Positions 1-37,699 of a DNA stretch of 37,699 nucleotides are shown here, in pieces. The notes below the pieces were generated by a model. That model had not been told where the DNA came from, did not search any database, and worked only from the letters and a program-made list of their open reading frames with translations. The position numbers and the translations under genes are program-made. Location of the stretch: IMG/VR virus record IMGVR_UViG_3300042868_002849, positions 1-37,699 of that record, one strand, 5' to 3'. Each line of letters starts with the position of its first letter. Position 1 is the first letter of the stretch. This stretch comes from a virus.

Positions 1-127
1 AGAAAACTACGTCTTTTTGGCCTTGTTTTTAGCCGTTCTTTGGCCACGCATAGGCATCTTTGCCTCGCTCATGGCGATGGCCACGGCTTGCTTGCGATTT
101 GTGACTACAGGGCCGCCCTTGCCTGAA
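1..127. repeat. Left copy of 127-bp terminal redundancy
   Basis: Bases 1-127 are identical to bases 37573-37699. The repeat lies inside the DUF6496-like gene. An exact overlap of 127 is a common assembler k-mer length, so the simplest reading is a circularised contig rather than a biological direct terminal repeat. Confidence 0.95.
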
Positions 128-198
128 TGCAAAGAACCTGCTTTGTATTCACCCATGACTTTGCCCATTTTCTTTTGGGCCGTAGTTGATTTTTTCAT
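7..198 (-). CDS. Small basic DUF6496-like phage protein
   Basis: This 63-residue, lysine-rich protein has the core KVMGEYKAGSLHSGKGG followed by VTNRKQAVAIAMSEA. That resembles the DUF6496 family found in phage structural clusters (from memory of the family). Its function is unknown; the high positive charge would suit DNA or capsid-interior binding, which is inference only. The ATG lies 4 bases inside the end of the preceding gene (195-512) and follows a GGAG ribosome site. It is the last gene before the roughly 80-bp gap leading to the adaptor gene at 37498. The 3' half of the gene is repeated at the right end of the contig because of the assembly overlap. Confidence 0.75.
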   Translation of the reverse strand: MKKSTTAQKKMGKVMGEYKAGSLHSGKGGPVVTNRKQAVAIAMSEAKMPMRGQRTAKNKAKKT

Positions 199-512
199 AT
201 TAACTCCGTTACTGAAAATGTTGATGCCGCTACAGTTGCATCTTTAATAACAGCAATCTTTTCCCCAGGATTTACCCTAACAAGCTCAGAAAAGTTGTTA
301 GGCATCATGGGTGAAGTTGTTAGGCTTGCTGTTGGATTTGTGCCAATTTGAAAATGGCAATGTCCTAAAGAGCAAGATAAACGAACCATCGTTGTGGATG
401 CACCAAAGGCGGCCGATTGAACACTCGAGTTGGTGACAGAAAATACTTGGGCTGTACCCATAGCTGGCACACCGAAAGCCACTTGATTAGGGTCTAACTG
501 AAATGTTGACAT
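195..512 (-). CDS. Hypothetical virion-cluster protein
   Basis: A 105-residue protein rich in Ser, Thr, Val and Ala, with no membrane segment or signal peptide. Its composition and alternating hydrophobic pattern suggest a small beta-sandwich, as in head decoration or accessory virion proteins, but no family motif is recognised. Two cysteines lie close together (SCSLGHC). The stop overlaps the start of the DUF6496-like gene by 4 bases, so the two are probably translationally coupled. It lies in the leftward structural operon downstream of the capsid gene. Confidence 0.65.
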   Translation of the reverse strand: MSTFQLDPNQVAFGVPAMGTAQVFSVTNSSVQSAAFGASTTMVRLSCSLGHCHFQIGTNPTASLTTSPMMPNNFSELVRVNPGEKIAVIKDATVAASTFSVTELI

Positions 513-539
513 TATTTGCCTTTGCTAAAATTTTTCATC

Positions 540-947
540 TTAGCCCTTAGTGATAGGGCCGCCACCTTTCCACGCATCACAAGTGCGAGCCGCTGCGCAG
601 GTAAATTGGAACAGATCGCAATAGCCTAGATCGGCTGCCGCGACAAATTCTTCGTCATACGACAATTCATCTTCGTTTTCGTCCTTCTCCAAACCGCCGA
701 CAATACATTCCATCATTTTGGGTGTCTGGATAAACGCCGCGCAATTGCCGCATCTCATACCTTTGACGGTATTGGTTGGAGCGTTGTACATCGTGGCCTT
801 TTTCATCCAGAAAGCCGTATTGGCTTCATCTGGATTAGGTGGGCCATAACCGTATTCTTTAAACGCATGGTTTCGGTTTTTTAAATTGACCGAAACATCT
901 TGCGTTGCAATCGGGCAGGTTTTGCCGGTTAATAGACCGTCTTTCAT
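540..947 (-). CDS. Cysteine-rich protein with HiPIP-like iron-sulfur signature
   Basis: The protein has 135 residues and seven cysteines. The sequence shows CGNCAAF at residues 66-72, then CDLF at 110-113 and CDAW at 123-126. High-potential iron-sulfur proteins bind a [4Fe-4S] cluster with C-x2-C, then C-x-L-F, then C-x2-W in this order, so Cys66, Cys69, Cys110 and Cys123 are the proposed ligands. Cys11, Cys81 and Cys117 are extra. The segment between 81 and 110 is long and acidic compared with typical HiPIPs. There is no export signal. The start overlaps the stop of the upstream coiled-coil/membrane gene (ATGA). A structural zinc site is the main alternative. Confidence 0.6.
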   Translation of the reverse strand: MKDGLLTGKTCPIATQDVSVNLKNRNHAFKEYGYGPPNPDEANTAFWMKKATMYNAPTNTVKGMRCGNCAAFIQTPKMMECIVGGLEKDENEDELSYDEEFVAAADLGYCDLFQFTCAAARTCDAWKGGGPITKG

Positions 948-1150
948 TTAAAGAAAACCCGATCTAGGACAAATGCCGAAATGCCGCTAATGGCTGACGC
1001 AATGGCCATACCAACCCAAAAGCCGCCTTTAGACTTGTTGGCCATCGCCAATAGTTTTTTGACGTCATCACGCAAGGCAGTAACCTCGGTTTGCAGCACT
1101 TCAACCTGAGCTTCCAGCTTGCCAAATTCACGCAAATCAATGTCCGACAT
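944..1150 (-). CDS. Coiled-coil protein with one C-terminal membrane segment
   Basis: The ATG at 1150 was chosen over an in-frame ATG at 1174 because AAGGA lies at a good distance upstream. The product has 68 residues: a coiled coil (about 8-38, heptads of Leu and Val with many charged residues), then a transmembrane helix (about 45-62, beginning FWVGMAIASAISG), then a short basic tail. This soluble-coil plus single-helix layout is seen in XhlA-like or small holin-like phage proteins. Its place in the head gene cluster, far from the endolysin, makes a lysis role uncertain. Function is unassigned. Confidence 0.6.
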   Translation of the reverse strand: MSDIDLREFGKLEAQVEVLQTEVTALRDDVKKLLAMANKSKGGFWVGMAIASAISGISAFVLDRVFFK

Positions 1151-1346
1151 GACCGGTTTTCCTTGGCCTTCCAAGCCGTTTCTGCGCCTCTGGTGGCCGC
1201 ATAATTACCAAATGTTCGTCATTATCGCCCGAAGTTTCAGGCTCATCAATGCGTTCATACCCCGCATGGCCTTTCATGCTGTCGATGTCGTGCTGTTGCG
1301 TAAATTCAACAGTTTGACCGCTTTGTAAGCATCTAAAAATAGCCAT
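1137..1346 (-). CDS. Small conserved-type phage hypothetical protein
   Basis: A 69-residue soluble protein. The first half (MAIFRCLQSGQTVEFTQQHD) predicts short beta strands like a small SH3-like or KOW-like fold, and the C-terminus is basic with Gly, Arg and Lys. No catalytic motif is visible. It starts after AAAGGG just downstream of a terminator hairpin and overlaps the next gene by 14 bases. Similar short proteins occur beside capsid genes in podoviruses (recollection, not verified). No function is proposed. Confidence 0.6.
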   Translation of the reverse strand: MAIFRCLQSGQTVEFTQQHDIDSMKGHAGYERIDEPETSGDNDEHLVIMRPPEAQKRLGRPRKTGHVGH

Positions 1347-1356
1347 AAAACCCTTT

Positions 1357-1380
1357 AAAAATCAGGGGCCGAAGCCCCCG
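1357..1380 (-). terminator. Rho-independent terminator with UUCG loop
   Basis: On the minus strand a GGGGC-TTCG-GCCCC hairpin is followed at once by GATTTTT. It lies just after the gene at 1385-1711 and before the gene starting at 1346. It probably reduces rather than abolishes transcription into the downstream head genes. Confidence 0.85.
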
Positions 1381-1384
1381 ATTA

Positions 1385-1711
1385 TTACGCCAAAGAACGT
1401 GCCACAACGATGCGCAAGGTTGACGATGCTAGATCGACAGTTGCTTCCGATTCGTTTTGGATACGGAATTTAACGGTATTGGCTGCGCTGACATAGCCAG
1501 TAACAGTCAAACCTACCAAATCCACGCCCAATGATGCGCCGATAACCATATCACCGAGTGCTACGCCTGGAACGGTGACATCATCGGTTTCGCCAGCGCC
1601 ATCAACAAGCGAGCCAGCGTCGAGTGTGGCAGTGACCAGCCACGTATCAGAAAACAGGCCACGAAATTGATCGTTACCTGCGCGAACGGTTACTGCGGAT
1701 GCTGTTGCCAT
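1385..1711 (-). CDS. Putative capsid-associated (decoration or head fibre) protein
   Basis: A 108-residue protein rich in Val, Ala, Gly and Thr, predicted to be all beta, with no cysteine and no signal peptide. It is the first gene after the major capsid protein and is flanked on both sides by UUCG terminators, giving it a transcription unit of its own dosage. Head decoration proteins and capsid fibres are often encoded here, which is the basis for the proposal. No sequence motif confirms it. Confidence 0.55.
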   Translation of the reverse strand: MATASAVTVRAGNDQFRGLFSDTWLVTATLDAGSLVDGAGETDDVTVPGVALGDMVIGASLGVDLVGLTVTGYVSAANTVKFRIQNESEATVDLASSTLRIVVARSLA

Positions 1712-1732
1712 AGTAGTTCTCCCAATTAGGTT

Positions 1733-1756
1733 AAAAACCCCCGCCCGAAGGCGGGG
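1733..1756 (-). terminator. Rho-independent terminator after the capsid gene
   Basis: On the minus strand a perfect 7-bp stem CCCCGCC-TTCG-GGCGGGG is followed by GTTTTTAA. It lies 8 bases beyond the capsid gene stop. This is the strongest terminator in the window and would cap a highly abundant capsid transcript. Confidence 0.9.
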
Positions 1757-1763
1757 TGTTTAA

Positions 1764-2738
1764 TTAGGCTGGAACAGCCAAGGCGAATGCCGAGGATGAC
1801 AGAGCTGCGCCAACAGTTGCAGCAGTACGCATTGCTTTGACGCCGTACAAAGTATCAGCAGTAAACAGAGTGCCGAGGTACTCTTGTTTGTACTGAGTCT
1901 GCGAGCGAACCGCAACTTGCTCAACCAGAACCATCGAATCACGGTGACCCATCAAGCAAATACGGTCAGCGCCGGAGTTACCAGCACCAGTGTCAGCGTT
2001 TGACGAAACAAACACAGGGATACCGTACAGATTGCCGATTTCGCCATTGCGGATTGCATTGCCATCGCCGACGAATGCTTGTTCGGTGTAGCGAGCCAGA
2101 CCCATCAATGTGTTACGGCTTGATGGAGGGATAACGAAGAAACGACCGTCCATTGGTGTGTCGTTGTCATCCAAGCGCTGGATTGTGCGACGAATAGCAG
2201 CGTCAGTCAGAGCAGCAGCATTCGACGATGTCGAGTTGTAGGCTGTTGTGCCGTTTGAGCCGATAAACGCTTTGGTTGTGGTGTTGCTAGTTGCATAGTC
2301 ATCGGTGCCAACGGTTGCGCCGTTAAATGCACGACCCAATTGAACCAAGTTGGTATCTACTTGACGCGCCAGTGCATAGCCAGCATCAGCAGTGTAGAAC
2401 TGACGCATAGAATTCAACGCTTGAACTTCGGCGATGTCTTCGATCAAACGGCTGTACTCATAGTGCTTATCGATATTAACTTGTACTTCAGTGTTGCTGG
2501 CAGCAATCAGAGTCACTGCATCAGTTGCTACTTTTAACGATGCCGAACCGCGGGTTGGTGCTGGGATGTGGATCACATCGCCTTTTTTGCCACGGAAATT
2601 CATCTTCATGACCAGATTGGCCAGAACAAGATTCTTTTTGTAAGAAGCAACAATCTCATCACTCCAAATTTCTGGAACGAAGGTACCTGCGCTCGATACC
2701 GTTACGCTATTTGCGGGGGAAAATGCTGTATTTGCCAT
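1764..2738 (-). CDS. Major capsid protein
   Basis: A 324-residue protein forming the head shell. The N-terminal part (FVPEIWSDEIVASYKKNLVL, then GKKGDVIHIPAPTRG) and the middle (KHYEYSRLIEDIAEVQAL) match the pattern of HK97-fold capsid proteins of small podoviruses, in which an extended N-arm is followed by a long spine helix. The C-terminal part (QTQYKQEYLGTLFTADTLYGVKAMR) is also typical. It directly follows the scaffold gene and is followed by a strong terminator. The start is preceded by AGGAGC. Length is in the normal 310-350 range. No frameshifted extension is seen. Confidence 0.9.
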   Translation of the reverse strand: MANTAFSPANSVTVSSAGTFVPEIWSDEIVASYKKNLVLANLVMKMNFRGKKGDVIHIPAPTRGSASLKVATDAVTLIAASNTEVQVNIDKHYEYSRLIEDIAEVQALNSMRQFYTADAGYALARQVDTNLVQLGRAFNGATVGTDDYATSNTTTKAFIGSNGTTAYNSTSSNAAALTDAAIRRTIQRLDDNDTPMDGRFFVIPPSSRNTLMGLARYTEQAFVGDGNAIRNGEIGNLYGIPVFVSSNADTGAGNSGADRICLMGHRDSMVLVEQVAVRSQTQYKQEYLGTLFTADTLYGVKAMRTAATVGAALSSSAFALAVPA

Positions 2739-2764
2739 GTTAATGCTCCTAGATCAAAAGTAAG

Positions 2765-3523
2765 TTACTTGACCCGTCCCTCTTGATACGCCGACATAAT
2801 CTCATCAGATAGTGCGTCATATCGGGCTGGGTCATTCATTTTTAGCCGAATTAGGTCAGCACGACGGTAAACTCTTTTTGAACTCTCACCTGTTCCACCG
2901 CTATCAACCTGCACGGATTTCATCGTTTTTTGGCGATCCGTTGATGCTTGTTGGCTCGCTTGTTTCGTCTGAATACCACGCAACTCTTTATAGGTGGACA
3001 GCAATTCGTGCGCCGAATCAAAATCAAACTCTGCATCAGCTCGCTTGAATAAATCCAAACGAATCGGTGACGACTTAACCCAATTCACAAAACCCTCATC
3101 TCGAACAACTTGTTCAAAATCAGGATGTGCTTGAGTCAGCTTTTGTTGAGTCTGTAACGCCCTTAACTCCGATGCGGCCTTTCGAGCCTCAATGATGTCA
3201 GGGTGTCTATCAATCGTATTACGAACTGCCTTTTGTGGGTCTTCATAGAAGTCCACTTCCGGCTCTGCCTCTGCAATAGGTTGCTGCCTAGAACTGAGGT
3301 TTTGCTTAATAAGTTCATCTGCCAGTTTCCGCACTTCGCCGACTTCTTGCGCTTGGCGTCCAATGACTTTTTCCGCTTCTTGGTGCATCTTCATAACGTC
3401 TTCAAGAGACTTATTCCGATACCTTTCAGGAAGGTCTGGTTTGTCATTACCAATCGTAGAGTCTAGCTTGGCTTCTTCTGTCTCTAACTCAGAAGGCAAC
3501 TCAGTTTCTTTGTCAATCAACAT
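2765..3523 (-). CDS. Scaffolding (capsid assembly) protein
   Basis: A 252-residue, highly charged, mostly helical protein that is acidic at the N-terminus and basic near the C-terminus (residues about 215-252 contain KRVYRRADLIRLKMNDPARY). Such a charge layout, with a C-terminal helical hook that binds coat protein, is standard for scaffolds. The region ERYRNKSLEDVMKMHQEAEK near residue 33 is typical of podovirus scaffolds. It sits immediately upstream of the capsid gene with a 26-bp gap. The assignment rests on position and composition rather than a diagnostic motif. Confidence 0.8.
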   Translation of the reverse strand: MLIDKETELPSELETEEAKLDSTIGNDKPDLPERYRNKSLEDVMKMHQEAEKVIGRQAQEVGEVRKLADELIKQNLSSRQQPIAEAEPEVDFYEDPQKAVRNTIDRHPDIIEARKAASELRALQTQQKLTQAHPDFEQVVRDEGFVNWVKSSPIRLDLFKRADAEFDFDSAHELLSTYKELRGIQTKQASQQASTDRQKTMKSVQVDSGGTGESSKRVYRRADLIRLKMNDPARYDALSDEIMSAYQEGRVK

Positions 3524-3585
3524 ATTAGGTTTCCTTTTCCTGCCATCTTTTGGTTCCCAGGATCATAAACAGGCCAGTTGTCTGG

Positions 3586-3813
3586 TTATCTGTTCGCTTT
3601 TTGCTCCGCAGCGAGTTTTTCTCGATGCCTACGGTCAAATTGGGCTGCGGCAGTCGGGAATGCCCCCGACCAACCCTCCAATCTAAACGCTGGAGCAGAT
3701 ATCATGCGGTCGGCTTTGCCTCCGCATTCGCATTGAACTTGAGTCAGCTCATAACTAACCAATTTCTCAATACGATGCCCGTTCTCACAGGCAAATTCAT
3801 ACATTCGGCGCAT
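3586..3813 (-). CDS. FmdB-like small zinc-ribbon protein
   Basis: The 75-residue protein begins MRRMYEFACENGHRIEKLV and has Cys9, His13 and then a C-E-C pair (Cys28, Cys30). This matches the N-terminal zinc ribbon of FmdB-type regulatory proteins, which read YEFxCxxCGHxFE. The first knuckle has Cys-x3-His instead of Cys-x2-Cys. The C-terminus is basic and probably disordered. It overlaps the upstream gene by 17 bases and precedes the scaffold gene. In phages, proteins of this sort are usually annotated only as zinc-ribbon proteins; a regulatory role is unproven. Confidence 0.65.
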   Translation of the reverse strand: MRRMYEFACENGHRIEKLVSYELTQVQCECGGKADRMISAPAFRLEGWSGAFPTAAAQFDRRHREKLAAEQKANR

Positions 3814-4036
3814 TTAATTCCTCATAAGCGTCTGAACTGACCTGTCTCAGGTTTTTCAGCCATAGCAAAATTGAAAGTTCGCCTTTCTTGAATTGTAGAC
3901 TTTTTTCGTCTTCAACAGCAGAAAGATTATTTAACGCATTCACCATTTCGTCAATGTCTTCCACTAGATCGTGCCACCCTTTAGTGGCCATCATAGAGAA
4001 TCTATCTTCGTAGTATTTTTGCAGCTCTGGTGTCAT
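3797..4036 (-). CDS. Hypothetical helical protein
   Basis: A 79-residue, soluble, mainly helical protein (MTPELQKYYEDRFSMMATKG at the start). No membrane segment and no cysteine. It overlaps both neighbours by a few bases, which points to translational coupling. Short proteins with this start are known in small marine and freshwater podoviruses near head genes (recollection). A head-completion or chaperone role is possible but not shown. Confidence 0.65.
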   Translation of the reverse strand: MTPELQKYYEDRFSMMATKGWHDLVEDIDEMVNALNNLSAVEDEKSLQFKKGELSILLWLKNLRQVSSDAYEELNAPNV

Positions 4037-4335
4037 AGTGCTGGAATGTCTGAGCTGGTCAATGCGCCAAAGTCGGTACTAGAAATAGTGCTTAGTTGAA
4101 CGGATTCTAGTGCTGGTATATCTACAATCTCTGGCAATGTGTACTCAACCCACCGTTCCTCAGACTGACTCCACGACCAATTGCCCTCTGGCTTAGGATC
4201 ACGAATAATCCAACCTGGTGGATACCACCACACTACCTCTTTGCCTTCAGGACACTCAGGCGCATCAGCCACTTCAATCCAGCCTTCTGTGCCATCCGTT
4301 TCAGGTTTTGGAATAGAACCGTTTTTAGAAAACAT
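4033..4335 (-). CDS. Hypothetical protein downstream of fibre genes
   Basis: A 100-residue acidic protein with a Trp-rich middle (VVWWYPPGWIIRDP, then NWSWSQSEERW). The C-terminal 30 residues contain DIPAL twice with Thr/Ser-rich spacers, resembling a degenerate ALTSSDI-type repeat. It follows the LamG fibre gene by 7 bp, so a fibre-associated or fibre-chaperone role is plausible from position only. No family is recognised with confidence. Confidence 0.55.
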   Translation of the reverse strand: MFSKNGSIPKPETDGTEGWIEVADAPECPEGKEVVWWYPPGWIIRDPKPEGNWSWSQSEERWVEYTLPEIVDIPALESVQLSTISSTDFGALTSSDIPAL

Positions 4336-4342
4336 AAGTCAC

Positions 4343-6388
4343 CTATTGGGTGGGAAATGCTGCTGTTGGGGTAGTGATAGTCCTAGCTACACCGTTTGTA
4401 ACTCTAATATCATCAATATAACCATTAAAAGGCTGATTAGTTAAATCTGCACTTGATCCAACAACATTTCTAGTGTCGTTAGTCATTAATGATGAAGTTG
4501 CTGACGTTAATGTATATGTTCCAATTGAAGAACCATCTATATACACAGTCACCGTTGCTCCAGACCTAGTAACAGCTAAGTAATACCAAGTGTTTGCGCT
4601 TAATGCTGAACCTAACCCTGTCGATGTATCATCAAACTTCCAAGAGGAACCAGTTTCAGATATTTGTAGTCCTATTTTCCCATTAGCCAAAAAGTTTATG
4701 TTACAAGCTCCATAATTCGTAGCAATCGCGTTCCAACAAAGCATAATCTGTCTTGTTGTTGCTGTTGTTGTTCTAAACCAAAATTCTATAGTCCAGTTTC
4801 CAGCACCAAAACGAGTAGTTGCAGTAGATGGCATGAAAAGAGCATCACCAGTACCATCAAACGCCATGCTAGTAGTACCCCACTTCGCCTGTGTCGTGCT
4901 TACCTGTGCATTGCCAACAGTCTCTAAATCATTCTTAGCAGTAGAGTCGAAGATGCCGGAGTTGGTGGCAGATAGAAGTAATACCGTATTTGTAATTGCC
5001 GTAGGTGGTGCAGTTGGTGGGGTAAAGTTTGTCGTATAAACTGCTGTACCGTTTACAACTCTTGCACCAAAAATATATCCATTAGTAAAATTTAAATTTC
5101 CAGCACTTCCACCTCTAGTTGCTATACCAACTGGATTTGTTACGGATCTAATGCTTCCAGCAATTGAGCTAGAACCAACAGAAGCACCATTTAAATATAA
5201 CGTAACTGTTGAACCATTGCGTACTGCTGCAATATGGTTCCAACAATTAAGAGAATATGTTGAGCTACTTGTTATGGTTGTTGGTGTGCTTACATTAAAA
5301 GTAAATGTAGGAGTTGATGTAGAGCCATCAGAAGCCATTAACTGCCACGATGAATTTGGGTCATTGGCTGATTGCCATTGGCTAATAAAAGACCCACTAG
5401 ATGAACTAGCAGTCTGATAGAACCAACATTCAATAGTGAAGTTATTACTTCCAAGATTAAAAGCAGCGTTATTAGGAGCTGTTAGATAATCTCCACTTGC
5501 ATCAAAATACCCACTACCACCTACTACAGCAGGATCGTATGCAGCAGTAGGAGCAAATGGGCTGAAGGCTTGGACTGAAACTGTGCTATTAAGAGTAATA
5601 GCAAACGCATTTGATGAAGCATCTAGGAATCTATTGCTTTGGCATGTCAGCAATGACGTACCGCTGATTGCTGTTAATGGTGTAGTGCTTGGAGTGAATG
5701 CTGATGTATAAACAGCAGTGCCTTTAACTATACGAACATTTGAAATGTAACCAGTGTATGGATTACCTCCGTCAGTCGCTGCTGCTCCTATACACAAACT
5801 ATTAGAAGAAGCATAAACACTACCACTTGCAGTTACTGGTGTTCCTGATACTGCTCCATTCACATATAGCGTCCATGTATTACCACTTCTTACTAGTGCT
5901 ATATGCGTCCAAGTGTTTGGAGTTGGTGTGGCTCCAGTTATTTGTACAGCCCATGAAGAACCTGTGTACGACACATAAACTTTTAAAACACCCGACTCTA
6001 TAGTTATCTGTGGAAATTGACTGTAATTTGAGCCAGTAGAACGCTTATCAAATAAACCGCCAGTTTGAGATGCTGCTGTTGGGTATATCCACATTTCTTG
6101 TGTGGCATCACCGCTTCCAAAATCAAAAGCACTATTAGAAGCAACACTTAAAAATGGAGAAGCTGAAAAATAATTACTCCACCCAGTCTGACTAAACGGC
6201 GTAAATGTTCCCTGCGTAGTATTACCGTTCCTAGTAATCGTGAAGTTATTAGTCGAGCTATCTAAGAACGTATTGTTCTGCGCTCCGTTAGTGCTGCTAG
6301 TGTTGAGCAGTAACGTGGTCAGGTTAAAGTAAGCGTCCTTAATTGCAGACGCTGCACCTGCCAACAATAAATTAAGAACGCCACTCAT
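4343..6388 (-). CDS. Tail fibre or receptor-binding protein with three LamG-like lectin domains
   Basis: A 681-residue protein. The ATG at 6388 overlaps the stop of the upstream fibre gene (TAATG) and is preferred over an in-frame ATG at 6418. After a short hydrophobic N-terminus, three concanavalin A/LamG-like jelly-roll units are visible, at about 50-245, 285-470 and 490-675. Each carries FTIECW- or WTIEFW-type strands, then a W-x-H-I-A-[AL]-V-R-x-G-x-x-x-T-L-Y-[LV]-N-G strand, then an Asn-Gly-Tyr-Ile strand near its end. Such domains bind glycans, so the protein probably recognises host surface polysaccharide. It is rich in Ser, Thr and Asn and lacks cysteines apart from a few. No enzymatic motif is seen. 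Confidence 0.8.
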   Translation of the reverse strand: MSGVLNLLLAGAASAIKDAYFNLTTLLLNTSSTNGAQNNTFLDSSTNNFTITRNGNTTQGTFTPFSQTGWSNYFSASPFLSVASNSAFDFGSGDATQEMWIYPTAASQTGGLFDKRSTGSNYSQFPQITIESGVLKVYVSYTGSSWAVQITGATPTPNTWTHIALVRSGNTWTLYVNGAVSGTPVTASGSVYASSNSLCIGAAATDGGNPYTGYISNVRIVKGTAVYTSAFTPSTTPLTAISGTSLLTCQSNRFLDASSNAFAITLNSTVSVQAFSPFAPTAAYDPAVVGGSGYFDASGDYLTAPNNAAFNLGSNNFTIECWFYQTASSSSGSFISQWQSANDPNSSWQLMASDGSTSTPTFTFNVSTPTTITSSSTYSLNCWNHIAAVRNGSTVTLYLNGASVGSSSIAGSIRSVTNPVGIATRGGSAGNLNFTNGYIFGARVVNGTAVYTTNFTPPTAPPTAITNTVLLLSATNSGIFDSTAKNDLETVGNAQVSTTQAKWGTTSMAFDGTGDALFMPSTATTRFGAGNWTIEFWFRTTTATTRQIMLCWNAIATNYGACNINFLANGKIGLQISETGSSWKFDDTSTGLGSALSANTWYYLAVTRSGATVTVYIDGSSIGTYTLTSATSSLMTNDTRNVVGSSADLTNQPFNGYIDDIRVTNGVARTITTPTAAFPTQ

Positions 6389-7386
6389 TAGGTCAACCCC
6401 GATCCTGAAATGATCCACGTTGTAGAGGTCATCTTGATTGCTGATGCCATACCGTACTGAGCGAGTGATCTGCTGCCAGTAGTACCCGGCCCAGCCAAAT
6501 ACATTGTGTCACTTGTGATTGCAATCGTTACTACTTGGCTAGTCATGTTGATAAACGTCAGCACAGTACCCAATGGATAAGCCACGTTTGCATTTGAATC
6601 AATCGTGAATGTTCGTGCGTTTGCGTCTGTTGATGGGTGGAATATAACTTTGCCAGAATCAGCTAACACAGTTGTGTATGCAGCAGACTTACTTGAAATA
6701 GGTACATTCTTAAATCCAACAGCATCAGTGCCATCAGCAGTACAGTTGGTTAAAGCACCGCTACTTGGCGTACCCAATGCACCACCGGGTGCAACGTAGT
6801 CTGTGCCAGCAGTAGCATTCGCCAACGCGCCGCCGCTATTAGCCTTCAATAATGCTGTGCCACTTGGTGGTGCTAGATAATCTGTTCCTGCTGTGGCCGC
6901 AGTAAACGCGCTCGTTCCATTGCCTTTCAACACACCGGTCAATGTAGTTGCGCCTGTACCACCGTTGCCAACAGGTAGAGTGCCGCTGACTTGCGTTGTT
7001 AAACTAACCGCGCCGATAACTGTTTTTAAGTTACCGTTGGAATCAAACACCCCGTCGGTTGTCCATGTATCGCCGACAGCCAACGTCACTTTAGCGATTG
7101 TGCGCTGTGTGGCGTTGTTGTCGTACTTAACAAATAAGGTAACCGCTGCGGTGTCGCCGTTATAGATCGTAATGTCTTTAATTACGCGGCGGTTTGACCC
7201 TGACGGCGCTGGCACAACGCTTACATCCGTTGAACCATTTAATGCGCCATCGGTTGCGCCCTCGGTAATGCCAGACCCAGCACTGTCAGCGTAAGTGGAA
7301 ACAAACGTCGGGTTGGTCGTGGCTGCTGCGCCAGACATGGCCACTTGAATGCTGATGGTGGTCGCATCTAAAACTAAAGTCTTCAT
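6388..7386 (-). CDS. Tail fibre-like protein
   Basis: A 332-residue protein. The N-terminal 120 residues look like a compact beta domain (ITIYNGDTAAVTLFVKYDN). The centre holds glycine-rich, low-complexity fibre segments such as GTLPVGNGGTGATTL and AGTDYVAPGGALGTPSSGAL. The C-terminal domain (about 230-332) has FTIDSNANVAYPLGTVLTFI, a pattern common at the ends of phage fibre shafts. Its middle is similar in protein and DNA to the upstream collagen-like fibre, which suggests duplication or recombination. The start follows GAGAGG. It is probably a trimeric shaft or adaptor for the LamG fibre encoded next. Confidence 0.75.
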   Translation of the reverse strand: MKTLVLDATTISIQVAMSGAAATTNPTFVSTYADSAGSGITEGATDGALNGSTDVSVVPAPSGSNRRVIKDITIYNGDTAAVTLFVKYDNNATQRTIAKVTLAVGDTWTTDGVFDSNGNLKTVIGAVSLTTQVSGTLPVGNGGTGATTLTGVLKGNGTSAFTAATAGTDYLAPPSGTALLKANSGGALANATAGTDYVAPGGALGTPSSGALTNCTADGTDAVGFKNVPISSKSAAYTTVLADSGKVIFHPSTDANARTFTIDSNANVAYPLGTVLTFINMTSQVVTIAITSDTMYLAGPGTTGSRSLAQYGMASAIKMTSTTWIISGSGLT

Positions 7387-7396
7387 TATTTACCTC

Positions 7397-8446
7397 TCAA
7401 GATAAGAACCAGGCATACGCTCCACCGTCACCAGAGCCACCACCGCCGCCGGACGCCGCGATTGTAATCGCCCCAGCGGCATTTGTAATCGTTATGTTGG
7501 AACCCGCCGTCAATGTGGCTTTGGTTAGCGTATTGCCCGTTGAGTTACCAATTAACAGTTGGCCGTCGGTATACGTTGTTTGACCAGTGCCGCCATTAGC
7601 AACGGCAAGAGTACCTGTCACACCAGTAGACAAAGGCAAACCGGTTGCATTAGTTAATGTGCCGCTGCTTGGCGTACCTAATGCGCCGCCTGGTACAACA
7701 TAGTCAGTGCCAGCAGTAGCAGCGGAAGCGACGCCCGATGTAGCTTTAACTAAACCGGTTAACGATGCGCGTTTGATTAATTTGCCAGTGGTGCTGTTAA
7801 ACAGCACAAGTTCAGAATCAACCGAAGATGCTGGGCCAACCACATCGCCCGAACCGGCAGGTGTACCCCACGATGCGTCGGTTCCGTCGGTGGTTAAGAA
7901 CTTACCTGCATTGCCTGTTTGGTCTGGCAAACTTGTACCGCCACCACTACCACCACCCGATGCGCCTTGGTTAATGATGACTTTTAGTCGGTCGGTAATG
8001 TCTGGCGGGAGTATTTCACCCGCATTGATCTCACGACCGTTGGATAGGGTAATGACTAAGCTATTATCGAAGTCCAGACGTATATCCGCGATGGATATAC
8101 CGTCGTTACCATCCATGCCATTGACGCCATCCACGCCATCACGGCCATCACGACCTGCTGCGCCGTCTTTTCCGTCCTTACCATCGCGACCATTGCGACC
8201 GTCACGCCCATCTATACCGTCGCGACCATCTTGTATGCTGGTAATACGACGCTCCAGCATGCCATAGAGGTCATCGTACTTGCCTTCCAAGTCGCCCTTC
8301 ATCTTTTGCAGCGATGCAATGACGGCTTGCGCGTTTTCAGCGGCTTTTTTCTTCTGTAGCGCCCGAGCTTCAGAGACTGTGTTGTTTACAGAGTCAAAAA
8401 GAGCGTCGGGAACTTGGTCTACGTTAAACAGTTTGTCGATATCCAT
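7397..8446 (-). CDS. Collagen-like tail fibre protein
   Basis: A 349-residue protein. Residues about 1-70 form a coiled coil rich in Lys, Glu and Ala. About 15 uninterrupted Gly-X-Y triplets follow (from GRDGIDGRDG to GNDGIS, roughly residues 72-117), a phage collagen-like triple helix rich in Asp, Arg and Lys. The C-terminal half contains fibre repeats (AGTDYVVPGGALGTPSSG, TGTLAVANGGTGQTTYTDGQ) and ends in a Gly-rich tail. The gene overlaps the portal stop (TAATG). Such proteins form trimeric spikes or shafts. The placement directly after the portal gene is unusual. Confidence 0.8.
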   Translation of the reverse strand: MDIDKLFNVDQVPDALFDSVNNTVSEARALQKKKAAENAQAVIASLQKMKGDLEGKYDDLYGMLERRITSIQDGRDGIDGRDGRNGRDGKDGKDGAAGRDGRDGVDGVNGMDGNDGISIADIRLDFDNSLVITLSNGREINAGEILPPDITDRLKVIINQGASGGGSGGGTSLPDQTGNAGKFLTTDGTDASWGTPAGSGDVVGPASSVDSELVLFNSTTGKLIKRASLTGLVKATSGVASAATAGTDYVVPGGALGTPSSGTLTNATGLPLSTGVTGTLAVANGGTGQTTYTDGQLLIGNSTGNTLTKATLTAGSNITITNAAGAITIAASGGGGGSGDGGAYAWFLS

Positions 8447-10476
8447 TATTGCATTCCCTTTTGCAGTTCATCAAGGAAGTCATTTTCAGCATTGACGACA
8501 TTATCCTTGGCTTTGCTCATCTGTAGCTCGACAATTTTCGACTTGTTCTTGATGTCGGCTTCTTTCAACATCAATTCAGCGACCTTGACGCGCTTGTCAA
8601 ACTCTCTCGAAGCCATATCGGCCTGATTAGGCAAGTTAGCGGTCAATCCTTGCTGAATCTTGGCTTGTACTTCCAAGGGTTTCAGCTTAGTGTCGATCAT
8701 AATCTTGGTAGCTTCAGCACGATTCTGTTCCGCTTGCGTCGTATTAACCGCAATCTGCGCTTGGGCTGCTTGCAAGGCTAATTGCTCTTGAACTTGCTGC
8801 TTTTGCTGCGCTTCAGGATCAACTTGACCCATCGCATCCAGACGCTGCATCAATTCCATGCGGTTGGAGAGCGAACTATTGGCCACAATGCCCTTCAAAA
8901 TGATCGGCAGCACCGGTGTATCGGGGCCAAGTGTCTGAAGCAAACTAATAAACTGTGATTGCTCGTACTCTCGCGCAATGATGCCAAGGGTTGCCGTTGG
9001 TATGAAGACCATATCGACCGACGGATAGCGCTCGGGGTCAAACTGCATGAATCTAAACGCCGCTTTGTTGATGAACGGAATCAAAAAATCTTCTTGAAAG
9101 TTCACCAACGTGCGTTTGTACTTCTTAATAATCGAAGCCACCGCCATCGACATGCCAGTACCGGCTGCATCACGGCCAACTGCTGACACCATACCGTTAG
9201 AGTCTAATGTTCCGGTCGCTTGCAAAAGCATTTGCTGGAATTTCTCGGCTGTCGTAATGCTTGAACCATCAGTCTGGCCAAACTTGAACGGATAGAGAAT
9301 CTCATTGGGGTTGCCGTTGGTGTAGATCGCCTTGCCTGGCTGCACTGTCAGCTTCGCACCCCGTGGCAGACGGGTAGCGTCCACCGCCATCATTGGCGAA
9401 GCAGTTAGCGCCAGCGAATCCAAGTGAGTGCGCACTTGCGCGTCAATGGATTTCTGCATGTTGTAGGCTTTTTCGATCGTTCCACGGCCAGGCAATCTGT
9501 TTGGCACCGTATCAGCCTGATACGTCAGTACAGGACGATCCTTCATCATGTACGGGCTTTCTTCAGCCTTCAAAAGCAAGCCATCGTTCGCAATGACGAT
9601 GATCGCCTCGACCATGTCTTGATAATCTTCAGCGGCCGAATCGTCAGGGAACAGCTCGACAATGTCTTCATCTTCAATCTTTTTCAGATACTCTCTTGGC
9701 ACCAGACCGTAGTACGTCAGCAGCAGCACCTTCTCATCTTGGTATTGGCTGACTTCCTGCGTCGGCTCCAAATCGGTATCTTCATAGGTCGGGGTGATAT
9801 TGACCTTGCGGTAGATACCCTTCTCAATCCCGCGCACCACTTTGTGAATCGATACGTACTTCTCAATGGCCACGCCCATGCAATCCTCAACGGATGTACC
9901 GTTTGGATCCCATAGGAAATTCTTAGGGTTGATTGGCATCGGTTTGACCGACACTCTCGGCTTTTCTACCGTGCCGATAGCCGCTTGAGCTTGGCCTGGC
10001 ATTGGCATCGTCGCTGGCACGATGTCTTTTTCCATCGATGTGACAATCTCAGCAATGCCGGTGCCGTAAATCTCAGCCAACAACACCACTTGATCGATGT
10101 GCTTTCTTAACTTGTCGCGCTTGAAGTCTTCCATCATCTGAAGTTTCAAGGCTTCAACGTCTAACGGATTGCCGTCCACATCGTTGATGTCGTCTTTGAT
10201 GTCAAAGAACTCGCCCGAGCCGAAGATCGCTTCCATAATTTCTGCATGGCGCGTTTCGACGGCTTGTTGGGTAGCGGGGGTGACTATGCGTGAGCGCTCA
10301 GATTCTCTTGTCTTGTCTTCTGACGCCCATTGGCCACGGAAGATGCGCTCGTATTCTTCCCATTGCGGAAGGAAGTTAATATCGCGGTAGGTTCTCCACC
10401 TATCGCAATGGTCAACCACGAAACTGACTAACTCTTTGTCATTTTCTGTGGGTTGATCGAATTCGTTTTGATCCAT
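8446..10476 (-). CDS. Portal protein (P22-like)
   Basis: A 676-residue protein that would form the dodecameric DNA gate at one head vertex. The N-terminus (WRTYRDINFLPQWEEYERIF, then ATQQAVETRHAEIMEAIFGS) and the core (LPGRGTIEKAYNMQKSIDAQ) fit large podovirus portals of the P22 type. Residues about 540-670 are a long Gln/Ala/Lys-rich helical region, as in the C-terminal barrel or coiled coil of this family. The ATG abuts the terminase stop, and the portal stop overlaps the fibre start. Length and neighbours agree with the call. Confidence 0.9.
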   Translation of the reverse strand: MDQNEFDQPTENDKELVSFVVDHCDRWRTYRDINFLPQWEEYERIFRGQWASEDKTRESERSRIVTPATQQAVETRHAEIMEAIFGSGEFFDIKDDINDVDGNPLDVEALKLQMMEDFKRDKLRKHIDQVVLLAEIYGTGIAEIVTSMEKDIVPATMPMPGQAQAAIGTVEKPRVSVKPMPINPKNFLWDPNGTSVEDCMGVAIEKYVSIHKVVRGIEKGIYRKVNITPTYEDTDLEPTQEVSQYQDEKVLLLTYYGLVPREYLKKIEDEDIVELFPDDSAAEDYQDMVEAIIVIANDGLLLKAEESPYMMKDRPVLTYQADTVPNRLPGRGTIEKAYNMQKSIDAQVRTHLDSLALTASPMMAVDATRLPRGAKLTVQPGKAIYTNGNPNEILYPFKFGQTDGSSITTAEKFQQMLLQATGTLDSNGMVSAVGRDAAGTGMSMAVASIIKKYKRTLVNFQEDFLIPFINKAAFRFMQFDPERYPSVDMVFIPTATLGIIAREYEQSQFISLLQTLGPDTPVLPIILKGIVANSSLSNRMELMQRLDAMGQVDPEAQQKQQVQEQLALQAAQAQIAVNTTQAEQNRAEATKIMIDTKLKPLEVQAKIQQGLTANLPNQADMASREFDKRVKVAELMLKEADIKNKSKIVELQMSKAKDNVVNAENDFLDELQKGMQ

Positions 10477-11736
10477 TTATACACCCGAAATAATGTCCAC
10501 CGGTTCCCAATCATCGGATTCATCCTCTTGTAGATAGGATGTTACGGCCAATTGGTCTATATAGGACAAGGCATCAGGCAAATCATCGTGTACCCCTTGT
10601 GCAGGGAACATGAGAAGCTGGTCTAGGAATATATCCCAATCCTCGTCTGAATTAAGCACGATCCTGCCATGCTCAAACCGCCCTTGGAGGCTCCAGATAA
10701 TCCGGTCGGCCTTTTTCCGGTTGCCATGCGTTAGGTCAACTATGTGCGAATATACATTATTCTTGCGCATTAAGTCACTCAAATACGGCAAAACTGCGTT
10801 TTTTAACGCCCCCCGCTCAATTCCGATCGACAACGGACGGTAATCCCGCATCGCCATCAGTATCTTGGCCGCCGTCTCACGAATATCCCACCGGCCATGT
10901 TCTATCTTCTTGATCCACCATTTGCCCTCGTCAGTTACTTTAACTACCGCAATGGCTGATTCATCTAGGCGCTTCTTGGAGTTCGCCGCTTGCTTGGCCA
11001 CTTCTTCAAATCCGGCCAAGTCCACCGCCACAAAATAACTCCCTTGCGTCGGTTCTTCCCCGTACTTGATCCACTCTTCTTTGAATATGTCCGAGCCAGC
11101 ATTGCTGAAGCTAGCCATGTATTCCTGTTTAAAGGCAAACGTCGATAACGTCTTCTTAGCCGACTCAATCTCGTCAGGGTCAATCAGCGGGTTGTCTTTG
11201 GTGGTGAAGTGCCAGCTCTTCCAATCCTTGTCAGCGCCGTCTTCACCTAACTGAAACAGATCGTAGAACCAATTCCGTCCCTTGGGTGTGCCAATGAACA
11301 TCCCCCGACCCTTTTTGTCTGACAGCGACGCACGTATGACCTGCTCCCACGCCTCGGGCTTGATGTCGGCTACTTCGTCCAGCACGGCGTAGGTCAAGGA
11401 CACACCGCGCAGGGTGTCCGGCCTATCGGCGCCTCTGACATAAATAACCGCGCCGTTGATTAGTGTGATGTCCTGATTGTTGATGTGACTGCCGGCGATC
11501 ACATCCCGCCCTAGTTCCATTAGTACGTTCCAGATAATCTGGCGCGCCTGACCGTTCGTTGGCGCCACATACAGCACGGCTGATCCTGCCGGACATTTCA
11601 GTCCTTCCAACAGCAGGGTCGTGGCCGCTAACCTAGACTTTCCACAGCGCCGTCCTGCGGCGATCACTTTGAACCTAGTTGGGTCAACAAACACTTGCTC
11701 TTGCCACGGCAGGAATTGGAAATGTACGTCAGACAT
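10477..11736 (-). CDS. terL: Terminase large subunit
   Basis: A 419-residue packaging motor and headful or site nuclease. Walker A is AAGRRCGKSR at 26-35, Walker B is VLDE at 118-121, and the coupling motif is FIGTPKGRNW at 147-156. The C-terminal RNase H-like nuclease has Asp239 (AVDLAG), Glu307 (GIERG) and Asp384/385/388 (HDDLPD). All catalytic positions are present. It is compact for the family. The start overlaps the stop of the gene upstream (TAATG), and the portal starts directly after it. Confidence 0.95.
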   Translation of the reverse strand: MSDVHFQFLPWQEQVFVDPTRFKVIAAGRRCGKSRLAATTLLLEGLKCPAGSAVLYVAPTNGQARQIIWNVLMELGRDVIAGSHINNQDITLINGAVIYVRGADRPDTLRGVSLTYAVLDEVADIKPEAWEQVIRASLSDKKGRGMFIGTPKGRNWFYDLFQLGEDGADKDWKSWHFTTKDNPLIDPDEIESAKKTLSTFAFKQEYMASFSNAGSDIFKEEWIKYGEEPTQGSYFVAVDLAGFEEVAKQAANSKKRLDESAIAVVKVTDEGKWWIKKIEHGRWDIRETAAKILMAMRDYRPLSIGIERGALKNAVLPYLSDLMRKNNVYSHIVDLTHGNRKKADRIIWSLQGRFEHGRIVLNSDEDWDIFLDQLLMFPAQGVHDDLPDALSYIDQLAVTSYLQEDESDDWEPVDIISGV

Positions 11737-12299
11737 TAGAAATCCGGTGCGCCAAATGGGTCTTTATACATCAACGCTGGCTCAGGTATTGATGTTGGCG
11801 GCGGAGAAATACCTACGTATTGCTTTACTTTGTTCAGTATATTTAATTGTTCTGGGCTATACATACTTGCTGAGTCGGGGCCAAATTGGTCAAAAGTATA
11901 CCCACGAAATAGTTCTGGGTATCCTGTTCTTTCTAGCCATTGACTATATGGGCGTTTCTCCCCAAAACTCTGATGCTCTTTATACCGTTCCTTCATTACC
12001 GCGTCTGGCGTTGCGGATTTAAAATCTGCGTAAAGTTTATTTAGTATAGGGTCTTTGTTTACGCCGGCGTGAGAAACGTAATCGCCCAATATATCTATTG
12101 GCCTAGTAGTTGGTTTAAAAACTTGAATTCCGTACCTACCCATAGGAAGTTCTTTAGGGCGTCTAGCATGGGGAGGGCCAGTTTCTTCTGGATCGTAAGT
12201 CTCTAGATATACATCTGCGTTTGGGTTTGGAGTGTATAAAAAATCAACAGGTTTCCCTACTAAGTACGGGTACTGTTTTAGTATGTCTTTATAGTCCAT
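11736..12299 (-). CDS. Unknown protein between the two terminase genes
   Basis: A 187-residue soluble protein rich in Pro, Tyr and Asp, with no membrane segment, cysteine cluster or recognisable catalytic motif. Sequence such as HARRPKELPMGRYGIQVFKP suggests a folded middle, and the C-terminus is Pro-rich (SPPPTSIPEP). It overlaps terS by 11 bp and terL by 1 bp, so it is made together with the terminase. Base composition is more AT-rich than terL. A packaging or nuclease-accessory role would be a guess. Confidence 0.6.
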   Translation of the reverse strand: MDYKDILKQYPYLVGKPVDFLYTPNPNADVYLETYDPEETGPPHARRPKELPMGRYGIQVFKPTTRPIDILGDYVSHAGVNKDPILNKLYADFKSATPDAVMKERYKEHQSFGEKRPYSQWLERTGYPELFRGYTFDQFGPDSASMYSPEQLNILNKVKQYVGISPPPTSIPEPALMYKDPFGAPDF

Positions 12300-12627
12300 T
12301 GTTGGCCTCTACGTCTATTACGTTGTCGTCGGGTGTTGGTTCGATTACTTGCGGTGCGCCTAGCGTAGATATGGTGATGTTGATTGCGCTGCGTTGGGCG
12401 GCGGTCTTCTCAAACAGACTAGCCGGTAGCGCGCGATCCATGCACATCTTTAGCGCAGCCATTTGTCCTGGATGCCCGTCTTCCAAGGCAATGTCCAACA
12501 CCTTTTGAACGACATGCTCGCCTTGGCCTTCAATCAGCATGCGCTTTAGCTCTTTGATGCGCTGCGTATCAGTCTTTGCAAGCGTCGCGGGTAGGACGTA
12601 AGGCGGGTCTTTAATTGGTGCTGGCAT
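12289..12627 (-). CDS. terS: Putative terminase small subunit
   Basis: A 112-residue protein. The ATG at 12627 follows AAAAGGA at good spacing and is preferred over the ATG at 12654. The helical core (residues about 15-70: TDTQRIKELKRMLIEGQGEH, then DGHPGQMAALKMCMDRALP) fits the DNA-binding and oligomerisation helices of small terminases, and the tail is acidic and flexible. No canonical HTH can be assigned by eye. It is the first gene of the leftward virion operon and lies one gene upstream of terL, which supports the call. Confidence 0.7.
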   Translation of the reverse strand: MPAPIKDPPYVLPATLAKTDTQRIKELKRMLIEGQGEHVVQKVLDIALEDGHPGQMAALKMCMDRALPASLFEKTAAQRSAINITISTLGAPQVIEPTPDDNVIDVEANNGL

Positions 12628-12715
12628 CGCTTTTTTCCTTTTAATTGGAAGCAATCGGATTGTATAGCTCTTTTTGCTAATTTGGCTCGGTTTGCCATTT
12701 TTTCCTAAAAACCAC

Positions 12716-12741
12716 TTTTTTTGCTTTTTTTGCTTTTTTTG
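12716..12741. repeat. Three tandem TTTTTTTGC-type units
   Basis: Seven T residues followed by GC occur three times with a 9-bp period; the last unit ends in G. On the minus strand this is a purine A-tract upstream of terS. It could be a DNA-unwinding element or a bent or nucleosome-excluding type of tract. The period of 9 is not the 10.5 expected for phased curvature. Confidence 0.85.
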
Positions 12742-12763
12742 TGGGGGAGGGGCACCCGCAAAT

Positions 12764-12769
12764 ATTATA
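12764..12769 (-). promoter_or_regulatory. Possible -10 element for the terminase/virion operon
   Basis: TATAAT on the minus strand about 140 bp upstream of terS. No matching -35 hexamer is present (a G-rich run is there instead), so it would need an activator. The palindromic repeats at 12793-12836 lie just upstream and could bind one. Weak evidence. Confidence 0.35.
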
Positions 12770-12792
12770 AGTCAGCTATACCCCCCTCCCCC

Positions 12793-12840
12793 CTATGTTA
12801 GTAAGCACTAACTTACGTTAGTAAGCGCTCACTTACATAG
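12793..12840. repeat. Tandem 20-bp repeat forming a 48-bp imperfect palindrome
   Basis: Two units, GTTAGTAAGCACTAACTTAC (12797-12816) and GTTAGTAAGCGCTCACTTAC (12817-12836), each contain GTAAG...CTTAC as an inverted repeat. They are flanked by CTAT and ATAG, so the whole element is nearly self-complementary. It is a good candidate operator or initiator-binding iteron. Confidence 0.85.
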
Positions 12841-12857
12841 CGTCGGACTATCGGCCG

Positions 12858-12988
12858 CATTTTACATAATGCTGGTTATCTGCATTATGGCCGCGAGTGA
12901 GGGAGGGCGATAGGGAGGGGCTATCAAGTCAGAAAAGTTAATAGGGTCTGACCCTAATTAAATTGGCAAAAAAGCGTTATGTAAAATG
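12858..12988. repeat. Perfect 12-bp inverted repeat around an 8-bp inverted pair
   Basis: CATTTTACATAA at 12858-12869 is the exact reverse complement of 12977-12988. The inner CATAATGC and GCATTATG (12865-12872, 12882-12889) form a second hairpin overlapping the left arm, so alternative foldings are possible. Confidence 0.85.
12943..12955. repeat. REP-like palindrome AGGGTCTGACCCT
   Basis: A 13-bp perfect palindrome with a one-base centre, flanked by TTAAT on the left and AATTAA on the right. Elements with the GGGTC-N-GACCC core are common in proteobacterial intergenic regions near REP-associated elements (from memory). No transposase is nearby. Confidence 0.6.
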
Positions 12989-13039
12989 TGTCTGAGTGCG
13001 GGCGCTTTAAGTCACAATCTGCAACACTTTATTTTATAG

Positions 13040-13270
13040 TTAAAAGCTATCAATATTTTTGCGGTAATTACTAAAAGCTATAACGACTTCATCTGTATTA
13101 GTTGCGCCCAATTCGTACACTTCCTGGTAAAGCGCCAACAAATTTCGAAAGCCGGCCGATATATCGCCGGCGCCGGCGGCCGCTAATATTTGCGCATCTT
13201 GCGGCGTCAAATACCGGCAAAACTTCCTGGTACGAATTGACGCTGGTCTACCTGCTTTATTTGTTGTCAT
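13040..13270 (-). CDS. Small putative DNA-binding regulator
   Basis: A 76-residue protein. The N-terminus is basic (AGRPASIRTRKFCRYLTPQD) and is followed by DAQILAAAGAGDISAGFRNL, a pattern seen in small ribbon-helix-helix or Arc-like phage proteins where a Gly-(Asn/Asp)-x-Ser-x-Gly-(Ile/Phe)-Arg turn joins two helices. It stands alone between the virion operon and the early promoter. One copy of the GTGGGCAATGTGGGCAA repeat ends about 8 bp upstream of its ATG, so autoregulation is a natural guess. No Shine-Dalgarno sequence is visible. The coding DNA has an unusual run of GCCGGC/GGCGCC/CGGCCG sites (13152-13184). Confidence 0.6.
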   Translation of the reverse strand: MTTNKAGRPASIRTRKFCRYLTPQDAQILAAAGAGDISAGFRNLLALYQEVYELGATNTDEVVIAFSNYRKNIDSF

Positions 13271-13277
13271 TTTGAGA

Positions 13278-13295
13278 TGTGGGCAATGTGGGCAA
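13278..13295 (+). repeat. GTGGGCAA-type repeat, copy 1
   Basis: TGTGGGCAATGTGGGCAA: two tandem TGTGGGCAA units. It lies immediately upstream of the start of the leftward gene at 13270. Confidence 0.9.
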
Positions 13296-13351
13296 TCGGA
13301 CAGTCAATTTTAAATCGCTCGACCCCTTTCATACAGTGTTTTTTTGCGCTG

Positions 13352-13367
13352 CTGTACACTTATACAG
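13352..13367. promoter_or_regulatory. LexA-like box CTGTACACTTATACAG
   Basis: This matches the gamma/betaproteobacterial LexA pattern CTGT-N8-ACAG exactly. It overlaps a perfect inverted repeat GTACACT-TATAC-AGTGTAC (13354-13372). ATACAGT recurs at 13331, 13362 and 13377. It may bind host LexA or a phage repressor with similar specificity; the match alone does not distinguish these. Confidence 0.55.
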
Positions 13368-13375
13368 TGTACGGA

Positions 13376-13391
13376 TATACAGTACTGTATA
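13376..13391. promoter_or_regulatory. 16-bp perfect palindrome TATACAGTACTGTATA
   Basis: A perfect dyad that starts four bases after the inverted repeat containing the LexA-like box and shares its ACAGT half-site. It looks like a second operator for the same or a related dimeric repressor. Confidence 0.7.
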
Positions 13392-13417
13392 AAGTAATTC
13401 ACAACTTTGATTTTTGA

Positions 13418-13436
13418 TGACCCACATTGCCCACAA
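13418..13436 (-). repeat. GTGGGCAA-type repeat, copy 2 (inverted)
   Basis: TGACCCACATTGCCCACAA contains the reverse complement of the repeat core. Inverted relative to copies 1 and 3. Confidence 0.9.
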
Positions 13437-13469
13437 ATGCCGATTCGCTAGTACTGGCGCGGCTTTTGG

Positions 13470-13487
13470 TGTGGGCAATGTGGGCAA
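13470..13487 (+). repeat. GTGGGCAA-type repeat, copy 3
   Basis: TGTGGGCAATGTGGGCAA, identical to copy 1 over all 18 bases. Confidence 0.9.
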
Positions 13488-13505
13488 AAAACATGACCCA
13501 CACGA

Positions 13506-13524
13506 TGACCCACATTGCCCACAA
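13506..13524 (-). repeat. GTGGGCAA-type repeat, copy 4 (inverted)
   Basis: TGACCCACATTGCCCACAA, identical to copy 2 over 19 bases. A half copy (ATGACCCACA) lies just before it at about 13493-13502. Confidence 0.9.
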
Positions 13525-13570
13525 TTGCCATAATTACCATACTAATTTACTCGGATATATAAAATATTAT

Positions 13571-13598
13571 TTGACAGAATAAAAGAATGTTTTATAAT
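13571..13598 (+). promoter_or_regulatory. Consensus sigma-70 promoter for the early rightward operon
   Basis: TTGACA (13571-13576), a 16-bp spacer, then TATAAT (13593-13598). Both hexamers are perfect. The upstream DNA is AT-rich. The start of transcription should fall near 13605, giving a leader of about 50 bases containing a CCGC...GCGG hairpin before the first small gene. The repeats at 13470-13524 lie at about -80 to -135. Confidence 0.85.
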
Positions 13599-13654
13599 GG
13601 CCATACCGCGACAAAATAGCGGTAATAAAATAAACTTTTATATAGGGTAAAAAA

Positions 13655-13732
13655 ATGCAAAAACTTACTGATACAACGATGGTTATTATTTTTTCCTTAT
13701 GTTTTCTTAAAGTTTTAACTATATTTTTTTAA
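13655..13732 (+). CDS. 25-residue membrane peptide
   Basis: First reading frame after the early promoter. It has ATG with AGGG at suitable spacing and encodes MQKLTDTT followed by one hydrophobic helix (MVIIFSLCFLKVLTIFF) running to the C-terminus. Its start context (AATGCAAAAACTT) is repeated at the start of the next gene, which suggests local duplication and supports real translation. A leader peptide or a small membrane-active early protein are both possible. It is too short for homology-based assignment. Confidence 0.5.
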   Translation: MQKLTDTTMVIIFSLCFLKVLTIFF

Positions 13733-13743
13733 GGGGAAAAACC

Positions 13744-13899
13744 ATGCAAAAACTTGATCTGATTATCGCCGCGTTATCGGGCGCCGCGCTCGCTCTGTTG
13801 TTTGTTGGCGCCGCTGAAAACATTTTCAATTTGACGGAAGTGTTATTTGCCGGCGCCGTATGTTGCGCCGCTTTTGTCTATTCAATAACAAGAGGTTAA
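13744..13899 (+). CDS. 51-residue membrane protein with two helices
   Basis: Starts with an ATG after AAGGGG. Two hydrophobic segments are visible, LIIAALSGAALALLFVG (about 6-22) and VLFAGAVCCAAFVY (about 33-46), joined by a short polar loop; the end is ITRG. It shares its first four residues (MQKL) and start-region DNA with the 25-residue peptide upstream. Its last codons contain the AAGAGG ribosome site of the next gene. Function unknown; early phage membrane proteins often act in superinfection exclusion or host takeover, but nothing here shows that. Confidence 0.65.
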   Translation: MQKLDLIIAALSGAALALLFVGAAENIFNLTEVLFAGAVCCAAFVYSITRG

Positions 13900-13901
13900 T
13901 T

Positions 13902-14549
13902 ATGAAAATTTCAGTTACTTCAAAACTTGACGGCGTGCGCTCTTGGTCTCTTGAGGCGCTTGAAACCTGTCCTGGATCAATTGCGGCGCCTGGCGTATTA
14001 GTTGACGCGTGCGCCGGTTGCTATGCGACGACGGGCAACTATAGATTCGCCAATGTTAAGGCGCCGCGCGCGCACAATAAAAAAGATTGGCAGCGCCTGG
14101 CCTGGTCTGACGATATGGTCGCCGAACTAGAAAAAGACACTTATTTTAGGTGGTTTGATAGCGGCGACATGTATACCTTGGCCCTGGCCGAAAAAATACT
14201 TGAGGTAATGAAGCGCACGCCGTGGGTGAAACATTGGTTACCTACGCGCATGTATAAGTTCCCGAAATTTCGTCAAGTGTTGACGGATATGCAAGCGCTT
14301 AAAAACGTGAGCGTGCGCTTTTCATCCGATTCTATAACGGGCGAATATACAAAGGGCCTACACGGTAGCGTGATAGTCCCTACGCCGGCGGATGCAAAAC
14401 GTGGTACGAAATTATGCGGCGCCTATGACAATAACGGCCAATGCGGCCCTTGCCGGGCGTGCTATGACAAGCGCGTAAAAGTGATTGCATACCCGGCGCA
14501 CGGCCGCAAAATGAATAAAGTGATTATGTTAAGAAAGGCGGCCGCGTGA
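13902..14549 (+). CDS. GP88-like cysteine-rich phage protein
   Basis: The ATG at 13902, after AAGAGG, is preferred over one at 13860. The product has 215 residues. It shows TCPGS (Cys23), then DACAGCYATTGNY (Cys37, Cys40), FRWFDSGDMY (82-91), WLPTRMYK (112-119), VRFSSDSI (138-145) and a C-terminal C-x8-C-x2-C-x2-C group (Cys172, 181, 184, 187). This order resembles the GP88/DUF7227-type phage family, and the C-x2-C-Y-A motif also recalls Gp37/Gp68 (DUF5131) proteins thought to have a radical-SAM-like fold. A metal or Fe-S site is therefore likely, but the reaction is unknown. It is the largest gene of the early operon. Confidence 0.65.
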   Translation: MKISVTSKLDGVRSWSLEALETCPGSIAAPGVLVDACAGCYATTGNYRFANVKAPRAHNKKDWQRLAWSDDMVAELEKDTYFRWFDSGDMYTLALAEKILEVMKRTPWVKHWLPTRMYKFPKFRQVLTDMQALKNVSVRFSSDSITGEYTKGLHGSVIVPTPADAKRGTKLCGAYDNNGQCGPCRACYDKRVKVIAYPAHGRKMNKVIMLRKAAA

Positions 14550-14776
14550 TGAAAACCATAACAGCGAAATTTCCTGGCTATTGCAAGAAAACCGGCGCAC
14601 GCATTTTGGCCGGCGATTTAATCCAATGGTCGAAAGCCGGCGCCGTTTTGCTTAAACGTGCGGCGGCCGGCGTCAATGCCATAACTCTAATCGGCGACCA
14701 GGGCGCTAAAACTTTTTACCGTAACGCACGCGGCCGGTGCATTGACGCACCTTGCTGCGGGTGTTGCACAATTTAA
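14549..14776 (+). CDS. Small cysteine-tailed hypothetical protein
   Basis: A 75-residue basic protein whose ATG overlaps the preceding stop (TGATG); an in-frame GTG lies one codon earlier. The N-terminus (KFPGYCKKTGARILAGDLIQ) resembles small zinc-knuckle-like domains of the type F-x-G-x-C-x-x-x-G-x-x-I-x-x-G. The C-terminus is a dense cysteine cluster (APCCGCC). Together these could bind a metal. Coupled translation with the GP88-like gene suggests a shared task. Function unknown. Confidence 0.6.
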   Translation: MKTITAKFPGYCKKTGARILAGDLIQWSKAGAVLLKRAAAGVNAITLIGDQGAKTFYRNARGRCIDAPCCGCCTI

Positions 14777-14790
14777 ACAAGGGGGAAATT

Positions 14791-14940
14791 ATGACTTACA
14801 GACAATTAATCGAAGCGGCCCTTGTGGCCGTAATCGACGCCGTTGAAAACGGCGATTCTGAAGCGGGCCTGGCAAGCGCTGAAAAAGCGATTGCATTACT
14901 CAAAACCTATTTATATGAGGTAGACACATGCACACAATAA
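14791..14940 (+). CDS. Small acidic helical protein
   Basis: The ATG at 14791 follows AAGGGGG and is preferred over an upstream ATG at 14752 inside the previous gene. It encodes 49 residues, nearly all helical (AALVAVIDAVENGDSEAG, then LASAEKAIALLKTYL), with an amphipathic pattern suggesting a two-helix hairpin or dimer. No membrane segment of full length. It overlaps the next gene by 13 bases. Function unknown. Confidence 0.55.
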   Translation: MTYRQLIEAALVAVIDAVENGDSEAGLASAEKAIALLKTYLYEVDTCTQ

Positions 14941-15218
14941 CGCTAGTCGTCGATAAAACGACCTACTACATTAACTCTACTACTGATCCGCTCGAATTGA
15001 CTAAGCGCGCGCGTAAACCTTATAAACCGGCAAAACCTAAGAACATACGTAAGTTTCCGACCTGGTTGCCGAATATGTCAACGGCGGCCTATATCGGACA
15101 ATTCGACAGCTTGAACATGCTGCGCAAAGTAGATTATATCGGCGCAAGTGAAACAAGCGCGGCGCAATATGATCCATCTATACCCTTGTTTGAAATTTTG
15201 CCTGATGAGGTGAGTTAA
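14928..15218 (+). CDS. Hypothetical early protein
   Basis: A 96-residue protein. A short beta-rich N-terminus (MHTITLVVDKTTYYIN) is followed by a very basic stretch (KRARKPYKPAKPKNIRKFPT) and a more neutral C-terminus. The basic segment could bind nucleic acid. The ATG follows GAGGTAGACAC. The stop overlaps the next start by one base. No family recognised. Confidence 0.6.
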   Translation: MHTITLVVDKTTYYINSTTDPLELTKRARKPYKPAKPKNIRKFPTWLPNMSTAAYIGQFDSLNMLRKVDYIGASETSAAQYDPSIPLFEILPDEVS

Positions 15219-15472
15219 TGAAAACATTAAAACTATACGTTGGTTCTAATAAGACAAAAGCATATGAAATTTTAGAGCGCGGATGCACTAACGAAGGCGC
15301 AACAGTTACCCGCAGGAATAAGGGCTGGAGCGATTTCGACGTAATCAGGAACCTGCAGAATCTTGGCTGGATTGAACCAAAACCGGCCGGAATTCGCGGC
15401 GGTATTCGGTATTTCACTACGCAAGCGGGCGCAGAAGAAATGAAAAAACCGTGGCACCAACATGAGGGCTAA
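15218..15472 (+). CDS. Small protein with winged-helix-like pattern
   Basis: The 84-residue protein has DFDVIRNLQNLGWIEPKPAG followed by GGIRYFTTQAGAEEM. That is the helix, turn and wing pattern of small winged-helix DNA-binding proteins, in which the recognition helix precedes a beta hairpin with an aromatic residue. The N-terminal helix (AYEILERGCTNEGATVTRR) would be helix 1-2. A role as early transcription regulator is possible; there is no other support. Confidence 0.55.
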   Translation: MKTLKLYVGSNKTKAYEILERGCTNEGATVTRRNKGWSDFDVIRNLQNLGWIEPKPAGIRGGIRYFTTQAGAEEMKKPWHQHEG

Positions 15473-15475
15473 AAA

Positions 15476-15664
15476 ATGGCATGGATACAAGTTAAATTAA
15501 ACGAGGTTACCAGGTACACAAGGGCCGGCAAAAACGGAAAATTTATATGCTGTCCAGCATGCGAATTCACGTTTAAGGTTTTCCATTTTGCCTGGTATTC
15601 AGTTAGGTGCCAAAAATGTAAAACGGTAACTCAAAAATACAATTTTAAAATTGCGGAGGTGTAA
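15476..15664 (+). CDS. Small zinc-ribbon protein
   Basis: The 62-residue protein has Cys25/Cys26-x2-Cys29 and Cys45-x2-Cys48 separated by an aromatic-rich strand region (FTFKVFHFAWYSV). This is a four-cysteine zinc ribbon similar in layout to phage Mu Com or small transcription-factor ribbons. Both ends are basic. It starts 3 bp after the previous stop. It probably binds nucleic acid or a host protein; the target is unknown. Confidence 0.65.
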   Translation: MAWIQVKLNEVTRYTRAGKNGKFICCPACEFTFKVFHFAWYSVRCQKCKTVTQKYNFKIAEV

Positions 15665-15666
15665 TT

Positions 15667-15927
15667 ATGGGAAAACTTAAAAACTCACTAATTGACGTGC
15701 GCTCGCCATATTGGCCGCATCATCTAGAGGTGTACGAATACGAGTACGACACCGGCGCCCTGTTATGCTTTCTCGAATACAGTGCGCCCGATAAGGGCGT
15801 TGGATACAACGGGAGCGCTTGGCTAGTGCATGCGTACGCCGGCGGCGTTGACGTCATCACGCTATTAAAAGACAACGTAATCAAAGAAATCGAGGCGCTA
15901 GCATGCTCGCAATTATCGCTAAATTAA
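15667..15927 (+). CDS. Hypothetical early protein
   Basis: An 86-residue protein with a mixed beta/alpha pattern: aromatic beta-rich N-terminus (YWPHHLEVYEYEYDTG), then strands, then a C-terminal helix (LLKDNVIKEIEALACS). The start follows GGAGGTGTAATT. No motif is recognised. It is the last sizeable gene before the operon terminator. Confidence 0.6.
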   Translation: MGKLKNSLIDVRSPYWPHHLEVYEYEYDTGALLCFLEYSAPDKGVGYNGSAWLVHAYAGGVDVITLLKDNVIKEIEALACSQLSLN

Positions 15928-15962
15928 TCTCAGTCCTAGTCATACTAGGGCGCCGCTTATAG
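15903..15962 (+). CDS. Possible 19-residue hydrophobic peptide
   Basis: An ATG inside the end of the preceding gene opens MLAIIAKLISVLVILGRRL and stops 20 bp before the terminator hairpin. It is a hydrophobic helix with a positive C-terminus, the shape of small type I toxin-like or membrane-stress peptides. There is no clear ribosome site. It may be chance; reported because the operon already has two other tiny membrane peptides. Confidence 0.25.
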   Translation: MLAIIAKLISVLVILGRRL

Positions 15963-15981
15963 AATACTGAATACCCTTTTT

Positions 15982-16006
15982 GGCCCGCGCAAGCGGGCCT
16001 TTTTTT
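15982..16006 (+). terminator. Rho-independent terminator of the early operon
   Basis: GGCCCGC-GCAA-GCGGGCC (15982-15999) is followed by seven T on the plus strand. It ends the rightward early operon, 6 bp before the convergent primase-helicase stop. Confidence 0.9.
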
Positions 16007-16012
16007 GTCTGA

Positions 16013-18289
16013 CTATTTAACGCTAACTAATTTCGGTTGCGGCGTCTCTTCTGCCAGGCGCCTCAATTCAGGCTTAGGCTTACCGGCCAATTCAGGCGCC
16101 GCGTAGATTTGTTTTTTAGTTGCAAATTCGCGTGAGTGTATACGGCCGCAATCAGTCCAGCCCGCTTCGCGTAGTGCATGCAATAGTGCGGCCGGTGGGA
16201 TTTTCACGCCAGAAGGCGCGCCGCCGGCCAAACGATCGCAGAGCGGAAAGAAGGGCGACGCTATCACGCCGGCCGCAAATTCGCCAAGGCGATTAGATAT
16301 CAGATCAATCAGGTACGATTCTGCCATTGATCTACCTTGGTCGATCATAATCGCTTTCGCTTCTGTCATTGGCGGCGTGGCGGCCGGATTAAACGCACTG
16401 ACATTCAGTTTGGCCAAGTAGTCAGCGACGGCCGCAAAACCATCGCGGGCGTACCATTGCCACAATACCAGCGCGTCGGTTTCAGGCAAGCGGCCAGCAT
16501 CAGACCATACGCAAAACCACCGGCGATCGTCCGACGGTATGCTGATAGCTGCGCGTTCGTTTGAGAATGCGACTACAAAGACTCGGTTTAGTGCCTGGTA
16601 GGGGTGTAGGCCCTTGCGATTAATCGACAGGTATTCAGGAGGTGCCGCAATAATAGGTTTCAGAGCGTTCTCTAATGCGCGCCGGTCTTTCGCTTCGCTT
16701 TGGCGCAGTTCGGCTATTTCCATTACTTCGCACTCGAGCGCATAACCCCATTGTGAATTTAAGTCTTCATTACGAACTAGGCTGCAGTTCAGTTTTGATT
16801 CACCGCCAATCGCCCAAAAAAACGGCGCCAGCATGGTGTCTTTACCGCTGCCAGGGTGGCCGCCGATTAGAATCGCGTGGTTGATTTTCCGGTTCGGGTT
16901 TTGCACTTTGTACGCTAACGCATTAAGAAAATGCTCACGTTCAAAATCAATAGGGATCATTCGTTCAACGTGCGCTAACCATAGGTTTACGTCTCCCGCG
17001 CGGCCCTCTGGCCTTGCGTTTACCCATCGGTTGCCGTGGGTGCCGGTAACAATCACCGGCTCGCCGGCGGCGTAAGTTATGCCCTGAAGAGCAAGCGCGC
17101 CCTTGGCGGCTCGGTTTTCATCATAGCTAGTTGACGCTTCGATCTTGCCGTTGTTGTGGATCGAGTTGCAGCCGATGTGCCGGTATAGGGCGTTGAAGGT
17201 ACTGCGCCCCAGTTCGCGACGGGTTATCAGGTCGAAATAGGCGTCGTCTTCCTGCACATACGCATAGCGCTCATACCAAGCGGCCTTTTCATCTCTGATG
17301 CTCTGTTTACGATCTGATTCAGCGATCAGCATCTCGGCCGCATCAGGGAAGTCGTCGGTAGGCTCCAGTTTAGCTAGTGCGGCGTCCATTGCTTTAACTA
17401 GCAGCTCTTCGCGCAATCCAGGTGTGTGAGCTGGGCCTCCGTTTGCTGCCACCCATTCCAAAAACGCGGCCGATCCAAACCCTTGGCAATGCCCGTGATA
17501 GCAGCAGAATGCGCGGTTAGCCGGCATGTAGCGCGCCTCAGAATTACCGTCGGAATGCTCGCCAGAGTTCGGGCAATGCACGCTCATCCAACCCTCAGAA
17601 TTGACTTTCGAGTAGACCATACCCTGCGCGGATAACCACGCCATTACGTCGTCGTTTCCGTCGTCGGTTAAGCGGATAGCTTCAGGGCCGTCACTTACCG
17701 ATTCGCCTGGCACCACGTCGCACGCGGCGCATATATCTTCCAAGGTATATTCGCGCTCGGGGTGGAATTCAGTTAAGCGCGCAACAAAATTACCACGCTT
17801 AAAGTTCACAGCGCCAGGTAGTCGGAAGTTGCGCACGGGGTTATTTGCGCCTGGGTCGGTGTATCCGGCCGCAGCCAAGGCATTAACGGCTGCGCAGAAC
17901 TCGCCCTTTGGCGGCTGCTCAGAGAAGGCGTAACCCCACTGATAATTGCCCTCGGACGTCTCGATAATCCACGTAGGCGCCAGCGGCGGGGTTTTGGATT
18001 TGGTGCCGATGTCGTCCAACATCATCGCCAGCACATACTCGACGTGATGCTTAGACGCCGACGGTTTATTCTTGTCTAAGCGGTCAATGATATAAGAGCC
18101 AGTGTTACCAAACCACGCTTGACCCTCTTTAACTAATGTCTTGTTCGGTAAAAATGACGGCCAAGTGGCCTTGATTGCGCCGTCAGCGTGAAGCTGAATT
18201 TGCCCGTCTTGTAGAATTGGTTTTTGTCTGACGAATAACGCTGTCTCTCCATCCGGCGCCAAACTTATGAGATAATCTAGGAATTGCAT
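16013..18289 (-). CDS. Primase-helicase (AEP primase plus D5-like superfamily 3 helicase)
   Basis: The product has 758 residues. The ATG at 18289 follows GGAGG at 5-base spacing and is preferred over one at 18394. N-terminal half: an archaeo-eukaryotic primase with MMLDDIG (89-95, metal-binding acidic pair) and PVRNFRLPGAVNFK (151-164), as in RepB-type phage primases. A zinc finger follows (Cys239, His245, Cys262/263, His267, Cys268). C-terminal half: a D5/DUF5906-like ATPase with Walker A GGHPGSGKDT (476-485) and later VFVVAFSNERAAISIPSDDRR containing the sensor/arginine-finger region. It would prime and unwind at the fork. It converges with the early operon and lies directly downstream of the polymerase gene. 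Confidence 0.88.
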   Translation of the reverse strand: MQFLDYLISLAPDGETALFVRQKPILQDGQIQLHADGAIKATWPSFLPNKTLVKEGQAWFGNTGSYIIDRLDKNKPSASKHHVEYVLAMMLDDIGTKSKTPPLAPTWIIETSEGNYQWGYAFSEQPPKGEFCAAVNALAAAGYTDPGANNPVRNFRLPGAVNFKRGNFVARLTEFHPEREYTLEDICAACDVVPGESVSDGPEAIRLTDDGNDDVMAWLSAQGMVYSKVNSEGWMSVHCPNSGEHSDGNSEARYMPANRAFCCYHGHCQGFGSAAFLEWVAANGGPAHTPGLREELLVKAMDAALAKLEPTDDFPDAAEMLIAESDRKQSIRDEKAAWYERYAYVQEDDAYFDLITRRELGRSTFNALYRHIGCNSIHNNGKIEASTSYDENRAAKGALALQGITYAAGEPVIVTGTHGNRWVNARPEGRAGDVNLWLAHVERMIPIDFEREHFLNALAYKVQNPNRKINHAILIGGHPGSGKDTMLAPFFWAIGGESKLNCSLVRNEDLNSQWGYALECEVMEIAELRQSEAKDRRALENALKPIIAAPPEYLSINRKGLHPYQALNRVFVVAFSNERAAISIPSDDRRWFCVWSDAGRLPETDALVLWQWYARDGFAAVADYLAKLNVSAFNPAATPPMTEAKAIMIDQGRSMAESYLIDLISNRLGEFAAGVIASPFFPLCDRLAGGAPSGVKIPPAALLHALREAGWTDCGRIHSREFATKKQIYAAPELAGKPKPELRRLAEETPQPKLVSVK

Positions 18290-18308
18290 CAAACCTCCGC
18301 TGTGTTGA

Positions 18309-18335
18309 GACCGCCCTGCCAGGCGGTCTTTTTTT
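18309..18335 (+). terminator. Hairpin with T-tract on the plus strand between polymerase and primase genes
   Basis: GACCGCC-CTGCCA-GGCGGTC (18309-18328) is followed by seven T on the plus strand. The flanking genes run on the minus strand, where the U-tract would precede the hairpin. It therefore would stop antisense rightward transcripts, or else act as an mRNA stem between the two leftward genes. Confidence 0.6.
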
Positions 18336-20286
18336 ATTTGCCGTATCTGGCCATAATTTCTGTTTCCGCGTTCAATGGTAATCCTGCCGCCCATTCAGGC
18401 GGGGTACACATAACATCACGGAGTTTTGCTGCTGACAGTTCAGGTGTAGCGGATTCGAGAACGATTTCATCATGCACATGCAGCACCACATCGTCCAGTT
18501 GGCGTAAAGAGTGCCGTAGCAAATCGTTTGCAATCGCTTGCGTTATATTCTCACAGGCCAGACCCTTCCACAAGCGCGCACGCGGCCATTCTTTAGCGTC
18601 GGCCGCCGGTTTCCACGCAGCTTTCACATAACTAACGCCATCGGCCTCAAGTTTCGCGAACGGGTAGCATAGGATGCGACCGGACGGTAGCGCATACCAC
18701 AGATGGCGCTTATCAAACAGGTACGTCACCCGACCGGCGGTGAATTCTCGGCCTGGGTTTCGCATAGCGCGCATGTAGGCCGACTCCAGTTGCGCCCAAT
18801 AGCCCACTGCCCATTGGTTAGACCGGCGCCACGCGTCAACGATACGCCGTGCATCGGTTTCAGGCACATGCAGACCGTAAGCGCGACCCATCGATGCAAA
18901 GGCGCCGATGCCGCCGGCAAAGCCTAGCGACAGAATAGCTACCTTGCCGATCTGGCGCTGGTCTTTGGTTATCTGGTCTTCCGGTACACGGTAGATACCA
19001 GCCGCTTCGCGAATGTAAATGTCGCGCCCTTCGCGAAATACATTAAGCACGTCTTCGGCTTGCGGGTCGGCTGACGCCCAAGCGGTGACACGGGCTTCGA
19101 CGGCCGACCAATCAGAGACAACAAACGATTTACCGGCATCAGGTATTAATGCGGGCCGGAGCATTCCCTTGAGAACATCAGTAATCCGTTTTCCAAATCT
19201 TGGGACGATTGACTGTCCACGTACCATAGCGTGGCGCACTCCGTCGGGGTCATTGGCGCATTTTCGGGTGAAGTTGTGAACCTGGGCGCCATACGACGAA
19301 GCTCGTCCCGTAGCGCTTCCTCCAGCGAATACGAAGGCCCCACGGACACGGTGATCTTCTTCGTCAGCAAGGCCAGAAAGGCGGCTGAACTTCGCAACTG
19401 ACGACGCCCAAAGATCGTCTGCGCATTGGATGACTTCAGCGATAGCGGCCGGAATTTCTTTTTCATCTTTGTCCTCTTTAGCCAAGGCGAGCAAATTAGC
19501 GCGAACTGATTTATCAATACTGTACTTCAGTTCGTCGTCCTTATAGGTCTCCATCAGTTTCAACGCTTGCGGCCCGACTCTGGCCATCACCCACTGTTTC
19601 ATTTTCGGGCTGCGCACTGAGGTGATCTCTTTGTTGGTAATCTCTTCAACGATACCTTCAATCTCTTCGAGTTCGACTGAAGCGTATTTGATAGCGGCAT
19701 GTGCTAACGGTAAATCGAGCTTAACGCCGCGATCGTTAATTTTTTCATTGACGTGATAGTCGGCCAGCTCTTCATCGGACAGCGGGCGCATGGCTTGTGA
19801 GACGGCACGCATAGCGCGCACGTCTTGTTCGCAGTACGCGATCATCTCTTTCATTAGCTCGGGCGAATCGTTAAACGATCCATCAGGGCGAGGGATGGAA
19901 AGTGCGCGGATAAGCTGATTTCCTCTGTGGTCTTTTCGCATGTTGCTGCTAAGTGCGCGTCCGACGTCTTCGAGGCTGCCAGGTAAGCAGTTAGCACGCG
20001 CTTGCGTAGCGGTGCAGTAGAACTGTTCGAGGTCAAAGTTAATTTGCAGTACGTACCAGAAAATAAGGCGCTCAAAAGCGGCATTGTGCGCGTATATGCG
20101 CCCTGTGTGTTTCCGCACGTCATCAGGGAATTGTTGGTCTGGAGTCCAGGTGAGAACTTCACCATCATCAAAGGCGTATGACATACAAAGTACATCTGTA
20201 CTGGCGTCTTGTGCATAGTTATAAACTCCACGCGAAGAAAGATCGCAACGCGACCGTGTCTCGAAATCAAGCCAAAGTATTTTCAT
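18334..20286 (-). CDS. Family A DNA polymerase with 3'-5' exonuclease
   Basis: The product has 650 residues starting MKILWLDFETRS; an upstream in-frame ATG at 20361 adds an unrelated extension and is rejected. Exonuclease: DFET (Asp7, Glu9), AHNAAFE (67-72) and YCEQD (Tyr151, Asp155). Polymerase: motif A SDWSAVEAR (Asp392, Glu397), motif B RQIGKVAILSLGFAGG (Arg444, Lys448) and motif C HVHDE (His605, Asp606, Glu607). All catalytic residues are intact. This is the phage-type replicative polymerase without a 5' nuclease domain. A 176-bp leader separates it from the gene upstream, and no strong ribosome site is visible. Confidence 0.95.
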   Translation of the reverse strand: MKILWLDFETRSRCDLSSRGVYNYAQDASTDVLCMSYAFDDGEVLTWTPDQQFPDDVRKHTGRIYAHNAAFERLIFWYVLQINFDLEQFYCTATQARANCLPGSLEDVGRALSSNMRKDHRGNQLIRALSIPRPDGSFNDSPELMKEMIAYCEQDVRAMRAVSQAMRPLSDEELADYHVNEKINDRGVKLDLPLAHAAIKYASVELEEIEGIVEEITNKEITSVRSPKMKQWVMARVGPQALKLMETYKDDELKYSIDKSVRANLLALAKEDKDEKEIPAAIAEVIQCADDLWASSVAKFSRLSGLADEEDHRVRGAFVFAGGSATGRASSYGAQVHNFTRKCANDPDGVRHAMVRGQSIVPRFGKRITDVLKGMLRPALIPDAGKSFVVSDWSAVEARVTAWASADPQAEDVLNVFREGRDIYIREAAGIYRVPEDQITKDQRQIGKVAILSLGFAGGIGAFASMGRAYGLHVPETDARRIVDAWRRSNQWAVGYWAQLESAYMRAMRNPGREFTAGRVTYLFDKRHLWYALPSGRILCYPFAKLEADGVSYVKAAWKPAADAKEWPRARLWKGLACENITQAIANDLLRHSLRQLDDVVLHVHDEIVLESATPELSAAKLRDVMCTPPEWAAGLPLNAETEIMARYGK

Positions 20287-20394
20287 GATTAAGTAGTAGG
20301 TGGGGTACTCATGGCGCCTGGGCAAAACAAAGTATCTCCGCTCCACTATGCCTAGTTCCATTTTCCCCCGTAGAGGGTGAGGTACTCGCTGCGT

Positions 20395-20440
20395 CTGTGA
20401 GTTGAGCGCCGTGCATCCGCACTCGGTTCAAAGTTCACAG
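20395..20440 (-). other. Structured leader upstream of the DNA polymerase
   Basis: In the 176-bp gap 20287-20462 the minus-strand transcript can form an outer stem (CTGTGAACTTTGA with TCAACTCACAG) enclosing a GTGC-GGAT-GCAC hairpin. The gap has no gene. It may be an RNA element controlling polymerase translation, an operator, or incidental. Confidence 0.35.
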
Positions 20441-20462
20441 CATCCGCTTTCCCTCGTATTAC

Positions 20463-21086
20463 TTACGCCGAACGACGACGACGTGCTGGCGCTGCTTCTT
20501 CTTCCGAATCAGCCTCACCGGCGGCGCCTTCCATTGACACCCATTCAACAACGTCAAACTCTGGCGTGTAGATTTTGCCGTATGACTTGTGGTTGTAGAA
20601 CGACTTTTTGAGTTGAACTACAGGTACTGGTTTCGTTTGGTCAGCATCGACTTGGGTAGTGATACGCGCGCCCAATGCAGCAACACCACGTAGACCACCT
20701 TGGCTTGTCGTTGTATAACGCGCTTCCAAACCTTTGTCTTTACCTGACACACAACGCAGGGCAAAGCCGAGTTGCTTTTCCCAACCCTTTTTGCAACCAG
20801 TTGGTGCTGGCTCCAATTCAGGTAATGGTTGTGTTACAGGCACTAGCTTTTCACCCAACACTTCACGCTCGCCCCACGCGATAAAACCGTGAACAAATGA
20901 GAATGGATTAATAGCCCAAGTTGACCCAACTTCTACTTCAGTTTGATCTGCGCCGAATACCCAGTTACCACCTTTGTCCATTTTTAGAATGGCAAAAGAC
21001 GTAGGCCCAACATCAGTTTCAAGTGTGCGTAGTGCTGTGGTCAACGACGCGACGTTTGGAAGATTTGCTACAGCGAATGTACTCAT
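20463..21086 (-). CDS. Putative single-stranded DNA-binding or replication-accessory protein
   Basis: A 207-residue protein. It starts MSTFAVANLPNVASLTTALR, has an aromatic beta-rich core (GGNWVFGADQTEVEVGSTWA, then NPFSFVHGFIAWG) and ends in an acidic stretch followed by ARRRRSA. The genomic slot between a DUF2800 nuclease and the polymerase is occupied in many phages by DUF2815-type SSB proteins, which is the reason for the proposal. The sequence is not clearly DUF2815, and the terminal arginine run is unlike the acidic tip of classical SSBs. The start follows AAGGAAA. Confidence 0.55.
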   Translation of the reverse strand: MSTFAVANLPNVASLTTALRTLETDVGPTSFAILKMDKGGNWVFGADQTEVEVGSTWAINPFSFVHGFIAWGEREVLGEKLVPVTQPLPELEPAPTGCKKGWEKQLGFALRCVSGKDKGLEARYTTTSQGGLRGVAALGARITTQVDADQTKPVPVVQLKKSFYNHKSYGKIYTPEFDVVEWVSMEGAAGEADSEEEAAPARRRRSA

Positions 21087-21105
21087 TTTAATTTCCTTTA
21101 CTTTA

Positions 21106-22233
21106 CTAGATTTTAGAAAGGGCCGCAGATAACTGCTTCCCGATTTGCAACACCGCTGGCCTCGAATCAGAATCCGCTGCCAACGTACTACCCGACGAAA
21201 TCGATACGACTAATTCCGGCGGTAATTCTTTTTTGTACTTTTTCAGTACCTTTTCCATTTGCGCTGGCGAGCGCAGTTTGCTTTCATACGCTTCTTTTGT
21301 CAGACCATTAGCATCAACCCACGCATCGACAGCATCTTCGCTTGTCCATTGGCGAGTACCGCGTTTGGCCACCAGTTTAAACCCTGGCACGGTCTGACCA
21401 TTCTCTAACATTTGTGTGGCCAATGCACGTAAATCTTTAATGTAACTTTCAATCGTATCGGCTTGCTCTAACTGCATAGCAATTTGGTCAATCGGTAATG
21501 CTTGCAATTTAGTTTGCAACACGCGCTCAACTTGACCGGTCATCTTAGGGCAAATCGGTTTAGCTGCGCACCACCGGCAATGATCACCCATCGCCATCGA
21601 TGCCGCTTCGCTGTGGCTCTCATGCACTGCACGACGCAACTCTTGCTCGAACAATGCAACGCGCTGCGGCGTAGTTACCCAGCGTCGGATTTCTGGCGGC
21701 TGGACGATGATACATTCAATTTCAGTGGCGCCCTCAAAAACCCATTTTGCTTCGTCGGTTCGCATTGCGGCTGCTGCATAGAATAACAACTGTTCGTTTT
21801 CTTCAGCGCTAACTAATACGCCGTCGCCAAACTTCCAATCTAAAACAATAGCGCGATTACCGATGCGACCAAGTATGTCAGTGCTGCCGAACACGCCAGG
21901 TAAAAAATCACCGAATCCCACTCGCGTTTCAACCATGTAGTTATCGGCGTTGACGTCAAATCCGACTTCTTTAAACGCCGCGAGCGCAGGGTCAATCTTT
22001 TCATCAATTAACTCCTCAGTTAATATTTGATCGTTGTATCTAGTACCAAGACATTCTTCAGGGTGTAAATCATATTCAAGCACTTCAGCAATCACGTTAT
22101 GCAGTAACGTGCCGCGATCGGCGTGTTCGTTCGGAATGTCTTTTGATGGTATCTGTTGGACTAGCTTAACCGATGCTGGGCAAGCTATAACGCGCTTGGC
22201 GGTTGATCCACCGACGATGTTGGAATGTTGCAC
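21106..22233 (-). CDS. PD-(D/E)XK nuclease, DUF2800/Cas4-like
   Basis: A 375-residue protein with a GTG start preceded by AGGAG. RecB-family nuclease motifs in order: GTLLHNVIAEVLE (His45), GSTDI (Asp119), IVLDWKFGDG (Asp132, Lys134) and EQLLFYA (Gln148, Tyr152). Cys18 with Cys219, Cys222 and Cys228 (CRWCAAKPICP) would ligate the Fe-S cluster typical of this branch. It is expected to process DNA ends in replication or recombination. It is the first gene of the leftward replication block and diverges from the VRR-NUC gene. Confidence 0.88.
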   Translation of the reverse strand: MQHSNIVGGSTAKRVIACPASVKLVQQIPSKDIPNEHADRGTLLHNVIAEVLEYDLHPEECLGTRYNDQILTEELIDEKIDPALAAFKEVGFDVNADNYMVETRVGFGDFLPGVFGSTDILGRIGNRAIVLDWKFGDGVLVSAEENEQLLFYAAAAMRTDEAKWVFEGATEIECIIVQPPEIRRWVTTPQRVALFEQELRRAVHESHSEAASMAMGDHCRWCAAKPICPKMTGQVERVLQTKLQALPIDQIAMQLEQADTIESYIKDLRALATQMLENGQTVPGFKLVAKRGTRQWTSEDAVDAWVDANGLTKEAYESKLRSPAQMEKVLKKYKKELPPELVVSISSGSTLAADSDSRPAVLQIGKQLSAALSKI

Positions 22234-22261
22234 TTTACTCTCCTTTACTGTTTGAACCCAC

Positions 22262-22291
22262 AGAATAAAACATTAAAGAATCTCTTGTCAA
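22262..22291 (-). promoter_or_regulatory. Leftward replication-operon promoter
   Basis: TTGACA (minus strand, 22291-22286) with TATTCT (22267-22262) at 18 bp or TTATTC (22268-22263) at 17 bp. Its -35 overlaps the -35 of the rightward promoter by five bases. Confidence 0.7.
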
Positions 22292-22313
22292 CACTTTTTT
22301 TGTGCGGTATATT
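22285..22313 (+). promoter_or_regulatory. Rightward promoter for VRR-NUC/helicase operon
   Basis: TTGTCA (22285-22290), a 17-bp spacer and TATATT (22308-22313). The predicted start of transcription falls on or next to the ATG at 22320, so the mRNA may be leaderless. Confidence 0.7.
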
Positions 22314-22320
22314 CCGCACA
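22301..22320. promoter_or_regulatory. Operator-like inverted repeat over the -10 box
   Basis: TGTGCGG-TATATT-CCGCACA: a perfect 7-bp inverted repeat centred on the -10 hexamer, ending at the first base of the start codon. A dimeric repressor bound here would block the rightward promoter. Confidence 0.65.
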
Positions 22321-22616
22321 TGAAAGAAGCCGAGATCGAAAATTACTTTGTTTGGACAGTCGAATACATGGGCGGTAAAGCCTATAAATTTAAGTCACTA
22401 AACAATCGCGGCGTATCAGATCGCGTTGTTGCATTGCCAAATGGATCAACATGGTTTGTTGAATTGAAACGACCCAAAGGCGGCAAACTATCGCCGCTTC
22501 AAGTGATATTTCGCGATGAAGTAGTAGATTTGCATCAGCACTATGCGTTACTAAACACGAAAGAAAAAATAGATGAGTGGGCTAAAACTCAGACCGTACC
22601 AAGACGAAGCTGCTGA
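22320..22616 (+). CDS. VRR-NUC domain nuclease
   Basis: The protein has 98 residues from the ATG at 22320; a GTG at 22302 lies inside the promoter and is rejected. It carries the VRR-NUC signature: an N-terminal Glu-rich helix (KEAEIENYFVWTVEYMGG), RGVSDRV (Asp metal ligand) and FVELKRPKGGKLSPLQ (Glu and Lys of the E-x-K pair). This small PD-(D/E)XK family includes Holliday-junction-type and structure-specific nucleases. No Shine-Dalgarno sequence precedes it. It overlaps the helicase gene by 44 bp. Confidence 0.88.
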   Translation: MKEAEIENYFVWTVEYMGGKAYKFKSLNNRGVSDRVVALPNGSTWFVELKRPKGGKLSPLQVIFRDEVVDLHQHYALLNTKEKIDEWAKTQTVPRRSC

Positions 22617-23919
22617 TTTTCTCTATGGGAATGACAGAGCAATGATATTGGCGCCCGTTGGTGCTGGCAAGACTGCAATCACGTTGACAGCAATGTTAGC
22701 AATGATTAAAGACAAACACGCGAAACGGTTTTTAGTTGTCGCACCCAAACGCGTTTGTACTGACGTGTGGCCTATCGAATTGCCGAAGTGGGCGCCAACT
22801 TTAAAAATGAATTTAGCTGTTGGATCACCGTTAGACCGACTGCGCGCAATTGATAAAACGTCGGATATTGTTGTAATCAATTACGACAACTTGCAATGGT
22901 TGGCTGATTACGGTGTGGCCGGATTTGATGCAGTGGTGTTTGATGAACTGACACGATTGAAAAATCCATCCGGCGCCAGATTTAAAGCGCTGCATAAAGT
23001 GATCGACCAATTTGCTATTCGTTGGGGCTTGACCGGATCGTTTACTAGCAATGGCCTTGAAGATGTATTTGGCCAATGCAAGATCATCAATGAGAAATTG
23101 CTCGGCCGCAGTAAGGGCGCGTTTATGCAGCAGCACTTTATTTTGGTTAATCGCGATTACGGTGAGTGGATGCCGAAACGCGGTGGATTGCACGCGGTGA
23201 TGCAAAAGATTAAACCAGCAACGTATTTGCTTGAGCCTGGCGAATATAGCGACACGCTGCCACCGTTAAATGTTGTTGAAGTTCGTAGTGTGATGAACAT
23301 GACGCACTACGAAAAAATGAAACGTGATTTTGTTGTTGAGTTTAATGGCGATGAACGGGCGATTGCTGCAAACGCTGCGGTTGTCACTGGCAAACTGCAA
23401 CAGATGTCGTCTGGTTTTGTTTACCAGACGGAGAAACAGGCGCTAATTCAACCAGGCAAGTTTGCAATAACAAAAACTGCCATTTGGTTTAGCCCGCATA
23501 AGTTTGACCGACTAGATGAACTACTAGAGGAGAATCAACATGCGAATACGATCGTTGCGTATATGTATCAGGAAGAACTTGCAGAAATTAAGAGGCGCTA
23601 TCCCAAGGTGGTTACGTTGGATGACGCGAGCGCGATTGAACGGTGGAACCGAGGCGAAGTGGAATTACTCGCCGTCCATCCAAAGAGTGCAGGACACGGC
23701 CTTAATCTTCAATACGGCGGCGCCCACATTGTATTTCTGTCGTTGCCGTGGAGCTTGGAGTTGTATGAGCAAACGATTGGCCGATTGCACCGATCAGGAC
23801 AAACCAAAACAGTATGGTGCTACATCATGATGACGAATAAAACTGTGGACGAAAAAATACTTGGCGCATTAAAAGACAAACGCGCTATATCAGACGTTGC
23901 ATTGGAGGAATTGAAATGA
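22573..23919 (+). CDS. SNF2-type DEAD/DEAH helicase
   Basis: A 448-residue superfamily 2 ATPase. It has a Q-motif-like LRPYQDEA (6-13), Walker A APVGAGKTA (27-35), motif Ia VVAPKR, motif II FDELT (123-127, variant of DEAH), motif III GLTGSF (152-157) and motif VI QTIGRLHRSGQT (400-411). The SGQT ending of motif VI and the overall compact length are typical of phage SNF2-like helicases paired with VRR-NUC genes. It is probably a branch-migration or replication-restart motor. The stop overlaps the next start. Confidence 0.92.
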   Translation: MSGLKLRPYQDEAADFLYGNDRAMILAPVGAGKTAITLTAMLAMIKDKHAKRFLVVAPKRVCTDVWPIELPKWAPTLKMNLAVGSPLDRLRAIDKTSDIVVINYDNLQWLADYGVAGFDAVVFDELTRLKNPSGARFKALHKVIDQFAIRWGLTGSFTSNGLEDVFGQCKIINEKLLGRSKGAFMQQHFILVNRDYGEWMPKRGGLHAVMQKIKPATYLLEPGEYSDTLPPLNVVEVRSVMNMTHYEKMKRDFVVEFNGDERAIAANAAVVTGKLQQMSSGFVYQTEKQALIQPGKFAITKTAIWFSPHKFDRLDELLEENQHANTIVAYMYQEELAEIKRRYPKVVTLDDASAIERWNRGEVELLAVHPKSAGHGLNLQYGGAHIVFLSLPWSLELYEQTIGRLHRSGQTKTVWCYIMMTNKTVDEKILGALKDKRAISDVALEELK

Positions 23920-24119
23920 ACTTTAGAGTACTACACATGCTAGAGCAAGCAGGATTTAAATTTACGCCTGACGTTATGCATAAGCTGCCATTGTTTGAGA
24001 AGTTAGTCGGATTGGAGCGCGAGGAATGCGCGAAAGCCGCCGAAGCGGTTGTGCCACGACACACAGAATGCGGTAACAAGATTGCGGGAGCTATACGGGC
24101 GAGGGGAAAAAATGACTGA
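23916..24119 (+). CDS. Small helical phage protein with EREECAKAAE motif
   Basis: A 67-residue protein that contains LEREECAKAAEAVV and ends AGAIRARGKND. The combination E-R-E-x-C-A-x-x-A ... A-I-R-A-R is a recurring small helical module in tailed phages, of unknown function. The same module occurs again in the next gene, so the two are probably paralogues. It overlaps the helicase stop (ATGA). Confidence 0.65.
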   Translation: MNFRVLHMLEQAGFKFTPDVMHKLPLFEKLVGLEREECAKAAEAVVPRHTECGNKIAGAIRARGKND

Positions 24120-24312
24120 ATTTATGGATAGGCAAATTAGATTGCAGCGAGCTGGTAAAAAAGAATACTCAGAAGAAGAAGTCCGTTTGATTATTAATGG
24201 TGCTATAGCAGAAGAGCGCGAGGCGTGTGCTCAGATTGCTTTTAACGCAAAGACATACATTGAAGCAGCAAACGCTATACGCGCAAGGAGTAATTATGAA
24301 AAGCTGGATTGA
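24112..24312 (+). CDS. Second small protein with EREACAQIA motif
   Basis: The ATG at 24112 after GAGGGG gives 66 residues; an upstream start inside the previous gene is rejected. It carries EEREACAQIAFNAK and AANAIRARS, the same module as the preceding gene. The N-terminus (MDRQIRLQRAGKKEYSEEEV) is charged and helical. Function unknown. It overlaps both neighbours by 8-17 bases. Confidence 0.65.
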   Translation: MTEFMDRQIRLQRAGKKEYSEEEVRLIINGAIAEEREACAQIAFNAKTYIEAANAIRARSNYEKLD

Positions 24313-24481
24313 TGAACTAAAGCCAGGCGACAGGGTTACGTTTGACGGCGACCCTGCGAGAGTTTTTAACGTGATAAGGCAACGTCCAACTGCGCCAGAT
24401 TATTTTTATTTAGATTTTGATGACGGCTCATACATTAGCGTTAATGATAACGAATTGATTGCGGACGGCAAAAAACTATGA
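24296..24481 (+). CDS. Small beta-rich hypothetical protein
   Basis: The ATG at 24296 follows AAGGAG at 6-base spacing and lies within the end of the preceding gene. The 61-residue product (ELKPGDRVTFDGDPARVFNV, then PDYFYLDFDDGSYISVNDNE) has the strand pattern of an SH3-like or KOW-like barrel. No cysteine or membrane segment. Function unknown. Confidence 0.65.
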   Translation: MKSWIDELKPGDRVTFDGDPARVFNVIRQRPTAPDYFYLDFDDGSYISVNDNELIADGKKL

Positions 24482-24675
24482 CCACTAAATTCTGCACCAG
24501 TTGCCAAAGCACACGCGACTTAGCTGGCGGCGTTTATCGCAAAACCAGAACAAGTGGGCGATGGATTTGCGCGCCGTGTTTAGCGCATAAGACGGAAAGC
24601 ATTTATTTAAATCGCTCAGGCAAAATAGCTGACGTGAAAATGATTATGGAAAAACTATATCGGAGGGCGGCATGA
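24478..24675 (+). CDS. Small zinc-finger protein
   Basis: A 65-residue protein with Cys6-x2-Cys9 and Cys31-x2-Cys34, separated by a Gly/Arg-rich loop. This is a standard four-cysteine zinc ribbon of the kind that supports nucleic-acid or protein binding. The C-terminal half is a basic helix. It overlaps the previous stop by 4 bases and the next start by 4 bases. Confidence 0.7.
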   Translation: MTTKFCTSCQSTRDLAGGVYRKTRTSGRWICAPCLAHKTESIYLNRSGKIADVKMIMEKLYRRAA

Positions 24676-24842
24676 CTTGCCCTAACTGCAATGGAACACT
24701 GTGGGTATGCGAGAACCACCCAAACAAAGAAGCGCATGAGTGTATTTTCTGTGAAGGTGCTGGTATGCCATGCAAGTGCAATCCTGATGCGCTTATGCCG
24801 CCAGGGACAACAGTAATTTGGGAGATAAAAGACGATGACTGA
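24672..24842 (+). CDS. 56-residue protein with eight cysteines
   Basis: Starts at an ATG after GGAGGGCGGC and overlaps both neighbours (ATGA at the 5' side, 8 bp at the 3' side). It reads MTCPNCNGTLWVCENHPNKE and later CEGAGMPCKCNPD, with Cys3, 6, 13, 24, 27, 34, 36 and His16 in two zinc-knuckle-like groups. The C-x2-C ... W-V-C-E-N-H-P ... C-x-G-A-G-M-P-C-x-C-N layout is a recurrent small phage protein (recollection). Likely binds two zinc ions; function unknown. Confidence 0.7.
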   Translation: MTCPNCNGTLWVCENHPNKEAHECIFCEGAGMPCKCNPDALMPPGTTVIWEIKDDD

Positions 24843-25359
24843 CCGAGAACTGATGCAGCAAGCGTTAAGTGCGCTAGTAACAGCAGAACTTGATGGAAAT
24901 TGTGAATACGGCGTGACCGATTCCCTACGCGCCAGACTAGCGCAGCCTGAGAACAAATTTAATCCAGATTGGGACGCAATGTCTGTGATGGTTGAGGAAC
25001 AACAGCGGATGGCAAAGCGGATTGAGGAATTGGAAGCGCAACTAGCGCAGCCAGAGCAGAAGCTTGTAGTTAAATTGAAAGAACTGCTTGAGGTTCAAGG
25101 GCGTGATGGTACATGGAACTACGACCCATACTTTCACGGTATGTATAACGGCATGGAAGTTATGCTTGCTGTATTGGAAAATAGAGAGCCAGTATTTCGT
25201 GGAGCGCCAAAGAAATGGCTATCAAAGAAAGAATGGCAAGGGCTGACGGATGAGGAAGTAAAAATACTTGCAACGCAAGGCAGAACTGATTTTTCAAGGC
25301 CGGTGTACAACGAATTTTACAGCGCCATCGAAGCCAAGCTAAAGGAGAAGAACACATGA
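24835..25359 (+). CDS. Mosaic accessory protein with LAQPEQ linker
   Basis: A 174-residue soluble protein. N-terminal helix (MTDRELMQQALSALVTAELD), then two LAQPE linkers (RLAQPENKF and AQLAQPEQKL) separated by a coiled-coil segment, then a globular part and a C-terminal GLTDEE...IEAKLKEKNT module. The linker and the C-terminal module recur in the gene at 25514, including a 20-base identical DNA stretch. Such reusable modules are common in accessory proteins of tailed phages. Function unknown. Confidence 0.65.
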   Translation: MTDRELMQQALSALVTAELDGNCEYGVTDSLRARLAQPENKFNPDWDAMSVMVEEQQRMAKRIEELEAQLAQPEQKLVVKLKELLEVQGRDGTWNYDPYFHGMYNGMEVMLAVLENREPVFRGAPKKWLSKKEWQGLTDEEVKILATQGRTDFSRPVYNEFYSAIEAKLKEKNT

Positions 25360-25517
25360 CAATGCACACTTACCCGCTAAACGATTTGCGCGAACATGAA
25401 ACTGATAAAGGTGCATTTTGCTGGTGCAGACCGGAGTACGACGAGGAGTATGACTTGTACGTACATAGAAGCATGGATGGGCGCGAAGAATACGAAGAAG
25501 GAAGGAAGCCGACATGA
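25356..25517 (+). CDS. 53-residue protein with CWC motif
   Basis: ATG overlaps the preceding stop (ATGA); AAGGAG lies upstream. It reads MHTYPLNDLREHETDKGAF, then CWCRPEYDEEYD and VHRSMDGREEYEEGRKP. The D-L-R-E-H ... C-W-C-x-P ... V-H-x-S-x-D-G-R-E order is a small family recurrent in phages and prophages (recollection). Very acidic and soluble. Function unknown. Confidence 0.65.
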   Translation: MTMHTYPLNDLREHETDKGAFCWCRPEYDEEYDLYVHRSMDGREEYEEGRKPT

Positions 25518-26104
25518 ATGAACGAACTAAACAACTGTGGAAAGAATCTCAACAATGGAATGGATCGGATGATGGCCGTGGTGGGTTAAAAATACTTGAG
25601 AGTGTAGAAAAGTTCGCCAAGTTAATTGGTCGTGAATGTTTGACTCTAGCAGATAGTATTCGTGATGGACTTGATGAAGATGGTGAGAAGCAACAGGCAC
25701 TAGGAGCAGCGTGGGTAGGACTAGCAATAGAGCGACATTTTATGATTGACAGCAACGAAAGAAAATACATGACAACCGAGCCGGAGCCTGAGAAAAGCCA
25801 AGACAAACCATGCGTTGAAGATGACGGATGTCCGACAGAGAAAGCGGTGCTGCAAAGATTTTGGCGAGAACATCAAGCGCAGCCAGAGCAGAAGCCGGTG
25901 GCGTGGATTAGTCACAACGCTGGCTTATATCACGGCAAACCAGATGAATCACTTAATCCTTTACCGCTCTACACCGCACCACCACAGCGTGAATGGGTTG
26001 GTCTGACGGATGCTGAGGCAATGGAGATCGAGGACAAATCACCGGATATTCGGTGGGCAATTATTCAAGCAGAAGCAAAGCTAAAGGGGAAGAACAATGC
26101 CTGA
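25514..26104 (+). CDS. Mosaic accessory protein sharing modules with 24835-25359
   Basis: A 196-residue protein. Residues about 1-80 are a helical domain (QLWKESQQWNGSDDGRGGLK, with a Gly-rich turn). A linker AQPEQKPVAWI lies near 121-131, then PLYTAPPQREWVGLTDAEAM and a final QAEAKLKGKNNA. The linker-to-end portion is related to the 24835 gene product, so one probably arose from the other or both from a shared cassette. No catalytic motif is visible. Confidence 0.65.
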   Translation: MNERTKQLWKESQQWNGSDDGRGGLKILESVEKFAKLIGRECLTLADSIRDGLDEDGEKQQALGAAWVGLAIERHFMIDSNERKYMTTEPEPEKSQDKPCVEDDGCPTEKAVLQRFWREHQAQPEQKPVAWISHNAGLYHGKPDESLNPLPLYTAPPQREWVGLTDAEAMEIEDKSPDIRWAIIQAEAKLKGKNNA

Positions 26105-26393
26105 ACACAAACACGCGGCGCTTATCAAAGCATGGGCTGAAGGCGCAAAGATTCAAAAGTTTTCTAAGCGCAGCCAAGCATGGGAAGAATCAGAGCATCC
26201 AACATGGAATGAAGACACCGAATACCGTTTGCGCATTAAACCTGATTATAAAATTGAGTTAAATGCCAATGTTTTGAACGGTGAATTATTTATGGACGTT
26301 GGCGCTAAGTTTCCGAATCTATCGCTGGTATTTGATGCGGGATCAAACGAACTAAAAGCAGTTGAATTGATTAAATGGAAAGGCAAGAAATGA
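26097..26393 (+). CDS. Hypothetical accessory protein
   Basis: A 98-residue soluble protein. The N-terminal half (MPEHKHAALIKAWAEGAKIQ, then WEESEHPTWNEDTEYRLRIK) is a pattern recurrent in phage accessory proteins, in which a short helix is followed by a W-x-D/E strand unit ending Y-R-x-x-P. The C-terminal half is predicted beta. Overlaps the previous gene by 8 bp. Function unknown. Confidence 0.65.
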   Translation: MPEHKHAALIKAWAEGAKIQKFSKRSQAWEESEHPTWNEDTEYRLRIKPDYKIELNANVLNGELFMDVGAKFPNLSLVFDAGSNELKAVELIKWKGKK

Positions 26394-26581
26394 AGAAAAC
26401 ACATTGGGCTGAATTAAATGCCCGCTTATCGACGCTCACAGAAAAACAAGTGTACGTATTGCTGCAAACTGAATTGGATACGTATCGTAGAGCGTCGTAT
26501 TTAAATCGTTTGCATCAACGCTATTGCGCGCTACGCGATGCTAGAGAGCGCAAAGAAATACTAGCGAAAGCACTTGCATGA
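26390..26581 (+). CDS. Small basic helical protein
   Basis: The ATG at 26390 is preferred to the one at 26375 because it overlaps the preceding stop (ATGA) and has AAGG upstream. The product has 63 residues, almost entirely helical and very basic (LHQRYCALRDARERKEILAK). It could bind nucleic acid or act as a small partner protein. No family recognised. Confidence 0.6.
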   Translation: MKKTHWAELNARLSTLTEKQVYVLLQTELDTYRRASYLNRLHQRYCALRDARERKEILAKALA

Positions 26582-26829
26582 ATTGTAAAGAGTGCGGAGC
26601 AAGAACTTATGTGGTCTATACCCAAAAACAACTTGGCGGCGTTAGACGGTTGCGCAAATGCAACAAATGTGAATTTAGATCGTATACCGGCGAGGTCTGG
26701 CTGGCCCTGCTCCCGCCACCGGAACCAAAACCTATCTATACTAAAGAAGAGGTTGCATTAGCAAAACGCAAAGAAGTATCTACTCGAAGGAAAAATGAAG
26801 ATAGGAGGAAAACGGATGAGGAAACATAA
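26578..26829 (+). CDS. Zinc-ribbon protein of NrdR/Ogr-like layout
   Basis: The 83-residue protein has Cys3-x2-Cys6 and Cys28-x2-Cys31 with VRRLRKCNKC before the second pair. The layout C-x2-C ... R-R-x-R-K-C-x2-C-x-F recalls the N-terminal DNA-binding ribbon of NrdR and the phage Ogr/Delta activators. The C-terminal third is a basic helix. A regulatory DNA-binding role is plausible, for example in late gene activation, but untested. Confidence 0.65.
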   Translation: MNCKECGARTYVVYTQKQLGGVRRLRKCNKCEFRSYTGEVWLALLPPPEPKPIYTKEEVALAKRKEVSTRRKNEDRRKTDEET

Positions 26830-27028
26830 CAACATGAGCATGGGTGACCATTACATTTACACGCCATCGACAACTGATGTAACGATTCGCTGGCGCGCTA
26901 ATTACAACTGGACACCGCCATCAGAAAACCCGCAATTTATAAAGAAGTGGGCTGATTTTAGGATGAGATGCGCTCAAGGTATTGAGCAAATCGTTGACCG
27001 TAACATGATCCGCAAGGGGAACTCATGA
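26816..27028 (+). CDS. Hypothetical accessory protein
   Basis: The ATG at 26816 follows AGGAGG at 8-base spacing; an upstream ATG at 26795 is rejected. The product has 70 residues, rich in Trp and Tyr (TTDVTIRWRANYNWTPPSEN), followed by a helical end. No cysteine pair or membrane segment. Overlaps both neighbours slightly. Function unknown. Confidence 0.6.
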   Translation: MRKHNNMSMGDHYIYTPSTTDVTIRWRANYNWTPPSENPQFIKKWADFRMRCAQGIEQIVDRNMIRKGNS

Positions 27029-27267
27029 AAAAGCTATTACCACTTATTTTTCTAACCGGATGTTCAACATTTGATTTACCGAACACTGCATTGACAGTAG
27101 AAAAAGATATTCAAGCTATGAGCCGCAATGAAGTCATTATGGCTATTCAAGACTGCGAATCAAATCGTACCCGCGCTGTCATGATAATGGCCAAGCGTAA
27201 GATTTCAGGGCGCACATCCGACGTTGTAGTCGATGTTACCTGCGCGCCGCGACCGTCATACTATTAA
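27025..27267 (+). CDS. Small putative lipoprotein
   Basis: The 80-residue protein has a lipoprotein signal: MKKLLPLIFLTGCSTF has a positive start, a hydrophobic core and a lipobox L-T-G-C, with Cys13 as the acylated residue. Residue +2 is Ser, so outer-membrane sorting is expected. The mature part has one disulfide-capable pair (CESN..., and C near the end). It is the last gene of the rightward operon and overlaps the convergent Rz stop by 4 bp. It could be an exclusion or cell-envelope protein. Confidence 0.7.
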   Translation: MKKLLPLIFLTGCSTFDLPNTALTVEKDIQAMSRNEVIMAIQDCESNRTRAVMIMAKRKISGRTSDVVVDVTCAPRPSYY

Positions 27268-27722
27268 TGGCGAAGCGATTCGTACTGCTTGACGCACTGG
27301 TCTAAGGCTGCTTTGAGGCTGGCTGCGTCGGCACTGTACCCTGCAAGAAATTCTGCATCTCCTTTTGCCAGTTGCGCTCCGGTGGCTCCACTACAAGCGC
27401 TGGCGGTACCGGACACGGCACTGCCCTCGGCGGGGCGCTCTGGCCGGTTGCGCAAGCTCCCAAGAAGAATACGGTTAGTATCGGCCACTTTTTTAAGTTC
27501 ACGATCTTTTTCCTCGCGTAAATTGTTTGCGCCCTGCTGTAGTGCTTGCTCTTTCTCTCTGGCCAAGCGCATGTTCTCGGCGTACTCGGCCATTTGTTTG
27601 GCCTTCTCTTTATCCCATTTTGCTTGGACTTTGGCTTGACCAGCGTCGTCGCCCTGCCAATGGCCAGCGCCGTAGGCAAACACAACGGCTAAGACGCTGC
27701 CAGCGATGAAGTACGGATTCAT
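27264..27722 (-). CDS. Rz-like inner-membrane spanin
   Basis: The 152-residue protein has an N-terminal membrane helix (about 4-20, YFIAGSVLAVVFAYGAG) followed by a long periplasmic coiled coil (about 28-85, rich in Lys, Glu and Ala) and a Ser/Ala-rich end. This is the standard i-spanin form. An o-spanin gene is nested inside it in another frame. Together they would fuse inner and outer membranes after wall degradation. The start overlaps the small gene upstream (ATGA). Two Cys residues (CSGA, and DQC near the end) could form disulfides. Confidence 0.88.
   Translation of the reverse strand: MNPYFIAGSVLAVVFAYGAGHWQGDDAGQAKVQAKWDKEKAKQMAEYAENMRLAREKEQALQQGANNLREEKDRELKKVADTNRILLGSLRNRPERPAEGSAVSGTASACSGATGAQLAKGDAEFLAGYSADAASLKAALDQCVKQYESLRH
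27302..27502 (-). CDS. Rz1-like outer-membrane lipoprotein spanin nested in Rz
   Basis: A 66-residue product in a different frame entirely within the Rz gene. The GTG at 27502 is chosen because GAGGA lies 8 bases upstream; the open frame extends farther but that part is not signal-like. The sequence VNLKKWPILTVFFLGAC gives a lipobox L-G-A-C with Cys17 acylated. The mature part is Pro-rich (SAPPRAVPCPVPP), as in Rz1 proteins. The nested arrangement is a hallmark of lambda-type spanins. Confidence 0.88.
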   Translation of the reverse strand: MNLKKWPILTVFFLGACATGQSAPPRAVPCPVPPALVVEPPERNWQKEMQNFLQGTVPTQPASKQP

Positions 27723-27874
27723 TTAGGCGGTACTTTCGTGCCGTCCAGTTTCTTATGCACTTTGACCGTCTTGCAGACTTGTTTGCCCTTTTCGTCGTGA
27801 CAAACCTTTTTCATCTCACCACCGGCAAACGCAATAAGTGGAATAAACGCAATAAGTGCAATAAGTGATTTCAT
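27719..27874 (-). CDS. 51-residue exported small protein
   Basis: ATG overlaps the preceding stop (TAATG) and the stop overlaps the Rz start (ATGA), so it is coupled on both sides. It has a signal peptide: MKSLIALIAFIPLIAFAGG with a likely cleavage after AFA. The mature part is about 34 residues, basic, with two cysteines (KVCHDEKGKQVCKT) ten residues apart, probably forming a disulfide. Being in the lysis cassette, it would act in the periplasm. Function unknown. Confidence 0.7.
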   Translation of the reverse strand: MKSLIALIAFIPLIAFAGGEMKKVCHDEKGKQVCKTVKVHKKLDGTKVPPK

Positions 27875-28320
27875 TATTCAATCTCCGGTTGGGGTGCAGG
27901 TGGTGGGGCAGGTTTGCCATTAAAGCCTAAAACAACAGGCGCAGCGGCTGCTACTGGCTCAATCGTTGGCTCTACGCGCTTGGACATAGGCGGTGGCGCG
28001 CTTGGCGGCGTCGGAGGTGGTGTATAGGGTTTATTGGCTGCTTCCAGCGCTTTATATCGTAAATCTTTATCGTCGCCAGCTAACATAATCCCCGACAGCG
28101 TACCGGTCAAAAAGGTAGCGACAGGAATGATAAGTTCAAAAAATTTGTTATCAACCGGAGAAATCCCATTCATCGGTTGAGTCACGAAAATTAAACTAAA
28201 CAGCACAACAAATACAATACCGAATAAAGTCAAACCTAGAATGATACCGATGAAAAACTTTAACCGCGCGTTTAGTTCTTCGGTAGTGTATTTTTCTTCT
28301 GACCATAGTTGTTTAATCAT
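27874..28320 (-). CDS. Two-helix membrane protein, holin candidate
   Basis: The ATG at 28320 follows AAGGAG at 7-base spacing. The product has 148 residues with two membrane helices (about 23-46, FFIGIILGLTLFGIVFVVLF, and 61-80, LIIPVATFLTGTLSGIML). A short polar N-terminus precedes them, and a Pro-rich cytoplasmic or periplasmic tail follows (YTPPPTPPSAPPPM and further). Its position between endolysin and spanins makes it a candidate holin (class II topology), although the long tail is unusual for that role. Confidence 0.65.
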   Translation of the reverse strand: MIKQLWSEEKYTTEELNARLKFFIGIILGLTLFGIVFVVLFSLIFVTQPMNGISPVDNKFFELIIPVATFLTGTLSGIMLAGDDKDLRYKALEAANKPYTPPPTPPSAPPPMSKRVEPTIEPVAAAAPVVLGFNGKPAPPPAPQPEIE

Positions 28321-28577
28321 TTGCAATCTCCTTTAGGTGGAGTTTGTTGCGCTTGAGGTTGAGTAGGATTGCTAAGTTTATTTTTTTCGTAGTGCTGCAA
28401 ATCTTCTGGACAAGTCCCATTAGCACTACAAAAAGGTTTTTTACATTCTTGCGTATCCCAATTAACAGGATTTTGGCAAGGATACCTGTACCTTTCTTCA
28501 CAAGCACTAAGCACCCAGCACATGCAGAGCATGCTCATAATGCTTTTTACGGTCGTCGAGTCCAATGGTGCCTCCAT
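28317..28577 (-). CDS. Cysteine-rich lipoprotein in the lysis cassette
   Basis: The open frame from ATG 28577 encodes 86 residues, but GGAGG followed 5 bases later by TTG at 28565 is a more convincing start. The sequence KSIMSMLCMCWVLSACEE has the lipobox L-S-A-C. After it come six more cysteines (YPCQNP, QECKKPFC, GTCPED, GDCK), giving likely disulfides in the periplasm. It overlaps the end of the endolysin by about 60-70 bp and the next gene by 4 bp. Similar proteins occur in lysis regions of other podoviruses (recollection). Function unknown. Confidence 0.65.
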   Translation of the reverse strand: MEAPLDSTTVKSIMSMLCMCWVLSACEERYRYPCQNPVNWDTQECKKPFCSANGTCPEDLQHYEKNKLSNPTQPQAQQTPPKGDCK

Positions 28578-29142
28578 TAATTCGCTTAGTTAGATTAAGA
28601 ATGTCACCTTTGTCTGCCCACTGATTCAGATTATTGGTTTCCCAGTACCAACAAGCAGACTGAGATGCCCCTTGGAACGTGGCCAAGTATTCTGGCACTT
28701 CGTCAATCTTTAGTGGGCGACCATCCACTTCAATAGAATCTGCAAAGGATTGATAGTTTGACCGACCAGTAAGCTGGATAAGCCCACGGCCACAATAGCG
28801 GTAGCCATCACCGCTAGACTCATCACCATTGCCCATACGGTTAGCATAAATACGGTTTGCGATAGCCTCTTGCTTATTAGGGCGCGCACAATACTGGTTA
28901 GCGATAGCGTCATCTGTAAAATATTTAGGAAAAAGTCGTCGAAGGGATTGGGGTTTGTAATTCAGGTTTTCTTTTAGCGTTGTAAAGCCGCCAGACTCAT
29001 GACTGCATTGCGCTACAAAAGCAGCAATACGATGAGGGGTATCAATGTCATAGTCAGGAAGCAATTGATGCAGAGCATTATGCCAATGTTCGACATATTT
29101 ATTTTTCGGAAGTAGTTGCTTCAGTTGGTTGAGTGTCAGCAT
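28507..29142 (-). CDS. Endolysin, glycoside hydrolase family 19 type
   Basis: The 211-residue protein shows the GH19 pattern: AAFVAQCSHESGGFTTLKEN (39-58) with catalytic Glu49 and second acid Glu58, then YCGRGLIQLTGRSNY (116-130), a hallmark of chitinase-like phage lysozymes, and later the LTKRINGG segment. No signal peptide, so it depends on a holin to reach the wall. It overlaps the upstream membrane gene by 44 bp; the start follows AGAGG. Confidence 0.93.
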   Translation of the reverse strand: MLTLNQLKQLLPKNKYVEHWHNALHQLLPDYDIDTPHRIAAFVAQCSHESGGFTTLKENLNYKPQSLRRLFPKYFTDDAIANQYCARPNKQEAIANRIYANRMGNGDESSGDGYRYCGRGLIQLTGRSNYQSFADSIEVDGRPLKIDEVPEYLATFQGASQSACWYWETNNLNQWADKGDILNLTKRINGGTIGLDDRKKHYEHALHVLGA

Positions 29143-29392
29143 TTTTTTCCTCTAATTCACGCATCAGCAATTTACGTATTCTGCGCATTCTATCGACTTC
29201 AATAATCGCGGCATTCGTCGCGTTGTTGGCGTCCATGATTGCTAGACCAACTAGCGGCAACGCAATGGCGAGTGTCAACACCATCGTGATTAAGCAAATC
29301 AATAATACCCAAGGGATATTGTCTTGCTCATCCTTATCAGTAGTAGGAGACTTATTAACCATAGGGTCACGAACAGAACCGCGCCAAACCAT
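29099..29392 (-). CDS. Single-pass membrane protein, possible holin or anti-holin
   Basis: The 97-residue protein has one strong hydrophobic stretch (about 26-54, WVLLICLITMVLTLAIALPL and beyond) and a charged cytoplasmic-type coiled C-terminus. The ATG at 29392 has AAGGA about 9 bases upstream, and this start lies 94 bp inside the upstream gene. Direct placement before the endolysin suggests a lysis role. A start at 29362 is possible and would remove part of the overlap. Confidence 0.6.
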   Translation of the reverse strand: MVWRGSVRDPMVNKSPTTDKDEQDNIPWVLLICLITMVLTLAIALPLVGLAIMDANNATNAAIIEVDRMRRIRKLLMRELEEKNADTQPTEATTSEK

Positions 29393-29979
29393 GTCGCATT
29401 TTCCTTGATCTTTCTAATAGCTCGCCGTCGTTTTGCTGCGGCCATTTGTATTGCTCGCAACTCTTCAGCATTAGCTATTCGTTGCTCCTCTTGAATCTGA
29501 CCCCACATCTTTTCAAAGCGCGTATATAAATCGCCCAACTCAGCCGGTGCGTTGTATGTCATCTCGGTGCGAATATCGGCGTACATGCTATTTAATCGAC
29601 TGCGTATCAACACGCGCCGTAATGCTCGCCGACCGATAGATTCTTCGCCCTTGTATACTTTTTTTGAGTCACGTTCTTCCTGCAAAAAGAGTTTTTCAAT
29701 CGTATCAAACGCATCTAAGAACTTACCTAAATGTTCGCCTATGTCACCCAGCGCGTCATTCGGATCAGTCTTTGCTATCTTCTGAACCTTTTGAACTTCT
29801 TCATTGAACTGAATCTTTTGCTCATTCGTTGGATTCTGAATCTTACTGAACTGCGATTTCAGATCATCCAATACTTCTCTTACGTCACCGGCCGCATTCT
29901 TTATATCCTTATAAAGTTTGCAGCCGGCTTTTGCTGCCGCAATGGCCGTATTAGCCGCTGCGATCAGCGCGAAGGGCAT
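29299..29979 (-). CDS. Virion-associated or membrane protein with C-terminal helix
   Basis: The 226-residue protein begins MPFALIAAANTAIAAAKAGC, an alanine-rich amphipathic helix like that of podovirus internal proteins. A long charged helical middle follows, with a membrane segment near the end (about 200-217, FGAVLFVTLWLISLLLLI). It directly follows the third ejection-protein gene. It may be a further ejected protein or the last structural gene before lysis. Function uncertain. Confidence 0.6.
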   Translation of the reverse strand: MPFALIAAANTAIAAAKAGCKLYKDIKNAAGDVREVLDDLKSQFSKIQNPTNEQKIQFNEEVQKVQKIAKTDPNDALGDIGEHLGKFLDAFDTIEKLFLQEERDSKKVYKGEESIGRRALRRVLIRSRLNSMYADIRTEMTYNAPAELGDLYTRFEKMWGQIQEEQRIANAEELRAIQMAAAKRRRAIRKIKENATWFGAVLFVTLWLISLLLLIRMSKTISLGYY

Positions 29980-31695
29980 TTAATACTCGCGGTCGGCGGT
30001 AACTTCTACTGGTGGCAAACTGCGTTCTTGTGTGTTGTATTGGTACACAGGTTGTGGCCCAACCGCGCCACCTACATACGGCGCGCCGCGAGTTAACATA
30101 CCGCCCGCTTGTTTCATAGCCTCGGGACGCGAGCGCAACATCATATTCATAAGCTGTTGCCCTGGTTCGGAATACACCATACGTCCACCAATTATTGCGG
30201 GTATAGCTAATTCTGGCCGTGTTGCAAGCCCAAACAAACCAGCGCCACCCGCTGCATAACGGCCTGCTAATGTAGCGCCAGCTTCTTCTTCAAGCATCTG
30301 CATAGCGGCGTCGGATATTTGTTGCGATCTGGCTGTGCCTTTAGCAAATGCAGATTTACGTAGCGTTCTATCACCTTGACGAACCGCCGTTGAAAACTGC
30401 TTGGGTGTAAACACACCGCTTTCAGCACCAGAATTAGCAGCCGCTAATTTAATAACGCTCATGTCTGCGTATGCTGAGTCAACTCTACGTAATTGAGGAG
30501 TTAATTTTGGGTTTTGGTTGTATAGCGATTTCTTAAACTCGCCAAGCACACCAAACAGCGCGTCACCCACCTCGCGTTCAGCTTCTGTTGTACTAGACAT
30601 AAGACCCGACGCTTTTTTACGTAAGTCAGATTCAATAGCTTTGTATTCTTCACCAGTTAATTTTCTACCAGAGAATTTACTAAGTGCTATATCATTTACG
30701 TAATCTATTGCTGCTTGACGTTGCTGCGGGGATAGTAAGTTAGCTTTATTTAATGCGCCAAGTATATTGCTGCTAGTATTAAAATCTAGCTCAAAATCCA
30801 TTTTTTTTAATACGTTATCATACGCATCAGACACAGTATCAGACGCAAACTTAATGGCATCTCTGCCTATAACGTCGGCTGGCAATTTAGTTTTTATGCG
30901 GCCTAAGGCTTTATTAATTACACCTTTATTGAAATCAAATATAGTGCGTTGGCGCGCGTCTTGAATAGCTGTGCCAATAATAGGCATGTATTGCGCAAAA
31001 GTTTCTAACGACTTTGCGCCTTTTCCAAGCACTTGTCCCATAGTCGGGGTTATGCCTAAGTCAATCATTGTTTGCTCTGCTTTAGATACGAGCGGGTTTA
31101 GCATACGCCCTGCACCTGCAACAACTTTTTGACCGCCAGCGCCAAATGCTCCGCCTAAAGTAGCTTGCTCTAATTTTTGAGCCGCAAAATCTTCTTCTGT
31201 TGCTGGCTGCATTAACCCGCTAACAGCGCCGCCTATGGCGGCTTGTGCGGCGGGGTTCATTATCCCCCTTGCCGCAGCCAAACGTGTAGCAAATACGCCA
31301 GGCGCAAGGTTGGCTGGGCTAAGTACATTGCCCGCCATACGCGCCACATCAAAACCTGTTTCGCCTTGCGCAGCGCGTTGCGCCATATACGCTTGTTGTT
31401 CAGCGCGAACCATCGCATCTACTTTACGCGCTTCTTCGTCAAAGAATCGGCTGACAGGGTTAGGCGTGGCGCCACCTAAAGATGTAGCGTATGCCAACCC
31501 TCTAGGCGCTAACTGCGCGCCACCACTGATAGGGTCTTTTAACCCCATCAAAAACCCATTTGTAGGCGCCGTTACCGGCGCTGCCTCTTGACTGCTTACT
31601 CCAGATGCAACCGATAGCGCCGATTCAATATCGGCTTCCGACATACCATCAGGAAACTCTACAATATCTTCTCCAAACTGAATATATTGCGTCAT
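29980..31695 (-). CDS. Putative internal virion/DNA ejection protein
   Basis: The 571-residue protein begins MTQYIQFGEDIVEFPDGMSE, a start common to internal virion proteins of podoviruses. The middle contains Ala/Gly-rich helical stretches (AAQAAIGGAVSGLMQPATEE), and a helical domain follows. The stop of the previous gene overlaps its start (ATGA). With the two genes upstream it would form the set of three proteins ejected ahead of the genome to build a channel across the envelope. No lytic transglycosylase motif is seen. Confidence 0.75.
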   Translation of the reverse strand: MTQYIQFGEDIVEFPDGMSEADIESALSVASGVSSQEAAPVTAPTNGFLMGLKDPISGGAQLAPRGLAYATSLGGATPNPVSRFFDEEARKVDAMVRAEQQAYMAQRAAQGETGFDVARMAGNVLSPANLAPGVFATRLAAARGIMNPAAQAAIGGAVSGLMQPATEEDFAAQKLEQATLGGAFGAGGQKVVAGAGRMLNPLVSKAEQTMIDLGITPTMGQVLGKGAKSLETFAQYMPIIGTAIQDARQRTIFDFNKGVINKALGRIKTKLPADVIGRDAIKFASDTVSDAYDNVLKKMDFELDFNTSSNILGALNKANLLSPQQRQAAIDYVNDIALSKFSGRKLTGEEYKAIESDLRKKASGLMSSTTEAEREVGDALFGVLGEFKKSLYNQNPKLTPQLRRVDSAYADMSVIKLAAANSGAESGVFTPKQFSTAVRQGDRTLRKSAFAKGTARSQQISDAAMQMLEEEAGATLAGRYAAGGAGLFGLATRPELAIPAIIGGRMVYSEPGQQLMNMMLRSRPEAMKQAGGMLTRGAPYVGGAVGPQPVYQYNTQERSLPPVEVTADREY

Positions 31696-33152
31696 TTAAT
31701 TACCTCTAATTTACGAAGTTGAGGGTTCCACCGTTTAGTTGCTTTTGGCGCACCAGATGGCGCTGCCGCCGGTGCTGGCGCCGCGTTCGGCAAAGTCATA
31801 GCTGGCTCAGATGGGCGTCCGGTATTATCTACGCCGCGCGGCACTAAAGTTGACATTGGTTTTTTAGCTTCGCCACCTTCAGCTTGCTCGCGTAAACGAT
31901 CCATACCACGCTGGATATTTTTTTCCGCTCTATCAAGAATGCGCCCTAAAGCCTTTGGCTCCATTTCGAGATTGCCGCCCATGACATTGTTAAGATATTT
32001 AAGCTCTTGCTCAGAATCGTTACCGCCAAACTCTTTAAGCCTAGGTATAACGACGTTGCCTATGTACGACACAAACTCTTCTGTTCTGGCTACTTTATCT
32101 TTGCTACCTATGCCAGTGTACTTAGCCACAATCTTACCTGCTGGGCCATACGCGCCGGCATAAATACCTTCTTTAAGGATTGCTTTAGCGTCGGCGATAC
32201 TATCTAACGCAGACTGTTTATTTTTAACGTCAATAAGTTCTTCACCAAGTTTTTTGCCGCCAGCTTCGCCAGCCTTGGTCATATCAAGACCAACTTTAAC
32301 TTCTGTAGAACCTTTAGTTTTACGACCAGTTATTTCGTTGGTTAAGAATTGATCCATTAACTGCGCGCGTTTAGTCGCATTTTCAGGATTATCCGCCGGA
32401 TAGCGCGAGTTTAATACGCGTTCAAACTCACCTAATTTTTCTTGCGCTGCTTTAGTGGTTAAATCACGTAAATTTTTAGCGTATGCAGTTTTATATGCGT
32501 CTGAATCTTCAGGCCCTTCTGCAAGAGCCAAATCACGCGCAATTTGTTGCTCGCGTACAAGCCCTTCTGTTTTAATAGGTAACGAATTTACAATATTTTC
32601 ATAGTAAGCTATTTCATCAGCGCCCTCAGGAGTTGGGTTTTCTTTTTGTGCTTTCTTTAAACGGTTAAGATTTCGCATTGCATCAGCACGTGCTTCAGCA
32701 GCTTGAACTGATGCAGCTACATTCGCAGGTTTCTCGCGTAATTTAGCAGTTATAGTTGCTTGATTTAATTGTACTTCTTCCGCTTTCTTCGCTAAAAACT
32801 CAGCAAATTCAGGATCGCGATTTTCTTGCAAAGCAAATGCGGAGGCGCGTCTAAGCGCTACTGGATCAGTAAAATCAAGCGCAGGTAAATTACTACCCGT
32901 TGGACTTGTGCCGGATATCATTTGCTGGCGCATAGTAATTTTGCGCAACTGTGGGTCTTGCACGCCAAATAAACTACCCGCCGCTTGACCCAATTGGCCA
33001 GCGCCTTGAAAAATGCCGTAATTAGCTTTCTCAAACGGATTAAGTTGAGCAAACTGAAGCGCGCGATTTTGCAGCCCTTGTTGCTGCGCTTGTTGCTGCC
33101 GCATTTGATATTCTTCTGGCGATGTAAACAGACCTAAAATTTCGCTTGCCAT
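31692..33152 (-). CDS. Putative internal virion/DNA ejection protein
   Basis: The 486-residue protein has a Gln-rich helical start (YQMRQQQAQQQGLQNRALQF) and then a Gly-rich segment (GIFQGAGQLGQAAGSLFG). The middle is charged and helical, and the C-terminus is Pro/Ala-rich and basic (AAPAPAAAPSGAPKATKRWN). This layout is typical of the second ejection protein of small podoviruses. The start follows AGGAGC. No enzymatic motif detected. Confidence 0.75.
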   Translation of the reverse strand: MASEILGLFTSPEEYQMRQQQAQQQGLQNRALQFAQLNPFEKANYGIFQGAGQLGQAAGSLFGVQDPQLRKITMRQQMISGTSPTGSNLPALDFTDPVALRRASAFALQENRDPEFAEFLAKKAEEVQLNQATITAKLREKPANVAASVQAAEARADAMRNLNRLKKAQKENPTPEGADEIAYYENIVNSLPIKTEGLVREQQIARDLALAEGPEDSDAYKTAYAKNLRDLTTKAAQEKLGEFERVLNSRYPADNPENATKRAQLMDQFLTNEITGRKTKGSTEVKVGLDMTKAGEAGGKKLGEELIDVKNKQSALDSIADAKAILKEGIYAGAYGPAGKIVAKYTGIGSKDKVARTEEFVSYIGNVVIPRLKEFGGNDSEQELKYLNNVMGGNLEMEPKALGRILDRAEKNIQRGMDRLREQAEGGEAKKPMSTLVPRGVDNTGRPSEPAMTLPNAAPAPAAAPSGAPKATKRWNPQLRKLEVIK

Positions 33153-33160
33153 GATTGCTC

Positions 33161-34228
33161 CTAGTAATTCCCAACTGATCCAAGGTCTTGAAATGAATTC
33201 CAGCTACTAGCGTCGCCGGTTCGTGGAGCGCCGCTATAATTTCCGGTATTACCAAATAATCGTTCAAATTGTTGATCTTGCCGTTGTTGGTTTTGGTATG
33301 CGCCAAAAGCGTTAGCGCCGCCCATTAATGCTGTACCAAACGGGCTATAAGCATTAGCTTGCTGCATAGTTTGTGCAGCGCCTATTCCACCTTGCAACAA
33401 TGCTTGTGCGCCAGATTGGTTAACATTTCGGCCGCCTAATGATGCGCCAATATCTAATGGCTGCTGGCCTAAACTTTCAATCGTTCCAGCGCCGCCTAGA
33501 TATGTTGTAAATGGATTTAACGCACTTACTTGACCTGCTTGATACTGACCTAACAATCCAGCGCCTTGACCAAACAAACCTGTGCCAAAGGCTAATTCGC
33601 GCTGTCCTTCTTGTTGAGCTTGGCCAGCTAATGCAAGGTCTTGCTGTGCTATCGCGTTGTAATATGCTTCCAGTTCAGGATTACTTGCGCTAAGACCAAC
33701 ACCGCCACTTGGGCGAATACCAGTAGCACCAACAGATAACCCACCACGACCGGTGTTATACAGTTGATTCTGTAGTAAGGCATATTGACGTTCACGACTC
33801 GGCGCAAGCAAGTCCTGTTGCTTTTGCATATACCGAGCCGTTACTTCGTTAGGGTTTTGCCCTATGTATTGGTTGCCTAAATCAAACAGGCTAGTAGCCG
33901 CACCAGTTAACGGCTGATACATGCCTTGAGCCGATTCAGCTTGCGCCAAGCCTTGGTTACTAAGCGCCATCAAACGATCTTGATATGACCGCAGTTCAGG
34001 CGATAGCGTATAGCCAGCACCGCTTACACGGCCATCAGGGCCAGTAGTAAATTGGCTAGTACCAAAACGTGTAGTAACGCCAACTGGCCTAAAGCGCGAT
34101 TCTTCAGCAGCAAGCCGCGCCGCTTGTAGTTGAGCATCGGCTGACGTTTGCGCTGCGTCTTTAGCCGCCTCGCCTTGTAAGTATCCACCAAGCAGGTTAG
34201 CCCCTGCTGCGACAAACGAAAATGGCAT
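33161..34228 (-). CDS. Putative DNA transfer/ejection protein (P22 gp7-like role)
   Basis: The 355-residue protein begins MPFSFVAAGANLLGGYLQGE, an amphipathic Gly/Ala-rich helix common to ejection proteins. A long Gln/Ala-rich helical region follows, with GAGLLGQYQAGQVSALNPFT near residue 220. It is Tyr-, Gln- and Gly-rich with low hydrophobicity. It lies first in the set of three, after the tail genes and the cupin, consistent with podovirus gene order. Confidence 0.7.
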   Translation of the reverse strand: MPFSFVAAGANLLGGYLQGEAAKDAAQTSADAQLQAARLAAEESRFRPVGVTTRFGTSQFTTGPDGRVSGAGYTLSPELRSYQDRLMALSNQGLAQAESAQGMYQPLTGAATSLFDLGNQYIGQNPNEVTARYMQKQQDLLAPSRERQYALLQNQLYNTGRGGLSVGATGIRPSGGVGLSASNPELEAYYNAIAQQDLALAGQAQQEGQRELAFGTGLFGQGAGLLGQYQAGQVSALNPFTTYLGGAGTIESLGQQPLDIGASLGGRNVNQSGAQALLQGGIGAAQTMQQANAYSPFGTALMGGANAFGAYQNQQRQDQQFERLFGNTGNYSGAPRTGDASSWNSFQDLGSVGNY

Positions 34229-34229
34229 A

Positions 34230-34571
34230 TCAACCCTCTTTAATCAAAATTTCATCCACCTTGGTCGGATCAGTTTCATCCGTCGCATGGATACAAAACC
34301 AGACACAATCACTCATGGCCTTAATGCCATGAATCACATTTGCTTTAATCTCTATACACGCTGGCGCGTCAATAATTTCGATGACTTCACCTTTCATTAC
34401 TGCAACACGCCCTTTAGCCAAAATAGATAGATGGCTAAAGTTGTGCGTGTGCTTCATGATGGCCGTGCCAGCGGGAACAAACGCTTCTTTGGCGTACAAG
34501 CCATCTGAAAAGTGGTGAGTAACATCACCGCCAACATCTTTAAGTACCGCGCTCATGCCGTTCTGCGCCAC
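34230..34571 (-). CDS. Small cupin-fold protein
   Basis: The 113-residue protein shows cupin motif 1 around AIMKHTHNFSHLSILAKG (38-54; His41, His43 and His47 as possible metal ligands) and motif 2 around IKANVIHGIKA (75-85; His81). It would fold as a single beta-barrel binding one metal ion. It overlaps the tail-collar gene by 19 bp and precedes the ejection genes. In phages single cupins appear in tail regions without known activity; a structural, sugar-binding or enzymatic role is open. Confidence 0.8.
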   Translation of the reverse strand: MAQNGMSAVLKDVGGDVTHHFSDGLYAKEAFVPAGTAIMKHTHNFSHLSILAKGRVAVMKGEVIEIIDAPACIEIKANVIHGIKAMSDCVWFCIHATDETDPTKVDEILIKEG

Positions 34572-35284
34572 ATATAAACTACGATGTACGGTTGCAAGTT
34601 AGCGTTAGTACCTGATGCACCTGCTGAATTAGTTGTAAATGAGTGGCTATGATTTCCAACTTCTTCCATGATGTTAAAGCCATTAAAGCTAGTTACAAAA
34701 TTTTCACTTCCTGCATGAGTAATACCAGAAACTTTTGCGGTTTCTGTGCCAAGAACTTTTATAACGCCGCCGTTGTTATTTAATCCATGACGGTGAGCGC
34801 CAGTAGTATTGGTTGTAGCAGTATGAGTATGGCTAACAGTAATAGCATCGGCAGAGCCGCCAGTTTCTTGCGCTGTATCAAACGCAGCATTGCCAGCATC
34901 TAAACCCACCATGACACGGCCAGCGCCAAATGCTGACCAAGTACCAAAACCCAATAATGTTGCTGGGTTAGTGCTAACTGCCGCATTAGTATAAATTGAC
35001 CCAACTGGATACGCAGCGGCGATAGATGATGCAATACCTGCCGTAATGGCTGCGGTAACAAAACTTGTTGTAGCCAACTTAGATGTATTGTCGCCACTTG
35101 ATTGCGTCGGTGCTGTTGGACTGCCAGAAAAGCCTGGGCTGGCTAAGTCAGCTTTAGTCGCAACAGCAACGGCAATATTATTAAATTCTGTGTCAATCTC
35201 CGTACCCTTTACGATCTTTCCGGCATTGCCCGAGGGCAATGAATCCTTAGATGCAAAGTCGGTTGATTTGGTATAGTCAGACAT
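34553..35284 (-). CDS. Short tail fibre with tail-collar domain
   Basis: The 243-residue protein has an N-terminal shaft segment (GFSGSPTAPTQSSGDNTSKL, 51-70), then the tail-collar domain YPVGSIYTN (92-100) and LLGFGTWSAFGAGRVMVGLD (110-129). His-rich loops follow (SHTHT 151-155, GAHRHG 162-167, NHSHSF 211-216) as in T4 gp12-like receptor-binding tips, where such histidines coordinate a metal. It ends NLQPYIVVYMWRR, the usual finish. It is adjacent to the stabilisation protein gene. A second receptor-binding system apart from the LamG cassette. Confidence 0.85.
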   Translation of the reverse strand: MSDYTKSTDFASKDSLPSGNAGKIVKGTEIDTEFNNIAVAVATKADLASPGFSGSPTAPTQSSGDNTSKLATTSFVTAAITAGIASSIAAAYPVGSIYTNAAVSTNPATLLGFGTWSAFGAGRVMVGLDAGNAAFDTAQETGGSADAITVSHTHTATTNTTGAHRHGLNNNGGVIKVLGTETAKVSGITHAGSENFVTSFNGFNIMEEVGNHSHSFTTNSAGASGTNANLQPYIVVYMWRRTA

Positions 35285-35294
35285 GCGCCGCCCC

Positions 35295-36851
35295 TTAACT
35301 TATACGGCCACGTTTGGCCAAAATTTCAATCTTTTGAATCGATAATTCAAAACCATTTACTTCGGCCTCATAGCCTGTTTGCACAACTTTGCCAGAGCCG
35401 GTCGCTTGAGAAAACAGCGTTTGGATCACAATACCACCAGCGTATTGCGCAACCGGTACACCATTAGCGCCATACTCAGCAATGCCGTATTCGGAAATGC
35501 CTTGCGTTGGGATAGAGATATTTTCCGACAAATAGTTTTCAGAAAAATCGTAACCCCATTTAATCGTTACTACTTGGTCAGAGCCGCCAATTACTACAAT
35601 TGATATTCGCTTTACTATCGACGTAATGGTCACATCACCCAAATCGGCGTGATTGGTGTAATACGACATTCGATAGGTAACAGTATCATCGAGATAGCCC
35701 GTATATTTTCCAATATACCCATTTTTGCCAATCAACAAATCACCATTGCGCAACGCATATACCGCCGTTGGGTCAATGTTGTTCCACGTTGTTATCCTAG
35801 CCGACCCATCTTGCATGATGCTGCGCGTATCAAACACATACACTTGGCCAGCGGTTGGGAACGTCAGCAAATAGAACGCATCAACTTCTGAATAGACCGC
35901 TTTAATATTTGCTGCGGTTTCGCCAGAAACCAATTGCATTAAGTCATTGCGAACATTCTTACTCAAGTCACGAAATGGTGCTGACTTTTCCTGAATGGTT
36001 CGCAGCACTGATCGCACACCGCTGTTGGATAAAAATACCACATCCGTATTGGTGCTTTGAATCGAATCACGCCATTGGCAACCAATACCTACCACGGTGT
36101 CATACAGGGACATCGTGCTAGGCGTTGTTGCGCCTTGGTATACCAAAATCTGGCGCTTACCAAAGATAAACAAAAAGCCATTGTGCGCTGCTAGGCCGGT
36201 AATTTCATCCGCGCCGTTTGCCCACACGTTATTAACATTCAACGTGCCAGCCGTGCCGCCGGTATAAATGTGGCCAGCAATCAAATCAGAAAACGTCAGC
36301 GTTGTTTTATCTGTTGCGCTGCCAGCAATCCACAAACGGCCATACGCTGATATGCAGATATTTCCTTGCGGCACTGTACCGGCATAACCCGACTTTTCAC
36401 TTACTCGACGATAGGTTGTTGTGCTAACTGCTGGGTCATAAATTAATGGGTCGTATCCCAATTGAAAAAAATACGTTATTCCATTGAGTGATGCGCACTG
36501 CCAATTACTAGCCGTAATAGTGGGCGCTGTACCACCACCCCCATAGGTCAGCTCAGTAACTGTCGTGCCGCTTAATTTGAATAACTTATTGTTTCCAGCA
36601 AATAAAGTGGTTACCGATCCATCGGTACGCACCAATTCGTGAATGACGCCAATATCATTAGCGCCTAAATTCCCTGAACTGGTATTAACTTTCGTCCAGC
36701 CTTTGCGAGCGCCCATCCGACCGTACTTGTCCAAAATGCAGTTGGTCGCAGTCAACGCAAATCCAGCCGCCAAATCTAGTGGCGAGTCTTGCGTATTCAG
36801 GCCGTAAAAGCCTGGTGCGCTAATGCTAAATCGTTCAAGCTCTTGGCTCAT
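35295..36851 (-). CDS. Tail stabilisation protein (P22 gp10-like)
   Basis: The 518-residue protein starts SISAPGFYGLNTQDSPLDLA and continues with a beta-rich region containing many short strand repeats (DGSVTTLFAGNNKLFKLSG, then TYFFQLGYDPLIYDP). This is the character of the podovirus 'packaged DNA stabilisation' or tail tubular B-like proteins that form the tail tube below the adaptor. It directly follows the adaptor gene (overlap of 4 bp). No catalytic motif. Confidence 0.8.
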   Translation of the reverse strand: MSQELERFSISAPGFYGLNTQDSPLDLAAGFALTATNCILDKYGRMGARKGWTKVNTSSGNLGANDIGVIHELVRTDGSVTTLFAGNNKLFKLSGTTVTELTYGGGGTAPTITASNWQCASLNGITYFFQLGYDPLIYDPAVSTTTYRRVSEKSGYAGTVPQGNICISAYGRLWIAGSATDKTTLTFSDLIAGHIYTGGTAGTLNVNNVWANGADEITGLAAHNGFLFIFGKRQILVYQGATTPSTMSLYDTVVGIGCQWRDSIQSTNTDVVFLSNSGVRSVLRTIQEKSAPFRDLSKNVRNDLMQLVSGETAANIKAVYSEVDAFYLLTFPTAGQVYVFDTRSIMQDGSARITTWNNIDPTAVYALRNGDLLIGKNGYIGKYTGYLDDTVTYRMSYYTNHADLGDVTITSIVKRISIVVIGGSDQVVTIKWGYDFSENYLSENISIPTQGISEYGIAEYGANGVPVAQYAGGIVIQTLFSQATGSGKVVQTGYEAEVNGFELSIQKIEILAKRGRIS

Positions 36852-37498
36852 ACGGAAACAAACTCCTGCGTTTCAGGGAAGCGCGTAGCTTCCAACGAAA
36901 TGTAGTCAGCCAACATGGAGCGGTACAAGTTGTAGGCTTCCGACGACGACAAGCCACCATCTTCGCCGCGCTCAACCAACGCTCTGGCATACGCATTTTG
37001 CTCGACCAATACGTCAGGCACTAACACCGATGTGCCGTCCGATGACAATACCGCTTGTGGGATGGTCAAAAAGAATTTGATGGTATAGACGCCATCAGGG
37101 CGGCCATACAATTGAACTTGAGCATCACCATTACCGTCAACGCCCTCAAAGCAATATTGCGCTGGGATGTTGGTGACAATCGGTGTGAAGTTTTGCTTTT
37201 GACGCATGTCGGACACGCTGATATTTCGCATGACGACATTACTGGTGGTATTTAGTGGATCACTAGATACACGAAACTTTTGACCAGCGCCGGTCAACGA
37301 ATAGACATACGTGCCGGATGCGGTAGTAAGCGTTATTTCTTGGCCGAGAGCATTCCAATCGTAGGCGTCCTCGACTTGGCGCTTGGCGTCATTAACAAAC
37401 TTACCGATAAGGCTAGAGTACGAACTCAGAGCGACAGTTGACACCGTCGGCTCGCGCAGTCGCACCAAAATAGAATTTACAATTTCAAGATAGGTCAT
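36848..37498 (-). CDS. Head-tail adaptor protein (P22 gp4/tail tubular A-like)
   Basis: The 216-residue protein begins MTYLEIVNSILVRLREPTVS and has KFVNDAKRQVEDAYDWNALG (about 33-52), the helical bundle typical of podovirus adaptors that dock onto the portal. The beta-rich middle (GRPDGVYTIKFFLTIPQAVL) and the C-terminal helix (ARALVERGEDGGLSSSEAYN) also fit. The start has GGGGAAGC upstream. In the circular genome it follows the DUF6496-like gene after an 80-bp gap. Confidence 0.82.
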   Translation of the reverse strand: MTYLEIVNSILVRLREPTVSTVALSSYSSLIGKFVNDAKRQVEDAYDWNALGQEITLTTASGTYVYSLTGAGQKFRVSSDPLNTTSNVVMRNISVSDMRQKQNFTPIVTNIPAQYCFEGVDGNGDAQVQLYGRPDGVYTIKFFLTIPQAVLSSDGTSVLVPDVLVEQNAYARALVERGEDGGLSSSEAYNLYRSMLADYISLEATRFPETQEFVSV

Positions 37499-37565
37499 TG
37501 CTTCCCCGCAACCTTACACAGAGCCAGCTTTTGCCTATCCCCCGTGGGAAGAAGCCTTTGCCCCT

Positions 37566-37571
37566 ATTATA
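37566..37571 (-). promoter_or_regulatory. Possible -10 element upstream of the adaptor gene
   Basis: TATAAT on the minus strand in the 80-bp gap between the DUF6496-like gene and the adaptor gene. No good -35 sits 16-18 bp upstream (GGCCAA). It may mark a secondary promoter for the tail/ejection/lysis genes. Weak. Confidence 0.35.
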
Positions 37572-37572
37572 A

Positions 37573-37699
37573 AGAAAACTACGTCTTTTTGGCCTTGTTT
37601 TTAGCCGTTCTTTGGCCACGCATAGGCATCTTTGCCTCGCTCATGGCGATGGCCACGGCTTGCTTGCGATTTGTGACTACAGGGCCGCCCTTGCCTGAA
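37573..37699. repeat. Right copy of 127-bp terminal redundancy
   Basis: Identical to bases 1-127. It contains the 3' part of the DUF6496-like gene a second time. Remove one copy to obtain the 37,572-bp circular map. Confidence 0.95.

Follow-up and report, generated by a model that had tools for sequence, protein, structure and literature searches.

GP88-family phage proteins of radical-SAM-like predicted fold and their linkage to small proteins with an invariant cysteine tail

Many environmental phages carry, side by side, a gene for a GP88-family enzyme and a gene for a small protein with a cysteine-rich tail. Versions of the enzyme are exchanged beside one and the same tail, and this suggests an undescribed pair of enzyme and client. 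The starting point is a 37,699-base IMG/VR virus record, here called the window in its full length, which has genes for terminase, portal, DNA polymerase, primase and helicase. A short rightward operon sits between its leftward structural and leftward replication genes, and its genes and motifs, with its promoter-like site and terminator-like hairpin, are on the plus strand. The first gene of the operon (13744..13899) encodes a hydrophobic protein of 51 aa that weakly matches a holin profile (phrog_2359, E 7e-4). The second (13902..14549) encodes the GP88-family protein of 215 aa, a putative radical-SAM-like barrel enzyme, and the third (14549..14776) its cysteine-tailed partner of 75 aa. A small ORF for 49 aa follows (14791..14940), and in locus L004, which has no tail gene, it directly adjoins GP88. 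Four more small ORFs are without functional assignment (14928-15218, 15218-15472, 15476-15664 and 15667-15927). The operon ends at a strong terminator-like hairpin followed by T7 (15982..15999). Pfam and PHROG profiles reveal neither a maturation protease nor a transporter among its small ORFs.

Upstream of the operon there is a sigma-70 promoter-like site, TTGACA-16-TATAAT (13571..13598), that matches at 12/12 positions. Promoter-like sites in the region are close to chance in number (7, with 6.1 expected), and this is the only full match among them. The first-pass annotation had wondered about an early system, and such a candidate reading fits the presence of this promoter-like sequence. Two other features are found nearby. 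One is a 15-18 nt sequence, TGTGGGCAATGTGGGCAA, present in four copies and both orientations at 13278-13538, just upstream of the perfect promoter; these could be operator or iteron-like sites. The other is a 39-nt direct repeat (77%) at 13628-13755, which spans two leader-plus-start stretches ending ATGCAAAAACTT. Perhaps its first copy opens a short, degenerate version of the ORF at 13744.

It is clear that the 215-aa protein belongs to the GP88 family, as had been proposed from the letters. It matches PF17338 with 106.8 bits (Pfam, E 1.9e-30), above the curated cut-off of 24.4 bits for that profile. It also passes DUF7227 (PF23872, 1e-8), these two being its only Pfam matches, and falls in PHROG 1392, a family without known function. 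Searches of NCBIfam, PADLOC and PDB sequences gave no matches, and the literature searched held no relevant paper for GP88, DUF7227, the tail or three-cysteine enzymes of phages. The protein has exactly seven cysteines in two groups, three (23, 37 and 40) and four (172, 181, 184 and 187), and the earlier description of them holds over 51 relatives with identities down to 17%. Twelve columns are invariant in that set (C23, C40, Y41, R83, G88, D89, S141, C172, C181, C184, C187 and H200). These include six of the seven cysteines; the second one is kept between C23 and C40, and its position shifts.

The short motifs that had been picked out by eye are all present. C-A-G-C-Y-A (residues 37-42) is part of a three-cysteine loop, C23-x13-C37-x2-C40-Y-A (13968..14021), which is the proposed [4Fe-4S]/SAM site after strand 1. 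FDSGD (residues 85-89; 14154..14168) lies at a strand end according to the alignment and the model, with R83, G88 and D89 invariant. This site may be equivalent to the GGE motif of radical SAM enzymes. SSDSI (residues 141-145; 14322..14336), of which S141 is invariant, follows the strand at 136-140. Finally, a four-cysteine motif, C172-x8-C181-x2-C184-x2-C187 (14415..14462), is a possible second metal site. It is shared by the subfamilies called A, C and D below and absent from B.

What kind of enzyme might this be? One clue is the AlphaFold2 model, which is alpha/beta and fairly confident (pLDDT 79, pTM 0.80), with strands at 13-15, 81-84, 110-115, 136-140, 156-159 and 195-198. The loop with the three cysteines follows strand 1 in the model, and both SGD and SSD sit at the ends of strands. 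When it is compared with the PDB by VIA-align, the best 16 rows are all radical SAM enzymes, at modest Z scores of 4.5-6.2 (SuiB 6.2, QueE 5.5, EpeE 5.4, lysine aminomutase 5.1, ChlB 5.0, NifB 4.7 and BtrN 4.5). Foldseek found no PDB match at E <= 0.001, the best radical SAM chain having E 0.07. In BFVD the structural matches are Gp37/Gp68-like, DUF7227 and GP88 proteins, including those of archaeal viruses (a Nitrosopumilus spindle-shaped virus and a Halogranum tailed virus). The first-pass annotation had been reminded of radical-SAM-like folds and had looked to structure prediction for a barrel. This idea gains support from the beta/alpha model, the loop after strand 1 and the 16 best rows. 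The more classical signature is lacking: the canonical CxxxCxxC motif is absent from the window protein, where the spacing is C-x13-C-x2-C, and PF04055 has no match in records G141, G023 and G043, which hold A, B and C enzymes (14/14 control genomes were matched). With these two results and Z scores below 8, GP88 is a divergent radical SAM relative at most. As a statement about fold class, that it is radical-SAM-like has fair support from the model.

Four subfamilies of the enzyme can be told apart. Subfamily A is the window type (PHROG 1392), B corresponds to PHROG 1617, C to PHROG 2554, and D is a fourth. Profile comparison of pure sets joins A with D (8e-7), C with D (3e-9) and A with C (4e-5), and by these profile matches the three are homologous. 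Members of B pass PF17338, and it is only through PF17338 that B joins A. Subfamily B has three cysteines only, spaced CX7CX3C, and no four-cysteine site. The corresponding spacing in D is CX3CX5-6C.

The partner gene had been described as starting within the GP88 stop and ending in CCGCC. The overlap amounts to one base, the partner ATG at 14549 beginning on the last base of the TGA stop codon. The tail is exact as well, except that two residues follow CCGCC. The C-terminus is GRCIDAPCCGCCTI, ending CCGCCTI, and within it the hyperconserved tail C-I-D-A-P-C-C-G-C-C occupies residues 64-73 (14738..14767; pattern search and alignments). The partner is without a Pfam family. Its last third matches PHROG 5664 and PHROG 2656 (E 2.3e-8 and 2.2e-6) at the ends of those profiles. 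Across diverse bodies the tail reads mostly [YF][RQ]N-x2-G-R-C-[IE]-D-A-P-C-C-G-C-C, after which come one or two residues, most often TI. Ten tail residues contain five invariant cysteines together with an invariant D, A, P and G. To guard against circularity, a loose tail pattern was used in loci chosen by their enzyme, and 96/97 tail-like ends were exact. The 108 distinct tail DNAs use every synonymous codon at the fixed residues. With residues fixed while codons vary, the tail is held by selection at the protein level.

The predicted model leaves the tail unstructured, and the partner would be a small beta-rich body carrying a flexible tail, N-x2-G-R-C-[IE]-D-A-P-C-C-G-C-C. A reading of the body as a treble-clef zinc finger, made from its sequence, was dropped because its Cys is replaced by Asp in many members. 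For the body, comparison with a LIM domain gives a Z of only 2.0 across 36 residues, and DUF3331 matches are weak. In five loci (L173, L190, L179, L184 and L227) DAPCCGCC is internal and followed by an acidic or Gly/Tyr-rich stretch, and a C-terminal position is not required. In five others (L192, L211, L216, L272 and L288) the tail is fused to a DUF5710-like body (ITGNTYPVKDxIKALGG+W), and no GP88-type enzyme is present in these loci. Locus L237, whose body is similar to the DUF5710-like one, carries a B-type enzyme.

The tail motif gave no match in the literature searched. A DNA pattern for DAPCCGCC finds at least 120 viral loci; in prokaryote genomes, 257 Gb in all, it matches at only 21 positions. 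About nine of those 21 look true, mostly on MAG contigs, and a bacterial housekeeping role for the tail was rejected. The enzyme was found in none of the prokaryote-genome tail loci examined. A tail motif (L374, 4844-4867) is also present in a contig of Mycobacterium pinniadriaticum, probably in a prophage, with no recognisable GP88 in the 8 kb examined. That the tail is a chance feature local to the window is countered by the at least 120 viral loci, by the exact ends and by the linkage with the enzyme.

How close is this linkage? PF17338 is present in 23/46 tail records versus 0/45 random viral records (p = 6e-9). The other tail records seemed negative because further enzyme subfamilies, B, C and D, exist. 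In loci picked by the tail alone, the enzyme was sought with profiles built for all of A-D. This detected an enzyme in 100/120 of the tail loci listed. In 98 of these 120 a GP88-superfamily gene lies within 1 kb on the same strand, versus 1/58 random viral loci, the tail coming second in 90 and first in 8. The co-occurrence of the two genes that had been suspected in the window is real and extends much wider. When loci are found instead by similarity to the whole partner, an enzyme is directly upstream in 76/76 (A 19, B 30, C/D 27). Natural fusions joining the enzyme to the tail were not encountered.

The pairing is not confined to one kind of body or one kind of enzyme. All four subfamilies are found beside a beta-type body (A 30, B 33, C 21 and D 39), and other bodies, too, go with A, B, C and D. 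Among these, a body of CxxC type accompanies A, B and D, and tails with almost no body accompany C. What every pair shares is the tail alone, and neither a body nor a single enzyme subfamily. The clearest case is provided by two loci, L084 and L085, which share 81-95% DNA identity with the window in both flanks and 89% in the tail gene. Their partner protein is 95% identical to that of the window. Where the window has an A-type enzyme, theirs is of B type, with no meaningful BLAST similarity. The enzyme gene has been cleanly replaced and the tail gene kept.

What if the two are simply independent early or accessory genes of one modular operon, with the tail serving a purpose of its own (it might bind a host protein) and phage relatedness and shared insertion sites accounting for the link? 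We consider this rather doubtful, and it is the alternative that survives best. The 120 listed tail loci collapse into 19 groups at the DNA level, two of which hold 95 loci, and 98/120 was rejected as a count of independent evidence. Since relatedness inflates the raw count, the group-level numbers are the ones to quote. By phage group the enzyme is in the locus in 7/19 and in the record in 9/19, versus 1/36 control groups (p = 1e-4). It follows that 12/19 groups, among the tail loci listed, are without an enzyme in the locus. No enzyme is detectable in 17/120 of the tail records listed or in the complete mycobacteriophage BabyRay. Mycobacteriophages can hold both genes at a distance (gp83 and gp74 of Severus are about 3 kb apart), and among Mycobacterium records GP88 is in 237 and the tail in 195. 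Other radical SAM genes serving the orphan tails would be no general answer, with only two candidates among 14 enzyme-less tail records: a DUF5131 gene at 106104-106925 in the record of L277 (G139) and a PF04055 radical SAM gene at 55371-55841 in that of L216 (G028), each elsewhere in a tail phage without GP88.

Enzymes without the tail are also common. The first-pass annotation had named relatives in which the partner is always absent as the case that would count against it. That case did not arise, since the pair is found well beyond the window. Still, the partner is missing beside 54/80 close A relatives, 51/79 C relatives and 31/80 B relatives, the C relatives without it being almost all of the more distant ones. 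Nor does the tail lie elsewhere in long tail-less enzyme records (0/40). Given this absence, beside the enzyme and anywhere in 40/40 long records, the enzyme does not need the tail, and the link between the two is optional, not obligatory. An optional link fits independent genes in one operon. However, independence fits poorly with the persistence of the excess at group level, with adjacency that stays though the gene order flips, and with an enzyme whose place is taken by a divergent relative from its own superfamily, rather than by unrelated genes, next to a tail that is kept.

The reading we prefer, at a little below an even chance, is that GP88 is a phage enzyme of radical-SAM type and that its operon also encodes a small client, rich in thiols, that it acts on or with. 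The three N-terminal cysteines would hold a [4Fe-4S] cluster, and this cluster and the SGD motif would jointly bind S-adenosylmethionine and cleave it. The four C-terminal cysteines of subfamilies A, C and D may hold a second metal site. The enzyme would recognise the tail and either modify at least one of its residues or load or bridge its thiols, and a fixed product or metal site would result. Recognition of the tail by the enzyme would account for the swapped enzyme, the mixture of bodies, the change in gene order and the constancy of the tail residues. The most economical reading of the data is tentatively radical-SAM-type chemistry on a cysteine-rich peptide, or thiol/metal loading of it. 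A more specific proposal is a phage RiPP-like or peptide-cofactor system, in which interchangeable radical-SAM-type GP88 enzymes of A-D install a single fixed modification, or a metal centre, on the invariant DAPCCGCC tail that various small proteins have received. We regard this as unlikely.

Perhaps the tail protein is itself the helper: its five cysteines would bind Fe, Zn or an Fe-S cluster and deliver metal or electrons to the enzyme, and the protein would remain unmodified. Five invariant cysteines in ten residues with an invariant D, A, P and G, the flexibility of the tail in the model, and the one or two probable cluster sites of the enzymes are all consistent with this. Nevertheless, many enzymes are without a tail in cis or in the record, so it is not needed for general cluster supply. 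In addition, subfamily B, without the four-cysteine site, pairs as readily as the others, so repair of a second cluster is unlikely to be the common role, and the partner as a helper of that cluster in particular is disfavoured. On balance a metal or redox helper seems unlikely. An immunity or toxin-antitoxin-like pair, or an anti-defence cassette, would suit small overlapping genes with frequent gain and loss and modular swaps, but it is highly improbable, with no PADLOC model match and with enzyme and tail each stable without the other.

The link matters because GP88 is a widespread phage family without an assigned function. Four subfamilies tied to one invariant tail provide the first concrete candidate for what GP88 enzymes act on, and the tail is short enough to be synthesised as a peptide and assayed. 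If it is modified, this would be a viral peptide-modification system with a frozen core and a swapped carrier and enzyme. If it is merely a metal or redox helper, it would still offer a handle on many unexplained phage proteins.

Among known systems, the window protein is a clear member of the GP88 family (PF17338, with DUF7227, PF23872; PHROGs 1392, 1617 and 2554). That family is without known function, and neither a tail partner nor interchangeable subfamilies appear in the literature found. The radical SAM superfamily (PF04055), which includes the peptide-modifying SuiB, EpeE and ChlB as well as QueE, NifB and BtrN, is of the fold class predicted for GP88. GP88 resembles it in the three-cysteine loop after strand 1 and has an acidic G-D motif where that class has GGE, with the second four-cysteine site in A, C and D. 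It differs in cysteine spacing, in its shorter chain and in being unrecognised by PF04055. DUF5131, or phage Gp37/Gp68 (PF07505), proteins have a comparable motif order (C..CxxCYA, SMSD, LTKR and GVSVE in L534) and a BFVD structural match to the GP88 model at E 4e-4. When the four pure subfamilies were aligned by hhalign with a single DUF5131 sequence, E was 0.04-0.19, which is not significant, though one sequence makes a weak test. PF07505 does not match the window protein in the Pfam search.

GP88 and the two tail PHROGs are known as uncharacterised families; as far as our searches reach, no description exists of their coupling, of four subfamilies that can replace one another or of the frozen tail. 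The nearest functional parallel is with RiPP enzyme-precursor pairs that have a fixed C-terminal core, such as mycofactocin (MftA) and PQQ (PqqA). As in those pairs, the gene of a radical SAM-type enzyme, here a putative one, adjoins a short, precursor-like gene in which conservation is highest at the C-terminal end. Unlike them, the GP88 operon has no further maturation genes that could be seen, and modification is a proposal only. The 'leader' is also of another kind, being an exchangeable folded body here, and the tail that it carries can be internal, as in L173 and L190.
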